A stretch of 64,000 nt of DNA, taken from assembly GCA_025363655.1 (NCBI GenBank), contig JANYDK010000071.1:248001-312000 (forward strand), written 5' to 3'. The position numbers and the translations under genes are program-made. Source of the DNA: Deltaproteobacteria bacterium. GTDB taxonomy: Bacteria; Myxococcota_A; Polyangia; Polyangiales; JADJMO01. Shown here piece after piece: positions 1 through 64,000 of the stretch. The stretch's first letter is position 1, and every line of letters starts with the position of its first letter. Under the pieces are notes generated by a model. It was not told the DNA's origin and ran no database searches. It saw only the letters and a list, made by a program, of their open reading frames with translations.

Positions 1-134
1 AGGCAATACTGCGTCACCGTCGACCAGTACGTCCCCTCGTGGCGAAACGCGCCGCGGTACTTCACGGAGGGGTGCAGACACCCGTAGGGCTCATCGGTCG
101 GATCACGGAAGAAGACGACCATCGTCATTCGCAT
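1..134 (-). CDS. NADAR/YbiA-like protein, N-terminal fragment
   Basis: Reading leftward from an ATG at 134 there is an open frame of 44 codons that runs off the window. The visible N-terminus has hydrophobic residues, a Phe-Phe, then Glu-Pro-Tyr-Gly-Cys and a Tyr-Trp-Ser-Thr-Val-Thr-Gln-Tyr stretch. This resembles the opening of the NADAR (DUF1768, YbiA) fold, where an F-Y, a P-Y-G-x-F-S-N-like turn and a W-P-T-x-E-H-Y-x-Q segment line the active site. Family members are N-glycosidases acting on ADP-ribose or riboflavin-pathway intermediates. Here the SNF and EHY residues are altered, so the assignment rests on spacing more than identity. A second ATG at 128 is an equally possible start. No clear ribosome binding site is visible. 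It is divergent from everything to its right. Confidence 0.4.
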   Translation of the reverse strand, partial: MRMTMVVFFRDPTDEPYGCLHPSVKYRGAFRHEGTYWSTVTQYC

Positions 135-237
135 CTTTGCAAATTGGATTCGCAAACTCCCTAGAGGTCAGGCGATTGCGAAGACATCCCGCGGGGCGCA
201 TGACTCGCCGGTGAACATCACCGACGTCCGCTCACGT

Positions 238-364
238 ATGTACCTCTTCCTTGGTCTCTGCGCCGCTGCCGTCGCAGGAGGATGCGGAAGCTCTTCGAGC
301 AACACGTCACCAGTCGGTGCGCTTTGCGCTGGGGACGACGCCGGACGCGTTCGTGCTGGGCTAA
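238..364 (+). pseudogene. possible broken lipoprotein leader
   Basis: An ATG at 238 opens a convincing lipoprotein signal: a short hydrophobic core, then Ala-Gly-Gly-Cys followed by a Ser/Asn/Thr linker. After about 30 residues this frame becomes arginine- and histidine-rich and merely shadows the membrane protein that follows, so no mature domain exists. In another frame a short open stretch ends with the residues TTPDAFVLG and a TAA at 362-364, which could be the displaced C-terminus of the same or another gene. I read this as a deletion or frameshift remnant. It could also be chance, because GC-rich DNA yields long false frames. The span 135-237 upstream shows no gene and would hold the divergent promoters. 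Confidence 0.25.
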
Positions 365-373
365 GCTCCCTCC

Positions 374-994
374 ATCCTCCGCCGTCACGCCACCACCTTC
401 ATCCTCGGCGCTGCCGGCGTCTTCGTCGTCCTCTACGTCGTCGCGGCCGCCCGTTTCCCCGGCGGCACGCGCGCCGATCCGCACCGCGTCGGCTTCTCCG
501 TCCTCGAGAACTATTGGTGCGATCTCCTCGACACCCACACCTACGGTGGCCTGGAAAATCCTGCTCGAATCGTCGCGCTCACGGCGATGGTGGTGCTCTG
601 CGCGGGCCTCTCGGTGCTCTGGTGCGTGGCGCCGACGCTGTCGCCGCTGGCGAAGGTGCGGGGGCACCTCGTGCGGCTCGTCGGATGCATCGGGGGCCTC
701 GTCACGCCGCTGATCGCGACCCGCACGTTGCATGATCTGGCGATCAACGTCGCGGGGCTCTTCTCGGCGACGGCGTTCGTGCTCACCGTCAGCTCGCTGG
801 GGTCGCGCGCGGGGAAGGGGCTGTCGACGTTTTCTTGGCTGACGCTCGGGCTCGCGTTCGTCAATTGGCTGGTTTGGCAGACGAAGATTTTGGTGCAGTG
901 TCTGCCGGCGATTCAGAAGCTCGCGTTCTTCGCCTTCCTCACGTGGGTGGTGCTGGTGACGCTGCGGGTGCGGCAGAGCGCGACGGACGCTTAA
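374..994 (+). CDS. multi-pass membrane protein, non-canonical start
   Basis: The frame is open from the TAA at 362 to the stop at 992-994 and encodes five or six hydrophobic helices. The first helix is followed by Phe-Pro-Gly-Gly-Thr and then Glu-Asn-Tyr-Trp-Cys-Asp-Leu-Leu. That pattern (membrane helix, YPGG-like turn, YWC-L-L, then N-P-A-R) is one I associate with uncharacterised membrane proteins of Bacteroidetes and myxobacteria. The function is unknown. No ATG, GTG or TTG lies between 364 and an ATG at 587. Starting at 587 would delete the first helix and the conserved YWC block, so an ATC at 374 (giving about 206 residues) is the best-placed start. A frameshift from the upstream leader is the alternative. 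It ends 16 bases before the response regulator. Confidence 0.6.
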   Translation: MLRRHATTFILGAAGVFVVLYVVAAARFPGGTRADPHRVGFSVLENYWCDLLDTHTYGGLENPARIVALTAMVVLCAGLSVLWCVAPTLSPLAKVRGHLVRLVGCIGGLVTPLIATRTLHDLAINVAGLFSATAFVLTVSSLGSRAGKGLSTFSWLTLGLAFVNWLVWQTKILVQCLPAIQKLAFFAFLTWVVLVTLRVRQSATDA

Positions 995-1010
995 CCGGTA
1001 GGCTCGCGGG

Positions 1011-1742
1011 GTGCGCGTCCTCGTCGTCGAAGACAGTCCGCGGGTAGCGGCGTACGTCGGGCGCACGCTCAAGGACGTGGGCGCGGAGGTGACGGCGGCG
1101 CCCGATTTCGCCAGCGGCAAACGCGCGCTCGAGGACAGCGCCTTCGCGCTCGCGGTCATCGACGTCGGGCTGCCCGATGGGTCGGGGCTCGACCTCTGTC
1201 GGCTCGCGCGCGAGACGGGGCTCGATCTGCCGATTCTGCTGCTCACGGCGCAGAACGAAGTGCGTGAGCGCGTGCGCGGGCTCGACGCCGGGGCCGACGA
1301 CTATCTCGGCAAGCCGTTCTCGGGCGACGAGCTGCGGGCGCGCGCGCGGGCGCTCTTGCGGCGCGGGCCACGATTCACCGAGTCGCTGCGCACCTACGGC
1401 TCGCTCGAAATCGACCGTGAGCGGCGGCAGGTGCGACGCGACGGCAAGGCGGTGCCGCTGACGCCACGTGAGCTCGAGATCACCGCACTCATCGCCTTTC
1501 GCGAGGGTCGGGTTTTTCCACGTGAAGAGCTGCTCGAGGTGGTGTGGGGCGAGGCGACCGAGCGCGCGGCGGCCAGCCTCGACGTGCTGATCGCGCGCAT
1601 TCGGCGCAAGCTCGGCCCCGCCCGCGAGCACGGGGAGCACGGCGAGCGCGGCGAGCGCGGCGAGGCCGTCGAAAACGGCGTCATCCGCACGATTCGCGGG
1701 ACGGGATACGCATGGGCTCTCGGACGCTCCAAGGCACGCTGA
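1011..1742 (+). CDS. OmpR/PhoB-family response regulator
   Basis: 243 residues, GTG start. The receiver domain (about 1-115) has the acidic pair E7-D8, the phospho-acceptor D51 in Val-Ile-Asp-Val-Gly-Leu-Pro, T79 and K101-P102. The C-terminal winged helix (about 130-235) ends with the usual Ile-Arg-Thr-Ile-Arg-Gly-Thr-Gly-Tyr. A low-complexity His/Glu/Gly/Arg insertion of about 15 residues (repeats of Gly-Glu-Arg) sits in the winged helix just before the last strands, which is unusual for the family. The downstream histidine kinase starts inside this gene (31-base overlap), so the pair is translationally coupled. Its position directly before an efflux operon suggests it controls that pump, as CopR/CusR-like regulators do. 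The inducing signal cannot be read from the sequence. Confidence 0.9.
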   Translation: MRVLVVEDSPRVAAYVGRTLKDVGAEVTAAPDFASGKRALEDSAFALAVIDVGLPDGSGLDLCRLARETGLDLPILLLTAQNEVRERVRGLDAGADDYLGKPFSGDELRARARALLRRGPRFTESLRTYGSLEIDRERRQVRRDGKAVPLTPRELEITALIAFREGRVFPREELLEVVWGEATERAAASLDVLIARIRRKLGPAREHGEHGERGERGEAVENGVIRTIRGTGYAWALGRSKAR

Positions 1743-3046
1743 CCGTTCGCGTGCTCGCGATCGCCGGCCTGGCGCTCGCCCTCGCGCTCGGCACCTCGCT
1801 CGGCGTCACCATTCGCGCGCTCGAACGCGCCGACACCGACGCCGCGCGTGAACAGGTGAACCACGTCTTGCGCACGCTGGCGATGGAGCGCGCCGAGGGG
1901 GATCCATACCCGCTGGCGCTGAAAGAGGTGCTCGAGGAGACCGATCTCGAAGGGGCCGCGGTGGCCATCGTCGACGACGCCGGACCCGTGCATCGCGGCG
2001 CGGTGCGCTTTCCCGACGGATTGCTCCACGTCGCACCCGGCACCTGCGCGAGCGGACGTGACGCACGGGGCTCCCTCTTTCGCGTGTGCGCCGAGCACCT
2101 CGGCGACGTCACGGTGATCGCCGGCTTCGACGTCGAGAGGCACGCGACCCTGGCGAGCGATCTCGGGCGGGTCACCCTCGCGCTCGTCGTGGTCACGCTC
2201 GCGCTCCTCGTCCTCGCGGTGCACTTCGCGCTTCGCCGGCCGCTTCGTTCGCTCGCGGCGCTGGTCGGCTGGGCCGAGAGCGTCGCCGAGCGCGCGCCGA
2301 TGCCACCGCCACCGCTCGCCGAGACCGAGGAGCTGCAGCGACTGTCGGCGTCGTTCGCCACGCTCGTCCGACGGCTCCTCGACGCGCTCGATCGGGAGCG
2401 CTCGACGGCGGCGCACATCGCGCACGAGCTCCGCACGCCGCTGACCACGATCATCGCCGAGCTCGAGAACATCCCCGCCTCGCCGGAGAGCGACGCCGCG
2501 GTGCCGCGCATTCGCCAAGACGTGGCGCGCCTCTCACGCGTGATCGACGCCGTCCTCGTGCTCTCTCGACCGGAGGGCGATCAGGCGGGCTCGGTCGTCG
2601 TCAACGTCGCCGACGTCGCGCGCGAGCTCGCCGAGTCCGCGACGAAGGTCGATGCGCCCGACGAGGCGCTGGTCGAAGGAGACGCCGAGCTGGTGCGGAT
2701 GGCGCTGGAGAACCTCCTCGACAACGCGCGCAAGTACTCGGGACACGCCGCGGTGAGATTGACGATCTCGCGTGAGGGCTCCCAGGATGACGCGCGCGTG
2801 CGGGTCGCCGTCGAGGACGATGGTCCTGGCTTGCCGGTGGCCGATCGCACGCGGATGTTCGATCGTCACTGGCGCGGCGTCAGCGATCGCGGAGGGAGCG
2901 GGCTCGGGCTCGCGCTGGTGGCCGCGGTGGCACAGCGACACGCGGGCGAGGTGAGAGCGGAGTGCGGGGAGGGAGGGCGTGGGTTGATCGTCGCGTTCAC
3001 GGTCGGCCCCTTGGTTGGGTGGCATGTCGAAGAGCCCCGGGCGTGA
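1712..3046 (+). CDS. sensor histidine kinase (HAMP-HisKA-HATPase)
   Basis: 444 residues from the ATG at 1712. I preferred this to upstream in-frame starts because they lie in a frame that only shadows the regulator. The order is: membrane helix at about 12-32, a periplasmic domain of about 120 residues, a second helix at about 155-180, HAMP, an H-box with H238 in Ala-His-Glu-Leu-Arg-Thr-Pro-Leu, then an ATPase domain. The ATPase shows the N-box (Asn-Leu-Leu-Asp-Asn-Ala-Arg-Lys), Asp-Asp-Gly-Pro-Gly-Leu and Gly-Ser-Gly-Leu-Gly-Leu-Ala. It would phosphorylate D51 of the overlapping regulator. The sensor domain is not one I recognise. Linkage to the RND pump suggests sensing of a metal or toxic compound, but that is inference. 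Confidence 0.9.
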   Translation: MGSRTLQGTLTVRVLAIAGLALALALGTSLGVTIRALERADTDAAREQVNHVLRTLAMERAEGDPYPLALKEVLEETDLEGAAVAIVDDAGPVHRGAVRFPDGLLHVAPGTCASGRDARGSLFRVCAEHLGDVTVIAGFDVERHATLASDLGRVTLALVVVTLALLVLAVHFALRRPLRSLAALVGWAESVAERAPMPPPPLAETEELQRLSASFATLVRRLLDALDRERSTAAHIAHELRTPLTTIIAELENIPASPESDAAVPRIRQDVARLSRVIDAVLVLSRPEGDQAGSVVVNVADVARELAESATKVDAPDEALVEGDAELVRMALENLLDNARKYSGHAAVRLTISREGSQDDARVRVAVEDDGPGLPVADRTRMFDRHWRGVSDRGGSGLGLALVAAVAQRHAGEVRAECGEGGRGLIVAFTVGPLVGWHVEEPRA

Positions 3047-3101
3047 GCGCAGGCGCGGGCCTGTTAAGACGCCGTTCGGATCCCCGCGATAGCGTGCGGC
3101 C

Positions 3102-4331
3102 ATGCGCCGACCCGTTCTGCCAGCGATCGCCCTCGGCGCCGCGGTCTTCGCGTTCTCCCTCTCGGTCACTCCCGCCGCCGAGGCCGAGGGCACCCCCGAC
3201 AAACCACTGACCTTCGATCAAGCGATCGCTCTCGCCCACACCGCCGCGCCCGACTTGAAGGTCGCGAGTGCGAACGAGGTCACGGCGAAGACGGCGATCG
3301 GGATCGCCGGCATCTATCCGAACCCCTCGGTCTCGTTCGGAACCAGCACGAAGGCCGCGAAATACAGCGGTACGCTGTCGATGCCGCTGCTCGTCCTCGG
3401 GCAGCTCGGGGCGAGCAAGGACGCGGCCGCGGCCGAGTACAAGACCGTGACCGTCGAGTCGGAGATGGTCTGGCTGGAGGTGCGGACTGCCGCCGCGCAC
3501 GCGTTCGTCGGCCTCTGGCGGGCCGAGCAGATCGCCGAGGCGCGCGCCCTGGCGTCGCTCCTCACGGCGCGCGTCGACGAAGCGGTGAAGGGGCGCGTGC
3601 AAGCGGGCGTCTCGCCCGACAACGAAGCGTTGCGCTCGAACGCCGAACGATTGCGGGCCGAGGCCGATGCGCTCGACGCCGCGGCTGCGGTCGCCGTGGC
3701 CCGCGCAGGGCTCGGTCGATGGATCGGTGCACCGACCGGCGTCGGGCTCTCTACCGTCGGAGAGCCGAAGGTGCCGCTCGCGCCACCGACGCTCGGCACC
3801 TTGCTCGCGCGCGTCGACGAAAACCCGATCGTGCGCCGCGAGCGCGCCGACGTGGCCGCCGCCGAAGCGCGCGAGAAGCGAGAAAAGGCCTTCGTTCGCC
3901 CGCTCCTGGTGCTCGACCTCGGGTTCGACACGCACGATCCGAACGTCGAGGGGACCAACTACCGCGCGGTGCTCGGCGTCGAGATTCCGCTCTTCAACTT
4001 TCGTGGGCCCTTGATCGATCGCGAGGTGGCGCTCGCCACCGCGGCCAAGGCGCGCGCGAGCGTGGAGGCGGCGCGACTGACCGCGGATCTGAGCGCCGCG
4101 TTCTTCTCGTTCTCCGCCGCGAGCGCGCGCACCGACACCTTGCTGAAGGGCGTCGTGCCCGCCGCCGAGCTCGCCGCCGATGCCACGCGCGAATCGTACG
4201 CGCTCGGACGTGCCCCGCTCGTCGCCGTCCTCGACGCCGAACGCGCCAGGCTCGAGGCGCGCGTGTCGCTGATCGAGGCTCGAGCGGCGCGCGCCGATGC
4301 GTGGATCGACGTCGAACGGATTGTGCCGTGA
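3102..4331 (+). CDS. TolC/CusC-type outer membrane efflux protein
   Basis: 409 residues with an N-terminal signal peptide (hydrophobic core about residues 7-26). Two long alpha-helical halves rich in Ala, Glu and Arg follow, typical of the outer-membrane-factor fold that builds a trans-periplasmic tunnel. The first half begins Leu-Thr-Phe-Asp-Gln-Ala-Ile-Ala-Leu-Ala, the usual TolC-family opening. The short tyrosine/proline region (IYPNPSVSFG) matches the strand preceding the barrel. It is the first gene of the efflux operon, 55 bases after the kinase. Its stop overlaps a GTG of the adaptor frame. The length is slightly short for the family (usually 420-480). Confidence 0.85.
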   Translation: MRRPVLPAIALGAAVFAFSLSVTPAAEAEGTPDKPLTFDQAIALAHTAAPDLKVASANEVTAKTAIGIAGIYPNPSVSFGTSTKAAKYSGTLSMPLLVLGQLGASKDAAAAEYKTVTVESEMVWLEVRTAAAHAFVGLWRAEQIAEARALASLLTARVDEAVKGRVQAGVSPDNEALRSNAERLRAEADALDAAAAVAVARAGLGRWIGAPTGVGLSTVGEPKVPLAPPTLGTLLARVDENPIVRRERADVAAAEAREKREKAFVRPLLVLDLGFDTHDPNVEGTNYRAVLGVEIPLFNFRGPLIDREVALATAAKARASVEAARLTADLSAAFFSFSAASARTDTLLKGVVPAAELAADATRESYALGRAPLVAVLDAERARLEARVSLIEARAARADAWIDVERIVP

Positions 4332-4351
4332 GGGGGACCCTCGACCTCGAA

Positions 4352-5518
4352 GTGTCCCTGCTCGCAGCGCGCACACTCCTCGCCAGCGTCACGCTTCTCC
4401 TCGGCTGTCATCGCGCCACCGAGGAAAACGAATCCCTCCCGCCGGTCACCGTGCGCTGTCATCCGCCGACGCGGGAGACGATCGAGGAGACCGTCGCTCT
4501 CCGCGGCCGCGTCGCGCCTCCGCCGGGCGGCGATCTTCCGATCGCCTCGCAGGTGCCGGGTCGCGTGGTCGGCGTGTCGGTCGTCGAAGGGCAGACGCTG
4601 ACCAAGGGCACCGTCATCGCCACCGTCGACGATCTCGCATCCCGCGATGCGCTCCGGCAAGCCGATGCCGCGGTGGTCGCTGCCAAGGCTTCGGTCGCCA
4701 ACGCCGAGATCTCGCTCGAGCGCACGAAGAGCCTCGTCGCCAAGGGCATCGCGCCGAAGCAAGAGCTCGACGACGCCATCGCCCGCACCGACGCGGCCCA
4801 CGCCGCCTACGATGCCGCCTCGGCTGGCGCCGATCTCGCGCGACGGACGCTCGGTCGGGTCGCCGTGCGCACCAGCTTCGATGGCGTCGTCACCAAGCTC
4901 TGGCGGGGTCCCGGCGCGCTCGTCGATGGCACCGCAGCGACACCGATCGTGCAGGTCGCGGCCGTCGGCGCCCTCGAGTTTCTCGCCGACGCCACCGAGC
5001 GCGAGCTCGCGACCATCGCCGTCGGACAAGCGTCGGACGGCGTGCTCGGAGGGAGCGATCAGAAGACGCTCGCCGGCGTGGTCCACGCGCGTTCGGCGTC
5101 GATCGACGCGGCGAGTGGGCTCGGCTTTGTCCGCATCGCGCTCACCAGCAGCGGTGACGCCGTCGTCGGCGCTTATGGTCGCTTCGTCGTCCACACCGGC
5201 ACGCGCGTCGGCGTCCTCGTCGTGCCCTCCGAGGCGATCCGCGGCTCGGTCTCCGACGGCGCCGAGGTCGCGATCTGCAAGGACGGCAAGGCCGAGATTC
5301 GCACCATCACCGTCGGTCATCGCGACGAGCGCTTCACCGAGGTGCTCTCGGGACTCGGAGAAACCGAGCTGATCGCGCTCGATCACGTGCTCGGCTTGGA
5401 GAACGACACCGTCATCGTCGTGAGCCCCGAGAAGACCGAGAAGACCGAGAAGACCGAGAAGGAGCCCGAGCCCGACGCCGGCACCTCGAGCGACGCGGAC
5501 ACGGGACCGAAGAAGTGA
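4352..5518 (+). CDS. RND efflux periplasmic adaptor (membrane fusion lipoprotein)
   Basis: A lipoprotein signal ends in Leu-Leu-Gly-Cys, then comes the adaptor fold. It has a first barrel-sandwich half with Val-Pro-Gly-Arg-Val and Val-Glu-Gly-Gln, a coiled-coil hairpin (about residues 95-165 with Lys/Glu/Ala heptads), a returning lipoyl half, a beta-barrel and a membrane-proximal domain. It links the inner-membrane pump to the outer-membrane tunnel. The GTG at 4352 gives a compact signal peptide. A GTG at 4328 overlapping the previous stop (GTGA) is the alternative. The C-terminus carries a perfect three-codon repeat (Glu-Lys-Thr, see repeat at 5429) and an acidic tail not usual for the family. 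The last codon overlaps the start of the pump gene. Confidence 0.88.
   Translation: MSLLAARTLLASVTLLLGCHRATEENESLPPVTVRCHPPTRETIEETVALRGRVAPPPGGDLPIASQVPGRVVGVSVVEGQTLTKGTVIATVDDLASRDALRQADAAVVAAKASVANAEISLERTKSLVAKGIAPKQELDDAIARTDAAHAAYDAASAGADLARRTLGRVAVRTSFDGVVTKLWRGPGALVDGTAATPIVQVAAVGALEFLADATERELATIAVGQASDGVLGGSDQKTLAGVVHARSASIDAASGLGFVRIALTSSGDAVVGAYGRFVVHTGTRVGVLVVPSEAIRGSVSDGAEVAICKDGKAEIRTITVGHRDERFTEVLSGLGETELIALDHVLGLENDTVIVVSPEKTEKTEKTEKEPEPDAGTSSDADTGPKK
5429..5461 (+). repeat. 9-bp coding tandem repeat (Glu-Lys-Thr)
   Basis: GAGAAGACC is repeated three times plus GAGAAG, in frame, at the C-terminal tail of the adaptor protein. It adds a charged Glu-Lys-Thr extension, and copy number changes would keep the frame. 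Confidence 0.9.
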
Positions 5519-8500
5519 GCCTCCTTCGCATGCTCCAGCGCCAGGCGGCGGTGGTCTGGCTGGCGACGCTGGTTTTGGTCGCGCTCGGCGTCGCCTCGGC
5601 GTGGTCTATGCCGAGTGGCATCTATCCGGAGGTCGAGTTCCCACGCATCGTCGTGGTCGCGCGCGAAGGAGGAGCGCCGCCCGACGTCTTCCTCACGACC
5701 ATCACCCGTCCGCTCGAACAAGCGCTCACCACCGTGCTCGGCGTGCAGCGCATCCGCTCCAAGACGATCCGCGGCGCCACGGAAATTTCCTTGCAGTTCG
5801 CGCCAGGCAGCGACATGTGGCGGGCGCTCCAGTTGGTCGAGTCGCGCATCAACGAGTCGCGCAGCGGTCTTCCCGGGGACACCGAGATCGAGGTCGAGCG
5901 CATCACCACCGGCTCGTTTCCGGTCGTCACCTTCAACCTCTCCGGCGCGGTCGATCCCCGTCAGCTCCGCGAGCTCGCGCAGTACGTCGTGCGCCCCGCC
6001 TTCGGCAACGTCAGCGGCGTCGGACGCATCGAGGTGCTCGGGGGCGACGTCCGTGAGGTCGAGGTGGTGCTCGATCCCGAGCAGACCGCGGCGCTCCGGC
6101 TCACCCCCGATGGCGTCGCCGATCAGCTGCGCAACGCGATGGGGCTCGTCGCCGTCGGCCGCGTCGATCGCGATCGGCAGCTCGTCACCGTGCTCGGCGA
6201 TGCGCAGCCGAAGACCCTCGCCGACATCGCCGCGATGCCGGTCGCGCGCACCCCGCAGGGCTCGGTGATTCCACTCTCGGCGATCGCCGAGGTGTTCGAG
6301 GGCGCCGAAGATCGCACGGTGCGCATCGGTGGACCGCACGGCGAGACCGTCGGCATCAGCGTCGCGCGTCTCCCGGGTGCGAGCACGCCCGAGGTCGTCG
6401 CCGCGCTCCTCGCCGCCGCCAAGACGCTCGGCCCCTCGCTCCCCGCCGGCGTCACGCTCGAGCCCGTCTACGATCAGGCGCTCTTGGTGAACGAGTCGAT
6501 GACCAGCGTGCGCGATGCCATCCTCCTCGGCATCGTCCTCTGCGCGGTCGTCATCTCCATCTTCCTCCGCGACGTGCGCGCCGGTCTGCTCGCAGCGCTG
6601 AGCGTGCCGGTGACCCTCGCGATCACCTTCATCTTCATGCGGCTCGCCGGCCAGACGCTCAACCTCATGTCGCTCGGCGGGATGGCGGTCGCCATCGGTC
6701 TCGTGGTCGACGACGCGATCGTGATGGTCGAGGCGATCGCCCACCATCGCGACGCCGGCGAGGACGTCGCCACTGCCGCCGTCCGCGGCACCGTCGAGCT
6801 CGCCCCCGCGGTCATCGGCACCACCCTCACGACCGTCGTCGTCTTCGTCCCGCTGGCGTTTCTCCAAGGAATCGTCGGCGATTTCTTCCGCGCGCTGGCC
6901 TTCACGATCACCACCGCGGTGCTCGTCTCGCTCGTCGTCGCCCTCGTGCTCATCCCTCTCTCTTCCCGCTTCGGCATGAGCGCTCGGGTGCGCGGGGGAA
7001 GCGGGAGCGGGGCGAAGGCGCGGCTCCTCGAACGCGTCTACCACGCGGCGATGTCGCGCTTCGTCCGCTTCCCGTCGATCGCAGCGCTGCTCCTTTTCGG
7101 CATCTTCGTCGCCGGCGTCGTCGCCGCCCCGCACGTCGGTCGCGGCTTCCTCCCTGCGATGGACGAGGGCGCGTTCGTCCTCGACTACTTCCTCCCCGCC
7201 GGCACCTCGCTCGCCACCACCGAGGAGTTCGCGCAACGTCTGGAGAGCGAGCTGAAGGCAACGCCCGAGGTGCGCACGTACACCCGTCGCACCGGCGCCG
7301 AGCTCGGACCCGCGGCAGCGACGCAGCTCAATCGCGGCGACATCATGGTCAGCCTCGTTCCGCGCGCGCTTCGCCGACGCACCTCTGACGAGGTCATCGC
7401 CGACATCCGCGCGCGCCTCGAAGAGAAGCTCCCCGAGATCCGCATCGAGTTCGTGCAGGTGCTGCAAGACGTGCTCAACGATCTCTCGGGCAACCCACGG
7501 CCGGTCGAGGTCAAGCTCTTCGGCCCCGACTACGGCAAGCTCCTGGAAATCGGCGACGCCCTCGCGGCCAAGCTCGAGCACGTCAGCGGCCTCGTCGATC
7601 TCTACGACGGCCACGAACGCGACGCGCCAGCGCTTCTCTTCTCGATGCGCCGCGACGAAATCGCCCGCTTCGGAACGTCTCCCCTCGAGGTCAACGCCCA
7701 GCTCGAGACCGCCCTCCGCGGCTCGGTCGTCGGCAGCATCCGCCGCCTCGATCGCTTGATCGGCGTCCGCACGCGCTACCCGAACCCAGTGCGCTTCGAC
7801 CCCGCGCACGTCCTCGATTTGCCGTTCGTCGCCGTCGAAAAGACCACCACCTTCCGCGCCGTCGTCAGCCATGAAGACACCGCCAGCTCGTCGCTCCTCC
7901 TCCACGAAGCTTTGCAGCCGGTCGTCGACATCACCGCCGATCACGAAAGCCGCGACCTCGGCGCCATCGCCGACGACGTCGAACGCCACGTCCACGAGCT
8001 CGCGCTCCCTCCCGGCTACCGCGTCGTCCTCGGCGGCCAAGTCGAGGCCCAACGCCAGACGCTCCGCCAACTCGGCATCGTCGGCGCCCTCGCCGTCCTC
8101 CTCGTCCTCACGGTGCTGGCGGGCCAATTCCGCAAGCTGCGCCTCGCCTTCCTCGTCCTCGTCACCGTCCCGGTCGCGGTCATCGGCGCGCTGCTCTCGC
8201 TCCTCGCGATGAACGTCCCCCTCAACGCCAGCTCACTGATGGGCTGCGTGCTGCTCGTGGGTCTGGTGGTGAAGAACGGCGTGCTGCTGCTCGAGGAGGC
8301 GGAGAAGCTCTTCGACGAAGGTGTCGATGCGCGTGAGGCGGTGCTTCGCGCGGGGGATCGTCGACTGCGGCCGGTGGTGATGACGACGGTGGCGACGCTG
8401 GCGGGACTGCTGCCCCTGGCGCTGGGGATCGGCGCGGGGGCGGAGTTGCAACGGCCGCTCTCGATCGCGGTGATTGGCGGGTTGGTGATTTCGACCGGGG

Positions 8501-8589
8501 TGACGTTGGGGGTTTTGCCACCGCTCGCGGCGGTGGTCTTGCGGAGGAGGAAGGGAGCTCCTGAAGGAACCCCGCCACCCCGTCCGTGA
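5515..8589 (+). CDS. RND-family efflux transporter (AcrB/CzcA type)
   Basis: 1024 residues, GTG start overlapping the adaptor stop (GTGA). It has the full RND architecture: helix 1 near residue 15, a large periplasmic porter/docking domain, a helix cluster at about 330-480, a second periplasmic domain and a final helix cluster at about 850-1010. Helix 4 carries Gly-Leu-Val-Val-Asp-Asp-Ala-Ile-Val-Met-Val-Glu, where the acidic residues act in proton relay. The Asp-Asp resembles the drug/organic (HAE) branch more than the metal (HME) branch, so metal export is not assured. It uses the proton gradient to drive substrate from periplasm or membrane through the adaptor and TolC-like tunnel. It is the last gene of the operon. 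Confidence 0.9.
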   Translation: MSLLRMLQRQAAVVWLATLVLVALGVASAWSMPSGIYPEVEFPRIVVVAREGGAPPDVFLTTITRPLEQALTTVLGVQRIRSKTIRGATEISLQFAPGSDMWRALQLVESRINESRSGLPGDTEIEVERITTGSFPVVTFNLSGAVDPRQLRELAQYVVRPAFGNVSGVGRIEVLGGDVREVEVVLDPEQTAALRLTPDGVADQLRNAMGLVAVGRVDRDRQLVTVLGDAQPKTLADIAAMPVARTPQGSVIPLSAIAEVFEGAEDRTVRIGGPHGETVGISVARLPGASTPEVVAALLAAAKTLGPSLPAGVTLEPVYDQALLVNESMTSVRDAILLGIVLCAVVISIFLRDVRAGLLAALSVPVTLAITFIFMRLAGQTLNLMSLGGMAVAIGLVVDDAIVMVEAIAHHRDAGEDVATAAVRGTVELAPAVIGTTLTTVVVFVPLAFLQGIVGDFFRALAFTITTAVLVSLVVALVLIPLSSRFGMSARVRGGSGSGAKARLLERVYHAAMSRFVRFPSIAALLLFGIFVAGVVAAPHVGRGFLPAMDEGAFVLDYFLPAGTSLATTEEFAQRLESELKATPEVRTYTRRTGAELGPAAATQLNRGDIMVSLVPRALRRRTSDEVIADIRARLEEKLPEIRIEFVQVLQDVLNDLSGNPRPVEVKLFGPDYGKLLEIGDALAAKLEHVSGLVDLYDGHERDAPALLFSMRRDEIARFGTSPLEVNAQLETALRGSVVGSIRRLDRLIGVRTRYPNPVRFDPAHVLDLPFVAVEKTTTFRAVVSHEDTASSSLLLHEALQPVVDITADHESRDLGAIADDVERHVHELALPPGYRVVLGGQVEAQRQTLRQLGIVGALAVLLVLTVLAGQFRKLRLAFLVLVTVPVAVIGALLSLLAMNVPLNASSLMGCVLLVGLVVKNGVLLLEEAEKLFDEGVDAREAVLRAGDRRLRPVVMTTVATLAGLLPLALGIGAGAELQRPLSIAVIGGLVISTGVTLGVLPPLAAVVLRRRKGAPEGTPPPRP

Positions 8590-8635
8590 GGGGTCGTCCG
8601 GAGTCGAAATCGACGCAAAACCAAGCTTCGCGGAA

Positions 8636-8653
8636 AATTATGGCGCCATAATT
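8636..8653. repeat. AT-rich perfect palindrome, copy 1
   Basis: AATTATGGCGCCATAATT is an exact 18-nt palindrome standing out from its GC-rich surroundings in the 8590-8773 intergenic region. CGCGG (8629-8633) and CCGCG (8659-8663) flank it and could extend a stem. The same core recurs at 12532. The rest of 8590-8773 holds no recognisable gene. Confidence 0.85.
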
Positions 8654-8773
8654 ATCTGCCGCGCGAGAAATTAGGCGCGATTCGCGATCGCTCTCGCCTC
8701 GGTACGACGGAACGTCAGGAAATCTAGGGAATTTCGCGCGGGCGCAGGCGCGGGCGCGGCCACTGGCAGCCCT

Positions 8774-9499
8774 TCACGGAAACACTCCCTCCAACTGAAA
8801 CACCCGAACACGCTCGCTGTTCGAGCACGTCAACGAGCCGATCGTTTCATACAGCGGGTCGCCCTCCGCGACGGGTCCGAAGGACGAGGGTGTTGCAGCC
8901 AGCTCTTTGACCGGCGCGAGGAGCGCGTCGCCCGGAGCGAAGTTGATCGCGACGAAGAGCCGAGTCGGCGCGACGCCGAGGGTGGCGCTGTCCGCGACGA
9001 CGAGGTCGGGATTCGAAAGGCACCGTACGAGCGCCTTGCGCACGTTGGAAGCGACGGACAGCTTCGCGCTCGCCCCTGCGCCCCAGATGGCGACGGTCAC
9101 GCTCTCCTTCGGGCTCTCGATGAGCCGGCACCAGCGCGCAGACACCAAAGAGGGCGCACGGAGTCGTTCGGAAAAGGCGTAGACCCGCACGGCGATGTGC
9201 AGCGCGGTTCCCACTCGCATCGTCTCGAGCTGGGCGAATGGAATCCACGACAACTCGATTCCCTGGATAGTCCCGATCGCCAGCTGACCGTTCACCCACT
9301 TGGTGTCCGCGTGCTGCGTCGGGACCTCGCAAACCTCGTTGCTCGAGGCGGTCGCGGTCGAGGCGGTGGGCGCAGAGGTCGGGATTTTCTCGGCAGGCGC
9401 AGGCAACGGACGACCCGAGGTCGAGTGACAGGCGCAGATCGATGCGCAGACGACGGCCGCACTGCGACGCCGGGCCATGACTGCGATGGATGAGCTCAT
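8774..9499 (-). CDS. hypothetical lipoprotein
   Basis: 241 residues. Starting at the ATG at 9499 is supported by an AAGAGG motif seven bases upstream. A second in-frame ATG at 9478 would start just before the Arg-Arg-Arg of the signal. The N-terminus is a lipoprotein signal ending Ser-Ile-Cys-Ala-Cys, followed by a Pro/Ala/Thr/Ser linker of about 30 residues. The mature part (about 45-241) is a single mixed domain with a few Trp residues and three Cys. I do not recognise the family. It lies 35 bases downstream of the dehydrogenase on the same strand, the last gene of the TetR-linked block, and its 3' end faces the palindrome at 8636. Confidence 0.7.
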   Translation of the reverse strand: MSSSIAVMARRRSAAVVCASICACHSTSGRPLPAPAEKIPTSAPTASTATASSNEVCEVPTQHADTKWVNGQLAIGTIQGIELSWIPFAQLETMRVGTALHIAVRVYAFSERLRAPSLVSARWCRLIESPKESVTVAIWGAGASAKLSVASNVRKALVRCLSNPDLVVADSATLGVAPTRLFVAINFAPGDALLAPVKELAATPSSFGPVAEGDPLYETIGSLTCSNSERVRVFQLEGVFP

Positions 9500-9533
9500 C
9501 GTGGCGCCTCTTGGCGACATCGTCGCGCCCGCC

Positions 9534-10181
9534 TCACCCACGCAGCAGCTTGAACGCGTGCGTCCACGGGCCACCACGCAGTCCCGGGAGGCACCAAAGA
9601 ATGCACAGCGGCTCGATGGCGCGCGCCGCTTCGACGCTGCCCATGTCGGCAGTCTCCCAGCCGAACGCATCGAGGATCTTCGTGACCTCGACCTTGGCCT
9701 TCGCGTTGTCACCGCAGATGAACATCGTCGGCGGTCCGCCCGGAAGCTGCGGATCGACCATGTAGGCGTTTCCGACGCACGAGAACGCCTTCACGAAGTG
9801 CGCGTCCGGGGCCTTCTTCTGCAGACGCTCCATCAACGCTTCGTCGTGCGTGGTGAAGTATCGGAGCACGCCCTGCTGCGGGGGCGCGTCGGCGATCGGG
9901 TTGGTGGTGTCGATGACGGTCTTGCCCGCGAGGTTGGCGATGCCGGCTTGCTCGACGGCAGCTTCGGCAGCGCCGCCCTTCACGGCGAGGACGACGATCT
10001 CTCCCCACTTCGCCGCGTCGGCGAAGGTGCCCGTCTGCGCGTGCGGGCCCGCGCCGGCCTTCCAGTCGGCGAGCTTTCCCGGATCGCGACTGGCACGCAT
10101 CACGTCGTGTCCCTTCTTCAAGAAACCATCGGCCAGCGTCTGCCCGACCGTGCCCGAACCCAAAACGGCGATCTTGCTCAT
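9534..10181 (-). CDS. NADPH-dependent F420-reductase-like oxidoreductase
   Basis: 215 residues from the ATG at 10181. A Rossmann fold is explicit at the N-terminus: beta strand Ile-Ala-Val-Leu, Gly-Ser-Gly-Thr-Val-Gly, and a following Ser-Arg-Asp that suits NADP(H) binding. Later motifs (Val-Leu-Ala-Val-Lys-Gly; Val-Ile-Asp-Thr-Thr-Asn-Pro; Lys-Ala-Phe near residue 150) match the FNO/NADP oxidoreductase family. Members transfer hydride between NADP and F420 or act as dehydrogenases of unknown substrate. No F420 synthesis gene is in view, so the electron partner is open. It sits between the QueG-like gene and the lipoprotein, in the same direction as the tetR gene. Confidence 0.82.
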   Translation of the reverse strand: MSKIAVLGSGTVGQTLADGFLKKGHDVMRASRDPGKLADWKAGAGPHAQTGTFADAAKWGEIVVLAVKGGAAEAAVEQAGIANLAGKTVIDTTNPIADAPPQQGVLRYFTTHDEALMERLQKKAPDAHFVKAFSCVGNAYMVDPQLPGGPPTMFICGDNAKAKVEVTKILDAFGWETADMGSVEAARAIEPLCILWCLPGLRGGPWTHAFKLLRG

Positions 10182-10290
10182 GCGGGAGACGGTACTGCCG
10201 AAGCGTGCCCGAGAACAATTCGCAAGATGCACGGCCGAGATGCGCGGCGTGCATGGGGAAGCCCCTCACGGGCATGCTGCTGCGCGCACC

Positions 10291-11712
10291 TCACCGGGGA
10301 AAGCACGCCGCAAAGCGATCGAGCAGCGATCTCTCCCCCACGATCTTCAACTTGCGCCTCACCACCGCCCACACCGGGCTCCGACGTTTGGCGACGATGT
10401 CGAGCCAGAGATCTCCGCTGCAACGCACGGTCACGTCGGGCATGCCGACCAAGCCGTCTTCGACCTCGAGCGTGCCGTCGTCGATGCGCACGGTCGCGCG
10501 GAGAGTGTGCTTCTCCGACGCGCCTTCGGGACCGCGCACTGCGAGGTCGAAATGGAAGGTGCCACGCCAGCCCTTGGCGGGACCTCGCTGAAACGTGAGC
10601 GGAAGTGATCGGAAGAGCGACTCGATGTTCGCCGGCGCCAAGCTCGATGAGATGACCTTCAATCGCTTGTTGGGGAATCGCTTCTGCACGTGCGCGGCGG
10701 CGTCGGAGCCCGCGACCGCGTAGACCGTCTCGACCTTCTCGGTCAGCGGCTTCATCACGTCGGCGACGAAGGCGCGGCGATCGGCGAGGAAGGGACCCAT
10801 CACGTCCTCGCCCGCAGGGCAGACGGCGATGCAGTAGGCCGCCTTGTAGTTGGGCTGGTAGGCGAGCGATTGCCACATCGAGGCGCTCTCGCTGGGCGTG
10901 ACGCGCGAGCGGAAGTCTTCGCGGCTCTTGCTGTCGGCGACCTCCTCGATGAAGTCGGTGAAGCCGGTCATGAACTCGCGGTAGTTGTGGTCGTAGCAGG
11001 CGGAGAAGCGAAAGGTGCCGTCGGGCTCGATCGCCCCGACGGGGCAGGCGGCGACGCAGAGCTTGCAGCTGACGCAGGGATCGAAGTCGAGCGGCGGCAT
11101 CTCGCCGGCGATCTCGGCCTCGGTGACGACGGTGCCGAGGAGGATGAACGAGCCGAAGCGCGGATGGATGACGCTGCGATGAATCCCCATGCGCCCGAGC
11201 TGCGCGGCGACGGCGACCTTTTTCTGCGAGACGACCCAGGTCCGTCCGGGGAAGGCGTCCATCTCCATCGGGAAGGCCATCGACGGGTTGATGGTGCGGT
11301 GTCCGCGCGCGGCGAGGGCAAGCGCGACGCGATGCGCGACCTCGTCCACCTCGTGTCCTGTGCGATGAAACTCCTGATTCGAGACGCTCCGCGCCGGGCT
11401 GCGAATGTCGTCGGCGTGGGTGCGGAGGACGATCGAGACGAGCGTGCGTGCCGTCGGCAAGGCCGCGCGCACGTGGGGCACCTCTTCGGCGAGGTCGGGA
11501 TGGGCGAGCGAGACCGCCCCGACGTCGTCGGCGCCGGCCTCGAGCGCGATGCGTCGCACGTCGTCGAGCGTGAGCGAGACGGGCGTCTTCGGCGATCTCC
11601 GGCGCAACGCCACCGCGGTCGGATGGCGATCGAGCGCCGTCGCGTGCGGAGTCGGCGCAAGTTTCTTCGGGGGCGAGCTCGAGAGCGCGGGGGCAGGGTC
11701 GGTGTCGGCCAT
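10291..11712 (-). CDS. QueG-like 4Fe-4S protein with SCP2 sterol-carrier domain
   Basis: 473 residues. About 1-45 is a Pro/Ala-rich leader. Residues 46-200 resemble the corrinoid-binding part of epoxyqueuosine-reductase-like proteins. Residues C213, C216, C219 and C223 form a classical 4Fe-4S motif (CxxCxxCxxxCP). A second set (C239, C294, C298) looks incomplete for a second cluster. From about 370 to the end the sequence turns into an SCP2-like domain (Thr-Val-Arg-Cys-Ser-Gly-Asp-Leu-Trp), which binds lipids in other proteins. True QueG lacks this domain, so a role in tRNA queuosine synthesis is doubtful; a redox enzyme on a hydrophobic substrate is more likely. A TetR-type operator and a TATAAT hexamer overlap the annotated start, so translation may begin further in. 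Confidence 0.75.
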   Translation of the reverse strand: MADTDPAPALSSSPPKKLAPTPHATALDRHPTAVALRRRSPKTPVSLTLDDVRRIALEAGADDVGAVSLAHPDLAEEVPHVRAALPTARTLVSIVLRTHADDIRSPARSVSNQEFHRTGHEVDEVAHRVALALAARGHRTINPSMAFPMEMDAFPGRTWVVSQKKVAVAAQLGRMGIHRSVIHPRFGSFILLGTVVTEAEIAGEMPPLDFDPCVSCKLCVAACPVGAIEPDGTFRFSACYDHNYREFMTGFTDFIEEVADSKSREDFRSRVTPSESASMWQSLAYQPNYKAAYCIAVCPAGEDVMGPFLADRRAFVADVMKPLTEKVETVYAVAGSDAAAHVQKRFPNKRLKVISSSLAPANIESLFRSLPLTFQRGPAKGWRGTFHFDLAVRGPEGASEKHTLRATVRIDDGTLEVEDGLVGMPDVTVRCSGDLWLDIVAKRRSPVWAVVRRKLKIVGERSLLDRFAACFPR

Positions 11713-11737
11713 TATATGATGCTCATCATTCCATTGC
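11711..11737. promoter_or_regulatory. TetR-type operator, copy 1
   Basis: ATGATG-CT-CATCAT (11716-11729) is a perfect inverted repeat with 6-base arms directly at the start of the QueG-like gene. The surrounding 27 bases match the site at 12369 at 23 positions. Read on the minus strand, TATAAT (11716-11711) overlaps both the operator and the ATG, so repressor binding would block that promoter element. Confidence 0.7.
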
Positions 11738-11779
11738 GCACGGGAAGACGACGCCCAGCATGGGCGCCGCTCGCAAGCC

Positions 11780-12370
11780 TCAGTGCGTGGTGTCGCGGGC
11801 GACCGCGAGGATGCGCGAAGCGAGCTTCGGATCGTCGACCAGTCGGGCGAGGACGACGGCGCCGATCATCTGCGCGGCGCGGAGCATGGTGTCGTCGTGC
11901 AGGCGATCGGCGGCGCTCTCACGCGAATCGCGTGCCTTGCGCGTCTTCCCCTCGCCGTCGTGCATCTTCTCCTCGAGCAATCGAAGGAAGCCTCGCGCCG
12001 CCTCGCCGAAGGCGCGACGAACCTTCCCGCGTTGATGACGCCCCTCGGTACCGAGCGAAGCAAGCACGCAGCCGTGCTCCGGATGCTCGACGTGCTCCAT
12101 CGAGAGGTAGCGCGCGAGCGTGGCGTCGAGGTCGCCGACGTCCTTGGAGAGGACGCTCGCGCCGGTCTCGTGCGCGGCGACCATCACCGCCTCGGCGACC
12201 AGCTCGTCGCGACTGGCGAAGTGCGCATAGAAGCCGCCGTGCGTGAGGCCGGCCGCCTTCATCAGCGCCGGGATGCTCACGCCCGAGAGCCCATCGCGAC
12301 GAAGCGCGCGCGCCGCCTCCACCAAGATGCCGGCCCGCACCGCTTCTTTGTGACCGTCGGCGTAGCGCAT
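11780..12370 (-). CDS. TetR/AcrR-family transcriptional repressor
   Basis: 196 residues. The N-terminal helix-turn-helix (about 10-55) shows the family signature: Ile-Leu-Val-Glu-Ala-Ala, then Gly-Val-Ser-Ile-Pro-Ala-Leu-Met-Lys-Ala-Ala-Gly-Leu and Gly-Gly-Phe-Tyr-Ala-His-Phe. The C-terminal ligand domain (about 60-190) is helical and resembles repressors next to reductases (the NemR-like group) in overall pattern. Nearly identical inverted repeats lie at its own start and at the start of the QueG-like gene 68 bases downstream. It therefore probably represses itself and the following three genes, releasing them when a small reactive or hydrophobic ligand binds. The ligand is not predictable. 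Confidence 0.85.
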   Translation of the reverse strand: MRYADGHKEAVRAGILVEAARALRRDGLSGVSIPALMKAAGLTHGGFYAHFASRDELVAEAVMVAAHETGASVLSKDVGDLDATLARYLSMEHVEHPEHGCVLASLGTEGRHQRGKVRRAFGEAARGFLRLLEEKMHDGEGKTRKARDSRESAADRLHDDTMLRAAQMIGAVVLARLVDDPKLASRILAVARDTTH

Positions 12371-12395
12371 TGTATGATTGTCATCATTCCATGGC
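12369..12395. promoter_or_regulatory. TetR-type operator, copy 2
   Basis: ATGATT-GT-CATCAT (12374-12387) matches the operator at 11716 apart from the innermost base of one arm and the spacer. It abuts the tetR start codon. On the minus strand TACAAT (12374-12369) overlaps it, a near-consensus -10 element. The placement indicates autorepression. Confidence 0.68.
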
Positions 12396-12531
12396 GATCA
12401 ACCTTGCGCAAGCCGCTCTGCACGTCTCGGAATGCCGTCCGTCTTTCCTCGTCTCCTCGTCTCTGGGCGCGTCACCGGCCCGAAATCGAGGGCCCAAAAT
12501 CGCGAAGGCACCTTGAAAACAAGGCTCGCGC

Positions 12532-12553
12532 AAAATTATGGCGCCATAATTTT
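12532..12553. repeat. AT-rich perfect palindrome, copy 2
   Basis: A 22-nt exact palindrome centred on GGCGCC. Its inner 18 nt are identical to the palindrome at 8636, and here the A/T arms extend to AAAA/TTTT. It lies between tetR and the hypothetical gene at 12658. Both copies are preceded within 25-55 bases by CGAAATCGA. Nothing else is recognised in 12397-12657. Confidence 0.85.
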
Positions 12554-12657
12554 CTCGCACACGACAAAAACGGCCCTTCCCGTGCGGCCTCGGCGGCCTG
12601 CTCACCCGCAGGGGTGCAAAACCTCGACAAATTCACCTCCTTCGATACCTTGCCGGG

Positions 12658-13380
12658 ATGGCCAAGACCGCCGCCGACGCCGCCCCCGCCCCCGCCAAGC
12701 CCGCCGCTCTCTCGCGCGCGCAGCGAGGGAGTCGCGCGCTCAAGCTCGATGCGAGCCAGCGCAAGGTGCTGGAGTCGGCGCTGAGCGAAGGCGAGAAGCT
12801 CGACGAGACGGTGCAGACGGCGGTGATGTCGTTCGGGCGTTGGCTGCTCGGCAACGTCTTCGAAGGCGTGAGCAAGGATGCGCTCGATCGGAAGACGAAG
12901 AACAAGGTCTGGAGCGAGCTGGTGCGTCGCGCCGGCGGTCCGACGCTGACCGTCAGTCGACGTGTGCTCTACGTCGCGCTCTCGCTCGCGGCCTTCGACA
13001 AACAAATCGGCGATCAGTCGTGGCGTCGGCTCGACTACGGGCGCAAGGAGCTCCTCCTCCCGCTCGCCACGCCCGACCGTCTCCGCGCCGGCGCGCAGCA
13101 CGTCTCCAAGTGGAACCTCACGCAGGCGAAGACGCGCGACTACGTCACCGCGCAGCTCGGCAAGTCGGGGAAGTCGCGACAGCGCCGCATCACCGGCGCC
13201 CAGCTGGCCACGCGCGTGACGAAGTGGCGAAGCGAGCTCGAGGGCGCCGGCTTCCTCGCCCACGTCGACACCATGCGTGGCGAGCTGCCGAAGTCCGAGC
13301 GCGAGAAAATGAGTGAAGAGATCGGGCGGTTGCAGAAGGCGTTGGAGGAAGTGGCGAGGGCGTTACGCGGGAAGCGCTGA
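12658..13380 (+). CDS. hypothetical protein, basic and helical
   Basis: 240 residues from the ATG at 12658. It starts with an Ala/Pro/Lys-rich tail (about 1-20), then a predicted all-helical body rich in Lys, Arg, Leu and Ala, and a C-terminal amphipathic or coiled-coil segment (about 205-238). There is no signal peptide or membrane helix. The high basic content and segments such as Lys-Trp-Asn-Leu-Thr-Gln-Ala-Lys-Thr-Arg are compatible with DNA or RNA binding, but I do not recognise a family. It stands alone between the TetR block and the kelch-like pair, with the palindrome at 12532 upstream as possible control region. Confidence 0.7.
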   Translation: MAKTAADAAPAPAKPAALSRAQRGSRALKLDASQRKVLESALSEGEKLDETVQTAVMSFGRWLLGNVFEGVSKDALDRKTKNKVWSELVRRAGGPTLTVSRRVLYVALSLAAFDKQIGDQSWRRLDYGRKELLLPLATPDRLRAGAQHVSKWNLTQAKTRDYVTAQLGKSGKSRQRRITGAQLATRVTKWRSELEGAGFLAHVDTMRGELPKSEREKMSEEIGRLQKALEEVARALRGKR

Positions 13381-13437
13381 TCGAAGCGCTCGATTTCGAG
13401 CTCCCCAAAGGCGATCGGCTTCGGATATCTGTCTTGC

Positions 13438-15948
13438 ATGCTGCGCAAGGCTCTCTCCGTCCCTGTGCTGCCTCTGCTCCTCGTCATCGCCGCCGGAGTC
13501 TCCGCGGGCCCGACCTCGCCGAACGTCGCCGCCGCTCCGCGGCCTCGAGTCGACGTCACGGCCCTTCGCGCGCAGCTCGCCTCCGTCACCCTCCCCGAGC
13601 CCACGGGCGAGCTCTCGGTGGACTACCACGGGAGCGCCGTCCGGCTCGCGCGCCCCGGTGAACCGGGCGTCTCCGTCACCGTGGCCGCGCTCGACCTGGC
13701 CGACGCCGCCGACGTCGCCTCGACGAATCTCGGCGAGGCGCGCACGTTCGCCCTCGGCGACGTCGACGTCGTGCAGCTGGCGACGCGTCATCGGTACGAA
13801 GAGCTGCGCCTCGTTCCGCACGCGACCTCGCAGATCGAGCTCGCCTATCGCGTGAGCCTCGGCGCCGGGCTCGCATCGGTGCGCGTGGTGGACGGGCTCG
13901 TCGAGGTGCTCGATCACGACGGGGTCGCGCGCCTGCGCACCGAGCCCGCCTTCGCCGTCGACGCGCGGGGCACGCGGCGGGCGCTCCTCCCCCAGCTCGT
14001 CGGCACGACCCTCACGTGGCGTGCGGCAACAGCCGATCTGGTCGCTCCGATTGCCATCGATCCGGCGTGGACCACGACTGCGGCGTTGGCCTTTTCACGC
14101 AGCAACGGAAAGCTCTTCCCGCTTCCGGGCGGCAAGAAGTGGATGATCGTCGGAGGGCGGACCGCGACCGGAGGCACGACCGAGATCTACGACGTCGCGA
14201 CCGCGAGCTGGACCACCGGCCCGGCGATGCTCCACCCACGATTGGGTCCCGTCGCGCAGCTCGCCGACGGTCGCATCTTCATGGCGGCCGGTGACACGAC
14301 CGAGTCGCCGCCGGCGGGTGATCTCTTCGACCCAGCCAAGGGCGCCTGGAAGACCACGGTCGTCGCACCGAGCGGGTACGTCACGCCGACGTTGACCGCG
14401 CTCGGGGGCGCCAAGTTCCTCGTCGTCGGTGGTCCCGGCGCATCGGTGTACGACGCCGACGCCAACACCTGGACCAAGACCGCCGGCGCGTCCCTCGAGC
14501 CACGACGCTCGCCGACCGTCACGCTCGCCGACGGCCGCGCACTCCTCGTCGGCGGCACTTCTTTCGCGACCGGAGAGGTGATCGCCTCGGCGGAGATTTT
14601 CGACCCATCCACCGGCAGTTTCACGACCGCCGGCTCGCTCTCGGTCGCGCGGCAGGGCTTCTCCGTCAATCGACTGATCGACGGACGCGTCCTCGTCGTC
14701 GGTGGCTACGACGCGAGCGCGAGCGCGACGCTGCTCCGCTCGACCGAGCTCTTCGATCCGACGACCGGCAAGTGGAGCGCCGGACCGGACTTGCCGGGCG
14801 CGCGCTACTTCCACTCGACTGCGCTGCTCGGCGACGGGCGTCTCCTCGTCGCGGGGGGAGACGCGGCCTCGGTCTTGCTGACGAGCACGCTCTTCCTCGA
14901 CAAGGCGGTGACCGGCTTCACACCCGCCGGAGCGATGCACGACGCTCGTTCGTCCTTCGCCATGGTCGAGATCGATTCGACCAACGGAATCGTGCTCGCG
15001 GCCGGTGGCTACAACGGCGCCGAGATGCGAAGGGTCGAGGTCTTCACGCCGCTCGCACCCGGCAAGCTCTGCGTCGAGCCGGGCGAGTGCGTGAGCGGGC
15101 ACTGCGTCGACGGCGTCTGCTGCGCTTCGATGGGCTGCGCGACCGGCGAGACGTGCGGCGGGCCGGCGACGCCGGGTCAGTGCAAGAAGGCGAACGGCGG
15201 CGTCTGCGCCAAGGGCGACGAGTGCGGGAGCGGCCTCTGCGTCGATGGCCTCTGCTGCGACCGCGCCTGCGACGGCGTCTGCGAGGCGTGCGACGTCGCC
15301 ACGAGCAAAGGGAGCTGCACCACGCTCGCTCCTGGTGACGCTCCGCACGCCAGCCACCCGAAGTGCCCTGGAGACGGGGTCTGCGCCGGACTCTGCGGTG
15401 GCGTCGACGCCAAGAGCTGCACGGTGTTTCCTGGATCAGCGACCTCGTGCGGGGCCGCGAGCTGCAAGGACGGGGTCGAGTCGTCGGCCTCCACCTGCGA
15501 CGGCGCTGGCAAGTGCAACGCGCCCGTCACCGGCAAGTGCGAGCCGTTCGTCTGCGCCGCGACGAGCTGCAAGCGCGGATGCGCGGTCGATGCCGACTGC
15601 GCCGTCGGTTACTCGTGCGACGCGCGCTCGGGCCGCTGCGTTTTCGGCGCCAAGTGCGACGGCGATCACGTGGTGGTGATTCCGAGCGGCGGCGGCGACA
15701 TCGACTGCACCCCGTACCGATGCGCCGGCTCTGCGTGCATCGAGAAATGCTCGACCTCGGACGACTGCGTGGTCGGCACGACCTGCGACGGGTCGACGGG
15801 CGTCTGCGCCCCGGTCCAGACGGACGGAGGGAGCTCGGGCGGGTGCGCGACGAAAGCAGGGGGTGGCCCTGGCTTCGGCCTCATCGCAGTCGTCGGGCTG
15901 ATCGCCCTCGGTTTACGACGTCGCGGCAACGGTGGAGGTCGGCGATGA
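13438..15948 (+). CDS. secreted kelch-like, Cys-rich protein with MYXO-CTERM tail
   Basis: 836 residues. There is a signal peptide (about 1-25), then an N-terminal beta domain ending in Ile-Asp-Pro-Ala-Trp-Thr near 205. Five or six kelch-like units follow (about 215-530, each with Gly-Gly, a Tyr or Phe, Asp-Pro-Thr-Gly and Trp-Thr/Ser), predicting a beta-propeller. Residues about 545-800 are strongly cysteine-rich with repeated Cys-Val-Asp-Gly-X-Cys-Cys units. The tail has Gly-Gly-Cys, a hydrophobic helix and Arg-Arg-Arg, the MYXO-CTERM pattern linked to processing and surface anchoring in myxobacteria. Such proteins are often mislabelled as unrelated enzymes in databases. The stop overlaps the start of a paralogue (ATGA), so the two are coupled. 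Its role is unknown; a surface or matrix structure is plausible. Confidence 0.85.
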   Translation: MLRKALSVPVLPLLLVIAAGVSAGPTSPNVAAAPRPRVDVTALRAQLASVTLPEPTGELSVDYHGSAVRLARPGEPGVSVTVAALDLADAADVASTNLGEARTFALGDVDVVQLATRHRYEELRLVPHATSQIELAYRVSLGAGLASVRVVDGLVEVLDHDGVARLRTEPAFAVDARGTRRALLPQLVGTTLTWRAATADLVAPIAIDPAWTTTAALAFSRSNGKLFPLPGGKKWMIVGGRTATGGTTEIYDVATASWTTGPAMLHPRLGPVAQLADGRIFMAAGDTTESPPAGDLFDPAKGAWKTTVVAPSGYVTPTLTALGGAKFLVVGGPGASVYDADANTWTKTAGASLEPRRSPTVTLADGRALLVGGTSFATGEVIASAEIFDPSTGSFTTAGSLSVARQGFSVNRLIDGRVLVVGGYDASASATLLRSTELFDPTTGKWSAGPDLPGARYFHSTALLGDGRLLVAGGDAASVLLTSTLFLDKAVTGFTPAGAMHDARSSFAMVEIDSTNGIVLAAGGYNGAEMRRVEVFTPLAPGKLCVEPGECVSGHCVDGVCCASMGCATGETCGGPATPGQCKKANGGVCAKGDECGSGLCVDGLCCDRACDGVCEACDVATSKGSCTTLAPGDAPHASHPKCPGDGVCAGLCGGVDAKSCTVFPGSATSCGAASCKDGVESSASTCDGAGKCNAPVTGKCEPFVCAATSCKRGCAVDADCAVGYSCDARSGRCVFGAKCDGDHVVVIPSGGGDIDCTPYRCAGSACIEKCSTSDDCVVGTTCDGSTGVCAPVQTDGGSSGGCATKAGGGPGFGLIAVVGLIALGLRRRGNGGGRR

Positions 15949-18392
15949 AGCGCGCGCTCGTGGGAGCGATGCTCCTCGTCGGTTGCCAATCGGATCCGAG
16001 CGAGAAGGGGCCCGTGCCGGCGCCCGCTCGCCCCGTGTCGTTCACGCTTTCGGCGGGCGATCTCGGCGTCACCGCGCCGGCGCGCGCCGCCGGTGTATTG
16101 CGCGTCGCCCGCTCGTCCGAGGCCTGGATCGAGGTGGAGGCGCTCGAAGCTCGCGACGTCGCGGGCGTCCGCGGCGACGACGGACGCGTCAGTTACCAGG
16201 ACGCCTTCGCGCACACGCGGCTCGTGCACCTCGCGAGCGCCGGACGAACCGAAGAGCTCCGTCACGTCACCGCCGAAGCAGGCTCGCTCCGCTACGCCGT
16301 GCGACTCGGTCCCGGCCTCGCACGGCTCCGCGTCGTCGACGACCACGTCGAGGCGCTCGACGCGCGCGGGGTCGCGCTCCTCCGCACCGAGCCGGCCTTC
16401 CTCGTCGACGCGCGCGGAACCCGTCGCTCGCTCTTTCCGACGCTCGCCCACGAAGGCGAACGTTGGCTCCTCACGTACGAGCTCGACGACCGCGCGCTCG
16501 TCTACCCGCTCGACATCGACCCGGCGTGGACGGTCACCACCTCGCTCGCCACGGCGCGCCGCGACGACACCTTGCACGTGGTCGCCGGCGGCAAGGTCGT
16601 CGCCATCGGCGGCATCGGCAACGGCGTGCCCGCGCTCGCCAGCGTCGAGAGCTGGGACCCGGCGACCTCGAGTTGGACGGCAGCCGGCTCGCTCCAGCGC
16701 GCTCGCGCAGTCTTCAGCGCGGTGACGCTCGCCAGCGGCAAGGTCTTCGTCGCCGGCGGCGTCGGCCTGCCCAGCGCCCCCGACACCGGTCAGACCGCCG
16801 AGCTCTACGATCCGTCGACCGGCACCTCGACGCTCCTCCCCACGCCCGCGCCCGACGATCTCGGCGTCTATTCCGCCACCGTCGCCCTCTCGGCGAGCGA
16901 GGTCCTCGTCCTCTATGGTGCTTCCACGACGAGCGTCGACCTGACGACGAACGTGTGGACGAAGCACGACTTCGTCGTCGCGCGCGACTTCGCGGCCGCG
17001 AAGATCCTCCCGTCCGGCAAGGTGCTGGCGGCCGGCGGCACCGACGGCACGGCCAGCCTCTCCTCGGCCGAGCTCTTCGATCAGGCCACCAAGACCTGGA
17101 GCGCCATCGCGCCGATGAAGGTGGCGCGCTCGCATCCCGAGATGCTGGTGCTCGGGACCGGCAAGGTGCTGGTCGCCGGCGGCCGCTCGGAGACCGCAGA
17201 GCTCTACGATCCGGCGACGGGCACCTGGACGAGCGCGTCGTCGATGTCGGCCGATCACGCGTTCGGCGGGTCGGTCGTCTTGCCGAGCGGGAGGGCGCTG
17301 ATGTTCGGCGGCGACCTCGCCGACGGCATCAGCGACGGGTCCGATCTCTACGATCCGACCAGCAACACCTGGCAGTTCTCCGGAACGCTCGCCTCGGCGC
17401 GCGACGAGTTCGGCTTCGCGCTCCTTCCGTCGGGCAAGGTCATGCTCGCCGGAGGCAGCAATGGAACGCCCGTCTCCATCGTCGAGCTCTTCGAGCCGCT
17501 CGCCGGAGGCAAGGCCTGCGTCGGGCCCGGAGAGTGCGTCTCGGGCTACTGCGTCGACGGCTTCTGCTGCGACAAGAGCGGCTGCGGTGCCGGCGAGACC
17601 TGCGGCGGGCCGGGCACTCCCGGCAAGTGCCTGAAGAACCAGGCGAGCGGTTGCAGCGCCGACGCCGAGTGCGCGAGCGCGCATTGCGTCGACGGCGTTT
17701 GTTGCGACTCGGCGTGCACGGGCGACTGCGCGGCCTGCGACGTCAAGGCGAGCGTGGGCAAGTGCACTCCCGTCGCCGCGGGAGACGCGCCGCACGGCAA
17801 GCGGACGCCCTGCGCCGGCGAGGGACCGTGCAAGGGTCGATGCGGCGGCGTCGATCGAACCAAGTGCACGCAGTTCCCCGGGTCGGCGATCTCCTGCGCG
17901 TCGCCGACGTGCGCCGCCGGCGCCGAAGCGCGCGCTGCCGGTTGCAACGGCGGAGGCAGCTGCGCCATCGCCGCCGGCAAGAAGTGCGACCCGTACGCGT
18001 GCGGCAAGGACGCTTGCAAGACCGCGTGCGAGGCCGACGCCGACTGCGCACCGGGAAACTCCTGCGACCTCTCGCAGCGAAAGTGCGTCATCGCCTCGAC
18101 CTGCGAGGGTGAGCACGCCGTGGTCAGCCCAGAGGGCAAGACCAAGGACTGCACACCCTACCGCTGCAGCGCCGCGAAATGCCTCGACACGTGCGGCGAC
18201 TCCAACGCGTGCGTCGTCGGCTACGTCTGCGACGCCGGCAGCGCCAAGTGCGTGCCCGGAAGCGCGCCCACGGCGAGCAGCGGCGGTTGCGGCGTCGGCA
18301 GTCCGGCGGGCCCCGGCGGGCTCCTCGCCGCCCTCGCCGCCCTCGCCGGCCTCGGGTTGCTCGGCGCACGTCGCCGCATCCGCCGCAGTTAG
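15945..18392 (+). CDS. kelch-like, Cys-rich lipoprotein paralogue with MYXO-CTERM tail
   Basis: 815 residues, ATG overlapping the previous stop, with GGTGGAGG about eight bases upstream. It has the same plan as its neighbour: beta domain ending Ile-Asp-Pro-Ala-Trp-Thr, kelch-like repeats (about 200-505) and a Cys-rich segment (about 520-770). The same Cys-Val-Asp-Gly-Cys-Cys units appear, ending in Gly-Gly-Cys plus hydrophobic helix plus Arg-Arg-Arg. The N-terminus differs: here a lipobox (Leu-Val-Gly-Cys at 11-14) predicts lipidation, while the first paralogue has an ordinary signal peptide. A protein with both a lipobox and a MYXO-CTERM would have two sorting signals. This is a tandem duplication with diverged export signals; function unknown. 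Confidence 0.85.
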   Translation: MKRALVGAMLLVGCQSDPSEKGPVPAPARPVSFTLSAGDLGVTAPARAAGVLRVARSSEAWIEVEALEARDVAGVRGDDGRVSYQDAFAHTRLVHLASAGRTEELRHVTAEAGSLRYAVRLGPGLARLRVVDDHVEALDARGVALLRTEPAFLVDARGTRRSLFPTLAHEGERWLLTYELDDRALVYPLDIDPAWTVTTSLATARRDDTLHVVAGGKVVAIGGIGNGVPALASVESWDPATSSWTAAGSLQRARAVFSAVTLASGKVFVAGGVGLPSAPDTGQTAELYDPSTGTSTLLPTPAPDDLGVYSATVALSASEVLVLYGASTTSVDLTTNVWTKHDFVVARDFAAAKILPSGKVLAAGGTDGTASLSSAELFDQATKTWSAIAPMKVARSHPEMLVLGTGKVLVAGGRSETAELYDPATGTWTSASSMSADHAFGGSVVLPSGRALMFGGDLADGISDGSDLYDPTSNTWQFSGTLASARDEFGFALLPSGKVMLAGGSNGTPVSIVELFEPLAGGKACVGPGECVSGYCVDGFCCDKSGCGAGETCGGPGTPGKCLKNQASGCSADAECASAHCVDGVCCDSACTGDCAACDVKASVGKCTPVAAGDAPHGKRTPCAGEGPCKGRCGGVDRTKCTQFPGSAISCASPTCAAGAEARAAGCNGGGSCAIAAGKKCDPYACGKDACKTACEADADCAPGNSCDLSQRKCVIASTCEGEHAVVSPEGKTKDCTPYRCSAAKCLDTCGDSNACVVGYVCDAGSAKCVPGSAPTASSGGCGVGSPAGPGGLLAALAALAGLGLLGARRRIRRS

Positions 18393-18553
18393 TCAGTTGG
18401 GTTCAGTTGGTTTGGTTGGCCAGGTGTCGCGGGCGTGACGTTTCGAGCGCGACTCGGTTGCGCGGGTCTCGGTCTCGGACCGTTGGCCTTCGATTTTCGC
18501 CTTCGCCGGCCGCCCTCATTCGGTCACGCGCTGCGTGTCCAAACGTTTCGCTC

Positions 18554-18587
18554 ATGTCGCGATGACGTCATCGCCGTTGCCTAAGGT
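18554..18587 (+). promoter_or_regulatory. weak Pho-box-like site before orphan PstS gene
   Basis: ATGTCGC-GATG-ACGTCAT (18554-18571) has the 7-4-7 layout of a Pho box (consensus CTGTCAT-N4-CTGTCAC), with one good and one poor half. TAAGGT follows ten bases later (18582-18587) where a -10 would fall in PhoB promoters. The rest of 18393-18643 shows only a short GTTGG/GGTT-rich stretch. Confidence 0.35.
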
Positions 18588-18643
18588 GCGCTCGTCCTCG
18601 CGGCGCTCCCGCCGATGGGGGCGCATACAAGGAGACGTCATCG

Positions 18644-19870
18644 ATGGCGCGTTCGTATCTCAAAGTCGCTCTGGCGGTGCTCGCGAGCGCAGCGGCACTG
18701 TCCTCCGCGGCGGACGCAGCTGCGGCCGCTTGCAACACCCTTCCCAAACCGACGTACGTCGTCGGATCGTCGGCGGTGCAGCCGCTCGTCGGCAACCTCG
18801 CCACGCCCCTCTCGGGCACGGTCACCCTCATCTATCAAAAGCAGGGCTCGTGCACCGGCGTGGCGGCGGTCGTTCCCGGCGCCAGCGGCGTCACCAAGCT
18901 GACCGGCACCGGCACCATCTGGAACAGCGACGGCACCACGGCGAGCTGCGACATCCCGGCCGACACCATCGCCGACGTCGGCGCCTCGGACGTCTTCGCC
19001 ACCAGCTGTCCGGGCGTCACCAGCGTCCCCGCGACGGTCAGTGACACGTTCGGTCCCAACCAAGTGATGACCTTCGTCGTTCCCAAGGCGGCGTCGGCGA
19101 AGTCGAACAGCGCCGAGGCGGCGTTCTTCGTCTTCGGTTGGGGCGCGTCGGGCGAGGTCGACAGTTGGGTCGACTTCCCCACCGGCACCACCAAGAGCGG
19201 TCACGTCTTCGTGCGCAACGAGCTCTCGGGCACGCAGCAAATGCTCTCCCGCGCGATCGGCGTGCCGGCCAACAAGTGGAAGGGCTGGGACGACGGCGGC
19301 GCCGGCACCGTCCTCGCGGACGTGATCGCCAGCACCGCCCCCGAGTCGACGATCGGCATCCTCTCGACCGGCGAATCCGACGGCAAGACGGCCTCGGGCG
19401 GCAGCGCCCGCGACGGTCTGCAAGAGCTCGCGTTCCAGGCGTTCGGCCAGCAGTGCGGGTATCTCCCCGACTCGAACTCGACGTCGTTCGACAAAATCAA
19501 CGTGCGTGACGGTCACTACCCGATCTGGGGGCCGCTCCATCTGCTCACCACCATCGACGCGACGACGAAGGTGCCGACCAGCGCCAACGCCAAGAACCTG
19601 CTCGGCTACTTCGATGGCTCGGTGGCGCTTCCGGGCACCTCCAACCTCCTCGACGTCGAGATCGCGGCGCACACGATTCCCGCCTGCGCGATGAAGGTCT
19701 CACGCACCGCCGAGCTCGGCCCGATGAGCCCTGCGAGCCCGACCAAGGCCTGCGGTTGCTACTTCGACAAGAAGGCCAACGGCTCGACGACGTGCAGCAC
19801 GTGCACGACCGACGGCGACTGCACCGGCGCCGCCAAGAAGTGCAACTTCGGTTACTGCGAGGCGAAGTGA
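18644..19870 (+). CDS. orphan PstS-like secreted phosphate-binding protein
   Basis: 408 residues with a signal peptide (about 1-28) and a strong AAGGAG nine bases before the ATG. The mature part opens Tyr-Val-Val-Gly-Ser-Ser-Ala-Val-Gln-Pro-Leu, the PstS-type start, and contains the pocket-type segment Ile-Ala-Asp-Val-Gly-Ala-Ser-Asp-Val-Phe. It also has Phe-Val-Arg-Asn-Glu-Leu-Ser-Gly-Thr-Gln, equivalent to the arginine-serine-glycine-threonine loop that holds phosphate. The last 60 residues are a small Cys-rich appendix (about 8 Cys) not found in ordinary PstS. No ABC permease is adjacent; porin and TonB genes follow instead. I infer a phosphate or phosphoester binder of the periplasm or surface that feeds or senses the outer-membrane system. 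Confidence 0.75.
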   Translation: MARSYLKVALAVLASAAALSSAADAAAAACNTLPKPTYVVGSSAVQPLVGNLATPLSGTVTLIYQKQGSCTGVAAVVPGASGVTKLTGTGTIWNSDGTTASCDIPADTIADVGASDVFATSCPGVTSVPATVSDTFGPNQVMTFVVPKAASAKSNSAEAAFFVFGWGASGEVDSWVDFPTGTTKSGHVFVRNELSGTQQMLSRAIGVPANKWKGWDDGGAGTVLADVIASTAPESTIGILSTGESDGKTASGGSARDGLQELAFQAFGQQCGYLPDSNSTSFDKINVRDGHYPIWGPLHLLTTIDATTKVPTSANAKNLLGYFDGSVALPGTSNLLDVEIAAHTIPACAMKVSRTAELGPMSPASPTKACGCYFDKKANGSTTCSTCTTDGDCTGAAKKCNFGYCEAK

Positions 19871-19872
19871 TC

Positions 19873-20283
19873 ATGAAAAAGCTCCACCTCTCTCCGATCG
19901 CTCTCTTCACTTCGCTCGTCCTCGGCGCAGGCCTCTTCGCCGTCGCTTGCGGATCGAGTGACGACGCCGCTGGCCCCAGCGATTCGCCCGACACCGCCGT
20001 GATTCCCACGGACAGCGCGGTGAAGGACACGACGCCGGCGACCGACACTGCGCCCGCTGCGGACACGGGTCCCGTCGCCGACACCGGCCCTGCCGCCGAC
20101 ACCGGTGGCGATTCCGGTGGCGACACCAAACCGTGGGATCCCGATTCGGGCGTCTGTTTCCCGGGCTCGCCGACCAAGGACGTCGAGTTCCTCAACGCCT
20201 GCACGACGGCGACCTGCATCAAATACGACAACAAGAAGCTCAAGCACCTCAAGGCCGACGGGACACTCCCGGCGCTGCCCTGA
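19873..20283 (+). CDS. small lipoprotein with Asp-Thr-Gly-Pro repeats
   Basis: 136 residues. The signal ends Phe-Ala-Val-Ala-Cys, giving a lipoprotein. About 60 residues of low complexity follow, with tandem Ala-Asp-Thr-Gly-Pro units that act as a flexible spacer. A short C-terminal domain (about 85-136) carries three Cys and a Lys-rich tail. It begins three bases after the PstS-like gene, so the two are coupled and likely work together, perhaps as a membrane tether or partner. The family is unknown. A GTG at 19867 overlapping the previous stop is an alternative start. Confidence 0.7.
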   Translation: MKKLHLSPIALFTSLVLGAGLFAVACGSSDDAAGPSDSPDTAVIPTDSAVKDTTPATDTAPAADTGPVADTGPAADTGGDSGGDTKPWDPDSGVCFPGSPTKDVEFLNACTTATCIKYDNKKLKHLKADGTLPALP

Positions 20284-20390
20284 GCTTCGAGACGCTTCTT
20301 TCGTCACGAGACTGACGCTGCCGCACGGCGCTCGCGAACGGCGCGACGTCGTGCGGCGGTCGTCTGCCTACCTGTTTGGGAGATCTTCCG

Positions 20391-21656
20391 TTGAAGAAGT
20401 GGTCGCGGTCGTCATTGCTCGTGTTCGCGCTCGTCTCGTCGTCGTCCGTCGTCCGAGGCGCGCTCGCCGCCGAGCCCGCGGGTAAAGATCCGACGCAGCA
20501 GCTCGTCACCTCGGCCTACGTGCAGGGGCAGTACGAGACGCACGGGGAGTCGGAAGATCAAGTGCGGCAAGGAGGCTCGCCCCTCAACCTCGACCGCTTC
20601 GTCGTCCGTCGCGCGCGGCTCAAGCTCGAGCGCGAGTGGAGCTTCTCGTCGCTGATGCTCGAGATCGACGGCAACACCGTCAATGGTCCGTCGCTGACGC
20701 CGCACCACGCGGAGGCGTCGATTCTCTACCGCGGCAAGAATCCGTGGAGCGCGCCGCCGCTCGTGCGGCTGACGTTCGGGATGTTCGACACGCCCTTCGG
20801 CTTCGAGCTCGTCGAGTCGCCGCGCACTCGCTTCTTCACCGAGCGCAGCTTCGCCTCGCGTTCGCTCTTTCCCTCCGAGCCCGACATCGGCGCGCGCCTC
20901 TCGGGCGGCCTCGGTTGGCTCCGCTATGCCTTTGCCTTCGTCAACGGTCAGCCGAAGGACACCCCCTTCGCGCTGCAAGATCCGAAGTCGTCGAAGGACT
21001 TCGTCGCCCGCGTCGGTGGCTTCGTCACCCCGGCCGATGCGCTCGAGCTCCAGTTCGGCGTCTCCTTCCTCAGCGGCAAGGGCTTCCACAAGGGGAGCGA
21101 CGCCACCAAGGACTCGGTCGTGTGGACCGATCGCAACGAGAACGGGCAGATCGACATCGGCGAGCTACAGGCGGTCAACGGCCTTGCCGCGACGCCTTCG
21201 CAGACCTTCAAACGCTGGGCGCTCGGCGCCGATCTCCGCGTGCGCCTCCAGACCAAGCTCGGCGTGACGCAGCTCTCGGGCGAAATCTCCTTCGCGGCCA
21301 ACCTCGATCGGAGCGCGCTCTTCCTCGCTGATCCGGTCATCTCCGGCATCGACTCTCGCGAGAAGGGCTACTTCGTCGCGATTCAGCAGGAGATCGGCTC
21401 CTTCGCCGCCGCCGGCGTGCGCTTCGACTTCTACGATCCGAACGCCGACAAGTTCGATCAGCAGCTCGGCAAGCTCGTTCCCAGCTCGCAGCGCGTGCAG
21501 ACGATCACCCCGATGATCGCCGTGCTCCCCGATCCGCACGTGCGCTTCGTCGTGCAGTGGGATCACGTACGCGACTATCTCGGTCGCTCGGTGAAGGGCG
21601 TGCCGGTCGACCTCTCGAACGACGTCATCACCCTTCGCCTGCAGGCGGAGCTGTGA
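20391..21656 (+). CDS. OprO/OprP-like phosphate-selective porin, first copy
   Basis: 421 residues if started at TTG 20391, which has GGGAG eight bases upstream and gives a clean signal peptide (Met-Lys-Lys-Trp, hydrophobic core, Ala-Leu-Ala-Ala). TTG 20376 is the alternative. The mature protein is beta-rich with alternating hydrophobic residues and ends in Leu-Gln-Ala-Glu-Leu. Features of the phosphate-selective porin O/P family are visible: Arg-Arg-Ala-Arg-Leu-Lys near residue 60, Phe-Gly-Met-Phe-Asp-Thr-Pro-Phe-Gly and Glu-Arg-Ser-Phe. In Pseudomonas OprP/OprO admit phosphate or polyphosphate through an arginine/lysine ladder. Its place after a PstS-like gene supports phosphate uptake. It overlaps the next lipoprotein gene by one base. 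Confidence 0.78.
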   Translation: MKKWSRSSLLVFALVSSSSVVRGALAAEPAGKDPTQQLVTSAYVQGQYETHGESEDQVRQGGSPLNLDRFVVRRARLKLEREWSFSSLMLEIDGNTVNGPSLTPHHAEASILYRGKNPWSAPPLVRLTFGMFDTPFGFELVESPRTRFFTERSFASRSLFPSEPDIGARLSGGLGWLRYAFAFVNGQPKDTPFALQDPKSSKDFVARVGGFVTPADALELQFGVSFLSGKGFHKGSDATKDSVVWTDRNENGQIDIGELQAVNGLAATPSQTFKRWALGADLRVRLQTKLGVTQLSGEISFAANLDRSALFLADPVISGIDSREKGYFVAIQQEIGSFAAAGVRFDFYDPNADKFDQQLGKLVPSSQRVQTITPMIAVLPDPHVRFVVQWDHVRDYLGRSVKGVPVDLSNDVITLRLQAEL

Positions 21657-22585
21657 TGCGCGCCAGGCCTTCCGCCATTTTCGCCATTCTCGCCATCGCC
21701 GGCGGCGCGCTCGCGTTCGTCAGCGGCGGATGTGGCGACACCTCCCGCGCGCAGACCGGCCTCGGCACCGACGAACCGATTCGCGTGCTCGGCGGCCAGT
21801 ACGTCGGCGGCAAGCTGCCGGCGCCGGGCAAGGGCCCGGAGGTGCACACCGTCGAGAGCAAGAACAACGTCGTCGTTCAGGGCGCGCATCAGCACGTGCT
21901 CGGCGGCGGGGTCGGGAAGACGGCGGCGGCGCTGGCGATTCGCTTCGCCGACATCGGTCACGGCTATTGGATCGTCCCCACCGGCACCTTCGACCCGACC
22001 AGCGGCGACATCACCTATTCGTTCCCGTACGACATCGCCGTCGACGCGCCGGTCGGGGTTCACCCGCTGCTCCTCAGCGCGGTCGATCTCGACGGCAATT
22101 TCGGGCCGGCCTCCGAGCTCTCGCTGACCATCAAGTCCCGCGTGCCGAGCGGGAAGGTCGTGATCTCGCTGGAGTGGGACAGCGCCGCCGATCTCGATCT
22201 GCAGCTACGTACGCCGGAGGGAAAGATCGTCGACGGGAAGCACCCGACGACGCTCGTTCCCGTCGACGGCGGCATCGATTTCGACGCTCCCGAAGGCTTC
22301 GGCGAGCTCGATCGCGATTCGAACCACGCGTGCCTCGTCGATGGCTACGACGAAGAGTCGGTGGTCTGGAACACGCCGCCGACGCCGGGTCGCTACGCGA
22401 TTTGGGTGAACCTCTTCGACGCCTGCAAGACGCCGGGCGCGTCGTTCACCGTCACCGTGCGACGCGATGGTGAGGTCCTCGAGCGCGACAGCGGACGAGT
22501 CCTCGCCATCGACGCCAACGGCCGCGCCGGCGCCGATCAAGACGGCAATCCGCCGGGCCTCTTCATCACCGAAGTGAGTTTCTGA
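21656..22585 (+). CDS. lipoprotein with pre-peptidase-like beta domain
   Basis: 309 residues. The ATG at 21656 shares one base with the previous stop, and GGCGGAG precedes it. The signal ends Ser-Gly-Gly-Cys (about residue 20). The mature protein appears to be two beta-sandwich units, about 60-160 and 165-290. The second has Leu-Glu-Trp-Asp-Ser-Ala-Ala-Asp-Leu-Asp-Leu-Gln-Leu, followed by Tyr-Ala-Ile-Trp-Val-Asn. That pattern resembles the YfaP/DUF2135 or pre-peptidase C-terminal type. Such domains bind proteins or glycans and have no known enzymatic role. Tight spacing with the porin and ExbB genes suggests it is part of the outer-membrane uptake machinery. Confidence 0.7.
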   Translation: MRARPSAIFAILAIAGGALAFVSGGCGDTSRAQTGLGTDEPIRVLGGQYVGGKLPAPGKGPEVHTVESKNNVVVQGAHQHVLGGGVGKTAAALAIRFADIGHGYWIVPTGTFDPTSGDITYSFPYDIAVDAPVGVHPLLLSAVDLDGNFGPASELSLTIKSRVPSGKVVISLEWDSAADLDLQLRTPEGKIVDGKHPTTLVPVDGGIDFDAPEGFGELDRDSNHACLVDGYDEESVVWNTPPTPGRYAIWVNLFDACKTPGASFTVTVRRDGEVLERDSGRVLAIDANGRAGADQDGNPPGLFITEVSF

Positions 22586-22625
22586 GTGTGCGGTCTCTAC
22601 CGAGAGCGCAGAGAAGGAGTACGCC

Positions 22626-23327
22626 GTGATTGAGAGTTTGCAACGCATCGCCTCCGGCGGAGGTAAGTGGGTCCTCTACGCGATGATGGGGCTGTCGGTG
22701 CTCTCGATCGCCATCATGTTCGAGCGCTGGATGTACTTCCTGCGCCGTCGTGACGACGTCGACGGGCTCGGCGATTTGCTGATCGCGCGCCTGCGCGTCG
22801 GTGATCGCGCCGGCGCCGAGGCCTTGCTCCGCAAGAGCCCTTCCATCGAAGCGCAGGTGATCGCGCGCACGCTGGTGTGGACCGACGGCGGCGCCGGCGC
22901 GGTCTCCGAGGCGCTCGAGGCGGAGATGACCCGAAAGCGCAAAGAGCTCGAGCGAGGGATGACCTACCTCGGCACGCTCGGCAACAACGCGCCCTTCATC
23001 GGCCTCCTCGGCACGGTGCTCGGCGTCATCGAGGCGTTCCATCAACTGGGCAATGCCGGACAAAACCAGGGCGCGATGGGCAACGTCATGGGCGGCATCG
23101 CCGAGGCGCTGATCGCCACCGGCGTCGGCCTCTTCGTCGCGCTGCCCGCGGTCGTCGCCTACAACATCGCGCAGAAGAAGATCGGCGACATCGAGGCCAA
23201 CGTCGGCATCATCGGCAAGCAGATCATCGCGCTCATCAAGAGCGAACAGCACCAGAGCGGCCTCACCAACGGCCATGGCAGCGGCCAGCACGAACACGCG
23301 CGTGAACGTCACGCGGCGGCGGAGTGA
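22626..23327 (+). CDS. exbB: ExbB/TolQ-type proton channel subunit
   Basis: 233 residues, GTG start with AAGGAG nine bases upstream. Three membrane helices are visible (about 15-35, 115-140, 155-180). The conserved stretch Leu-Gly-Thr-Val-Leu-Gly-Val-Ile-Glu-Ala-Phe is present, as is Gly-Gly-Ile-Ala-Glu-Ala-Leu-Ile-Ala-Thr-Gly-Val-Gly-Leu, which holds the channel threonine. It forms the inner-membrane motor with ExbD and energises TonB. A His/Gly-rich C-terminal tail is an addition. TolQ or MotA function is excluded by the adjoining ExbD, TonB and TonB-dependent receptor genes. A 40-base gap separates it from the lipoprotein gene, so it may share that transcript. Confidence 0.88.
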   Translation: MIESLQRIASGGGKWVLYAMMGLSVLSIAIMFERWMYFLRRRDDVDGLGDLLIARLRVGDRAGAEALLRKSPSIEAQVIARTLVWTDGGAGAVSEALEAEMTRKRKELERGMTYLGTLGNNAPFIGLLGTVLGVIEAFHQLGNAGQNQGAMGNVMGGIAEALIATGVGLFVALPAVVAYNIAQKKIGDIEANVGIIGKQIIALIKSEQHQSGLTNGHGSGQHEHARERHAAAE

Positions 23328-23330
23328 GCC

Positions 23331-23744
23331 ATGGCCGGAACCCTCGGCGGCAAATCACGCGGTCCAATCGTCGGGATCAACATGACCCCGATGGTCGACA
23401 TCGTCCTCGTGCTCCTCGTGATCATGATGGTGTCGGCGACGTACATCGTCAGCAAGAGCATGAAGGTCGAGCTCCCCAAGGCGGCGAGCCAGAACGACAC
23501 GCTCGCCTCGCCCGCGATGGTCACCGTCACCAAGGAGGGCACCTACCTCTACAACGGCAACGCGGTCGACGAAGCGGGCCTCGTCGGCAAGCTGCGCGAT
23601 GCCTATGCGCAAAACCCCGACGTCAACTTGATGGTGCAGGCCGACAAGGCCGCGCTTCACGGCGTCGTCGTCCACGTCATCGACCTCGCCAAGCTCGAGG
23701 GCATCCTCAAGTTCGGCATCAACATCGAGACCGCCGCGCAGTAG
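23331..23744 (+). CDS. exbD: ExbD/TolR-type motor subunit
   Basis: 137 residues starting three bases after exbB. A single N-terminal membrane helix follows Asn-Met-Thr-Pro-Met-Val-Asp-Ile-Val-Leu-Val-Leu-Leu. The aspartate there is the proton-carrying residue of ExbD/TolR. The periplasmic part (about 45-137) has the ExbD fold with Val-Thr-Val-Thr-Lys-Glu-Gly and Val-Asp-Leu-Ala-Lys. It converts proton flow into motion of TonB. Context makes it the partner of the ExbB, TonB and receptor genes on either side. Confidence 0.9.
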   Translation: MAGTLGGKSRGPIVGINMTPMVDIVLVLLVIMMVSATYIVSKSMKVELPKAASQNDTLASPAMVTVTKEGTYLYNGNAVDEAGLVGKLRDAYAQNPDVNLMVQADKAALHGVVVHVIDLAKLEGILKFGINIETAAQ

Positions 23745-23777
23745 CGCGCGATCTCGAGCAGTCGCGGCTGTAAGCAG

Positions 23778-24578
23778 ATGAGCATCAAAGGTCCCTCGTT
23801 GGTCGCATGGGGCGTGGCGGTGAGCCTCGCCGTGCACGTCGGCGCCGCCGTGGGGATCAAGCGTCTCCCGCCGAAGTCGCTGAAGACATCGACCTTCGTC
23901 TCGGTCGTCGAGCAGAAGAAGCCAGAGAAGAAGAAGCCACTTCCGAAGAAGGAAGAGCCGAAAGAAGAGCCGAAGAAGGACGAGCCGAAGCTGCCGAAGG
24001 CGCCGCCGAAGATCGCGCCTCCTCCTCCGCCCGTCGCCCCGCCGCCGGAAGCGCCGCCGCCTGCTCCGGCGCCGAATCCGAATGCGTTCGCAGGAAATCC
24101 TGGGCTCGCGGGATTGAAGACGATCGGTCCGATCAACGGCGGTGATGGTCTGGCGATCCCCACTGGCGACGGCGCCCAAGGTGGCGGTCCGAGCGCGGCG
24201 CCGAGCGAGACGACGAAGCAGAAAGAAAAAGTGCTCGGGCCGCCGAAGACCAACGCGGGTGGCAATGATGGCAACAATGGCGCGGGGCCCGGCGAGTGCG
24301 CCGAGACGGTGACCAAGCCGAAGCCGACGTCGATGCCGCAGCCGAGTTACAGCGACGAAGCTCGCAGCGCCGAGGTCGAGGGCGTCGTCCAGGTGCGCGT
24401 GCGGGTCGACGCCAGCGGGCACGTGCTCGACGCCACGCTCGTCAAAGGCCTCGGCCATGGGCTCGACGAGCGCGCGCTCGCCGCCGCCAAGCAGTGGGTC
24501 TTCTCGCCGGGCACCAAATGCGGCTCCCCGGCCGAGTCGTCCTTCGTCATGAACATGCGATTCGCGCTCGGCGAATAG
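23778..24578 (+). CDS. tonB: TonB energy transducer
   Basis: 266 residues. One N-terminal helix (about 9-25) is followed by a long Pro/Lys/Glu-rich periplasm-spanning segment (about 45-110), then a Gly/Asn-rich linker. The C-terminal TonB domain (about 180-266) has Pro-Ser-Tyr-Ser-Asp-Glu-Ala-Arg, Gly-Val-Val-Gln-Val-Arg-Val, Ala-Ala-Ala-Lys-Gln-Trp-Val-Phe and a final beta strand. Two cysteines in the C-terminal half may pair. It transfers energy from ExbBD to the outer-membrane receptor encoded immediately downstream. Confidence 0.88.
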   Translation: MSIKGPSLVAWGVAVSLAVHVGAAVGIKRLPPKSLKTSTFVSVVEQKKPEKKKPLPKKEEPKEEPKKDEPKLPKAPPKIAPPPPPVAPPPEAPPPAPAPNPNAFAGNPGLAGLKTIGPINGGDGLAIPTGDGAQGGGPSAAPSETTKQKEKVLGPPKTNAGGNDGNNGAGPGECAETVTKPKPTSMPQPSYSDEARSAEVEGVVQVRVRVDASGHVLDATLVKGLGHGLDERALAAAKQWVFSPGTKCGSPAESSFVMNMRFALGE

Positions 24579-24587
24579 AGATCCATC

Positions 24588-27260
24588 GTGCGTCGTCTCG
24601 CGAACTACATGTCGACGTTGTGCGTGGGCCTCGCCGCGCTCACTCCCGTACGCTCTTCGCACGCCGATCTCCAAGGTGGCGGTGATCAGCTGCCGCCGGC
24701 CGGTGAGCTGACGAAGGCGCCGAAGCTCGTGAAGTTCGTCGAGGCGCCGTATCCGGAGTCGGAGAAGAAAGCCGGACAGGCAGGGAAGGCCGCGTCGGTC
24801 ACTCTCCAGATCGCAATCAGCGACACCGGCACGGTCATCGACGTCGTCGTGGTCGGTTCGGCAGGTGCGGCGTTCGACAGCGCCGCCGTCGCCGCCGCGC
24901 GCCTCTTCCTCTTCTCGCCAGCCGAAATCGACGGCAAGCCGGCGCCCGTCGTCCTCACGTATCGCTACGATTTCAAGGTCCAGGAGGTGAAGGCAGGCCC
25001 CGTCGTCAACTTCGAGGGGCTGGTCAAAGATCGCTTCAGCAAGAAGCCGATCGAAGGCGTCACCGTCACCGTCGATGCGCTGGCTCCGGTGAAGACCGAC
25101 AAGGACGGTCGCTTCACCTTCACCGATCTCGCGCCCGGCAAACACAACGTCACCCTCGCCGGTCCCACCTTCGTCACCGTCAGCACCGACGAGACGATCG
25201 AGCAGGGGAAGAAGCTCGAGGTGAAATACGCCGTCGAGCCCAAGCAAGAGAAGCTGCCGGGCGAGGAAGAGGCCGACATCGAGATCGTCGTCGTCGCGCC
25301 GAAGATCAAGAAGGAGGTCGTCTCGACCGCGATCAAGGTCGAAGAAGGGCGCAAGGTCGCCGGTACGTCGGGAGACACGCTGAAGGTGGTGCAGAACCTC
25401 CCCGGCGTCGCCCGCGCGTCGTTCGGCTCGGGCGCGCTCGTCGTCTGGGGCGCGGCGCCGAACGACACCCGCGTCTACATCGACGGCGTGCGGATTCCGC
25501 TGCTCTATCACGTGGGCGGGCTTCGCTCGACGATCAACAGCGACATCGTCCGCGGCATCGATCTCGCGCCCGGGGGCTATGGTCCCGAGTACGGCGGCGG
25601 GCTCGGCGGGCTCGTCACCGTCGAGACGCGGGCGCTCCGCAACGACAAGGTCCACGGCTACGTCTCCGCCGACATGATCGACGCCTCGACGATGATCGAG
25701 GCGCCCATCGACGGAAAGACCCGAGTCGCGGCGGCTGCGCGTCGGAGCTACCTGCAGAAGACGCTCGGGCTCTTCACCAAGGAAGACGTCAGCGACTTCG
25801 TCCCCATTCCGAGCTACTTCGACGCCCAGTTCAAGCTCGAGCGCGACCTCGGAACCAACGAGTCGCTGACGTTGCTCGTGATTGGCTCCTCCGACACGCT
25901 GACCCGCACGCTCACCAGCCCCGACCCGGCGCAGGTGAAGAGCGAGGAGACGCTCGCCACCTTCGGTCGCGCGATCCTCACCTATCGGAAGTCGCTCTCC
26001 GACGGCTCGACCATCTTCGTCACGCCCTCGTTCGGTCGCGATCATCAACGCACCATCAGCAAGTTCGGGGGAACGCCGACCGAGCTCGACATCCTCGGCA
26101 CTGCGTTCGGCATCCGCGCCGGTTGGCGATCGAAGCTGACGACGTACCTGACGATGACCGCAGGCCTCGATTTCGAGGCGATGATGAGCGATCTGTCGAG
26201 GCAAGGCGCGGTGACGTTGCCGCCGCGCGAGGGCGACATCCACGTCTTCGGACAACCGCCGGGCGATCAGCTCAACGTCGACGAGTGGTCGACGAACATC
26301 GGGATGCTCGCGCCCTTCGTCAACGCCGACTTCTCGCTCTTCGAAGGAAAGCTGCACGTCGTGCCGGGCGCGCGCCTCGCGGGCTTCGTCACCTCGGGGA
26401 GTCGCGTCACGCCGATCAAAGGTGAGACGCCGAAGATCGGTTTCACGCACGAAGAGACGGTCGTCGAGCCGCGCCTCAACCTCCGCTGGGCGCCGAGCGA
26501 TCGGCTCTCGTTCAAGGCCGCCTTTGGTCGCTATCACCAGGCGCCGCAGGCCGAAGATCTCTCGGCGGTCTTCGGCAATCCGTCGCTCGGCATCGCCTCG
26601 GCGACGCACTGGCTCGCAGGCGTGAATTTCAAGCTGACGCCGAAGCTCTCGATCGAGACGGTCGGCTTCTATTCGAAGTCGGCGAATCTGGTCGCGCGCA
26701 GCCAAGCCTCGACGCCGCTGCTCGCGCAGGCGCTCGTGCAAGAAGGCGAAGGGCGCGCTTTCGGTGGGCAGCTGCTCTTGCGCCAGGAGCTGGCCAAGGG
26801 CTTCTTCGGTTGGATCAGCTACAGCCTCATACGCAGCGAGCGCAAAGATCACGACGGGGCCAACTGGCGGCTCTTCGACTACGACCAGACGCACGTCTTG
26901 ACCGTCCTCGGCAGCTACGATCTCGGCAAGGGCTTCGAGGTCGGCGCGCGCGTCCGCTACGCCAGCGGCTTCCCGCGCACGCCGGTGATCGATGCCTTCT
27001 ACGACGCGCGGCGCGATCTCTACGAGCCGCACTTCGGCGCGCAGAACTCGATTCGCGTGCCGGCGTTCTTCTCCACCGACGTGCGCTTCGCCAAACGCTT
27101 CACCTTCGGCGGAACGAAGCTCGAGGTGTTCCTCGACGTGCAGAACGTCTTCAACAAGAAGAACGCCGAGGACATTGCTTACAACTACAACTACCGAGAG
27201 CGCGCCAACATCACGGGGCTGCCGATTTTGCCTGTGCTGGGCGCGCGGGCGGAGTGGTGA
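24588..27260 (+). CDS. TonB-dependent receptor with N-terminal TonB-C-like domain
   Basis: 890 residues, GTG start with an ATG at 24609 as alternative; a signal peptide covers about 1-28. Domain order: a TonB C-terminal-like domain (about 35-125, with Ala-Pro-Tyr-Pro-Glu, a Val-Thr-Leu-Gln-Ile strand and Phe-Leu-Phe-Ser-Pro-Ala), then a carboxypeptidase-regulatory-like beta domain (about 140-215). A plug (about 230-350, Val-Tyr-Ile-Asp-Gly-Val-Arg-Ile-Pro and Gly-Pro-Glu-Tyr-Gly-Gly-Gly-Leu-Gly-Gly) and a 22-strand barrel to the end follow. The plug and barrel are typical of outer-membrane active transporters. A TonB-C domain on the receptor itself is unusual and may mediate docking or dimerisation. 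The substrate is unstated; phosphate neighbours point to a phosphorus compound. Its last base overlaps the next start. Confidence 0.87.
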   Translation: MRRLANYMSTLCVGLAALTPVRSSHADLQGGGDQLPPAGELTKAPKLVKFVEAPYPESEKKAGQAGKAASVTLQIAISDTGTVIDVVVVGSAGAAFDSAAVAAARLFLFSPAEIDGKPAPVVLTYRYDFKVQEVKAGPVVNFEGLVKDRFSKKPIEGVTVTVDALAPVKTDKDGRFTFTDLAPGKHNVTLAGPTFVTVSTDETIEQGKKLEVKYAVEPKQEKLPGEEEADIEIVVVAPKIKKEVVSTAIKVEEGRKVAGTSGDTLKVVQNLPGVARASFGSGALVVWGAAPNDTRVYIDGVRIPLLYHVGGLRSTINSDIVRGIDLAPGGYGPEYGGGLGGLVTVETRALRNDKVHGYVSADMIDASTMIEAPIDGKTRVAAAARRSYLQKTLGLFTKEDVSDFVPIPSYFDAQFKLERDLGTNESLTLLVIGSSDTLTRTLTSPDPAQVKSEETLATFGRAILTYRKSLSDGSTIFVTPSFGRDHQRTISKFGGTPTELDILGTAFGIRAGWRSKLTTYLTMTAGLDFEAMMSDLSRQGAVTLPPREGDIHVFGQPPGDQLNVDEWSTNIGMLAPFVNADFSLFEGKLHVVPGARLAGFVTSGSRVTPIKGETPKIGFTHEETVVEPRLNLRWAPSDRLSFKAAFGRYHQAPQAEDLSAVFGNPSLGIASATHWLAGVNFKLTPKLSIETVGFYSKSANLVARSQASTPLLAQALVQEGEGRAFGGQLLLRQELAKGFFGWISYSLIRSERKDHDGANWRLFDYDQTHVLTVLGSYDLGKGFEVGARVRYASGFPRTPVIDAFYDARRDLYEPHFGAQNSIRVPAFFSTDVRFAKRFTFGGTKLEVFLDVQNVFNKKNAEDIAYNYNYRERANITGLPILPVLGARAEW

Positions 27261-28387
27261 TGGCAAGAATGGCAAGATTGGGATCGGTCGCCTTGGTTGC
27301 GAGCCTGGCGGGCCTCGGTTGCAAGCCGGAGTTCAAGGGTCGCTCGTCGGAGATTCGGGGCCCCGCAGTACTCGCCGTACGTTCGACGCCGGCGGAGGCG
27401 GATCCGATTCGGGATGTGACGGTGCACTACGAGGCATTGGTGGTGCAGCCGAGTGGGACGATGGAAGGCGCGAGCATCGATTGGGCGTTTTGTACGACGC
27501 CGAAGCCGCTCGCTGAGCTCAATGACGTTGCCTATTTGTGTTTCGACCGCAACGACGCTGCCGTGAATGGGGATCCCGATGCCGGGAGCGGACGCGCGGC
27601 GTACGTGACGCCGATTGGCGTCGGTCCGGACGTCTCTGCCGTCTTGCCGCGCAATGGCTGTCGTCAGTTCGGCTCGGATGTGCCCGAGCCCGTGAACAAG
27701 GACGATCCGGCGGGGCGGCCTGCCGATCCCGATGGCACCGGCGGCTACTACCAACCGGTCACGCTGGTCCTCGGTCCCGATCCGAACAACTGGGCAGTCG
27801 GCGAGACCCGGCTCAGCTGCGGTCTTCCTGGCGCGACCTCGGAGGCCCTCGGAGAGTATCGACAGCGCTATCACGCCAACCAGAACCCCGAGATTTACGA
27901 GGCGCACCTGCTTCGTGGCGTGAATGGCAGCGAAGACGTGACGTTGAACGGAGTTGGCGCGGGCGATCCGGCGGTGGTTCGAGCGGGCGAGACGTTGAAG
28001 CTGCGTGTCGTCTGGCCGACCTGTCCGAGCTCGGCGGTTTGTGGAGATGGCATCTGCAGCGGCGCGGAAGACGCGAAGGCCTGCGAGGCCGACTGCAAAG
28101 ATCCGCACGGCTGCACCGGCGCCGAGACGTATGCGTTCTACGAGTTGAAATCGCGCTCGGTGATCGACCGACGCGAGGCGATGCGCGTCTCGTTCTACGC
28201 CACCGGCGGATCGTTCCTCGACGATCGCACCGGGCGCGGCGAGAGCGAGGGACAGAACTTCGCCGACGACACCTGGACGGCACCGAACGCTCCAGGACCG
28301 GTGACGCTCTGGCTCGTCCTCCGTGACAGCCGGGGCGGGGTCAACTGGGCGACGTACCCTCTGGTCGTCGGGACACCTGGAAAATGA
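27260..28387 (+). CDS. lipoprotein, cell-surface accessory to the TonB receptor
   Basis: 375 residues, ATG overlapping the receptor stop by one base. The signal peptide begins with a repeated Met-Ala-Arg and ends Ala-Gly-Leu-Gly-Cys (lipobox near residue 21). The mature part is beta-rich. A small Cys cluster at about 255-285 (Cys-Gly-Asp-Gly-Ile-Cys, Cys-Glu-Ala-Asp-Cys) resembles calcium- or disulphide-stabilised Cys repeats of myxobacterial surface proteins. No catalytic motif is seen. Being wedged between a TonB-dependent receptor and a Pho-type regulator suggests a substrate-capturing surface lipoprotein, as in SusD-like pairs, though it is not SusD. Confidence 0.7.
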   Translation: MARMARLGSVALVASLAGLGCKPEFKGRSSEIRGPAVLAVRSTPAEADPIRDVTVHYEALVVQPSGTMEGASIDWAFCTTPKPLAELNDVAYLCFDRNDAAVNGDPDAGSGRAAYVTPIGVGPDVSAVLPRNGCRQFGSDVPEPVNKDDPAGRPADPDGTGGYYQPVTLVLGPDPNNWAVGETRLSCGLPGATSEALGEYRQRYHANQNPEIYEAHLLRGVNGSEDVTLNGVGAGDPAVVRAGETLKLRVVWPTCPSSAVCGDGICSGAEDAKACEADCKDPHGCTGAETYAFYELKSRSVIDRREAMRVSFYATGGSFLDDRTGRGESEGQNFADDTWTAPNAPGPVTLWLVLRDSRGGVNWATYPLVVGTPGK

Positions 28388-29157
28388 GCCGATTTTCGCC
28401 GGTCACCGAACTCTCGCGTGGGCGTCACGGGGTCGTCACCGACGGCTTCTACGCTCCCTCGGTGTCTCGATTACTCCTCATCGCGAACGCCGCGACCCGA
28501 GGAACCGAAGAAGCGTCAGCCGTCACGCTCCTTCGTCACTTGAGCGCGGCGGGCCACGAGGTCGTCGCCGCACCGAGCGCCGAGGATGGCCTGCGACTCG
28601 CGCGCGCAGAACGTCCCGACCTGGTGTTGGTCGATGACGAGCGGCTGGGCGTCGAGGCCAACGAGGTCTGCCGTCGCGTCGCCTGGGATCCGGTGACCAA
28701 AGACATTCCGGTGGTCATCATCTCGGAGCACGGCCGCGAGGTCGATCGCATCGTCGGCCTCGAGCTCGGCGCCGAGGACTACGTCGTCAAGCCCTACAGC
28801 ATGCGCGAATTGGTGCTGCGCGTGCGGGCGATCCTTCGTCACCGCGTCTCGCCCGCGCAGGCCGCGCACGAGCGCTTCGGCCTCCTTCGCATCGATCCCG
28901 AAGCCCATCGCGTGTGGGTCGACCAGACGGAAGTGCACCTCACCGTCCTCGAGCTCCGTCTCTTGATGCTGCTCTACGCCTCCCGCGGCCACGTGCTCTT
29001 GCGCGCCAAGCTCCTGCGCGACGTCTGGGGCCCGAACGAACAGAGCCGCGCGCTCGACACCTGCGTGAAGCGCTTGCGCAAGAAGCTCACCCGCGTCGGC
29101 CACTACATCGAAACCGTACGCGGCGTCGGCTACCGCTTTCGCGAGTACGCAGATTGA
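28384..29157 (+). CDS. PhoB-like response regulator with degenerate acidic pocket
   Basis: 257 residues, ATG overlapping the preceding stop (ATGA). A GTG at 28462 would remove the first 26 residues, which are not part of the receiver. The receiver (about 29-150) keeps D84, S114 and K136 (Val-Val-Lys-Pro-Tyr). The metal-binding acidic pair expected at 34-35 is Ala-Asn, so phosphorylation should be weak or absent. The winged helix (about 160-255) has Val-Lys-Arg-Leu-Arg-Lys-Lys-Leu and Thr-Val-Arg-Gly-Val-Gly-Tyr-Arg-Phe, close to the intact PhoB paralogue at 31029. The two also share Val-Asp-Arg-Ile-Val-Gly-Leu-Glu-Leu-Gly. It probably binds the same kind of site without needing a kinase, and it travels with the TonB receptor transcript. 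Confidence 0.82.
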   Translation: MSRFSPVTELSRGRHGVVTDGFYAPSVSRLLLIANAATRGTEEASAVTLLRHLSAAGHEVVAAPSAEDGLRLARAERPDLVLVDDERLGVEANEVCRRVAWDPVTKDIPVVIISEHGREVDRIVGLELGAEDYVVKPYSMRELVLRVRAILRHRVSPAQAAHERFGLLRIDPEAHRVWVDQTEVHLTVLELRLLMLLYASRGHVLLRAKLLRDVWGPNEQSRALDTCVKRLRKKLTRVGHYIETVRGVGYRFREYAD

Positions 29158-29220
29158 AATAGCTTCGCGATTCGCGGCCCGTGTCACCGATCGGCCTTGT
29201 TTCGCCGAAACGTGCGCAAG

Positions 29221-29254
29221 TCGTCATCCCGTCGTCACACGGGATGGGCAATCT
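29221..29254 (+). promoter_or_regulatory. Pho box before second OprO/P-like porin
   Basis: TCGTCAT-CCCG-TCGTCAC (29221-29238) is an 11-bp direct repeat matching the Pho-box layout. CAATCT ten bases later (29249-29254) would be a weak -10. It lies about 40 bases before the porin start, within the 29158-29277 gap. Confidence 0.62.
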
Positions 29255-29277
29255 GCCCCGCGCCAGGAGGCCGCCCC

Positions 29278-30948
29278 ATGCGCCGATTCACCATCATCAC
29301 GTCCCTCAGCGCCGTTGCCGTCGTCACCTCATTCGTAGGCTTTTCGGGCCTAGCATCCGCGGACGAGCCGGCGACGCCGCCGCCCGCCCCCGCACCCGAT
29401 ACCTCGGCATCAGCTGCACCTCCCCCCGCACCGGTCGTCACCGAGGTGAACGCCGCGGCAGCCGCCGAAGCTCCCGCCGACGATGCCGCCGCGCCCCTCG
29501 CTGGATGGCACGGCGGTCTCTTCTTCCTCCGCAGCCAAGACGATCAGTTCCGCCTTTACATCCAAGGCCGCGCGCAGATCGACAGCTACAACTACTTCGG
29601 CGCCGGCATCGCCGATCAGCCGAACGGCACCAATCTCAAATCGACGATCTTCCTCCGCCGCGCCCGCGCCGAGATCAGCGGCGAGTTCCTCGGGGACTTC
29701 CAGTGGATGCTCGCGGGCGACTGGGGCGCGACCGGCCTCGACAACGCCAAGGGCACGAACGAGACGTCCGCCGCCGGCCCCGGCGTCGCACCGACGGCGA
29801 CGACCGGTCGTTACAACAGCGCGCAGACGCCGACGTTGCGCGCGACCGCGACCGACGTCTTCATCAACTGGAAGGCCAACCCGCTCTTCCAGATTCAGCT
29901 CGGCCAGTACGACGCGCCGTTCACGATGGAGAACCGGACGAGCGACAAATACATCCCGTTCATGGAGCGATCGCTGGCGGTGCGCGCGGTCGGCATTCCG
30001 ACCAACAAAGAGATCGGCGCCATGTTCTGGGGCGAGGCCAAGGACAAGCTCTTCTTCTATTCGGTCGGCTTCTTCAACGGCGACGGGCAAGGCCGACTCT
30101 CTCCCGACAACCGCATGGACACCATCGGTCGCGTCTTCGTCCACCCGCTGAACACGATGAAAGGTCCCCTCAAGGATCTGCAAATCGGCGGCAGCTTCCG
30201 CTACGGCGTGCGTGACAGCAACTACGTCAACTACGACTACGCGCCGCTGTCGACCCAAGGTGGCTTCACCTTCTTCAACACCAACTACGGCGGCAGCAAG
30301 GGCAACACGCACATTCTCCCTGCCGGCAAGCAGACGGGATTCGCCGGCGAGCTCCGCGTGCCCTTCGTCGATCAGGTCGATCTGACCAGCGAGTTCGTCT
30401 ACATCAAGAACGAGACGCGCGAGGCCGTCGAGGGTTTCCAAGCGGCAAATACCGAACGTTTCGGCTCCATCAAGGGCTACGCCTACTACGTCCAACTCGG
30501 CTTCTGGCCCATGGGCGGTCGCGACATCAACGGCATGCCTGGCTACGAAAACCCGACCCACGTCGATCTGAAGAAGCCCGACACCAAGCCGAAGACGGCC
30601 CTGCAACTGCTGCTCAAGTGGGAGCAGCTGAACCTCGAGTACGTCAGCAACTCGCGCAGCGGCGACGCCGACGCCAAGGGCGTGGACGGGAAAATCAAGG
30701 TCAACGCGCTCTCGGTGGGCGCCAACCTGTGGATGACCAAGCACCTGCGTTTCAGCGCCAACTACATCTACAACATGTTCCCCGACTCGGCCCCGACCTC
30801 GGCGAGCGCCGCCGACGGCCCCAAGCAGACGAGCGACCAGCGCGCGATCGCGCCGGCGCAGAACCTAAAGGCAGGAATCAACGACTCGGCCCGCGACACC
30901 GGACACGGCTTCCACGAGCTGCTCTTCCGCGCTGCGGTCGCGTTCTGA
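29278..30948 (+). CDS. OprO/OprP-like phosphate-selective porin, second copy
   Basis: 556 residues from the ATG at 29278, which has a perfect AGGAGG seven bases upstream; an upstream in-frame GTG-type extension is not needed. A signal peptide is followed by a Pro/Ala/Glu linker (about 25-75) and then a beta-barrel. The barrel shows Phe-Arg-Leu-Tyr-Ile-Gln-Gly-Arg-Ala-Gln-Ile-Asp, Leu-Arg-Arg-Ala-Arg-Ala-Glu-Ile-Ser-Gly and Leu-Gly-Gln-Tyr-Asp-Ala-Pro-Phe-Thr-Met-Glu, and ends with Ala-Val-Ala-Phe. These are hallmarks of the phosphate-selective porin O and P family. A Pho box precedes it, so it is expected to be induced by phosphate starvation. Confidence 0.85.
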   Translation: MRRFTIITSLSAVAVVTSFVGFSGLASADEPATPPPAPAPDTSASAAPPPAPVVTEVNAAAAAEAPADDAAAPLAGWHGGLFFLRSQDDQFRLYIQGRAQIDSYNYFGAGIADQPNGTNLKSTIFLRRARAEISGEFLGDFQWMLAGDWGATGLDNAKGTNETSAAGPGVAPTATTGRYNSAQTPTLRATATDVFINWKANPLFQIQLGQYDAPFTMENRTSDKYIPFMERSLAVRAVGIPTNKEIGAMFWGEAKDKLFFYSVGFFNGDGQGRLSPDNRMDTIGRVFVHPLNTMKGPLKDLQIGGSFRYGVRDSNYVNYDYAPLSTQGGFTFFNTNYGGSKGNTHILPAGKQTGFAGELRVPFVDQVDLTSEFVYIKNETREAVEGFQAANTERFGSIKGYAYYVQLGFWPMGGRDINGMPGYENPTHVDLKKPDTKPKTALQLLLKWEQLNLEYVSNSRSGDADAKGVDGKIKVNALSVGANLWMTKHLRFSANYIYNMFPDSAPTSASAADGPKQTSDQRAIAPAQNLKAGINDSARDTGHGFHELLFRAAVAF

Positions 30949-30987
30949 AGTGCCAAGGGGGGTGAGGTTTCCCCCGTGTTTTCCCGT

Positions 30988-31021
30988 ACGTCATCTGGTT
31001 GTCACAGGGCGTGGCTACAGT
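30988..31021 (+). promoter_or_regulatory. Pho box and -10 of the phoB promoter
   Basis: ACGTCAT-CTGG-TTGTCAC (30988-31005) is a close Pho box. TACAGT (31016-31021) lies exactly ten bases downstream, the E. coli PhoB promoter spacing. A transcript start seven bases after the -10 would fall at or next to the ATG at 31029, suggesting a leaderless or near-leaderless message and autoregulation. Confidence 0.7.
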
Positions 31022-31028
31022 CCTGGCC

Positions 31029-31739
31029 ATGACCGGTCGATTGTTGTTGGTCGAAGACGAGCGTGACGTCGCCACCATTCTCGCGTTCAACCTGCGCGCG
31101 GAAGGGTTCGACGTCACTGCCGTCGAGACGGCGAGCGATGCGTTTCGTCAGGTCGCGGCGCAGAAGTTCGACCTCGTGATCCTCGACTTGATGCTCCCCG
31201 ACGCGAGTGGGCTCGACGTTTGTCGGCGGCTTCGCTCCGACGTGCAGACGCGGGAGATGCCGATTCTCATCGCCTCGGCGCGCGGGGAAGAGGTCGATCG
31301 CATCGTCGGGCTCGAGCTCGGCGCCGAAGATTACGTGGTCAAGCCGTACAGCGTGCGCGAGGTCGTCCTTCGCGCACGCAAGTTGATGAGTCGTCGCGAG
31401 ACGGGGCCGCGGGCGGCGAGTGGGGACAGCGTTTCGTTCGGCGTCCTCACCATCGATCGCGCGGCGCACCGGGTCTTCGTCGAAGGCAAAGAGGTCAGCC
31501 TCACCGCCCTCGAGCTGCGGCTCCTCGACATGCTCCTCGAGCGAAAAAACCGCACCCAGTCGCGCGAGACGCTCTTGATGGACGTCTGGCAGCTGAACGC
31601 GGCGATCGAGACTCGGACCGTCGATACGCACGTGAAGCGGCTGCGCGAGAAATTGGGCGTCGCGGCCAGCTACATCCGCACCGTGCGCGGCATCGGCTAT
31701 CGCTTCGCCAGCAGCCCCGACGAGCCGATGGGCGACTGA
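31029..31739 (+). CDS. phoB: phosphate regulon response regulator PhoB/PhoP
   Basis: 236 residues. The ATG at 31029 gives the receiver its normal start; a TTG at 30999 lies inside the Pho box and is rejected. Receiver residues are all present: E9-D10, D53 (Ile-Leu-Asp-Leu-Met-Leu-Pro), S83 and K105. The winged helix ends Thr-Val-Arg-Gly-Ile-Gly-Tyr-Arg-Phe and has the Val-Lys-Arg-Leu-Arg-Glu-Lys recognition helix typical of PhoB. It is followed by PhoR, PstB, PhoU and the Pst genes, so identification as the phosphate-starvation activator is firm. When PhoR phosphorylates D53 it should bind the Pho boxes at 29221, 30988 and 33232. Confidence 0.92.
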   Translation: MTGRLLLVEDERDVATILAFNLRAEGFDVTAVETASDAFRQVAAQKFDLVILDLMLPDASGLDVCRRLRSDVQTREMPILIASARGEEVDRIVGLELGAEDYVVKPYSVREVVLRARKLMSRRETGPRAASGDSVSFGVLTIDRAAHRVFVEGKEVSLTALELRLLDMLLERKNRTQSRETLLMDVWQLNAAIETRTVDTHVKRLREKLGVAASYIRTVRGIGYRFASSPDEPMGD

Positions 31740-31767
31740 GCAAGGCGCGCGAGCCCTCGTGCCCGCC

Positions 31768-31796
31768 ATCGGCTATTTCGGCTACTTCGGCTATTA
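31768..31796 (+). repeat. short tandem repeat between phoB and phoR
   Basis: Three near-identical units of about nine bases (TTCGGCTAT / TTCGGCTAC type) occupy this stretch between the phoB stop and the phoR start. No obvious stem-loop is formed. It sits where the phoR translation signal would be, and no good ribosome binding site is visible there. Confidence 0.55.
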
Positions 31797-31808
31797 ACGA
31801 GCGTACCT

Positions 31809-33284
31809 ATGGGGGAGATCGGCTCCACGCGCGTCCGCGTCGCCATCGGTGCCGCGATTGCCCTCGCGGTCCTCGCCACCGGCTTTGCGTTTCGGGTCCA
31901 TCGCTCGCTCGAGCCGCTCATCCGCAGCGGTGACGCGGCGGCGGCGACGGCGGAGCTGCGCGAGCTCCTCGTCTATTTGGTCGTCGGCGGTTTCGCCGCG
32001 GCGTTCGCCCTCGGGCTGACGGTCTGGATCATCGCCACCTCGCCGCTCGCACCGCTGACGCGAGCCGTGCGCTCGATGCGGAGCGATCTCGGGACCCGCA
32101 CGGGCATGCGCGGCGTCGACGAGGTGGGGGCGCTCGGCGAAGGCATCGACGAGCTCGTCGCTCATCTCAGCGCCGAGAAGACCTCGCTCGAAGACGACCG
32201 CAATCGCCTCGCCGCGATCCTCGAGTCGATGGCCGAAGGGGTCCTCGTCACCGGCAGGCTCGGGAGCGACGAGGGCGTCATCGTCCTCGCCAACGCCACC
32301 TTGCGCGAGATGCTCCTCCTCGATCGCCGCATCATCGGTCGGCCGCCGCTGGAAGCGATTCGCGTCGCCGGCCTCGACGACATCCTCGAGCGCGGTCAGG
32401 CCTCGGGCGAAGGAGCCGCCGGAGAGCTGGAAATCGTGGGCATTCGTCCACGTCGCTTGCTCGTCCGGGCGGCGCCGCTGCGGGCCACACATCGCGGCGC
32501 GAGTCGAGGCCTCGTGGCCGTCTTCAACGACGTCACCGAACTGCGCCGGCTCGAGAGTCACCGCCGTGACTTCGTCGCCAACGTCTCGCACGAGCTGCGC
32601 ACGCCGATGACGGCGATTCGCGCGGCCACCGAGACGCTCCAAGCCGGCGCCGTCGCCGATCCGAAGACGGCCACCGAGTTCCTCGCGATCATCGGCCGTC
32701 ACACCGTCCGCCTCCAGCGGCTCGTCGACGATCTGCTCGAGCTCTCGAAGATCGAAGCGCGTCAGTGGAAGCTCGAGCTGCAGCCAGTCGAGCTCCGTGA
32801 CGCGGTCAGCGCAGCGATGGAGACGGTCAGCGCCGCCGCCGCCGAGCGAGGCACGACCTTGCAGAACCGCGTCTCCTCCGGCCGCCTCGTCACCGCCGAT
32901 CGCCGCGCGCTCGACCAGGTCCTCGTCAACTTGATGGACAACGCGGTGAAGTACGCCGGGCAGAAGCGTGTCGTCGCGGTCAGCGTGAGCAGCGGAGAGG
33001 CCGAAAAAACCGTGCGTTTCAACGTCTCGGACGACGGGCCGGGGATCGACGTCCGTCATCTCCCGCGCCTCTTCGAGCGCTTCTATCGGGTCGACGCCGG
33101 TCGCAGTCGCGCGGTCGGCGGCACTGGCCTCGGTCTCTCGATCGTCAAGCACCTGGTCGAGGCGATGAACGGCAGCATCCAGGTCGAGTCGGCCCTCGGT
33201 ACGGGCACTACGTTCAGTGTCGAGCTCCCCGAGGTCACGCAGTTGTCACCTTCACGTCAGGTCGAAGCCACCGACGCCGACTAG
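31809..33284 (+). CDS. phoR: phosphate regulon sensor kinase PhoR
   Basis: 491 residues. Two membrane helices (about 9-28 and 54-77) enclose a short loop of about 25 residues, as in PhoR proteins that sense through Pst/PhoU rather than by binding phosphate outside the cell. HAMP-like and PAS domains follow (about 80-240). The H-box has H261 in [10 protein letters not shown]. The ATPase shows Asn-Leu-Met-Asp-Asn-Ala-Val-Lys-Tyr, Asp-Asp-Gly-Pro-Gly-Ile and Gly-Thr-Gly-Leu-Gly-Leu-Ser. It lies 69 bases after phoB. Three Pho half-sites are embedded in its last 20 codons, serving pstB. Confidence 0.92.
33232..33260 (+). promoter_or_regulatory. triple Pho half-site inside phoR, upstream of pstB
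   Basis: AGGTCAC (33232-33238), TTGTCAC (33243-33249) and ACGTCAG (33254-33260) are spaced exactly 11 bases apart, within the final phoR codons. This gives pstB-phoU-pstSCA a Pho-controlled internal promoter besides read-through from phoBR. A convincing -10 cannot be fixed. Confidence 0.65.
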
Positions 33285-33294
33285 GTTCCGTGGC

Positions 33295-34116
33295 GTGTCC
33301 GCAGCCGTCGAGAACGTCGCGTCATCCCCCGCCGCAGGGCGCATCGAGGCACGCTCGCTCGACGTCTTCTATCGCATCGAGGACGCGAAGAAGAACCAGC
33401 CGAAGGAGAAGCAGGCGATCACCTCCGTCGATCTCGACGTCGAGCCGCTCGAGGTCCTCGCGCTGATCGGCCCCTCCGGCTGCGGAAAGAGCACGTTTCT
33501 CCGCGTGCTCAACCGGATGAACGACACCGTCCCCGGCTGTCGCGTCGCCGGCAAGGTGTTCCTCGACGGCGACGACGTGCTCGCTCCGCAGTTCGACGTC
33601 GTCGGGCTGCGTCGTCGCGTCGGCATGGTCTTCCAGCGGCCGCAGCCTTTTCCGAAGTCGATCTTCGACAACGTCGCCTACGGGATGCGCGCGCATGGTC
33701 TTCGCGACAAGGCCGAGATCGCGCGCCGGGTCGAAGATGCGCTCCGTCGCGCCGCGCTCTGGGACGAGGTGAAAGATCGCCTCGACGCCAACGCGCTCGG
33801 GCTCTCGGGCGGACAGGCGCAGCGCCTCTGCATCGCCCGCGCGCTCGCGGTTGCCCCCGAGGTCCTGCTCATGGACGAACCGACGAGCGCGCTCGATCCG
33901 ATCGCCACCGCGCGGCTCGAAGAGCTGATCCACGAGCTCCGTCGCGAGCTGACCATCGTCATCGTCACCCACTCGATGCAGCAGGCCGCCCGCGTCTCGC
34001 AGCGCACGGCGTTCTTCTACATGGGCCAGCTCATCGAGGTCGGTCAGACCAAGACCATCTTCACTCGGCCGAAAGAGACGCGGACCGAGGACTACATCAG
34101 CGGACGTTTCGGATAA
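33295..34116 (+). CDS. pstB: phosphate ABC transporter ATPase PstB
   Basis: 273 residues from the GTG at 33295, ten bases after phoR. A longer frame starting in the Pho repeats is unlikely. The Walker A (Gly-Pro-Ser-Gly-Cys-Gly-Lys-Ser-Thr, 59-67), Q-loop, signature Leu-Ser-Gly-Gly-Gln (171-175) and Walker B with Asp-Glu-Pro-Thr-Ser-Ala (191-200) are intact. Typical PstB features include Leu-Asn-Arg-Met-Asn-Asp and Pro-Phe-Pro-Lys-Ser-Ile-Phe-Asp-Asn. It powers phosphate import through PstCA and takes part in the PhoR-PhoU signalling complex. Placing pstB first, before phoU and pstSCA, differs from the usual pstSCAB-phoU order. Confidence 0.95.
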
Positions 34117-34131
34117 GGGGACGGGGAAGAC

Positions 34132-34854
34132 ATGGGCAGGCCGATGAGTCACACGAGCGCTGAATTCGAGCTCGAATTGCGCGAAATTCGCGGCGCGCTG
34201 GTCTCGATGGGAGCGCGTTGCGAGCGCGCGGTGCAGATCGCCGTGCAAGCGTTCCTCACACGCGATGCGAGCAAGGTCGCCGACGTCGTCAGCATCGACC
34301 AGCGCGTCAACGCCGACGAGATGGACATCGACGAGATGGCGGTCCGCGTCCTCGCGCTACGTCAGCCCGTGGCCTACGACCTCCGCTTCGTCACCAGCAC
34401 GCTCAAGTTCGTCACCGATCTCGAGCGTATCGCCGACGAGGCGGTGAACATCGCCGAGCGCGTCGATTTGATGGCGACCGCGACGGCTCTCCCGCCGGTC
34501 TTCGGCATCCCGCAGATGGCGGAGATCGTCCAGCGCATGCTCCGTCAATCGCTCGATGCCTTCGTCGAAGGCGACGCCGAGCGAGCGCGCGCAGTGCTGA
34601 CGATGGACGACGACGTCGACGATCTCTACGGCGAGACGTTGCGCGCGTCGCTCGCGTGGATGGCCGAGCACCCCGCCGACATCCCCGCTGCGATGTGCGT
34701 CGCCTCGGCCGCCAAGTACCTCGAGCGCATCGCCGATCACGCGACCAACCTCGCGGAGCACGTCGTCTACCTCGAGCGCGGCGACGACGTCCGTCATCGC
34801 GCGTCGGCCTCGCAAAGAGCGGGCGCCGCCGGGGCCGGCAAGATCCCTTCGTGA
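34132..34854 (+). CDS. phoU: phosphate signalling protein PhoU
   Basis: 240 residues, preceded by a GGGGAAG ribosome binding site; an internal ATG at 34144 is the alternative. It consists of two PhoU-type three-helix repeats (about 15-105 and 115-215). The repeats contain Asp-Leu-Glu-Arg-Ile-Ala-Asp-Glu-Ala-Val-Asn-Ile and Tyr-Leu-Glu-Arg-Ile-Ala-Asp-His-Ala-Thr-Asn-Leu, the metal-coordinating E/DxxxD-type motifs. It represses PhoR kinase activity when phosphate is sufficient by linking it to the Pst complex. It is 15 bases after pstB. Confidence 0.94.
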   Translation: MGRPMSHTSAEFELELREIRGALVSMGARCERAVQIAVQAFLTRDASKVADVVSIDQRVNADEMDIDEMAVRVLALRQPVAYDLRFVTSTLKFVTDLERIADEAVNIAERVDLMATATALPPVFGIPQMAEIVQRMLRQSLDAFVEGDAERARAVLTMDDDVDDLYGETLRASLAWMAEHPADIPAAMCVASAAKYLERIADHATNLAEHVVYLERGDDVRHRASASQRAGAAGAGKIPS

Positions 34855-34902
34855 ACCGAGAAACGGCTACTTTTCCCGGCAAATGATGCCGAATTGGATG
34901 GA

Positions 34903-35823
34903 ATGACCATGACCACGATCGCCCGCCGTCACGCCCTCGCCTTCGCCCTCTCCGCCGGCGCGCTCCTCGCCTTCGGTTGCACGCGCACCGCCGACGACAA
35001 GAAGGCAGGCCCCGATCCCTCGGGGAGCGGCAGTGGCGCCGCCGCTCCGAAGGGTGGCGCGCTCACCGTCAAAGGCAGCGACACCATGGTCATCCTCGGC
35101 CAGAAGTGGGCCGAGGTGTACATGAAGACGAACCCGGGGACGAGCATCCAGGTCACCGGCGGCGGCTCCGGCACCGGCATCGCCGCGCTCATCAACGGCT
35201 CGACCGATCTCTGCAACGCCAGCCGCCCGATGTCCGACAAGGAGCTCGCGCAGGTCAAAGAGAAGCGCGGCGTCGACGCCGTCGAGACCAAGGTCGCCCT
35301 CGATGCCCTCGCCATCTACGTCAGCGACAAGAGCAAGATCGACGCGATCGACCTGGAAACGCTGGGCAAAGTCTATCTCGGGCAGATCACCAACTGGAAA
35401 GATCTCGGCGGCGACGATCACAAGATCACCGTCTACGGTCGCGAGAACAACAGCGGCACCTATGGCTACTTCAAGGAGCACATCCTCAAGAACAAGGACT
35501 TCGCCCCCGAGGTGCAGACGCTCTCCGGCACCAGCGCCGTCGTCAACGCGGTCAAGGGCGACGAGTTCGGCATCGGCTACGGCGGCATCGCTTACGCCAG
35601 TGGCATTCGTCTGTTGAAGGTGAAGAAGACGCCGACCGACGCGGCGATCGAGCCCAAGCTCGAGACCGCCACCGACGGCAGCTATCCGATCAGCCGCTTC
35701 CTCTTCATCTACACCGCGGGAGCGCCGAGCGGCGCGGCCAAGGCGTACCTCGATTGGATCGTCAGCGACGTCGGCCAGAAGGTCGTCAGCGACGTCGGTT
35801 ATTTCCCGCTCCCCAAGAAATAA
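34903..35823 (+). CDS. pstS: phosphate-binding lipoprotein PstS
   Basis: 306 residues. ATG 34903 is chosen; TTG 34894 and ATG 34909 are possible. The signal ends Ala-Phe-Gly-Cys, so this PstS is a lipoprotein. The phosphate pocket is clear: Val-Lys-Gly-Ser-Asp-Thr-Met-Val, Gly-Gly-Gly-Ser-Gly-Thr-Gly-Ile, Ala-Ser-Arg-Pro-Met and Gly-Arg-Glu-Asn-Asn-Ser-Gly-Thr-Tyr. It hands phosphate to PstC/PstA. It is more conventional than the orphan PstS-like protein at 18644, which carries a Cys-rich tail. Confidence 0.94.
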   Translation: MTMTTIARRHALAFALSAGALLAFGCTRTADDKKAGPDPSGSGSGAAAPKGGALTVKGSDTMVILGQKWAEVYMKTNPGTSIQVTGGGSGTGIAALINGSTDLCNASRPMSDKELAQVKEKRGVDAVETKVALDALAIYVSDKSKIDAIDLETLGKVYLGQITNWKDLGGDDHKITVYGRENNSGTYGYFKEHILKNKDFAPEVQTLSGTSAVVNAVKGDEFGIGYGGIAYASGIRLLKVKKTPTDAAIEPKLETATDGSYPISRFLFIYTAGAPSGAAKAYLDWIVSDVGQKVVSDVGYFPLPKK

Positions 35824-35859
35824 CCAGAAGGCACGAGAAATTAGAGGACGAGGACGATC

Positions 35860-36918
35860 GTGGCGACCGAACGCGCGCGTAGAGGAGCGGTGATCCCGCT
35901 TCGGCCGGTGGTTCCCGACGAACCGCCGCCTGCTTCCGCGCGCCAAGGTCGCCCGACGCCGACCTCGGTGCATCGCGTCGCCTCGTGGCACAAGAAAACC
36001 CCGGCCTGGCACGCGGTCGCCGAGTGGGGCATTCGTCTCACCGCGCTCGCCGCGATCGTCTCCGTCGTCCTCATCTTCATCTTCATCGGGATGGAGGCGA
36101 TCCCGCTCTTCACCGACGAGCTCGTGCGCCAAGAGGTGACGCCGAGCTCGATGTGGTTCCAGCAAAACTGGGGCGAAGGGCCTCTTCGCTATTCGTGGCA
36201 ACCGACCAGCGACATCCCCAAATACAGCGTCGTTCCGCTGGTGATGGGCTCGTTGAAGGTGACGTCGGTGGCGCTGCTCATCGGCGCGCCGCTGGGCGTG
36301 CTCGCCGCCATCTTCACGGCCTACGTCGCCCCGCGCTGGCTGCGTGAAATCGTCAAACCGACGATCGAGCTCCTCGCCGGCGTGCCCTCGGTCGTCCTCG
36401 GCGTCTTCGCGCTGGTGGTGATGGGCAATTGGCTGAAGGGCTTCGGCTTCGAGCATCGCCTCAACTCCATCCTCGCCGGCGGCGCGCTCTCGCTGACGGT
36501 GATTCCGCTCGTCTTCACCATCTCGGAAGACGCGCTCAGCGCGGTGCCACGCGAGCTGGTCGATGCGTCGCTCGCCCTCGGCGTCAGCAAGATGCACACG
36601 ATCACGCACGTCGTCGTGCCGGCCGCGGTGCCGGGCATCGCCGCCGGCATCGTCCTCGGCTTCGGACGCGCCATCGGCGAGACGATGATCGTGCTCATGG
36701 CCTCGGGCAACGCCGCCATCGCCAAGTGGTCGCTCGGGCTCTCCACGCGCACGGTCACCGCGACCATCGCGCAGGAGATGGCCGAGGTCGTCCACGGCAG
36801 CCCGCACTACGTGATCCTCTTCGTGCTCGGCGCGATTCTCCTCCTCTTCACCTTCGTCACGAACCTCATCGCGTATCGAATCGTCCAGCATTTCCGCAAG
36901 AAACGAGGCGGCACGTGA
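35860..36918 (+). CDS. pstC: phosphate ABC permease PstC
   Basis: 352 residues, GTG start. A basic, proline-rich cytosolic leader of about 60 residues precedes the first of six membrane helices. The permease loop Glu-Ile-Val-Lys-Pro-Thr-Ile-Glu-Leu-Leu-Ala-Gly-Val-Pro-Ser and the EAA motif (Asp-Ala-Ser-Leu-Ala-Leu-Gly-Val-Ser-Lys) are present. Gly-Arg-Ala-Ile-Gly-Glu-Thr-Met, typical of PstC, is also seen. It forms the channel with PstA and overlaps its start by four bases (GTGA). Confidence 0.94.
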   Translation: MATERARRGAVIPLRPVVPDEPPPASARQGRPTPTSVHRVASWHKKTPAWHAVAEWGIRLTALAAIVSVVLIFIFIGMEAIPLFTDELVRQEVTPSSMWFQQNWGEGPLRYSWQPTSDIPKYSVVPLVMGSLKVTSVALLIGAPLGVLAAIFTAYVAPRWLREIVKPTIELLAGVPSVVLGVFALVVMGNWLKGFGFEHRLNSILAGGALSLTVIPLVFTISEDALSAVPRELVDASLALGVSKMHTITHVVVPAAVPGIAAGIVLGFGRAIGETMIVLMASGNAAIAKWSLGLSTRTVTATIAQEMAEVVHGSPHYVILFVLGAILLLFTFVTNLIAYRIVQHFRKKRGGT

Positions 36919-37844
36919 GCAAGGCCACCCAAGCGGACTTCGGGCGCACGCGCGGAAAAATCGGCGACACCGTCTTCGGAGTCACCACCGGTGCGGCCGC
37001 GGTCGTCATCCTCTTGATGCTCTTCATCATCCTCGGCGATGCGCTGCTCCATGGCGTCGCGCGCCTCTCGTGGACGTTCCTCACCCATCCGCCGGAGAAC
37101 GGCATGGAGGGCGGCGGCGTCGGACCGGCCGTCTTCGGCACCGCGGCGCTGACCATCATCATGACCGTCGCGGTCGTGCCGGTCGGCGTGCTCACCGCCA
37201 TCTATCTCTCCGAGTATGCGGCGCCCGAGTCGCGACTGGCGCGTTGGGTGCGCCTCGCCGTCGCCAACCTCGCCGGCGTTCCGTCGATCGTCTTCGGTCT
37301 CTTCGGGCTCGGCTTCTTCATCCAGGCGCTCGGCCGCGGCATCGACAAGGCGGCCTTCGGCGGCAAGGTCACCTACGGACAACCGGCGCTGATTTGGGCC
37401 GCGCTCACGCTCGCCGTCTTGACCATGCCGGTCGTCATCGTCGCCACCGAAGAGGCCCTCCGCGCAGTGCCGCGCTCACTCCGCGACGCCAGCCTCGCGC
37501 TCGGCGCTTCGAAATTCCAGACGACGTTTCTCGTCGTCGTTCCGCAAGCGCTCCCCGGAATTCTCACCGGCGCGATCCTCGCGGTGAGCCGCGGTGCCGG
37601 CGAAGTGGCGCCGATTCTCTTCACCGGCGCGGCGTATTTTCTCCCCGAGCTGCCGACGCACCTCAACGATCAGTTCATGAACCTCGGCTATCACGTCTAC
37701 GTGCTGGCCACGCAATCACCCGACGTCGATCGAACCAAGCCGATTTTGTATGCGAGCGTGTTGGTGCTCTTGGGGCTGACGTTCACGCTCAATTTGTTGG
37801 CGATCGTGCTTCGGAGTCGCGCGCGGAAGGCGCTGCGGGCGTAG
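36915..37844 (+). CDS. pstA: phosphate ABC permease PstA
   Basis: 309 residues from a GTG overlapping the pstC stop. Six membrane helices carry the PstA loop Val-Ala-Asn-Leu-Ala-Gly-Val-Pro-Ser-Ile-Val-Phe-Gly, the EAA motif (Asp-Ala-Ser-Leu-Ala-Leu-Gly-Ala-Ser-Lys) and Ser-Arg-Gly-Ala-Gly-Glu-Val-Ala-Pro. It is the last gene of the phosphate cluster. The 37845-37972 gap after it holds no recognised gene or terminator. Confidence 0.94.
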   Translation: MSKATQADFGRTRGKIGDTVFGVTTGAAAVVILLMLFIILGDALLHGVARLSWTFLTHPPENGMEGGGVGPAVFGTAALTIIMTVAVVPVGVLTAIYLSEYAAPESRLARWVRLAVANLAGVPSIVFGLFGLGFFIQALGRGIDKAAFGGKVTYGQPALIWAALTLAVLTMPVVIVATEEALRAVPRSLRDASLALGASKFQTTFLVVVPQALPGILTGAILAVSRGAGEVAPILFTGAAYFLPELPTHLNDQFMNLGYHVYVLATQSPDVDRTKPILYASVLVLLGLTFTLNLLAIVLRSRARKALRA

Positions 37845-37972
37845 ACGCAGGAAGTCATCGAGCTCGATGACTCCGCCTCCGGGCGACGATCCCTCCTCGT
37901 CCGTGACCTGCCGCATTCTTCGTCGGTCCATTCCGCGGAACCTTCCCCGACGGACGATGGTCTGCTCGGCCC

Positions 37973-39271
37973 ATGTCCCCGCTCTCCCGCCTCTCCCGCC
38001 TCTCCCGCCTCGCGGCCGCTGCGATATTGGCTTCGTCGTCCATCGGTTGCGGTGCCTCGCCGCCGCCGGCCCCTGCGCCTCTGCCGTCGGATCCGGGCTT
38101 CGTCGTCGTGGGCGCGGCCATCTTCGACGGGGAGCGCTTTCGTTCGGGAAATGTGCAGGTGATCGGCGCCACCATCGCCGGCTTCGTCGACGCACCGCCC
38201 GACGGGGCGAAGGTGATCGACGGCCGTGGCAAGACGCTGCTTCCTGGCCTCATCGACGGACACGCGCACATCGGCGAGTCGACGGAGCACCTCCAGCGCT
38301 TCCTCGGATTCGGCGTCACGACGGTGATCGATCTCTTCGGGCCGGTCGAGCTCCTCGCCAAGCTCCGCGCCGATGACCTCTCGCCGGAAGGTCTGCGTCG
38401 CGCCTCGCTCTTCGGCGCCGGCACGCTGGCGACGGCTCCAGGCGGCCACGGCACCGAGTACGGCGTCCCCATTCCGACGATCGCGCGGCCCGAGGATGCA
38501 GACGCGTTCGTCGCCGCGCGGAAGGTCGAGGGCTCCGACTTCCTCAAGATCGTCTACGACAACGGCACCAAGGACGCTGCCGGCACCGACGTCTCGATGC
38601 CGACGCTCACGCTCGAAACCGTTCGCGCGTTGGTCACCGCGGCGCACGCGCGCGCCCTCGTCGTCGCCGTGCACACCGGCGGTTGCGACGATCTCCGCGC
38701 GATCCTCGGCACGGGCGCAGACGTCCTCGCCCACGGCTGTGCGATGCCCGAGGGTGACGATCTTCCGTCACGCCTGGCGGCCGCGAAGGTCTTCTTCAAT
38801 CCGACGTTGGCCGTTCAGCTTCGTCCCTGCGGCCTCGAATATTGGATTCCGCTCGTCGCCGACGCCGAGCTCTCCGCCCGTCTCACCGAGGAAGAGCGCG
38901 CGCGCCTCGGCAAAGACCGCAAGGACCACGACACCGCGTGCAGCTCGAGTCGCCTCCGTCTCGTCGGAGAAGCCGCGCGCCTCGGCGTGCCGCTCATCGC
39001 CGGCCCCGACTCGCCCAACCGTCGCATTCCCGTCGGCGCCTCGCTGATCGCCGAGATCGAGCTCCTTCGCCAGGCCGGGGCCACGCTCGAACAATCACTC
39101 GCCGCCGCCACCGCGAATCCGGCTACCGCCTATCACCTCGGCGATCGTGGCCGCATCGCCAAGGGCCTCCGCGCCGACCTCTTGCTGGTGGAAGGCGATC
39201 TCCGAACGACGCCGCATGGTCTCTGGCATCTGCGCGCGCTGTGGAAGGCGGGGCAAACGGTGAAGCTCTGA
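37973..39271 (+). CDS. amidohydrolase-family lipoprotein
   Basis: 432 residues. The signal peptide contains a three-fold Ser-Arg-Leu repeat and ends Ser-Ile-Gly-Cys (C26). A metal-dependent hydrolase fold follows, with a first-strand cap, then H97 and H99 in Leu-Ile-Asp-Gly-His-Ala-His-Ile. Later metal-site histidines appear in Ala-Val-His-Thr-Gly-Gly and Ala-His-Gly-Cys, with a Gly-Pro-Asp-Ser segment near 345 carrying the catalytic aspartate. The C-terminus returns to a beta cap (Leu-Arg-Ala-Asp-Leu-Leu-Leu-Val-Glu-Gly-Asp-Leu). It resembles imidazolonepropionase/prolidase-like amidohydrolases. The substrate is unknown. Being lipid-anchored, it acts outside the cytoplasm. It converges with fabZ, two bases apart. 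Confidence 0.82.
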   Translation: MSPLSRLSRLSRLAAAAILASSSIGCGASPPPAPAPLPSDPGFVVVGAAIFDGERFRSGNVQVIGATIAGFVDAPPDGAKVIDGRGKTLLPGLIDGHAHIGESTEHLQRFLGFGVTTVIDLFGPVELLAKLRADDLSPEGLRRASLFGAGTLATAPGGHGTEYGVPIPTIARPEDADAFVAARKVEGSDFLKIVYDNGTKDAAGTDVSMPTLTLETVRALVTAAHARALVVAVHTGGCDDLRAILGTGADVLAHGCAMPEGDDLPSRLAAAKVFFNPTLAVQLRPCGLEYWIPLVADAELSARLTEEERARLGKDRKDHDTACSSSRLRLVGEAARLGVPLIAGPDSPNRRIPVGASLIAEIELLRQAGATLEQSLAAATANPATAYHLGDRGRIAKGLRADLLLVEGDLRTTPHGLWHLRALWKAGQTVKL

Positions 39272-39273
39272 CG

Positions 39274-39750
39274 TCACTTCACCTTCGACTTCTCCGCGAG
39301 GCCGGCGAGAAACTCGGCGGACGAGACGACCGCGCCGTCGACCTTGATTTCGCCCTTCATTTTGAAAATCTTTCCTTTGCGCAACGGCACGACCTCGATG
39401 CGGAGCTGATCGCCCGGCACCACCATCTTGCGGAACTTCACCGCCTCGATCGCCATGAAGACCATCACGTGCGTGCTCGCGTCGAAGGTGGTGCTGCGCG
39501 ACGCGAGGATGCCGCCCGCCTGCGCCATCGCCTCGACCTGGAGCACGCCCGGCATCACCGGTGCACCCGGGAAATGCCCTTGAAAGAACCACTCGTTGAT
39601 CGAGACGTTCTTGAGCGCGAGCACGCGATCGGCGCTGACCTCGAGGACGCGATCGATGAGCAAGAAGGGAAAGCGATGCGGAAGGAGGCCGAGGATTTGC
39701 TCTGCGCCGAGAGGGCCCTCGATCACCGGCGGAGTGGTCGTGACGTCCAT
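39274..39750 (-). CDS. fabZ: 3-hydroxyacyl-ACP dehydratase FabZ
   Basis: 158 residues with the hot-dog fold. [13 protein letters not shown] is followed by the active-site block Gly-His-Phe-Pro-Gly (H59) and [14 protein letters not shown] (E73). These are diagnostic of FabZ. It dehydrates beta-hydroxyacyl-ACP in fatty acid and lipid A precursor synthesis. The usual lpxD/lpxA neighbours are absent here, so it may be a second, specialised copy. The length is normal for the family. Confidence 0.92.
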
Positions 39751-39806
39751 GGTGGGCTGCTAACACTTTCGGCGAGGGGAGAAGAGGTGCGTGATGCCGG
39801 GCTGGC

Positions 39807-40397
39807 TCACGGAAGCTCGCCGCAGTAGGTCCCCTTCATCAGTCCGGAGATCTCGATCGTCGACGTCTTCACCATCGTCGTGTGCAGCGTCACCGGCGTG
39901 CGGACGCAAATTTCGATGGGATCGCCGGCTTTCGCCGGCTTCTTCACGAGCTCGGTGGTCGTCTTTCCCTGCTCATTTTGCGAGGTCACGTACTGTTGTG
40001 GGGTGGCGTCGACGCCCCAGCCGACGTCGACGTAGTCCTCGTCCTTGGCGACACTGCGCGCGCCGGTGAGCAACTTCGGGCAGTCGACGTCCTTGGAGCT
40101 GAGCGTGAGGACGAAGGCGTCGTGGGGGATCGCCGCGAACCCATACGCGCGTGCGCTCTTCACTTTCATCGGCACCCCGTCGACGCGAAGGGTCCCCACG
40201 GGGCAGGGACCACTCGGAGGGGCCGCGTCGCTCGCGATCGCAGAAGGCGTCGTGCTGGCAAAGGCCGACGACGTCGCGCTCGGCTTCGGGCGAGACTCCG
40301 GTGCCGCCGTGGCCGAAGGATCCGACGTCGGCCCTCGACACGCGAGCGTCAGCGGAGTCATCGCCATCGCGGCGAAGATTTTCCAAGGGAGCCACAT
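39807..40397 (-). CDS. hypothetical lipoprotein
   Basis: 196 residues. The signal ends Leu-Thr-Leu-Ala-Cys. A Ser/Thr/Pro/Ala linker covers about 22-62. The mature domain (about 65-196) has four Cys (Cys-Pro-Val-Gly, Asp-Cys-Pro-Lys, Glu-Ile-Cys-Val, Thr-Tyr-Cys-Gly) that could make two disulphides, and beta-strand alternation. No family is recognised. It sits 56 bases upstream of fabZ on the same strand, which may be coincidence. Confidence 0.65.
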   Translation of the reverse strand: MWLPWKIFAAMAMTPLTLACRGPTSDPSATAAPESRPKPSATSSAFASTTPSAIASDAAPPSGPCPVGTLRVDGVPMKVKSARAYGFAAIPHDAFVLTLSSKDVDCPKLLTGARSVAKDEDYVDVGWGVDATPQQYVTSQNEQGKTTTELVKKPAKAGDPIEICVRTPVTLHTTMVKTSTIEISGLMKGTYCGELP

Positions 40398-40426
40398 GCG
40401 CGCCCATCAAAGCACGCGCCGACGTG

Positions 40427-41644
40427 TCAGCAAGGCCCCGAGGGTTGATTCGACGTCGTCATGACGGTGAACGCGCTCGGCATCACCACGCCGGCCGGGG
40501 AGTAGCACTGCACGTTGGCGGTGACGCTGATGGACGAGGTCACGAGCGACGAGAGCTTGCAGTAGGTCGAGTCACCGCCGTAGGCAGTGGTGAAGCCGAC
40601 CTGCGCCATCGTCGGGCTCGAGTACGGCGCGCCCCAGACGCTGAGCCCCGAGACGGTGATTCCGTTGCCCGACGGGTTCATGGTGATCGAGCCGCTGCAG
40701 CCTTGGTACGGCCCCGTCACGCCGGCGTACGAGAGCGGCATGCCGCCTCCGCTCACCCAACCGTGGCCACCTTGCTCACCGAGCGTCGGACCGGAGGTCG
40801 CATACGAGAGCGAGAAGCCGACGTTGGTCGCGGAGGTCGCGGGCGTCCCGGCGGTGTCGAAGCAACGGACCGTCACGATGGTGTCGGCGCCGCTGGCGCG
40901 CCAATGGTCGATCTTGCAGTAGGGCGCGCCGCTTCCGCCGTACGTCGAGACCTGCACGCTGGCGTTTTGGTAGTGCACCTTGGGCAGCGTGACGTCGTAG
41001 ACGCCCGTGCCGATGCCGACCACCGTGTTCGGCGTCGCGCCGGCGGTGGACGAGTTGTAGTTGTAGCCACCGACCGGCATCGTGCCGCTCGGACTGAAGT
41101 AGGCGTACGCCGCGTCGGTGAATTGCGATCCCGCCCAGGTCCCGTTGGCGACGTAGAACATCACGTCGAAATCGGTGTCGGCAGCGGCGCCGCTCGGCGC
41201 GTTGCACTGCACCGCGATGCTCTCGTCGGCGCCGGAAGGGAGCCAGTTGAGGAGCCGACAACGATTGGCATTGCTGCCCTCGGCCACCACTTGCGCGTTG
41301 CCGCCACCGAGCGACCCGAGCCCAGACATCGTGACCGTGTAGGTGCCGACGCCGGTATGCATCACGGTGTTCGTCCCGTAGACCGACCTCGCGGTCGGCT
41401 GGCCGGCATTGACGACGTGCTCGTTGTACGAGCGCGCCCCGAGGACGACGCCTCCTCGCACGAATGCGAAGCCGAATGCCGTCGAGCCGGCCAAGAGCTT
41501 CTGCGAAGACGATCCCGACGGCTCTTGATCGAGCCCACCCGGCCCTCCGCTACTCCCACATCCGACGGCGAGAGCGAGCGCGGAGCCGACGAGCGCGAAG
41601 CGAGCGAGACGACCGGCGGACGTGAAGTGAACGATGGAAAGCAT
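40427..41644 (-). CDS. hypothetical beta-repeat lipoprotein
   Basis: 405 residues from the ATG at 41644, with AAAGGGAG about seven bases upstream; a longer reading frame extends further but lacks a signal peptide. The signal ends Leu-Ala-Val-Gly-Cys. The mature protein is built from three repeating beta units of about 110 residues. Each has a Tyr-Asn or Gly-Tyr start, a Gly-Val-Gly-Thr-Tyr-Thr-Val or Gly-Thr-Gly-Val-Tyr-Asp-Val strand, and paired Cys (Cys-Arg-Leu...Gln-Cys; Cys-Lys-Ile...Arg-Cys; Cys-Lys-Leu...Gln-Cys). A disulphide-stabilised surface protein is likely. It is divergent from the RCC1-like lipoprotein gene across a 170-base region. Confidence 0.7.
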   Translation of the reverse strand: MLSIVHFTSAGRLARFALVGSALALAVGCGSSGGPGGLDQEPSGSSSQKLLAGSTAFGFAFVRGGVVLGARSYNEHVVNAGQPTARSVYGTNTVMHTGVGTYTVTMSGLGSLGGGNAQVVAEGSNANRCRLLNWLPSGADESIAVQCNAPSGAAADTDFDVMFYVANGTWAGSQFTDAAYAYFSPSGTMPVGGYNYNSSTAGATPNTVVGIGTGVYDVTLPKVHYQNASVQVSTYGGSGAPYCKIDHWRASGADTIVTVRCFDTAGTPATSATNVGFSLSYATSGPTLGEQGGHGWVSGGGMPLSYAGVTGPYQGCSGSITMNPSGNGITVSGLSVWGAPYSSPTMAQVGFTTAYGGDSTYCKLSSLVTSSISVTANVQCYSPAGVVMPSAFTVMTTSNQPSGPC

Positions 41645-41813
41645 GGCGATTCTCCCTTTCGAGTCCTCGAGCCTGCGTGGCTCGCGAGGGGAGACTTTCG
41701 GGCGCGGCGCTTTCTTACCGCGGCGCACACCTTTGTGATTCGTCACGATTGTCGCGAAACAAATGCGTGCCCTAGTTTCGTGAATGCAGATCGGGACGCC
41801 ACGTCCGAGTCCC

Positions 41814-43886
41814 ATGCTCCTCGTGCGCTCCAATCGCTCGTCCTGCGTCTCCTTTCTCGCCTTCGTCGCGGGTGCCCTCTTCGTCTCCGTCGGTTGCCAC
41901 TCCGGCAGCGAGTCCGATCCGTCGAAAGCGACGGAGGTCGGGGGATTTCCCATCCCCGACTCGCCGCCGGACGCGCAGTCGCTGACGATCGCGAACTACT
42001 GCGAAGCCAAGGCGAAGGTGCAGTGTCACCTCGACGTCCCCTGCTGCGTCCTCGCCGGCGGCGCCGAGACGGAGGCCAGTTGTCATGACGTGGTGCTCGC
42101 GACTTGCCGAAGGGAAGTCACCGATCAGCAAGCGAAGGGACACGTCTTCGACCCTGCGAACGCCGGCCTCTGCGTGCTCGGGGGCGCCGCGCTCTACGAC
42201 GGCTGCACCGCGCGCAAGAGCCCCGACGACGCCGTCCCCGCGTGGTCGACGCTGATCAACGATGCCTGCGGCTCGGTGTGGAAGGGCACCGTCGCTCCCG
42301 GCGGCTCGTGCACCGAGCAAGGCGACTGCGCGGCCGGCGACATTCCCGGCGCCCGCGCGGGCTGCTCGACGTACATCACCGGCGCCGACGTGCGGCACAC
42401 GTGCGAGCTGAGCGGCATCGGGGGCGCGGGGGCGACGTGCAAGGGCAACCTCGACTGCCGACGTGACCTCGAATGCTTCATCGGCTCCGCCACGGCAACT
42501 TGCGCGAGCAAGCACCCGAGAGCGCTTGGCGAGACCTGTAGCGCACCTGGCGACACGTGCGCGAAAGACGCGCTCTGCAAGTCCGGCGTGTGCAGCGCTC
42601 GCTCCGCGCTCGGCGAGGCGTGCTTGCCTGATTACCCGACCTGCGCCGCACCCAACTTCTGCAACTACGCCGAGAAGAAGTGCACGCCAAGGCTCGCCAT
42701 CGGTGCCGCCTGCAAGTACCGCTACGATCTGTGCGAGGGCGGCATTTGCGAGGGCGATTTCGACGCGGCCACGTGCATCCCCATCGTCGCCTCGGGCGCG
42801 GCTTGCTCGGACGGCACCGCCGTCTGCGGCGACGGGCTCGCGTGCACCAGCGGCAAGTGCGCGCCGCGCAACGACGTCGGCAGCAAGCGAACCTGCGCGA
42901 CGATCGATCCGCCGCCGAGCGACGCTCCGCTCACGGCTGCTCCTTCGCCGGCGCCGCACCTCGTCTCGGTCGCGTACCGAACCGCGTGCGCAGTGACGGC
43001 CGCCGGCGGGGTCACCTGCTGGGGCGTGCTCCCAGCCTCGGGCGGGCCCATCTCGAAGCCGACGTCGATCGCGGGAATCAGGGACGCGGTCGAGATCGCC
43101 ACGGGCGAAGGCTTCGCCTGCGTCCGTCACGCGACCGGCACCATCTCGTGCTGGGGATACGGCAAGGAGGGCGAGCTCGGACAGATGCCTGCCGACACGT
43201 GCGACACCAGCCCGTGCGCCAAGTCACCGATCGACGTGCCGGGGGTGAGCGGCGCAGTGAAGCTCGTTGCCGGCTCGGGGCGCGCCTGCGTTCTGGAGGG
43301 TGACGGCTCGATCGTCTGTTGGGGCCTGAGGGCCCACGGAGACGGCGATTTCGTCGCTCCGACCAGGCTCGCCGGCGTAGCCAACGCCATCGACCTCACG
43401 GCCACGCTCGGCAGCATCTGCGCCGTCACCTCCGGCGGCAACGTCAAGTGCTGGAAGTCCATCGACGCACAGCCCGATTGGGATCTCACCATCGATGGCG
43501 CCTACGAAGCGAAGGTGACGAGTATCGCAATGGGCGGCCAAGGCCTCGTCGTGGCGCACGCCGACGGCACCGTCACGCGAGGCCCGGAAGGACTCACCGA
43601 CGTCACCCAAGTGGCCGGCGGCGAGGACTTCTCCTGCGCCGTGCAAGCCGACGGCACGGTGCGGTGTTGGGGAAGCAACGGCTACGGACAGCTCGGGACC
43701 GGCAGCGCGGACGCGACCGCGCTCTCGGTCGTACGCGGCGTCGCGGGCGCGAGCGAGGTCGCCGCTTCGTCGATAGGCCAGACCGCATGCGCACGCGTCG
43801 GAGACTCGGTCTGGTGCTGGGGAAACGACTTCGACCAGCTCGTCAGCAGCGGTTTCAGCGACATGGGGCCGCGAAAGGTGTTCTGA
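41814..43886 (+). CDS. lipoprotein with Cys-rich domain and RCC1-like repeats
   Basis: 690 residues from the ATG at 41814; an ATG at 41784 adds ten residues. The signal ends Val-Ser-Val-Gly-Cys. Residues about 35-370 are cysteine-rich with Glu/Asp and short Cys-X-Cys spacings, like other myxobacterial surface modules. Residues about 380-690 carry RCC1-type propeller units, each with Cys-Ala-Val, a Gly-X-Val-X-Cys-Trp-Gly turn and Tyr-Gly-Gln-Leu-Gly. RCC1 folds bind proteins or nucleotides and, outside the cell, probably act as adhesion or recognition modules. The 41645-41813 region upstream should hold divergent promoters; I see no clear operator there. Confidence 0.78.
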   Translation: MLLVRSNRSSCVSFLAFVAGALFVSVGCHSGSESDPSKATEVGGFPIPDSPPDAQSLTIANYCEAKAKVQCHLDVPCCVLAGGAETEASCHDVVLATCRREVTDQQAKGHVFDPANAGLCVLGGAALYDGCTARKSPDDAVPAWSTLINDACGSVWKGTVAPGGSCTEQGDCAAGDIPGARAGCSTYITGADVRHTCELSGIGGAGATCKGNLDCRRDLECFIGSATATCASKHPRALGETCSAPGDTCAKDALCKSGVCSARSALGEACLPDYPTCAAPNFCNYAEKKCTPRLAIGAACKYRYDLCEGGICEGDFDAATCIPIVASGAACSDGTAVCGDGLACTSGKCAPRNDVGSKRTCATIDPPPSDAPLTAAPSPAPHLVSVAYRTACAVTAAGGVTCWGVLPASGGPISKPTSIAGIRDAVEIATGEGFACVRHATGTISCWGYGKEGELGQMPADTCDTSPCAKSPIDVPGVSGAVKLVAGSGRACVLEGDGSIVCWGLRAHGDGDFVAPTRLAGVANAIDLTATLGSICAVTSGGNVKCWKSIDAQPDWDLTIDGAYEAKVTSIAMGGQGLVVAHADGTVTRGPEGLTDVTQVAGGEDFSCAVQADGTVRCWGSNGYGQLGTGSADATALSVVRGVAGASEVAASSIGQTACARVGDSVWCWGNDFDQLVSSGFSDMGPRKVF

Positions 43887-43906
43887 GCTCGATCGAGCTG
43901 ATCGAG

Positions 43907-44269
43907 TCAGAGCACGAGCTTCCCGATCCACGAGGCCGCCGTCGTCGCCACGGCGACGGCGACGAGCTCCTCTGTGCGCCTGCGCGCGTTCGAGAGCAGA
44001 TGAACGATCGCCCACCCGTGCACCGCGATCACGAGGGGCCAGAGCGGATGCGCAGCGAACGCACCCGCGAGATCACCCGCGAGCGCGCCGGTGCACGCGT
44101 GGGTCATGCCGCAATAGGGACACGGCAGCCCCGTGAGCTGACGGAAGAGACACCCCGGACCGTCCTCCGCGACGAGGTGACGGAGCCATGGAGAGCACGC
44201 GAGGAGGATCGTACCGGCGATCGCGACGATGCCGACGATGCCGAGCCCGATCCTCCGCGTGCGGCTCAT
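43907..44269 (-). CDS. DUF2752 small membrane protein
   Basis: 120 residues. Three hydrophobic segments (about 6-28, 75-95, 102-118) surround the DUF2752 signature Cys-Leu-Phe-Arg-Gln-Leu-Thr-Gly-Leu-Pro-Cys-Pro-Tyr-Cys-Gly-Met-Thr. The three cysteines before Gly-Met-Thr are characteristic. The function of the family is unknown. It lies eight bases downstream of the GYF_2-type gene, so the two are one operon. Confidence 0.85.
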   Translation of the reverse strand: MSRTRRIGLGIVGIVAIAGTILLACSPWLRHLVAEDGPGCLFRQLTGLPCPYCGMTHACTGALAGDLAGAFAAHPLWPLVIAVHGWAIVHLLSNARRRTEELVAVAVATTAASWIGKLVL

Positions 44270-44276
44270 CTGCCGA

Positions 44277-44741
44277 TCAACTGGCAGCCACGCGCAGGAC
44301 GCCGACGCACATCACCAAGATCGAGATGATCACCCCGGCCATGGCGAGCCCGCGACCCTCTTGACGATTGCCACCCTGGTCGATGTTGCGAATCGCGATC
44401 CACGAGAAAATCAGCCCGAGCGGAGCACAGAACAAAGACAGCACGAAGCCCGCGATGGCCATCCCCGAAGTGCCGGTCGGTATCGGAAGGTCGTCTTCAT
44501 ACGGCGACGGATAGGCCATCTGTCTCATCATCACCGGCGCGGCCTGCACGTGGACGACGACGACACCCGCCTGCTCGAACGCGGCCGCGAAGACGGGCTG
44601 CGACGCGAGCGGCGTCCAACTCTCTTGATCGCGCGAGATGCGTGCGCGCGGTGGGATGAATTTCTTCTCGATCCCATCGACCACTGCGCCGTCACCGTGC
44701 GGACCCGTGACGTTTCCATCGACATCGACGAACCAAGCCAT
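44277..44741 (-). CDS. GYF_2/DUF4190-like membrane protein
   Basis: 154 residues from the ATG at 44741, with a GGAGGGGG purine run seven bases upstream; a longer frame to 44867 lacks such a site. The N-terminal 60 residues resemble a GYF_2 domain (Trp-Phe-Val-Asp...Gly-Pro...Ala-Arg-Ile-Ser...Trp-Thr-Pro-Leu). A linker with Pro-Ser-Pro-Tyr follows, then two membrane helices (about 93-115 and 130-150) in the DUF4190 pattern (Ser-Gly-Met-Ala-Ile-Ala-Gly-Phe). Such proteins are common next to DUF2752. The role is unknown, probably in membrane protein organisation. The 44742-44937 region upstream carries a 12-base palindrome (GTTGCATGCAAC, 44874-44885). Confidence 0.78.
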   Translation of the reverse strand: MAWFVDVDGNVTGPHGDGAVVDGIEKKFIPPRARISRDQESWTPLASQPVFAAAFEQAGVVVVHVQAAPVMMRQMAYPSPYEDDLPIPTGTSGMAIAGFVLSLFCAPLGLIFSWIAIRNIDQGGNRQEGRGLAMAGVIISILVMCVGVLRVAAS

Positions 44742-44937
44742 GTGAAACCCCCTCCTCGCGCATAGCCGCGGGCGTTGAACGCTCGGCCCGCCTCGCAAGC
44801 GGCAGGCCAGACGCGAGCGGACGAATCGCTGGGATTTCAGGGCGATCGTGGTTTGCGCTGCGACCACTGGCCGGTTGCATGCAACGTTGCGGGCGTTGCG
44901 CTCACGCCGTGATCACGCGCAACCGCGCAACCGCGAG

Positions 44938-45315
44938 CTACGTGCGCGCGTGCGCGAGGCCCTTGCGGGAGGTCTCGACGATCTCGGCGAGCTGCTCGGC
45001 GCTGTAGCCGAGCCTTCGCGCGAGCTTCTGCAGCACCGCGTCCTCATCGCTCCACTCATCACCATCGGAGATCACCAAGAGGGCGGCGTTGCCGAGCAAG
45101 GTGTCGCGATCGTCTTCCTCGAGCGTCGAGGTGTCGACCTCGTCGAGGGTGCGAGCCGTGCTCGCCCAAGCGACGAGAGCCTTCTCCTCGTCGTCGCTGG
45201 CGTCGAAGCCGGAGCACATGCCTTCGATGACGCCGGCCTCCGGACCTTGCACGGCTCCATCGGCCCAGGCGACCGCGATCAACGCTTTCACGATCGTCGT
45301 CTCGTTGGGTGTCAT
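44938..45315 (-). CDS. TerB-like domain protein
   Basis: 125 residues. The start is set at the ATG at 45315; the longer frame further upstream is only a shadow of the transporter. The helical fold shows the TerB/DUF533 pattern: Ala-Leu-Ile-Ala-Val-Ala-Trp-Ala-Asp-Gly, then Glu-Glu-Lys-Ala-Leu, Ala-Leu-Leu-Val-Ile-Ser-Asp-Gly and Glu-Asp-Ala-Val-Leu-Gln-Lys-Leu-Ala. The two Ala-Asp-Gly/Ser-Asp-Gly sites carry the acidic residues that bind metal in TerB. It is soluble, divergent from the MFS gene by 30 bases. A stress-response or scaffold role is likely, but the family is loosely defined. Confidence 0.75.
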   Translation of the reverse strand: MTPNETTIVKALIAVAWADGAVQGPEAGVIEGMCSGFDASDDEEKALVAWASTARTLDEVDTSTLEEDDRDTLLGNAALLVISDGDEWSDEDAVLQKLARRLGYSAEQLAEIVETSRKGLAHART

Positions 45316-45345
45316 CGAGCAGGCAGCGTATACCATCCGCCCAGC

Positions 45346-46596
45346 GTGCCCCAGAGCCCTCCTCCCACCGCATCCGATGCCACCAAGGCGTCCGACCCGC
45401 CGCTCGCTCCCGCCGCCGTGCGCGCGATCTTCATCTTCGCCTTCCTCGGCTGGATGTTCGATTTCTACGACCTCTTCCTCATCGGCTTCGTCCGCGAGAA
45501 GGTCACCCACGAGTTCTCGCTCGGCGAGAGCGCGAGCGCGTGGATGCTCGGGATCGCGCTCGGGACCTCGGGCCTCGGAGGCATCGTCTCCGGGTGGCTC
45601 GCCGATCGGTACGGCAAGCGCAACGTCCTCGCGGCGACGGTGCTGATGTACTCGCTCGGCTCACTCGTCGCCGGACTCGCCCCGTCGTTCGCCGTCTTCC
45701 TCGTCGGTCGCGGGCTCGTCGGCCTCGGCGTCGGCGGCGAGTGGGCGATCGGTCACGCGATGGTCGCCGAGGCCGTGCGCTCGACCCATCGCGGACGCGC
45801 CTCCGCGGCCTTGCAAGCCGGTGAGCCCGTCGGCGCTGCGCTCGCCGCGTTGGTCGGCTTCCTCCTCGTGCCGATCCTCGGTTGGCGCATGGTGATGATC
45901 ATCTCCAGCTCGACCGCGCTCTTGGCGCTCTTCATGCGTCGCTCGCTGGTGATCCCGAAAGAGGCCGCGGGCACGCGCGCTACCTTCGCCGACCTGCAGA
46001 GGGCGCGCGTCTTCGGTCGGATGTTCCTCGCGTGGATCCTCGGCGTGCTCAAGCTCGGCACCTACTGGACTTGCTACACGTGGCTCCCGAGCTTCCTCGT
46101 CGAGCGCATGCATCAGAGCGTCGGCAAGTCGCTCACCTGGGTGCTCACCGCGCAGGTCGGCCAGTTCCTCGGCATGATCGCCTTCGGCAACGTCTCCGAT
46201 CGCTTCGGTCGCCGCCCGGCGTTTTGTGCCTTTTCCTTGCTGACGGCCTCGGCACTGGCGCCGCTCGCCTTCGGATGGACGTGGCTCTCCGCGCATCCGC
46301 CGATCTTCTGGGCGACGATGTTCGCGCTCGGCGTCGGCGCCGGATGCACCGCAGGGTTCGGCGCGCTCCTCGCCGAGCTCTTCCCGCTCGAAGTGCGCAG
46401 CTTGGCGATGGGCACCACCTACAACATGGCGCGCGCGGTTCAGCTCGGAGCGCCGGTGCTCGTCGGCTTCGCGGTCCTCCATTGGGACATCGCCGGCGGC
46501 CTCTCGGTGCCGCTCTCGCTCGCGGTGCTCACCGCCGCGTGGGTATGGGTTCTCCCCGAGACGCGCGGAACGGCGCTCGCTTCACTTCGGCGGTAG
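45346..46596 (+). CDS. MFS transporter (organic acid/sugar type)
   Basis: 416 residues from the GTG at 45346. A short proline-rich leader is followed by 12 membrane helices. The MFS signature Asp-Arg-Tyr-Gly-Lys-Arg after helix 2 and its half-repeat Asp-Arg-Phe-Gly-Arg-Arg near residue 285 are intact. Gly-Arg-Gly-Leu-Val-Gly-Leu-Gly-Val-Gly-Gly-Glu-Trp resembles the aromatic acid/sialic acid/sugar-phosphate branches. The last helix ends at Leu-Pro-Glu-Thr-Arg-Gly, the usual family terminus. The substrate is not fixed. It converges with, and overlaps by 15 bases, the glutathione peroxidase gene. Confidence 0.85.
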   Translation: MPQSPPPTASDATKASDPPLAPAAVRAIFIFAFLGWMFDFYDLFLIGFVREKVTHEFSLGESASAWMLGIALGTSGLGGIVSGWLADRYGKRNVLAATVLMYSLGSLVAGLAPSFAVFLVGRGLVGLGVGGEWAIGHAMVAEAVRSTHRGRASAALQAGEPVGAALAALVGFLLVPILGWRMVMIISSSTALLALFMRRSLVIPKEAAGTRATFADLQRARVFGRMFLAWILGVLKLGTYWTCYTWLPSFLVERMHQSVGKSLTWVLTAQVGQFLGMIAFGNVSDRFGRRPAFCAFSLLTASALAPLAFGWTWLSAHPPIFWATMFALGVGAGCTAGFGALLAELFPLEVRSLAMGTTYNMARAVQLGAPVLVGFAVLHWDIAGGLSVPLSLAVLTAAWVWVLPETRGTALASLRR

Positions 46597-47235
46597 CACC
46601 TTCTCTACTGCCGCCACCAGCTCGCCCGCCATCGGCTCGACCTTCGGCTCGAAGCGCGCGACCACTTTCCCCTGCGGATCGACGAGGAATTTCGTGAAAT
46701 TCCACTTCACCTCGCCGGTGATGCCTGCGCCCGTGTCCTGCGTCAGCGTCTTGTAGAGCGGCGCCTGCTCCGGCCCCTTGGCGTGCACCTTGGCGAACAT
46801 CGGAAACGTCACGCCGTAGTTCTTCTGACAGAACGTGGCCACCTGCTGCTCGTCGCCGGGCTCTTGTCCGCCGAAGTCGTTGCAAGGAAACCCGAGGACG
46901 ACGAGGCCGCGATCTTTGTACTTCTCGTAGAGCGCCTCGAGCCCCGCGTATTGCGGTGTGTAGCCGCACTCGCTGGCGGTGTTGACGATGAGCAGCGCCT
47001 TGCCGCGATAGGACGAGAGCTTCTCCGGCTTGCCGGCGAGGGTGACGACGTCGTGGTCGATGGTCACGGGACTGACTCCTTCACTCGCGCTCGCGAGCGG
47101 CTTGGGCGAGGCGTCGGTTGGCGTCTCGGATTTCGTCTCCGGCGTCGTCTCCCGCGGGGTCTGACGACAGGCGAAGACCGACGTCGAAAGCGCCACGCAG
47201 GTGAGAGAAAACCAAAACGGTGCGCGCGTTCTCAT
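46582..47235 (-). CDS. lipoprotein glutathione peroxidase
   Basis: 217 residues. The N-terminal signal ends Val-Phe-Ala-Cys (C23), followed by a Pro/Thr/Glu linker. The peroxidase domain (about 55-217) is complete: peroxidatic C90 in Asn-Thr-Ala-Ser-Glu-Cys-Gly-Tyr, Q124 in Phe-Gly-Gly-Gln-Glu-Pro-Gly and W178-N179 in Lys-Trp-Asn-Phe-Thr-Lys-Phe. It uses cysteine, not selenocysteine. It reduces peroxides, probably with a thioredoxin-like donor, and as a lipoprotein it protects the envelope rather than the cytoplasm. Its 3' end overlaps the MFS gene. Confidence 0.9.
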   Translation of the reverse strand: MRTRAPFWFSLTCVALSTSVFACRQTPRETTPETKSETPTDASPKPLASASEGVSPVTIDHDVVTLAGKPEKLSSYRGKALLIVNTASECGYTPQYAGLEALYEKYKDRGLVVLGFPCNDFGGQEPGDEQQVATFCQKNYGVTFPMFAKVHAKGPEQAPLYKTLTQDTGAGITGEVKWNFTKFLVDPQGKVVARFEPKVEPMAGELVAAVEKVLPPK

Positions 47236-47275
47236 CGTCGCGACGAGAGTCTCATGATTCGTCTTTCGAGTCGCT

Positions 47276-48424
47276 TCAAGGACAGGCCGGCATCGCTGCG
47301 CCGGGAGCGAGCAAGAATCCGCCGGTCACCGCCGCGTCGCGCTTGGCACCGTCGAGCCAGGCCTGCGCCGAAGCATCACCGAGCACGTGACGGACGACGA
47401 ACGCCGCCGCCGTGCCCTTCAAGGTCGGCCTTCGCGAGGCCGGATCGGCGCCAGCGACGCACGCGCTGCAGGTGAAGCCGCAGTCGGTGTCGAGGAACTG
47501 CATGTGTCCGAAGGCGGTGAGCGTCCAGAGATAGCGCGTGATGCTCGCGGGCGTGCCGGCGTAGAGCGAGGCCGCGTCGTTGGCCGTCGGGGCGCAGGAC
47601 TGTCCGAGCTTGAGGCAATGCGAGAGCGTGGTCCCGAAGTAGCCGATCGGGATCTTCAGCTTCGCCGTCTCGGTCGGCGCCAGCTGCGGGTGCGAGGCGT
47701 CGACCGTACCGCCGCCGAAGCCGCCCGGATTGCCGTCGACCGGATCGAAGGCGAGCTCGGCGACGAACGATGCATCGGCGATCACCGCCATCAGCGAGCC
47801 TTTGCCGCCGAGCGAGTGTCCCGAGGCGACGATTTTGGTGGCGTCGATCTTCGGTGCGCCGGTGATGCTGCCGGCGACGAGGGCGTCTTTGGCGGCGATG
47901 ATCGCATCGCGCACGTCGCGATGATCTTGCGAGAGGAGCGTGCCCTTGAAGTCGGTGCTGACGACGACGAACCCATAGCTGGCGAGGTGCGCGAGCAGGT
48001 TGTCGTAGTCGGTGTTCTTCAGCTGGAAGCCGTGCGCGAAGACGATCGCCGGCCGTGTCGTGCCGGGAGAGGTCGCGGGAATGAGCACGTGCACCGCGTT
48101 GGTGCCGACCGTGCTGTCCGACTTGGTGACCGCGAACGGCCCGGCGAGCGCGTAGTCGGTGCCAGACGAGGTGTCGCCCGTGCCGACGTCCGTGCTCGTT
48201 CCATCGCTGCTCGTCCCATCGACGCCGCCGCCCGTGTCGGTCGTGACTCCATCGCCCGCCGTCGACGTGTCGGTCGCGCTCGTGTCGCTACCACCGACGT
48301 CGTCACCGGAAGCCGCGGTGTCATCGACCGCTGCCGTCGGCGTACTCCCCGAGCACGCGAGCAAGAGCGGCAAGGCCGCGAGCGGAAGAAGCGAACGAAG
48401 AGCGAAGGCGTGGTTGATCTTCAT
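47276..48424 (-). CDS. alpha/beta-hydrolase lipoprotein
   Basis: 382 residues from the ATG at 48424. The signal ends Leu-Leu-Leu-Ala-Cys (C24). A long Asp/Thr/Ser/Gly spacer (about 28-92) is followed by a hydrolase domain. The oxyanion turn is Phe-Ala-His-Gly-Phe-Gln-Leu and the nucleophile elbow is Gly-His-Ser-Leu-Gly-Gly. Later Asp and His (Gly-His-Met-Gln-Phe-Leu-Asp) complete the triad. Four Cys sit in the C-terminal third, with a terminal Cys-Pro. It resembles chlorophyllase/PET-hydrolase-like secreted esterases. The substrate is unknown. The 41-base gap to the peroxidase gene makes cotranscription possible (minus strand). Confidence 0.8.
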   Translation of the reverse strand: MKINHAFALRSLLPLAALPLLLACSGSTPTAAVDDTAASGDDVGGSDTSATDTSTAGDGVTTDTGGGVDGTSSDGTSTDVGTGDTSSGTDYALAGPFAVTKSDSTVGTNAVHVLIPATSPGTTRPAIVFAHGFQLKNTDYDNLLAHLASYGFVVVSTDFKGTLLSQDHRDVRDAIIAAKDALVAGSITGAPKIDATKIVASGHSLGGKGSLMAVIADASFVAELAFDPVDGNPGGFGGGTVDASHPQLAPTETAKLKIPIGYFGTTLSHCLKLGQSCAPTANDAASLYAGTPASITRYLWTLTAFGHMQFLDTDCGFTCSACVAGADPASRRPTLKGTAAAFVVRHVLGDASAQAWLDGAKRDAAVTGGFLLAPGAAMPACP

Positions 48425-48556
48425 GGCGCTCGAAGGTTGATGCTCTTTGGTGATATTCGCCAATCGGCCGGGCAATTTAGCCTCGCGCTTACCAAAATGA
48501 CCAAAGATTGAGGTGTAAAGGACCTCGATCGGAGCCGTTCGCTCCCCACAAAGATC

Positions 48557-49699
48557 TCAGCCGCCCTTCCGACAATCGACCTTCATCAGCGTCACCCCAG
48601 CGTCGGTGCGATACGCGTAGATCGCGCCGCCCTCGTCGAGCACCACGAAGTCGCGGAAGGTCTCGTCGGGCAACGTCGTCGACGGCAGCGTGACCTCTCC
48701 GAGGGGGACGCCCGAGACCGACTCGATGCAGAGGAGCTCGATGCGTGGATCGCCGTCGGGCTTGCCTTCGCTGGCGACGAAGCCCATCGCCGCCACGTAG
48801 ACGACGCCGGCGAGATCGCTGTCGAGCAAGAGGAGGTTGGTCACCGACATCGGCAGGTGATACTGCCGCGTCCAACGATGCTCTTCCGGCGCGCGCTGCG
48901 TCGACGTGAGGAAGATGCTGTCGCCACCGGGCGGTGGGAGGAGCCACGCGTTGAGGAACGAGAGCCCGTCGCGCGTCGGTCTCCCCGGCAGCTCTTTGCG
49001 ATCGGTGGCCGGCTTGCCGCTGGTGTCGCCGACGAGCACCAACCCTGCGTGCTCGCGCTCGACGTAGACGTTCTTGCCTTCGACGAAGACGCCGGTGACC
49101 GCGCCGCCCTCTTTCACGCCATCGCCGACGATCGGCAGCGAGCCTTGCACCTTGCCGTCGGGACCGATGACGCTCACGGCTTTGTCGGCGAGACGATCGA
49201 GCACCAAGAGCGAGCCGTCTTTGGCGGTGGCGACGTCCTGCGCCGCCTTCACCGGCGTGAGGATGGACTCGATCGGCTTGCCGTCTTTGCCGAGACGCAC
49301 GAGGCGACCGTTCACTTGATCGAGGACCACGACGTTGCCGTTGGCGTCGACCGCGAGGCTCATCGGTGCTTCGGGGTTCGCTTCTTTGGGCGCGAAGTGT
49401 CCGAGCTCGTCAGGGCCGGTGCCCCACTTCACCTTGGCGTAAGTCGACGCATCGGTAGGCGTTTGCGTCGGTCCCGCGCCGACACTCGACGAGAGCATGG
49501 GGCCGGCGTTCGTCGCGTTGATGTTCGCGTTCGCGTTCGCGTTGCTCGTCGAGCTCTTCGCGTTCGCGTTCGTGCTCGCACTGCCGGACTTGCCGTCACC
49601 CTTGGTCCCCGCGTCGGTGCGCGAGAGCCTCCACCCGATGAAAACGACGACCGCGAGGACGACGATCGCGATCACGACGTTGCGTTGCCGAGCCTCCAT
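48557..49699 (-). CDS. membrane-anchored NHL-like beta-propeller protein
   Basis: 380 residues from the ATG at 49699. A short Met-Glu-Ala-Arg-Gln-Arg leader precedes one membrane helix (about 7-24). A linker of Lys/Ser/Asn/Ala repeats (Asn-Ala-Asn-Ala units, about 35-70) follows. The rest (about 90-380) shows NHL-type blades with Ala-Val-Asp-Ala-Asn-Gly-Asn-Val-Val-Val-Leu-Asp, Val-Ala-Thr-Ala-Lys-Asp-Gly-Ser-Leu-Leu-Val-Leu-Asp and similar turns. It is probably periplasmic or surface-facing, where it could sense or bind sugar or protein ligands. No catalytic residues are obvious. 48425-48556 upstream of its stop holds no gene. Confidence 0.75.
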   Translation of the reverse strand: MEARQRNVVIAIVVLAVVVFIGWRLSRTDAGTKGDGKSGSASTNANAKSSTSNANANANINATNAGPMLSSSVGAGPTQTPTDASTYAKVKWGTGPDELGHFAPKEANPEAPMSLAVDANGNVVVLDQVNGRLVRLGKDGKPIESILTPVKAAQDVATAKDGSLLVLDRLADKAVSVIGPDGKVQGSLPIVGDGVKEGGAVTGVFVEGKNVYVEREHAGLVLVGDTSGKPATDRKELPGRPTRDGLSFLNAWLLPPPGGDSIFLTSTQRAPEEHRWTRQYHLPMSVTNLLLLDSDLAGVVYVAAMGFVASEGKPDGDPRIELLCIESVSGVPLGEVTLPSTTLPDETFRDFVVLDEGGAIYAYRTDAGVTLMKVDCRKGG

Positions 49700-49890
49700 C
49701 CAAGCCGACGTTAGCGCCCTTCGGGTACGTCTGCGTCTCCTCCATCGACGCTGCGCGCAACGCTCATTGGCGCAGATGTAGGATGTCTGGACAGTATGAC
49801 GAAGCGCATGCCCAGGTGACTTTGTGCGCGGGCGTTTTCCTGCGCGAAACGCGAAAAATCCAGCGCGTCGCGAGATCGCACGGTGACGGC

Positions 49891-50829
49891 ATGCGCCTCG
49901 CAATGTCGGTCGGCATGCGGACGTCCTCCACCTGGTCTTGCCTCGCTTCCCTCGCTCCCCTCGCGGTTGCCATCGCCGCGCTCGGCGGCCTCGGCGCTCT
50001 CGGTGGATGCGCAGCGAACGGCGGCTCGTCGGGGCCGAACAACAGCGAAGAGATCGTCGGCGCCGACGACTCCGGTGACGCGCAGGTCGCGCAGAGCGTC
50101 CTCGGCAACGTCCCGGTGGGTACGCAGTTGAAGTCGACGACGGGGGTCAACCTCCGCACAGGTCCTTCGACGGCCAACAAGATCCTCCACGTCGTGCCGG
50201 CCGGCGCGATCGTCACGGTCGTCACCAGCGCCCCGCAGAACGGCTTCTACCAAGTGAACCACGCCGGCACCGTCGGCTGGAGCTTCGGCACCTATTACAA
50301 CCAAGTGAGCTCGGGCGGTGGTGGCGGCGGTGGCGGCGGTGGCGGCGGCGGCACGAGCACGCCGAGCCGCGACAACGCCATCACGCGCGCCAAAGAAGGC
50401 GTCGGCTTCTCGTATTGGTGGGGACACGGACGTTGGCTCGCGAGCGGCCCGACCTCGTCGACCGCCGGCTCCTGCAGCGGCTCGTGCCCGAGCTGCAGCC
50501 ACGGCGGCAGCTACGGCGCCGACTGCTCGGGCTACGTCGGGAAAATCTGGGCCGTCGGTCAGAGCAGCGACCTCAGCGTCGACGCGCACCCGTACAGCAC
50601 CGGCAGCTTCGTCAGCGACACCTCGAGCTGGAAGACCGTCTCACGTGGCGCCGTACAGAAGGCCGACGCGATGGTCTACAATTCGGGCGGCGAAGGTCAC
50701 ATCTTCCTCTACGAGTCGGGCGACGGCTGGGGCTCGTTTTGGACCTACGAGGCGCGCGGCTGCTCGACGGGCGTGGTGCACAACTTGAGGACGGCCGGGT
50801 CGGCGTATCACGCGATCAGTCACTATTAG
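49891..50829 (+). CDS. SH3b and NlpC/P60-like lipoprotein hydrolase
   Basis: 312 residues from the ATG at 49891; ATGs at 49903 and 49915 are alternatives. The signal ends Leu-Gly-Gly-Cys (C40). An SH3b domain (about 75-135, Val-Asn-Leu-Arg-Thr-Gly-Pro-Ser and Gly-Trp-Ser-Phe-Gly-Thr-Tyr-Tyr) would bind cell-wall peptides. A run of about 13 glycines joins it to a papain-like domain with C212 in Tyr-Gly-Ala-Asp-Cys-Ser-Gly-Tyr and H270 in Gly-Glu-Gly-His-Ile-Phe. That is the NlpC/P60 peptidoglycan endopeptidase pattern. A Cys cluster (Ser-Cys-Ser-Gly-Ser-Cys-Pro-Ser-Cys-Ser) just before the catalytic Cys is unusual. Confidence 0.8.
   Translation: MRLAMSVGMRTSSTWSCLASLAPLAVAIAALGGLGALGGCAANGGSSGPNNSEEIVGADDSGDAQVAQSVLGNVPVGTQLKSTTGVNLRTGPSTANKILHVVPAGAIVTVVTSAPQNGFYQVNHAGTVGWSFGTYYNQVSSGGGGGGGGGGGGGTSTPSRDNAITRAKEGVGFSYWWGHGRWLASGPTSSTAGSCSGSCPSCSHGGSYGADCSGYVGKIWAVGQSSDLSVDAHPYSTGSFVSDTSSWKTVSRGAVQKADAMVYNSGGEGHIFLYESGDGWGSFWTYEARGCSTGVVHNLRTAGSAYHAISHY
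50318..50356 (+). repeat. polyglycine-encoding GGC/GGT tract
   Basis: About 13 consecutive glycine codons (mostly GGT and GGC) form a microsatellite inside the SH3b-NlpC gene. They encode a flexible linker between the two domains, and length variation would not change the frame. Confidence 0.85.
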
Positions 50830-50869
50830 AGTTCTTGCCATCTCGCCCCCTGGGGCATTCTGGCGAACC

Positions 50870-51421
50870 TCACGCCGCCGCCCCCGTCGCCTGCCCTTCG
50901 GTCCACGGCTGCACGTCTTGCCGATCGTCCTGCGTCACCAACTCCGGCGTCGCGGCGCGCGCACGCATGCGGGCAGCGACTTGCCTCGCCGCCTGCTCCA
51001 GCTCGGTGATGACGAGGAGCGCATCGAGGACTGCGCCGAGGGCGCCGGTGCTGCGGGAGAGAGAGTCGACGAAGGGGATCTGCTGCAGCACCTTGCGGAA
51101 GGCGAAGCGACCGATCTTTTCGACGTCGAGGCCTTGCAAGAGTGCGCGCGGTGCGTCGAGCCCGATGGCGACACGGAGCACGCGAATCGAGTGGATCGAG
51201 GGGCAAAACTCGACCGAGGCGAGGACCTCGTGGAGGAGCGCGTCGGGGCACGTTCCTTCGTCGCGCGCGACCTTCTCGACGGCGGCCTTGGCGATGCCGG
51301 CGGCGATGCCGAAGGATGCGACGCTCGCGACCGCGCCCGGGACCACGAGATCTCCGAAATGGGCGGCGCCGGCGACGACGGCGGCGAGGGCAGCGTGGTG
51401 GGTGACGGCCACGACCTGCAA
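50870..51421 (-). CDS. hypothetical protein with hydrophobic N-terminus
   Basis: 183 residues if started at the TTG at 51421; a GTG at 51412 is also in frame. Residues about 1-45 are Ala/Val-rich and could be a hairpin of membrane helices. The remainder is helical and amphipathic with a Lys/Arg-rich middle (about 85-115) and an acidic tail. Two Cys occur at 58 and 73. No family is recognised; the composition looks like a small membrane-associated regulator or scaffold. It is flanked by the NlpC-like gene (convergent) and by 51422-51565, which holds no clear gene. Confidence 0.45.
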   Translation of the reverse strand: MQVVAVTHHAALAAVVAGAAHFGDLVVPGAVASVASFGIAAGIAKAAVEKVARDEGTCPDALLHEVLASVEFCPSIHSIRVLRVAIGLDAPRALLQGLDVEKIGRFAFRKVLQQIPFVDSLSRSTGALGAVLDALLVITELEQAARQVAARMRARAATPELVTQDDRQDVQPWTEGQATGAAA

Positions 51422-51565
51422 TGTGGAGGAGGCGTGTGGCGTCTTTGTGAACTACCGGCGACTTCGCGGCCAAGGTTGCGAGCCGTTTCGATGCCCCGAG
51501 GAGTCACCACCCCTTCGCGAAGACGTTGCGGGCGCCCGTGCGCGGCCGACGCTAGCACTACGAGC

Positions 51566-51787
51566 ATGGAAAACACGGCGATCCGCTGCGGCGCCTGCTC
51601 CTCGCTGACGATCTTCTCCACCGACGCCACCTACCCGCGACGGTGCGCCCGCTGCGCGCGCATCGTTCGTTCACTCCCGGCGGTCGACCTCGGCGTCGTT
51701 CGCCCCTCGGTCTCGGGCACCTTCCGACGCGAGTGGCAGGAATGGCAAGAATGGCAGGAATGGCAAGAACTGCAGGATCTAGCGTGA
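51566..51787 (+). CDS. small zinc-ribbon protein with Trp-Gln-Glu repeats
   Basis: 73 residues. Cys-Gly-Ala-Cys (8-11) and Cys-Ala-Arg-Cys (27-30) are set 16 residues apart, forming a rubredoxin-type or treble-clef zinc ribbon. A linker follows, then a four-fold Trp-Gln-Glu repeat encoded by 9-bp DNA units (51731-51775). Such small ribbons often bind nucleic acid or other proteins, but the function is not known. Its last nine bases overlap the 3' end of the C45 acyltransferase-like gene on the other strand. Confidence 0.6.
   Translation: MENTAIRCGACSSLTIFSTDATYPRRCARCARIVRSLPAVDLGVVRPSVSGTFRREWQEWQEWQEWQELQDLA
51731..51775 (+). repeat. five-copy 9-bp coding repeat (Glu-Trp-Gln)
   Basis: Units related to GAATGGCAA and GAATGGCAG occur five times in tandem with one or two substitutions, encoding the Glu-Trp-Gln tail of the zinc-ribbon protein. 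The same nonamer type (ATGGCAAGA) occurs twice at 27260. Confidence 0.85.
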
Positions 51788-53281
51788 GAGCTCGAGCTTT
51801 CGCAGCTCCCAGGCGCCGCTCGTGAGTAGCGGATCGGCCGGGAGGGTGACGAGCGCGGCGTCGTGATCGGTGCGCGGGTCGAAGCCGTCGGCGAGGAGGC
51901 GTGAGAGGTCGAAGCGCACGAAGCGGCCGAGCAGGTGCGGCGCCTCACTCACCCAGACCGTCTTCTGGGTGGCATCGAAGACGACGCCGTGGGTGGCGAT
52001 GAGCGCGTCGATGGCGCGTCGATCGCCGAGGGGGAGCGGCTTTCCCATCTCGTCATTTCGATCGCGGAGGAAGGCGATCATGTCGGCGACGCCGGGACCC
52101 GTCTCCATCGCGGCGAGGAGGGCGTCGGCCCTGGCGCGCCTCGGCAAGGTCGAGGTGTGGTCGCGGACCTCGCGATCGTGCGGATCGCCTGCGAGCGGGC
52201 CCTCGAAGTGGTTGGTGGTGGCGAGGCGCGTCTTCGAGCGACGAACGAACGCGGGTACGCCGGGCGCGCGCTCGACCACCGCGGTGTCCCCGCTCGGGTC
52301 GGTGACGATGACGAGGTGCGAGACGAGGACCTCGTGCGACGAGAGCACGCGCACGGCTTCTTCCGTGCTGTGAGCCGTGGCGAGCGCTTCACGGAGCGAG
52401 AAGGCGACGGGGATGCCTTCCGCGCGCGGCGTTCCTGCGCGGCCGCCGTGCACCACCATCGCCACGCCTTCGCGATTCATCCCGGAGACGACGCCGACGA
52501 AGCCGGGCCAGCCGATCGAAGCGAAGGGGATGCGCCCCGGTTCGCGCACCAGATAGACGACCTTGTCGCGATCGAGGCCCTCGGCCGTCTCCATGTCGAA
52601 CGCGCGCGCGAGGAGCACGTCGCCACGCGTCGGATCGATCGAGCGATCGACGTCGGGGCTGGCCTCACCGGTGGTCGCCGTGGTGCAGCCGATGAGCGGA
52701 CCCTTCTCGAACGAGAGCGCGATGTCGTAGACCGCGTAGAGGAAGACGAAGCGGTGGTAGCTGGGGAAGACGCCCTCGAACGGATCGGGCGCGAAACCTT
52801 GGGCGAGGCCGGCCAGCTCTTCGCGGTAGGGCGCGGGGATGCCTTGGTCGATCTTGCGGAAGCGCAGCCGCCCGAGATCCATGATCATCCAGCGCGCGGG
52901 GGCGAAGGGGACGGCCTTCTCGAAGCCCTGGTAGAGCTCGCGCTCGTCGGTGATCATCGGCCCGCGGAGGAGGCGCGAGATCGCCGCGCCGCGATCGACC
53001 GGCTCGCCGGCGAGGGACACCTCCCAGATCGCACCACGTCGGCGAATCCAGCTCTGATCGAGGATCGCGACGTCGCCGTCGAGGACGATCGGCGACGTCT
53101 TGGCGACGACGGCCGGCGGCTCGATCGTGGTCGCGGTCACGCAGACGAAGCGCGCGAGGCCGAGGACGACGAACACTCCGACGGCGACGTGCAGCGCCCG
53201 TCTCCCGCGCCGTCGCCATCGGTCACGGCGGTCACCGCGATCATCGCGAGTCGCGACGGCGGCAGGATCAGGAGAGCTCAC
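51779..53281 (-). CDS. membrane-anchored C45/AAT-type acyltransferase or hydrolase
   Basis: 500 residues from a GTG at 53281 that overlaps the end of the dehydrogenase gene by 14 bases. A basic leader with Arg-Arg-Arg precedes one membrane helix (about 31-50), so the enzyme is anchored with its bulk outside. The Ntn-hydrolase signature Ile-Gly-Cys-Thr-Thr-Ala appears with nucleophile C199. It is followed by Ala-Arg-Ala-Phe-Asp and Gly-Trp-Pro-Gly-Phe-Val-Gly-Val-Val-Ser-Gly-Met-Asn, typical of the acyl-CoA:6-aminopenicillanate acyltransferase/C45 family. These self-process at the Cys and cleave or transfer acyl-amide bonds. The substrate is unknown. Confidence 0.75.
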   Translation of the reverse strand: MSSPDPAAVATRDDRGDRRDRWRRRGRRALHVAVGVFVVLGLARFVCVTATTIEPPAVVAKTSPIVLDGDVAILDQSWIRRRGAIWEVSLAGEPVDRGAAISRLLRGPMITDERELYQGFEKAVPFAPARWMIMDLGRLRFRKIDQGIPAPYREELAGLAQGFAPDPFEGVFPSYHRFVFLYAVYDIALSFEKGPLIGCTTATTGEASPDVDRSIDPTRGDVLLARAFDMETAEGLDRDKVVYLVREPGRIPFASIGWPGFVGVVSGMNREGVAMVVHGGRAGTPRAEGIPVAFSLREALATAHSTEEAVRVLSSHEVLVSHLVIVTDPSGDTAVVERAPGVPAFVRRSKTRLATTNHFEGPLAGDPHDREVRDHTSTLPRRARADALLAAMETGPGVADMIAFLRDRNDEMGKPLPLGDRRAIDALIATHGVVFDATQKTVWVSEAPHLLGRFVRFDLSRLLADGFDPRTDHDAALVTLPADPLLTSGAWELRKLELSR

Positions 53282-54368
53282 GAGCGAGCTGCTCCAGCAC
53301 GTAGGCGCCGGTCGCGCGCGTGCCCAGCGTGCCTCCGACGTCTGGCGTGCACTGCTTCTCGCGGAGGGCCTTTCCGACGATGGCCTCGAGGCGCGCCTCC
53401 TCGTCGGGATAGCCGAGGTGCGAGAGGAGCATCCCGACGGTGAGGACCGTGGCGAGCGGGTTGGCCTTGTCTTGACCGGCGATGTCGGGCGCCGAGCCGT
53501 GCACCGGTTCGAAGAGACCGACGCGCGAGGCGCCACCTTCGGCGACGTGGATGCTGGCGCTGGCGGCGATGCCGAGCCCGCCATGAAGCGCCGCCGCGAG
53601 GTCGGTGACGATGTCGCCGAAGAGGTTGTTGGTGACGATCACCTGGAAACGCGAGGGATCTTGCAACAGATAAAGACACAATGCATCGACGTAGACGTGC
53701 TTGGCGACGATGTTCGGGTAGTCCTTGGCGACGAGCTGGAAGGTGCGCTGCCAGAGATCGCCAACCGCGCGCATGGCGTTCGACTTGTCGGCCATGTGCA
53801 CCGTCTTCTTGCCGTGGGTGCGTGCGTGCTCGAAGGCGGCGCGGATGATGCGCTCGACGCCTTTGCGCGTGTGCAGGTCTTCGTTGATCGCGACCTCGTC
53901 GGGCGTGCCCTTCTTGAAGTTGCCGCCCATGCCGACGTAGACGCCTTCGGTGTTCTCGCGGAAGACGACGAAGTCGACGTCGGCCTTGCCCTTGCCCTTG
54001 AGCGGCACGAGCGCGTCGTCGAGCGCTTTGCAGGGGCGGACGTTGGCGAAGAGATCGAGGCCGAAACGGAAGCCGAAGAGGATGTCGCGCGCGTGCTCGA
54101 GGCCAGGCACGCGGGGATCGCCGAGGGCGCCGAGGAGAATCGCGCCGCATCGATCGCGCACCTCCTCGAACACTTCCTTCGGGAGCGTGGTGCCGTCTCT
54201 CAGGTAACGATCGGCGCCGAGGTCGAGGTCCCAGAGCTCGAGGGGCCAGCCCTTCTTGTCCCGATAGAGCTCGAGCACGCGTCGACCGATGGCGGTGACC
54301 TCCGAGCCGATGCCGTCGCCGGGGAGGATGGCAATTTTGCGCGGGAGAGCGAGGCCAGGGTGCGTCAT
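53268..54368 (-). CDS. isocitrate/isopropylmalate dehydrogenase family enzyme
   Basis: 366 residues. Ile-Ala-Ile-Leu-Pro-Gly-Asp-Gly-Ile-Gly-Ser-Glu opens the fold. Arg-Glu-Asn-Thr-Glu-Gly-Val-Tyr near 135, the metal-binding Val-Thr-Asn-Asn-Leu-Phe-Gly-Asp-Ile-Val-Thr-Asp and the NAD-loop Pro-Val-His-Gly-Ser-Ala-Pro-Asp-Ile-Ala-Gly are intact. The region Asp-Leu-Phe-Ala-Asn-Val-Arg-Pro differs from classical LeuB. LeuB, homoisocitrate, tartrate or related decarboxylating dehydrogenase activity all remain possible. It sits 13 bases after the acyl-CoA dehydrogenase-like gene and overlaps the acyltransferase, with no leuACD beside it. That argues against ordinary leucine synthesis. Confidence 0.82.
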   Translation of the reverse strand: MTHPGLALPRKIAILPGDGIGSEVTAIGRRVLELYRDKKGWPLELWDLDLGADRYLRDGTTLPKEVFEEVRDRCGAILLGALGDPRVPGLEHARDILFGFRFGLDLFANVRPCKALDDALVPLKGKGKADVDFVVFRENTEGVYVGMGGNFKKGTPDEVAINEDLHTRKGVERIIRAAFEHARTHGKKTVHMADKSNAMRAVGDLWQRTFQLVAKDYPNIVAKHVYVDALCLYLLQDPSRFQVIVTNNLFGDIVTDLAAALHGGLGIAASASIHVAEGGASRVGLFEPVHGSAPDIAGQDKANPLATVLTVGMLLSHLGYPDEEARLEAIVGKALREKQCTPDVGGTLGTRATGAYVLEQLARELS

Positions 54369-54381
54369 GCGAGGCGCGACC

Positions 54382-55356
54382 CTAGATGCGCGGGGAGGCG
54401 CGGTCCACAGCGAGCGCGCGCCACGCCGCGTCGAGACGTTCGGCGCGAGCGCGACCGGCGATTCCGAGGAGCGGGCGGTCGCGGAGGAAGCGCGTGCGTT
54501 CTTGGTCGTCGCTCTCCTTCGCCTCATTCGCGAGATTCGCGAGATTCGTAACGGGGGTCGCGAAGAGCGAATCGCACTCGGCGAGCACGCGTGTCGTCGC
54601 CGCCAAGGTTCCGCCGACCGCGACGTGAATCGACGGATCGCGCGCATCTTCGGCGGCGAGCGCGCAGACCGAGACCAGCGTCTGCACGAGCGCTTCGAGC
54701 AGGGTGCGCGGCCACTCGCGACGACGAGCGAGGGCGACGAGGTGACCGAGGAGCGCCGCGTGCACGTGCAGATCTTCGACCGTGCGGAACGGCTTCACAT
54801 AACTACTGTATCCATCTCCTGGGAGCACGTTTTCCGGCGCGATCGGCACGTCGTCGAAGCGCAGCTCGGCGTGCGGGATCTCCGGGATGAACGGCGTCTC
54901 CGGCATCGTGACGACGTGCAGCCTCTCGCCAGCATCTGCGCGTGACACCGCCACGAGGCGCAACTGCGGACGTCCGGCGGCTTCATCGTCGCCGGTCTTC
55001 GCGACCACCAAGAGCACGTCGGCCATCGGCGCCATCGTCGACCAGCGCTTCTCGCCACTGAGGACGCCGTCGCGCAGCGTCGTCGCGATCGCCCGCGGGT
55101 GAGCTCCCGTGGCTTCGGTCGCGCAGAGGCAGGCGATGGCGCCGGCCTTCAGCGTCGGCAAGAGGGCGCGCAACGCCGCTTGGTAGCCCGCGGCGAAGGC
55201 GAATCCGATGCGATCGGCTTCGAAGCCCGAACGCGCCGCGGCCTGCGCCGTCGCCATGCTCGGCTCGAGCCGGAACCGCGCACGCCATGCGGCGAAAGTG
55301 TCGGTCGCGTGCGGCGAAGGATCGCGCGTCAACAAGTCATGAAGGAGGTGGCGCAC
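54382..55356 (-). CDS. acyl-CoA dehydrogenase-like protein, shortened
   Basis: 324 residues from the GTG at 55356. The central beta domain is recognisable: Cys-Leu-Cys-Ala-Thr-Glu-Ala-Thr-Gly-Ala-His and Gly-Glu-Lys-Arg-Trp-Ser-Thr-Met-Ala-Pro. It is followed by Leu-Arg-Phe-Asp-Asp-Val-Pro-Ile near 185. The N-terminal alpha domain is much shorter than in true acyl-CoA dehydrogenases (usual total about 380), and the catalytic glutamate cannot be placed with confidence. It may bind FAD but act on an unusual substrate, or be inactive. It is first in a minus-strand operon with the two genes that follow. Confidence 0.7.
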   Translation of the reverse strand: MRHLLHDLLTRDPSPHATDTFAAWRARFRLEPSMATAQAAARSGFEADRIGFAFAAGYQAALRALLPTLKAGAIACLCATEATGAHPRAIATTLRDGVLSGEKRWSTMAPMADVLLVVAKTGDDEAAGRPQLRLVAVSRADAGERLHVVTMPETPFIPEIPHAELRFDDVPIAPENVLPGDGYSSYVKPFRTVEDLHVHAALLGHLVALARRREWPRTLLEALVQTLVSVCALAAEDARDPSIHVAVGGTLAATTRVLAECDSLFATPVTNLANLANEAKESDDQERTRFLRDRPLLGIAGRARAERLDAAWRALAVDRASPRI

Positions 55357-55466
55357 CGCGGCAGTCTCGCATGTCGGCGGATCTTTGCGACGCCGGACAC
55401 CACGCCCAGGACGGTTCGAGGGTCGGGGATTTCCCGAAGCCCACGGAGTGCTAGGCCTTCGCCCGC

Positions 55467-56969
55467 ATGTCACTCGTCCGCGCCCTCGGTACGCTCTCGC
55501 TTCTCACGCTCACGTTCGTCGCCTGTGGTGGCAGCAGCGCCGGCAACGACGCGCCCGTCGTCGACAGCGGCCCCTCGATCGACGACGCCGGCGCCGATGT
55601 CGCCGACACCACGCCGCTCCCTCCGCAGACGCTCACCGTCGACAGCGTCTCGGTGCTCCAGGGCGTGACCGTGCCGATCGTCCGCGCGGGCGAGCTCGTG
55701 CTCGACACCGATCGCCTCGCGCCCGTCGTCGTCGGTCGCGAGGCGCTGGTGCGGGTCTTCGCGCAGCCGGGCCCTGGTTGGAAGCTGCGCAACGTCATCG
55801 GTCGTCTCGAGCTCACCACCAAGGGCAAACCGGTGTGGTCGCTCGAGGTCACGCGTCGTCTCGGCACCTCGAAGTACGACGAAGGCAAGCTCGAGAGCAC
55901 GTGGAACTTCGACGTGCCGGCGGGCACCCTCGCCGCCACCACCAGCTTCTCGGTCTCGTTCCGCGACGCCGACACGAGGTACGCGCGCTTCCCCGAGGGC
56001 GACGCCGTCACGCCCCTCGCGGCGCTCGGAAGTGGCGAGCAGCTGACGGTGCGCATCGTCCCGGTGCGCCTCGACGGACGGCTCCCCGATGTCTCGAGCG
56101 AAGCGCTCAAGCTCTACCAGGACACGCTCTACGCGCTCTACCCGACCACCAAGGTCGTCGTCGACGTGCGCACCGAGCCCTACGATTGGACGAGTGAGGT
56201 CACCGCCGACGGCAACGGGTGGGGCGAGCTCCTCGACGCAGTGGTGACGCTTCGGCAGACCGACGCCGTCGCCGACAACGTCTACTACTACGCAGCGTTC
56301 AAGCCCGCCGACAGCCTCTGGAAATACTGCGGCGCCGGCTGCGTGCTCGGGCTCTCGGGGCTCATCACCAACCCGTCCGATGCGTTCGGTCGCGCCTCGA
56401 TCGGCGTCGGCTTCGGCGACGATCAAAGCGCCGAGACGCTCGCCCACGAGCTCGGTCATGCCCACGGTCGCGCACACGCCCCCTGCGGCCCGGTCGCCGG
56501 ACCCGACACGAAATTCCCCTACGCGCGCGGCGGCATCGGCTCCTACGGATGGGACGTCTTGCAACACGTCCTCGTCAGCCCGGCCGATGCCACCGACATG
56601 ATGGGCTACTGCAACCCGACGTGGATCTCCGACTACAACTTCGGAAAGATCGCGGTGCGCATGCGTGCGGTGAAAGATCGTCCGTCGACGATGTCGCACA
56701 CCACGCCGGTCACCTATCGCTTCGTCCGCGTCGCCGGCGACGGCTCGATGACCTGGGGTCGCACGGTGACGACGCGCACCACGGTCGCCGGCGAGCCGGT
56801 GTCGCTCAGCGTCCGCGATGCTTCGGGCGCAGAGACGAAGGCCGTGGCGCACTACTATCCATACGGTGATTTGCCGGGTGGATTCATGGTGGTGCCCATC
56901 GGCGCAACGGTGCCGGTGCGGCTGACGCTCGATCGTCCACTGCTCGGCAGCGCCACCGTGCTCGAGTAA
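55467..56969 (+). CDS. metzincin-type (M66-like) lipoprotein metalloprotease
   Basis: 500 residues. The signal ends Phe-Val-Ala-Cys (C20) with an Asp/Ala linker to about 50. A beta domain (about 55-200) leads to the protease: H327-E328-Leu-Gly-H331 with G334 and H337, the HExxHxxGxxH metzincin zinc site. A Met-turn (Asp-Met-Met-Gly-Tyr-Cys, 377-382) follows. This resembles the M66/StcE group or related secreted proteases that cut glycoproteins. A C-terminal beta domain (about 400-500) may bind substrate. Being a lipoprotein it acts on the cell surface or in the periplasm. It diverges from the acyl-CoA dehydrogenase-like operon. Confidence 0.85.
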   Translation: MSLVRALGTLSLLTLTFVACGGSSAGNDAPVVDSGPSIDDAGADVADTTPLPPQTLTVDSVSVLQGVTVPIVRAGELVLDTDRLAPVVVGREALVRVFAQPGPGWKLRNVIGRLELTTKGKPVWSLEVTRRLGTSKYDEGKLESTWNFDVPAGTLAATTSFSVSFRDADTRYARFPEGDAVTPLAALGSGEQLTVRIVPVRLDGRLPDVSSEALKLYQDTLYALYPTTKVVVDVRTEPYDWTSEVTADGNGWGELLDAVVTLRQTDAVADNVYYYAAFKPADSLWKYCGAGCVLGLSGLITNPSDAFGRASIGVGFGDDQSAETLAHELGHAHGRAHAPCGPVAGPDTKFPYARGGIGSYGWDVLQHVLVSPADATDMMGYCNPTWISDYNFGKIAVRMRAVKDRPSTMSHTTPVTYRFVRVAGDGSMTWGRTVTTRTTVAGEPVSLSVRDASGAETKAVAHYYPYGDLPGGFMVVPIGATVPVRLTLDRPLLGSATVLE

Positions 56970-56980
56970 CTCTCACTCGC

Positions 56981-58312
56981 TCACTCGGCGTCGAACGTCT
57001 CGAGCTCTTCGAGCTTTTCGAGCGCTGCATCGACGCGCTTCTCGGCCTCGCCGCGCGCCCAAGTGCCGACGATCGCGTAGAGGGCGACGACGACGGCGGC
57101 GATCGCGATCACGCGAGGGTTCGAGCTTCGGAAGTTCGGCAGCGCTGGCTTCGAATATGCGGGCGTGACCCCGGCGGCTTGCAATCGATCCCATAGGTTC
57201 GGGTGGGTGCCGGCGGTGGCGAGCACGGCCGGCACGAGGTTGGTCGTGTAGATGCGTTCGAGCGCACGTCCATAGACGGCGCCGTCTTCTCCGTGCTCGC
57301 CGTGAGCGACGCGATCGGCACGCGCTTCGAGCCGTCGCGACCAGGCGGCGAAGCCTCGCGCGAGGACGAAGAAGGCGACGAACGCGAGGGCCGGACCGAG
57401 GGGACCGAGGGCGTGGTACGCCGGCGCAATCAGCACGATTGGCAGCAAAACAAGACCTTTCAGCACACGAGCGGCGATCACCAGCGGTCCCTCCGCGACG
57501 TGTCCGAGCTCGTGCGCCGTGATGGCGGCAATCTCTTCGGGCTCGAGGCTCGTCAGCAGCTCTTCGGTGAAGACGAGCATGCGCGCGGGGGGGATCGCGT
57601 ACGCGTTGGAGAGGGGCACGCCGCCCGTGGGGAAGACGAGCACGTCGCGGGGATGAATGCCGGTCTGCTCGGCGACCGCGTCGACGATCGCCCGCAGCTC
57701 GGGGCTCGCCGGCCGGAGGATGCCGAGGCCGCCCGCGAGGAGCCAGAGCGCGCCAGCGTGCGCGGCGAGGAGGCCAGCGGCGACGATCGCGAGATGCACG
57801 AGCGCAGCTCGATCGAAGTGCGTCGGCATCGTCGCCGCGCCCCACCCGAGGAGCACGAACATCGGCGCGCCGAGGAAGAGCCAACGCGCAGTGAACGACG
57901 TCCAGGCACCCATCGAGATCGTTCGATCGTGCAGCGCGCTCATGAAGCGTCGTCGATGACGATCGGCGATCGACGATGCGGCGAGGCCCGCGCCGAGTGC
58001 GACGATCACTCGTATTTCAGGGCCGAAAATGAAGGCCTCGAGCCAGACGAAGAGCGTGGCAACGATGCCGACGTAGAGGACGATGAAGCGAAACGCCTTG
58101 CGCGCGCCGAGGCTTCGCCTCGCACGTTCGGTCCAGTGTGCATCGGGCGGCGCGAGGTCGCGTCGCGAGAGGACGAAGAGCAACAGGCCGACGAGCTCAC
58201 CGACGATCGCCGAAAAAGGAATGGCGAGGAGCGCACCGAGCCGAACCGCGCGCGGCACGAAAGGAAGCAGCGCGTCGGGCAGCGAGGGGAAGGGCACGCG
58301 TTGCACCCCCAT
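56981..58312 (-). CDS. M48-family membrane metalloprotease
   Basis: 443 residues with about six membrane helices (25-48, 76-96, 100-115, 145-162, 170-195, and later 285-325), plus one near the C-terminus. The zinc site is H267-E268-Leu-Gly-H271 with E329 as third ligand, preceded by Asn-Ala-Tyr-Ala-Ile-Pro-Pro, a typical M48 motif (HtpX/Ste24-like). It degrades misfolded membrane proteins or processes envelope proteins. A polar segment after E329 (His-Gly-Glu-His-Gly-Glu) is an addition. It converges with the metzincin gene and is divergent from the GST gene. Confidence 0.85.
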   Translation of the reverse strand: MGVQRVPFPSLPDALLPFVPRAVRLGALLAIPFSAIVGELVGLLLFVLSRRDLAPPDAHWTERARRSLGARKAFRFIVLYVGIVATLFVWLEAFIFGPEIRVIVALGAGLAASSIADRHRRRFMSALHDRTISMGAWTSFTARWLFLGAPMFVLLGWGAATMPTHFDRAALVHLAIVAAGLLAAHAGALWLLAGGLGILRPASPELRAIVDAVAEQTGIHPRDVLVFPTGGVPLSNAYAIPPARMLVFTEELLTSLEPEEIAAITAHELGHVAEGPLVIAARVLKGLVLLPIVLIAPAYHALGPLGPALAFVAFFVLARGFAAWSRRLEARADRVAHGEHGEDGAVYGRALERIYTTNLVPAVLATAGTHPNLWDRLQAAGVTPAYSKPALPNFRSSNPRVIAIAAVVVALYAIVGTWARGEAEKRVDAALEKLEELETFDAE

Positions 58313-58335
58313 TGCTGCGTGCTACCCGGGAGTCC

Positions 58336-58944
58336 ATGACCATCACCCTCTATGGTTCGGGACCGTCGCGTTGGGTTCGCCCGTATTGGACGCTTCGCGA
58401 GCTCGGAATTCCTTTCGAGGCCAAGCAGGTGAGCGTGCGCAAGGGCGAGAATCGTTCGCCCGAGTTTCTCGCGGTCAATCCGTTCGGCAAGCTGCCGGCG
58501 CTCGTCGACGGCGATTTCACCCTCCTCGAGTCGGCGGCGATTTGCACGTACCTCGCCGACAAACATCCCGAGAAGGGCCTCGCGCCGAAGCCGGGGACGC
58601 GCGATCGCGCAATGCACGATCAGTGGGTCAGCTTCGCGATCAGCGAGCTCGAGCAACCGCTCTGGCGCATCACCAAGCACTCCTTCGGCTACCCCGCCGA
58701 GAAGCGATCGACCGCGGAAATCGCGCTCGCGCAGGAAGACTTCCACAAGACGGCGACGACCTTCGAGCCGTACGTGAAGGGCGATCACCTCGTCGGGGGC
58801 GTCTTCTCGACGGCCGACATCATCACGGTCTACGCGCTCAAGTGGGCCGACATGTTCGGGCTCCTCGGCGAGCACGTCGGGCTCAAGGCGTACCTCGACA
58901 AGCACATGGCGCGGCCCACATTCCCGCACGAGCTCTACGGCTGA
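58336..58944 (+). CDS. glutathione S-transferase
   Basis: 202 residues from the ATG at 58336; a longer frame upstream is a shadow. The N-terminal thioredoxin-like domain has Leu-Tyr-Gly-Ser-Gly-Pro-Ser and the glutathione-binding Phe-Gly-Lys-Leu-Pro-Ala-Leu and Glu-Ser-Ala-Ala-Ile (about 50-70). The C-terminal domain (about 85-200) is helical. Whether a Ser, Cys or Tyr activates glutathione cannot be set firmly. The length is normal for small bacterial GSTs. It conjugates or reduces electrophiles; no substrate is implied by its neighbours. Confidence 0.88.
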   Translation: MTITLYGSGPSRWVRPYWTLRELGIPFEAKQVSVRKGENRSPEFLAVNPFGKLPALVDGDFTLLESAAICTYLADKHPEKGLAPKPGTRDRAMHDQWVSFAISELEQPLWRITKHSFGYPAEKRSTAEIALAQEDFHKTATTFEPYVKGDHLVGGVFSTADIITVYALKWADMFGLLGEHVGLKAYLDKHMARPTFPHELYG

Positions 58945-58969
58945 TTCGTCCTTCGAGAGGTCCAAGATC

Positions 58970-61084
58970 ATGCGCATGCGATCGTCGCGTCTTCTTTTCG
59001 TCATGCTCGGTGCGTTCGGTGTGTCGGGTGTCGTCGGTCTCGGTTGCGGTACGCCCGCGACGCCGGTCGCGCCCCTCGGTACGGCGCCCTCGACGTCGGG
59101 TTCGAACGTCGCCACGACGCCGGTTCCGAGCACGAGCGCGACGCCTGCGGTGAAGCCTTGGCCGACGCCGACCGCCGTCAGCGCCGACACGAAAGAGACG
59201 CTCGACAGCGGTACGTCCTTCCTCGTCCCGAGCGGCTTCGCGGTCGGCATGCACGGCGATGGCGCGCTGGTCACCGGGCCCGAGCCCGAGCTTCGATTGG
59301 TCGTCCTCGACACGACCGCGACCACGCCGGAAGAGGCTGTAAAACAAGCGTGGAACGTGTTGCACCCGGGCTTCTCGCGCACCGTCAAATTGATGCAAGG
59401 GCGGCCGGGTCGTCGTGGCTGGGAAGAGCAGCAAATCGTCGACTACGAGACGTCTCCCAACGAGAAGCTCTATCTCCTCGGACGCGCGCTGAAGAAGAAC
59501 GGACGCTGGACGGCGGTGGCCCTCGAGAGCCCCCTCGCCCTCGTCGAGAAGCGCGCCGGGCAGCTCCGCCGTGTCACCGACACGTTGGTGCCACCCGGAT
59601 ACGCGCGGGAGTCGTTCGCGGGGAAGAAGCCGCACGAGCTCGACGACGCGCGCATCAAGAGCATTCTCGCTTCGGCCGACAAGGCGCGTGAACTGGCGGG
59701 AATTCCCGGTGAAGGCATCGCGCTTGTCCAGAATGGCAAGATCTCGTTCGAGGGCGGGCTCGGGGTGCGTGCGCTCGGCAAACCCGAGAAAGTCGACGCG
59801 CACACCGCGTTCATGATCGCGTCGAACACCAAGTCGCTGACCACCCTCCTCCTCGCCAAGATGGTCGACGAGAAGAAGCTGACGTGGGACCAGCCGGTGA
59901 CGACGCTGTATCCCGACTTCAAGCTCGGCGACGCCGAGACGACGAAGAAGGTGCTCGTCTCGCACCTCATCTGCGCGTGCACCGGGCTGCCGCGGCAAGA
60001 TCTCGAGTTCCTCTTCCAGTTCGAAAAACAGACGCCCAAGGGCTCGATGGAGCTGCTCGGGACGATGCAGCCGACGAGCAAGTTCGGCGAGACGTTCCAG
60101 TATTCGAACATCCTCGCCTCGGCCGCGGGCTTCGTCGCCGGCTACGCGCTCTTTCCCGAGAAGGAGCTCGGCGCGGCGTACGACGAGGCGATGCAATCAC
60201 GCGTCTTCGGACCGCTCGGCATGACCGAGACCACCTTCGATTGGGCGAAGGTGATGAAGTCGAACCACGCGATGGGCACCGGCCTCGACGTCGACGGCAA
60301 GCCGAGCGACGTGGTGATGGCGCTCAACCACTCGATCGCGCCGCATCGCCCTGCCGGTGGCGCGTGGTCTTCGGTGCACGACCTGGCGAAATACGTGTCG
60401 ATGGAGCTCGCCAAGGGGCTCTTGCCCGATGGCAAACGATACATCTCGGAAGAGTCGCTCCTCGCACGTCGCAAGCCGAACGTGAAGGTCGGCGAGTTCG
60501 CGGAGTATGGGATGGGGCTCTTCATCGACCACGAATACGGGGTCGACGTCGTCCATCACGGCGGCGCGCTCATCGGCTACCACAGCGACATGTTCTGGAT
60601 CCCCGAGGCGAACGTCGGCGGCGTCATCCTCGGCAACGGCGACACGTACCTGGTGCGCAAGGCGTTCATCCGCAAGGTGCTCGAGGTCCTCTACGACGGC
60701 AGCCCCGAGGCCGACGAAGACGTCGTCGCCGTCGTCGCCTCGCACAAGGCCGACCTCGCCGACGAGCGCAAACGCTTCACCCTGCCCGCCGATCCGGCCA
60801 TCGCCCAGAAGCTCGCCAAACACTACGAAAATGCGGCCCTCGGTGACGTCGACGTGCACACCGATCCGAAAGGCACCACCTTCGATTTCGGCGGCGGTTG
60901 GAAGAGCCCGATGTCGAGCCGCACCAACACCGACGGCACGGTCTCGATGCTGACCGCAGCCACCGGCGCCGCCGGCATCGACTTCGTCTTGGGCGAGAAA
61001 GACGGAAAGAAGACGCTGACGTTGCGCGACGCCCAGCACGAGTACGTCTTCATCGAGACGACCGTGGCGGCGAAGAAGAAGTAG
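58970..61084 (+). CDS. serine hydrolase lipoprotein (beta-lactamase/DD-peptidase fold)
   Basis: 704 residues. The signal ends Val-Gly-Leu-Gly-Cys (C26), with a Pro/Thr/Ser linker to about 65 and a first domain of unknown type (about 70-215). The serine hydrolase domain shows S285-Asn-Thr-K288 (SxxK), Y378-Ser-N380 (YxN) and His-His-Gly-Gly near 530, a class C beta-lactamase-like set. A C-terminal beta domain (about 590-704) follows. Such lipoproteins are usually esterases or D-amino-acid peptidases acting in the periplasm. A two-domain layout with a long unknown N-terminal part is less usual. It begins 26 bases after the GST gene. Confidence 0.85.
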   Translation: MRMRSSRLLFVMLGAFGVSGVVGLGCGTPATPVAPLGTAPSTSGSNVATTPVPSTSATPAVKPWPTPTAVSADTKETLDSGTSFLVPSGFAVGMHGDGALVTGPEPELRLVVLDTTATTPEEAVKQAWNVLHPGFSRTVKLMQGRPGRRGWEEQQIVDYETSPNEKLYLLGRALKKNGRWTAVALESPLALVEKRAGQLRRVTDTLVPPGYARESFAGKKPHELDDARIKSILASADKARELAGIPGEGIALVQNGKISFEGGLGVRALGKPEKVDAHTAFMIASNTKSLTTLLLAKMVDEKKLTWDQPVTTLYPDFKLGDAETTKKVLVSHLICACTGLPRQDLEFLFQFEKQTPKGSMELLGTMQPTSKFGETFQYSNILASAAGFVAGYALFPEKELGAAYDEAMQSRVFGPLGMTETTFDWAKVMKSNHAMGTGLDVDGKPSDVVMALNHSIAPHRPAGGAWSSVHDLAKYVSMELAKGLLPDGKRYISEESLLARRKPNVKVGEFAEYGMGLFIDHEYGVDVVHHGGALIGYHSDMFWIPEANVGGVILGNGDTYLVRKAFIRKVLEVLYDGSPEADEDVVAVVASHKADLADERKRFTLPADPAIAQKLAKHYENAALGDVDVHTDPKGTTFDFGGGWKSPMSSRTNTDGTVSMLTAATGAAGIDFVLGEKDGKKTLTLRDAQHEYVFIETTVAAKKK

Positions 61085-61114
61085 CCGTAGCCGCGACGTC
61101 GCAACCGCCGCGCC

Positions 61115-63874
61115 TCACGCCATCGTCGTCAGCTCTTCGAAGGCCGCGTAGTACGCCTTTCGAAACTCTCCGAGCGTCCCTGCGCCCGCGACCTGCCGGT
61201 GAGTGACCGCGTTTCTCACCTGCGCGAGCACTTGCAGCCGATGGGCGAGGCGCACCGTCTTCTCGGCGTCGCGCACCGTCAGCTTGAGGACGTTCTTCGC
61301 GCCCGACGCGTGATCGACCGCGAAAAACAGCATCAAACGTGACCACTCGGTGACCGAGGCCGGCGAGTCGAGCGACTTCAATCGTCGCTCTTGCAGCTCG
61401 CGGAGGGCGTTGACGGCAGAGCGCAGCGGCACCTCGACCGAGAGCTCGCCGACGACCACCGGATCGGTCCATCGCGCCTCGAGATAGCGCTGGTACGTCG
61501 TCCAACCGCTGCCGAGCACCCGATCGGTGAGCTCGAAGAGCGCGCGCGGTTCGTTCTGCAACGAGCGCAGGCGCGGGGCGAGCCAAGCATGGAGGTAGCC
61601 CTCGAGGCACTTCATCCAGAGGACGATGGCCGCGGAGAGATCGGTCTCGCTGCCGCGCGTGGTGCTGGCGAAGAGCATTTCCGCGGTGCGTAGGCTCTTT
61701 CCGAGCGGTTCGAAGCCACGGACGACGGCGAGACGCGTCCAGGTGGGGAAGAGCGCGGCGATGCTGGCGTCGACGCTGACGCTGCTCTGCTTGGTCGGTC
61801 GTGTGGCTTCGAGGGCTTCGACCTTCAATGCGAGCAGCTCTTCGTAGACGGGATCGTCGTGCGAGACGCGGGCGAGCGCGGACCCGAGGGCCTCGGTGAA
61901 GGCCTCGACGTCACCGCTCGTGGCGCTCGGGCTGGTGAGACGTGCAGCGATGCGGAGCGCAGCGAGGCGATCGGTGGTGCGCGAGACGAAATCGATCACC
62001 GCCGCCCGTCCGGCCTTCGTTCCCACGGAGAGCAGGGCGATCGCGGCGCGCTCTTGGATCGCCGGGTCGACGTCGACGAGCGCGTGCACCAAGAGCGGCT
62101 CGTGCTCCGGACGCGAAGTACGACCGAGCGCGACGACGGTTTGCTCACGCACGCGCGGCGCCGGATCGTCGATGAGCGAGGCAATCGCCTTGTCGGTGAT
62201 CGCACGCGACGAGAGGCCAGCGACGCGCACGGCGGCGGCGCGCACCGTCGGATCGAGGCTCGCGAGGAGCTTCGGCAGCCGATCATGGACGCGATCGAGG
62301 GACGGCGGCGGCTCGTCGGTCGCGTCGCGTGGCGCGAGGGCCGCGTGCTCGAGCGCGCGGCTGGCAGCCCCGAGTGCATCGGGATCTTGTTCGCGATTCC
62401 AGAGGAAGACGAGATCGGAGAAACGCGCGGGAGAGCCTATTTCTCCGAGTGCGACGAAGGCAGCGAGGCGCAAGTCGGGCCTCTCGTCTTCGCTGCGCGC
62501 GAGAGCGACGAGGTCGGGAACGAGCGACGCTGCGTCGAGGTTGCCGGCGACGTAGGCAGCGCGTTTGCGAACCCGCGCGTCGGGATCGACGAGGGCGCGC
62601 TTCACCAGCGCCTCGGCGCGCGTGCGTTCAGTGGCGGCGATCGCGCGTGGACGCGTTCCCAATTGGAGCGCCCAAAGCAACGCCGCGCGCAGCTCGGGAA
62701 CCCGATCGTCGGCGAGCGGCGCCATGTGCTCGAGCACGAACGCCAAAGGCGCGAAGGCTCCCAACGTCTGCGCGGCGGCGACCCGAACGGCGACGTCGCT
62801 CGAAGTGGCCACGAGCGCCACGAGCTCGTCTTGCTCCCACGGCTCGTTGGCCTCGATCGAACCGGCGGCACGGGCGCGCACCGCCAGCGGCACCGCAGTA
62901 TCGAGCGCCAGACGCACGAGGAGTCGCGTCACCTCGGGCGCGCGCAGCTCGGCGACGATTTGCACGACGCCTTCGGCCTCGTCACCGAGGAAGAGCTCCG
63001 CTTGCCTCAGCACGTCGGCGACCGGCAGCGTGCGCAGCCTTCGTCCGAGCGCGGCACGAACCGCTCGATCACGCTCGGTGAGCGCGGCGAGAATGCGCTC
63101 GTCGGCGTTGGTCGTCGTCTCGGCCTTGAACGCACGCGAGGCGAGGCCGGCGGCGATACGGAGCTCGGCGTCTTCGTCGCGCGCGAACCGACGCAACGTA
63201 CGCAACACTTCGGGTTGGCCGATCTCCGAGAGATAGCGCATCGCCGCCACCATCACGGAACGTGATGGATCGCGCGCGAGCACCGCCAGCGCCGCCGATT
63301 CTCCGACGCGCGAACGAATTTCGGTGAGCGCCGCGAGCGCCGCGGCGGCTTCGGCTTCACTTCCGGAGACGAAGGGCACGAGCCGCCCCGCCGCGCTCTC
63401 CGCGCCCATCCGACCGAGCGCCGAGATCGCCGCCAGGCGCAAGGTCGTGCTCGTCTGCTCGGTGAGGAAGCCCGCCGCGATCGCCTCCTCGAGCGCAGGA
63501 AACGCGAGCCCGCCGGCCGCCGAGAGCGCCGCCGCCACCACCGACTCGTCGTCGTCGGAGAGTCGTGCGTGCACGTAGGGCATGAACCAGAGATTGCGAA
63601 ACCCGCGCCCCATCGCGTGGAGGAGCCCGATGCGCTCGGCCGACGCATCGGCTTCGACCGCGATGGCGAGGAGCGCAAACGCTGCTTTTTCCGCGGTGTC
63701 CCAGGAAGTTTGGAAGGCGCGGCCGGAGATCGATCCGAGCACGCGATAGGCCTCGAGCCGTTGCGAGAGCGCGGGCGCTTCGTGGGCGATGCGGACGAGC
63801 AGAGGCAGCGCGTCCTCGGGCGAGAGCGACTCCTCTTCGAGCTGACGTTCGAGAGAGCGACCGGTCTCGGGCAT
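61115..63874 (-). CDS. large HEAT-repeat protein
   Basis: 919 residues from the ATG at 63874, which overlaps the stop of the TPR gene by one base; a longer frame to 63919 is less likely. Most of the chain (about 20-640) is made of HEAT/PBS-lyase-type helical pairs with Ala-Ala-Leu and Asp-Pro-Asp-Ala-Arg-Val-Arg patterns, forming a curved solenoid. About 650-919 is a separate all-helical region. There is no signal peptide, so it is cytoplasmic, probably a scaffold or regulator of a larger complex. It forms an operon with the TPR protein. Confidence 0.8.
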   Translation of the reverse strand: MPETGRSLERQLEEESLSPEDALPLLVRIAHEAPALSQRLEAYRVLGSISGRAFQTSWDTAEKAAFALLAIAVEADASAERIGLLHAMGRGFRNLWFMPYVHARLSDDDESVVAAALSAAGGLAFPALEEAIAAGFLTEQTSTTLRLAAISALGRMGAESAAGRLVPFVSGSEAEAAAALAALTEIRSRVGESAALAVLARDPSRSVMVAAMRYLSEIGQPEVLRTLRRFARDEDAELRIAAGLASRAFKAETTTNADERILAALTERDRAVRAALGRRLRTLPVADVLRQAELFLGDEAEGVVQIVAELRAPEVTRLLVRLALDTAVPLAVRARAAGSIEANEPWEQDELVALVATSSDVAVRVAAAQTLGAFAPLAFVLEHMAPLADDRVPELRAALLWALQLGTRPRAIAATERTRAEALVKRALVDPDARVRKRAAYVAGNLDAASLVPDLVALARSEDERPDLRLAAFVALGEIGSPARFSDLVFLWNREQDPDALGAASRALEHAALAPRDATDEPPPSLDRVHDRLPKLLASLDPTVRAAAVRVAGLSSRAITDKAIASLIDDPAPRVREQTVVALGRTSRPEHEPLLVHALVDVDPAIQERAAIALLSVGTKAGRAAVIDFVSRTTDRLAALRIAARLTSPSATSGDVEAFTEALGSALARVSHDDPVYEELLALKVEALEATRPTKQSSVSVDASIAALFPTWTRLAVVRGFEPLGKSLRTAEMLFASTTRGSETDLSAAIVLWMKCLEGYLHAWLAPRLRSLQNEPRALFELTDRVLGSGWTTYQRYLEARWTDPVVVGELSVEVPLRSAVNALRELQERRLKSLDSPASVTEWSRLMLFFAVDHASGAKNVLKLTVRDAEKTVRLAHRLQVLAQVRNAVTHRQVAGAGTLGEFRKAYYAAFEELTTMA

Positions 63875-64000
63875 CACTTCCCCGTCTTCCCCTTCAAGAT
63901 CCGAATGGTCTCTTTCCAAGTCGGATTCTCCGGCTCCTCGTCGACGAGCTGTTGGTAGAGGATGATCGCCTTCGCATAGTCCCCCACCGCCACCGCATCG
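63874..64000 (-). CDS. TPR-like protein, C-terminal fragment
   Basis: On the minus strand the last 41 codons of a gene enter from the right edge, ending with a TGA at 63874-63876. The visible part (Gly-Asp-Tyr-Ala-Lys-Ala-Ile-Ile-Leu-Tyr-Gln-Gln-Leu) is one TPR helix pair, followed by a lysine-rich end. Its stop overlaps the HEAT gene start (TGATG), so the pair are translationally coupled and likely act together. Confidence 0.7.
   Translation of the reverse strand, partial: DAVAVGDYAKAIILYQQLVDEEPENPTWKETIRILKGKTGK

Follow-up and report, generated by a model that had tools for sequence, protein, structure and literature searches.

A PhoB paralogue with a degenerate phosphorylation pocket and a putative Pho-type promoter in one family of Myxococcota

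Beside canonical phoB, the window (the whole 64,000-nucleotide stretch of DNA analysed here) carries a gene whose product is, as judged from sequence comparison, a fast-evolving PhoB paralogue from one family of Myxococcota. With a probability of roughly 0.5, this protein acts as a pseudo-receiver regulator of the OmpR/PhoB type which is induced by phosphorylated PhoB (PhoB~P), dimerises without phosphorylation and tunes, more probably by damping, promoters bearing Pho boxes. The features discussed are collected in Table 1; residue numbers are those of the 231-amino-acid protein and lie 26 below those of an earlier sequence-only reading (D84, S114 and K136 there are D58, S88 and K110 here).

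Table 1. Features of the paralogue, its surroundings and its apparent orthologues; positions refer to the window unless a locus is named
Feature	Position	Strand	Remarks
Pseudo-receiver PhoB paralogue	28462..29157	+	GTG start, 231 aa; PF00072 + PF00486
Paralogue domains	residues ~1-128 and ~137-228		degenerate receiver; OmpR/PhoB winged helix
N-terminal extension of the earlier open reading frame	28384..28461	+	probably untranslated promoter DNA; carries Pho box and -10-like hexamer
Pho-box-like direct repeat GTCAC-N6-GTCAC of the paralogue	28424..28439	+	same place in orthologues
-10-like hexamer TACGCT	28450..28455	+	10 nt past repeat, 6 nt ahead of GTG; leaderless-like
Ala8-Asn9 codons replacing the acidic pair	28483..28488	+	141/141 other homologues acidic at both positions
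alpha4-beta5-alpha5 dimer face	28738..28845	+	residues 93-128; retained
Sigma-contact (transactivation) loop and start of recognition helix	29020..29079	+	loop two residues shorter, without Val190 equivalent
Phosphate-selective porin O/P	29278..30948	+	PF07396; Pho box 29223-29238
Pho box of phoB	30990..31005	+	followed by TACAGT and ATG
Canonical PhoB	31029..31739	+	acidic pair intact; presumed partner or competitor; best NCBIfam model PhoB, below cutoff
PhoR/PnpS-type histidine kinase	31809..33284	+	
Apparent orthologue in G002	L038:4295-4966		
Apparent orthologue in G003	L039:11224-11904	-	contig JACPFM010000044.1, groundwater MAG; also L081

The product has the domain layout of the OmpR/PhoB family, a receiver (PF00072, E 1.9e-12, above the family cutoff) joined to a Trans_reg_C winged helix (PF00486, E 1.5e-19). 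TIGR02154 (PhoB) was the top NCBIfam model for this protein and for its two apparent orthologues (165-168 bits); the equivalog cutoff of 296.2 was reached neither by the window paralogue (165.1 bits) nor by the canonical PhoB at 31029 (229.1 bits). The paralogue shares the two-domain layout and the Pho-box setting of PhoB but lacks the intact phosphorylation pocket expected of a PhoB equivalog. The sequence-only reading had noted that the winged helix is close to that of the neighbouring PhoB and that the two receivers share a long identical segment, and both points were borne out: identity in the winged helix was 52%, and a receiver stretch of 21 residues, EVDRIVGLELGAEDYVVKPYS, is the same in both proteins. 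This stretch is nearly unchanged in the other PhoB proteins of the family and is thus not special to the pair. Gene conversion was considered as its source and rejected, as codon identity was 0.89-0.95 to PhoB of other genomes vs 0.76 to that of the window itself.

Of the four further family genomes examined, two (G002 and G003) contain an apparent orthologue. In the tree the three proteins formed one group (92/93 support), on long branches and apart from the PhoB proteins of the family; as the branches are long and a joint clade with family PhoB was not rejected (p-AU 0.29), the orthology is argued also from the promoter, start and derived residues that they have in common. The same topology, together with that p-AU value, gave no demonstration of a recent local duplication of phoB. 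Pairwise distances were approximately 1.0-2.1 changes per site (42-58% identity), and all statements on conservation refer to these three sequences on long branches. The gene was not found in the two other family genomes searched, one of which is only 87% complete.

The receiver was aligned with those of 141 distinct other homologues from 152 loci. The first acidic position (DD1) was Glu in 113 and Asp in 28 of these homologues, while the second (DD2) was Asp in all 141; the pair was absent solely from the window paralogue and its two apparent orthologues. An open reading frame does span 28384-29157 and its residues are as originally described, Ala-Asn occupying the acidic-pair positions where the first strand ends, while Asp58, Ser88 and Lys110 are retained. 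In the two orthologues the pair is Leu-Pro and the active-site Lys is replaced by Arg, with Asp and Ser retained. All three further carry Ala at D+8 (Gly in 141/141 others), and their D+1 and D+2 residues are atypical (A,S and A,K in the two orthologues). The domain is a pseudo-receiver in the sequence sense of the term, being recognised by PF00072 with at least one of the five catalytic residues missing. Such a pocket is most likely unable to bind the metal ion required for Asp phosphorylation, which is why the activity of the protein would be governed by the amount made and not by phosphate transfer.

In the AlphaFold2 model of the paralogue both the receiver and the winged helix were predicted with confidence (mean pLDDT 91.7, against 93.1 for the neighbouring PhoB as control), and Foldseek matched the model to RpaA, KdpE and PrrA. 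The modelled receiver superposed on the BeF3-activated PhoB receiver 1ZES at 1.3 A, a value which speaks to the fold and not to the activation state. The first strand ended and the first helix began at residues 7 and 17 in the paralogue, compared to 8 and 12 in PhoB, so that a longer loop of low confidence stands in place of the acidic pair.

The start of the gene is almost certainly GTG 28462, not ATG 28384, since protein conservation among the three orthologues starts at this GTG, while the first 26 codons of the longer frame have no protein conservation in the orthologues and contain the Pho-box repeat. The ATGA overlap at 28384 from which translational coupling to the upstream lipoprotein gene had been proposed does exist, but the coupling is left unsupported by the Pho box within those 26 codons and by orthologues which are alike only from the GTG onwards; nor is the lipoprotein gene a neighbour of the paralogue in the other two genomes. 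In each of the three paralogue genes the repeat GTCAC-N6-GTCAC (one mismatch in G003) is followed after 10 nt by a TA-type -10 hexamer and, after a further 6-8 nt, by GTG. The phoB genes of five family genomes have the same order of repeat, -10 and start with the same 10-nt gap, although one of their repeats is weaker (8/10). Given this correspondence, the paralogue very probably has a Pho-type promoter of its own, with the repeat and the phoB-like geometry of a Pho-regulon promoter, and its mRNA is very probably leaderless or nearly leaderless. PhoB~P would most likely induce such a promoter in phosphate starvation.

Pho-box-like repeats were enriched in the window (5 observed vs 0.41 expected), and the strict form GTCAY-N6-GTCAY occurred 41 times in 9.03 Mb of the genome compared to 4 times for the reversed control, four of these repeats lying within 4.8 kb at this locus. 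The phoB genes of the family (31029-31739 in the window and loci L039-L043) also appear to have little or no leader, their -10 hexamer lying 7-11 nt ahead of the start. A perfect repeat at 33234-33249, inside the 3' end of phoR and just upstream of pstB, is likely an internal promoter for the pst genes.

The neighbours differ among the three paralogue loci, yet all are phosphate genes: phoB, phoR, the pst genes and the porin in the window, a purple acid phosphatase-like protein and a porin O/P gene in G002, and phoB at a distance of 4 kb with PhoX further along in G003. The phosphate cluster of the window contains two genes of the porin O/P type, at 20376-21656 (a weak match, E 1e-4) and 29278-30948. 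It was also observed that the TonB-dependent receptor at 24588-27260, which lies downstream of exbB/exbD/tonB-like genes, has a TonB C-terminal match (PF03544, residues 54-130) at its N terminus, preceding the carboxypeptidase-like and plug domains.

The dimer face has been retained to a far greater extent than the remainder of the receiver: 25 of its 36 positions (69%) are invariant among the three orthologues vs 21 of 84 elsewhere (25%; Fisher p ~1e-5). A contrast this strong was seen in only 0.37% of 19,067 canonical triplets matched for overall conservation, a figure which serves as a guide, the triplets being non-independent samples. The equivalents of R91, L95, D100, D101, E111, R115 and K117, the alpha4-beta5-alpha5 dimer residues of E. 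coli PhoB, are either unchanged or conservatively substituted in each of the three paralogues. Likeness to PhoB, too, is greatest in this face, with 72-78% identity to PhoB of the same genome compared to 36-41% elsewhere in the receiver. Dimerisation without phosphorylation, either with itself or with PhoB, is thus most likely for this protein.

In E. coli PhoB, R201, T194, V197 and R219 contact bases (PMC3973317, PMC1885438), and activation via sigma70 depends on W184, G185, V190 and D192 in the transactivation loop (PMC3973317). The equivalents of R201, R203 and R219 are retained in all three paralogues, while that of T194 is Ala/Ser/Ser and that of H198 is Cys/Met/Met; given the latter changes, DNA specificity may differ from that of PhoB. 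At the V190 position, Ile or Val in most homologues, the three paralogues have a gap, Asp and Glu, respectively; W184 is kept in all of them, and the G002 copy retains both acidic-patch residues of the loop.

In the mechanism we favour, phosphate starvation would lead PhoB~P to switch on the paralogue through its own Pho box; the resulting dimers, of the paralogue with itself or with PhoB, would occupy Pho-type repeats and temper PhoB-driven transcription as a delayed brake. The altered sigma70-contact loop favours a brake over an activator. This loop is the sole ground for damping, which is accordingly the weakest step, as the acidic patch is kept in G002 and the specificity residues are changed. 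Tentatively, and with the odds somewhat against so specific a form, the arrangement may be a lineage-specific negative feedback in which a PhoB~P-induced, phosphorylation-blind paralogue forms heterodimers with PhoB, or occupies Pho boxes while making no contact with sigma70, and so limits and times the starvation response by its amount alone. The competition for Pho boxes put forward in the sequence-only reading is plausible in view of the retained arginines, the retained dimer face and the altered loop, but the changed Thr194 and His198 equivalents speak against it and other readings fit equally.

One such reading, unlikely though a serious contender, is a constitutive activator of its own sub-regulon: dimers formed without phosphorylation would activate genes whose boxes have diverged, adding to the Pho response a feed-forward arm like that proposed for CmrT. 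The Thr194 and His198 changes suggest altered specificity of this kind, and both the W184 kept in all three proteins and the acidic patch of the G002 copy would suit an activator, as would the CmrT precedent; the loss of the V190 equivalent from all three proteins and the shortened loop of the window copy would not. It is rather improbable that the paralogue has no DNA target and acts only by binding PhoB, as an obligate partner in heterodimers or as a titrator, altering PhoB phosphorylation or occupancy through the shared alpha4-beta5-alpha5 face. BldM-WhiI and CmrR-CmrT are precedents for this, and the likeness to PhoB is indeed highest in that face, but a pure titrator would have no need of the DNA-contacting arginines that have been kept.

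A protein still weakly phosphorylated, with D58, S88 and K110 sufficing or with D59, E60, E16 and E17 binding the metal, appears very unlikely. Asp and Ser are kept in all three proteins, the beta1-alpha1 loop (residues 11-20) is of low confidence in the model (mean pLDDT 67) with acids at its end, and, according to a review, phosphorylation may survive substitutions at DD, T or K (PMC12632262); against this, none of these four acids, the nearest by sequence in the window copy, is shared by the orthologues, which have Arg for Lys. That another acidic pair fills the pocket has thereby become unlikely, and the phosphorylation independence first proposed for the protein is well supported by deduction from the pair lost in three proteins, the Lys to Arg change in two and the further altered pocket residues. 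A decaying pseudogene is scarcely credible: the fast evolution and the absence from two family genomes as searched would agree with decay, but the frame is open in three genomes at the identities given above, and the dimer face, the residues contacting DNA and the promoter have all been kept.

By analogy, the closest precedent for the paralogue is CmrT of the CmrRST system of Clostridioides difficile, likewise an OmpR-family pseudo-receiver beside an intact response regulator and kinase (PMC12548384, PMC12632262). CmrT is expressed under the control of CmrR, its intact partner, and both homo- and heterodimers of CmrT have been reported (PMC12548384). The two differ in that CmrT carries Glu at the Asp position and DGD instead of DD, with Lys kept, whereas the paralogue keeps Asp, lacks the acidic pair and has Arg for Lys in two of three cases; CmrT is also cotranscribed in one operon, whereas the paralogue has its own putative Pho-type promoter and its pathway would be phosphate starvation. 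ChxR of Chlamydia trachomatis, which recognises direct repeats (PMC3960148), and HP1043 of Helicobacter pylori are atypical OmpR/PhoB regulators which dimerise without phosphorylation, as proposed here, but both stand alone, whereas the paralogue is under the presumed control of a neighbouring canonical partner. Against the background of these systems, the present case sets a pseudo-receiver beside its canonical paralogue, the two genes sharing one promoter type, within a pathway understood in great depth; the pocket of the pseudo-receiver has decayed while its dimer face has not. BldM and WhiI have a DNA-binding domain of a different type from that of the paralogue. These Streptomyces proteins resemble it in their atypical receivers, homo- and heterodimer logic and use of expression as input, and have no link to phosphate (PMC4125116).

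Pseudo-receivers are common, making up approximately 6% of bacterial receivers in one analysis (PMC12632262), yet their mode of switching is poorly understood. No account of a PhoB pseudo-receiver within the Pho regulon was found in a literature search of incomplete coverage. With the paralogue lying beside PhoB, the tools developed for E. coli PhoB, together with Pho boxes, would allow a direct test between control by expression, by heterodimers and by competition.

No further degenerate copy was found among the best matches in 183 genomes of the order, 377 genomes sampled across the phylum and 80 GTDB-contig loci, a search which could miss more diverged copies. A plasmid search gave no match of at least 60% identity and just ordinary relatives among the matches listed. 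Many genomes of another family of the order (f12; L005:1504-2915, L002:1492-3407 and others) carry a tandem pair of phoB genes, with both pockets intact in the cases read, and the paralogue may stem from an old tandem pair of this kind.
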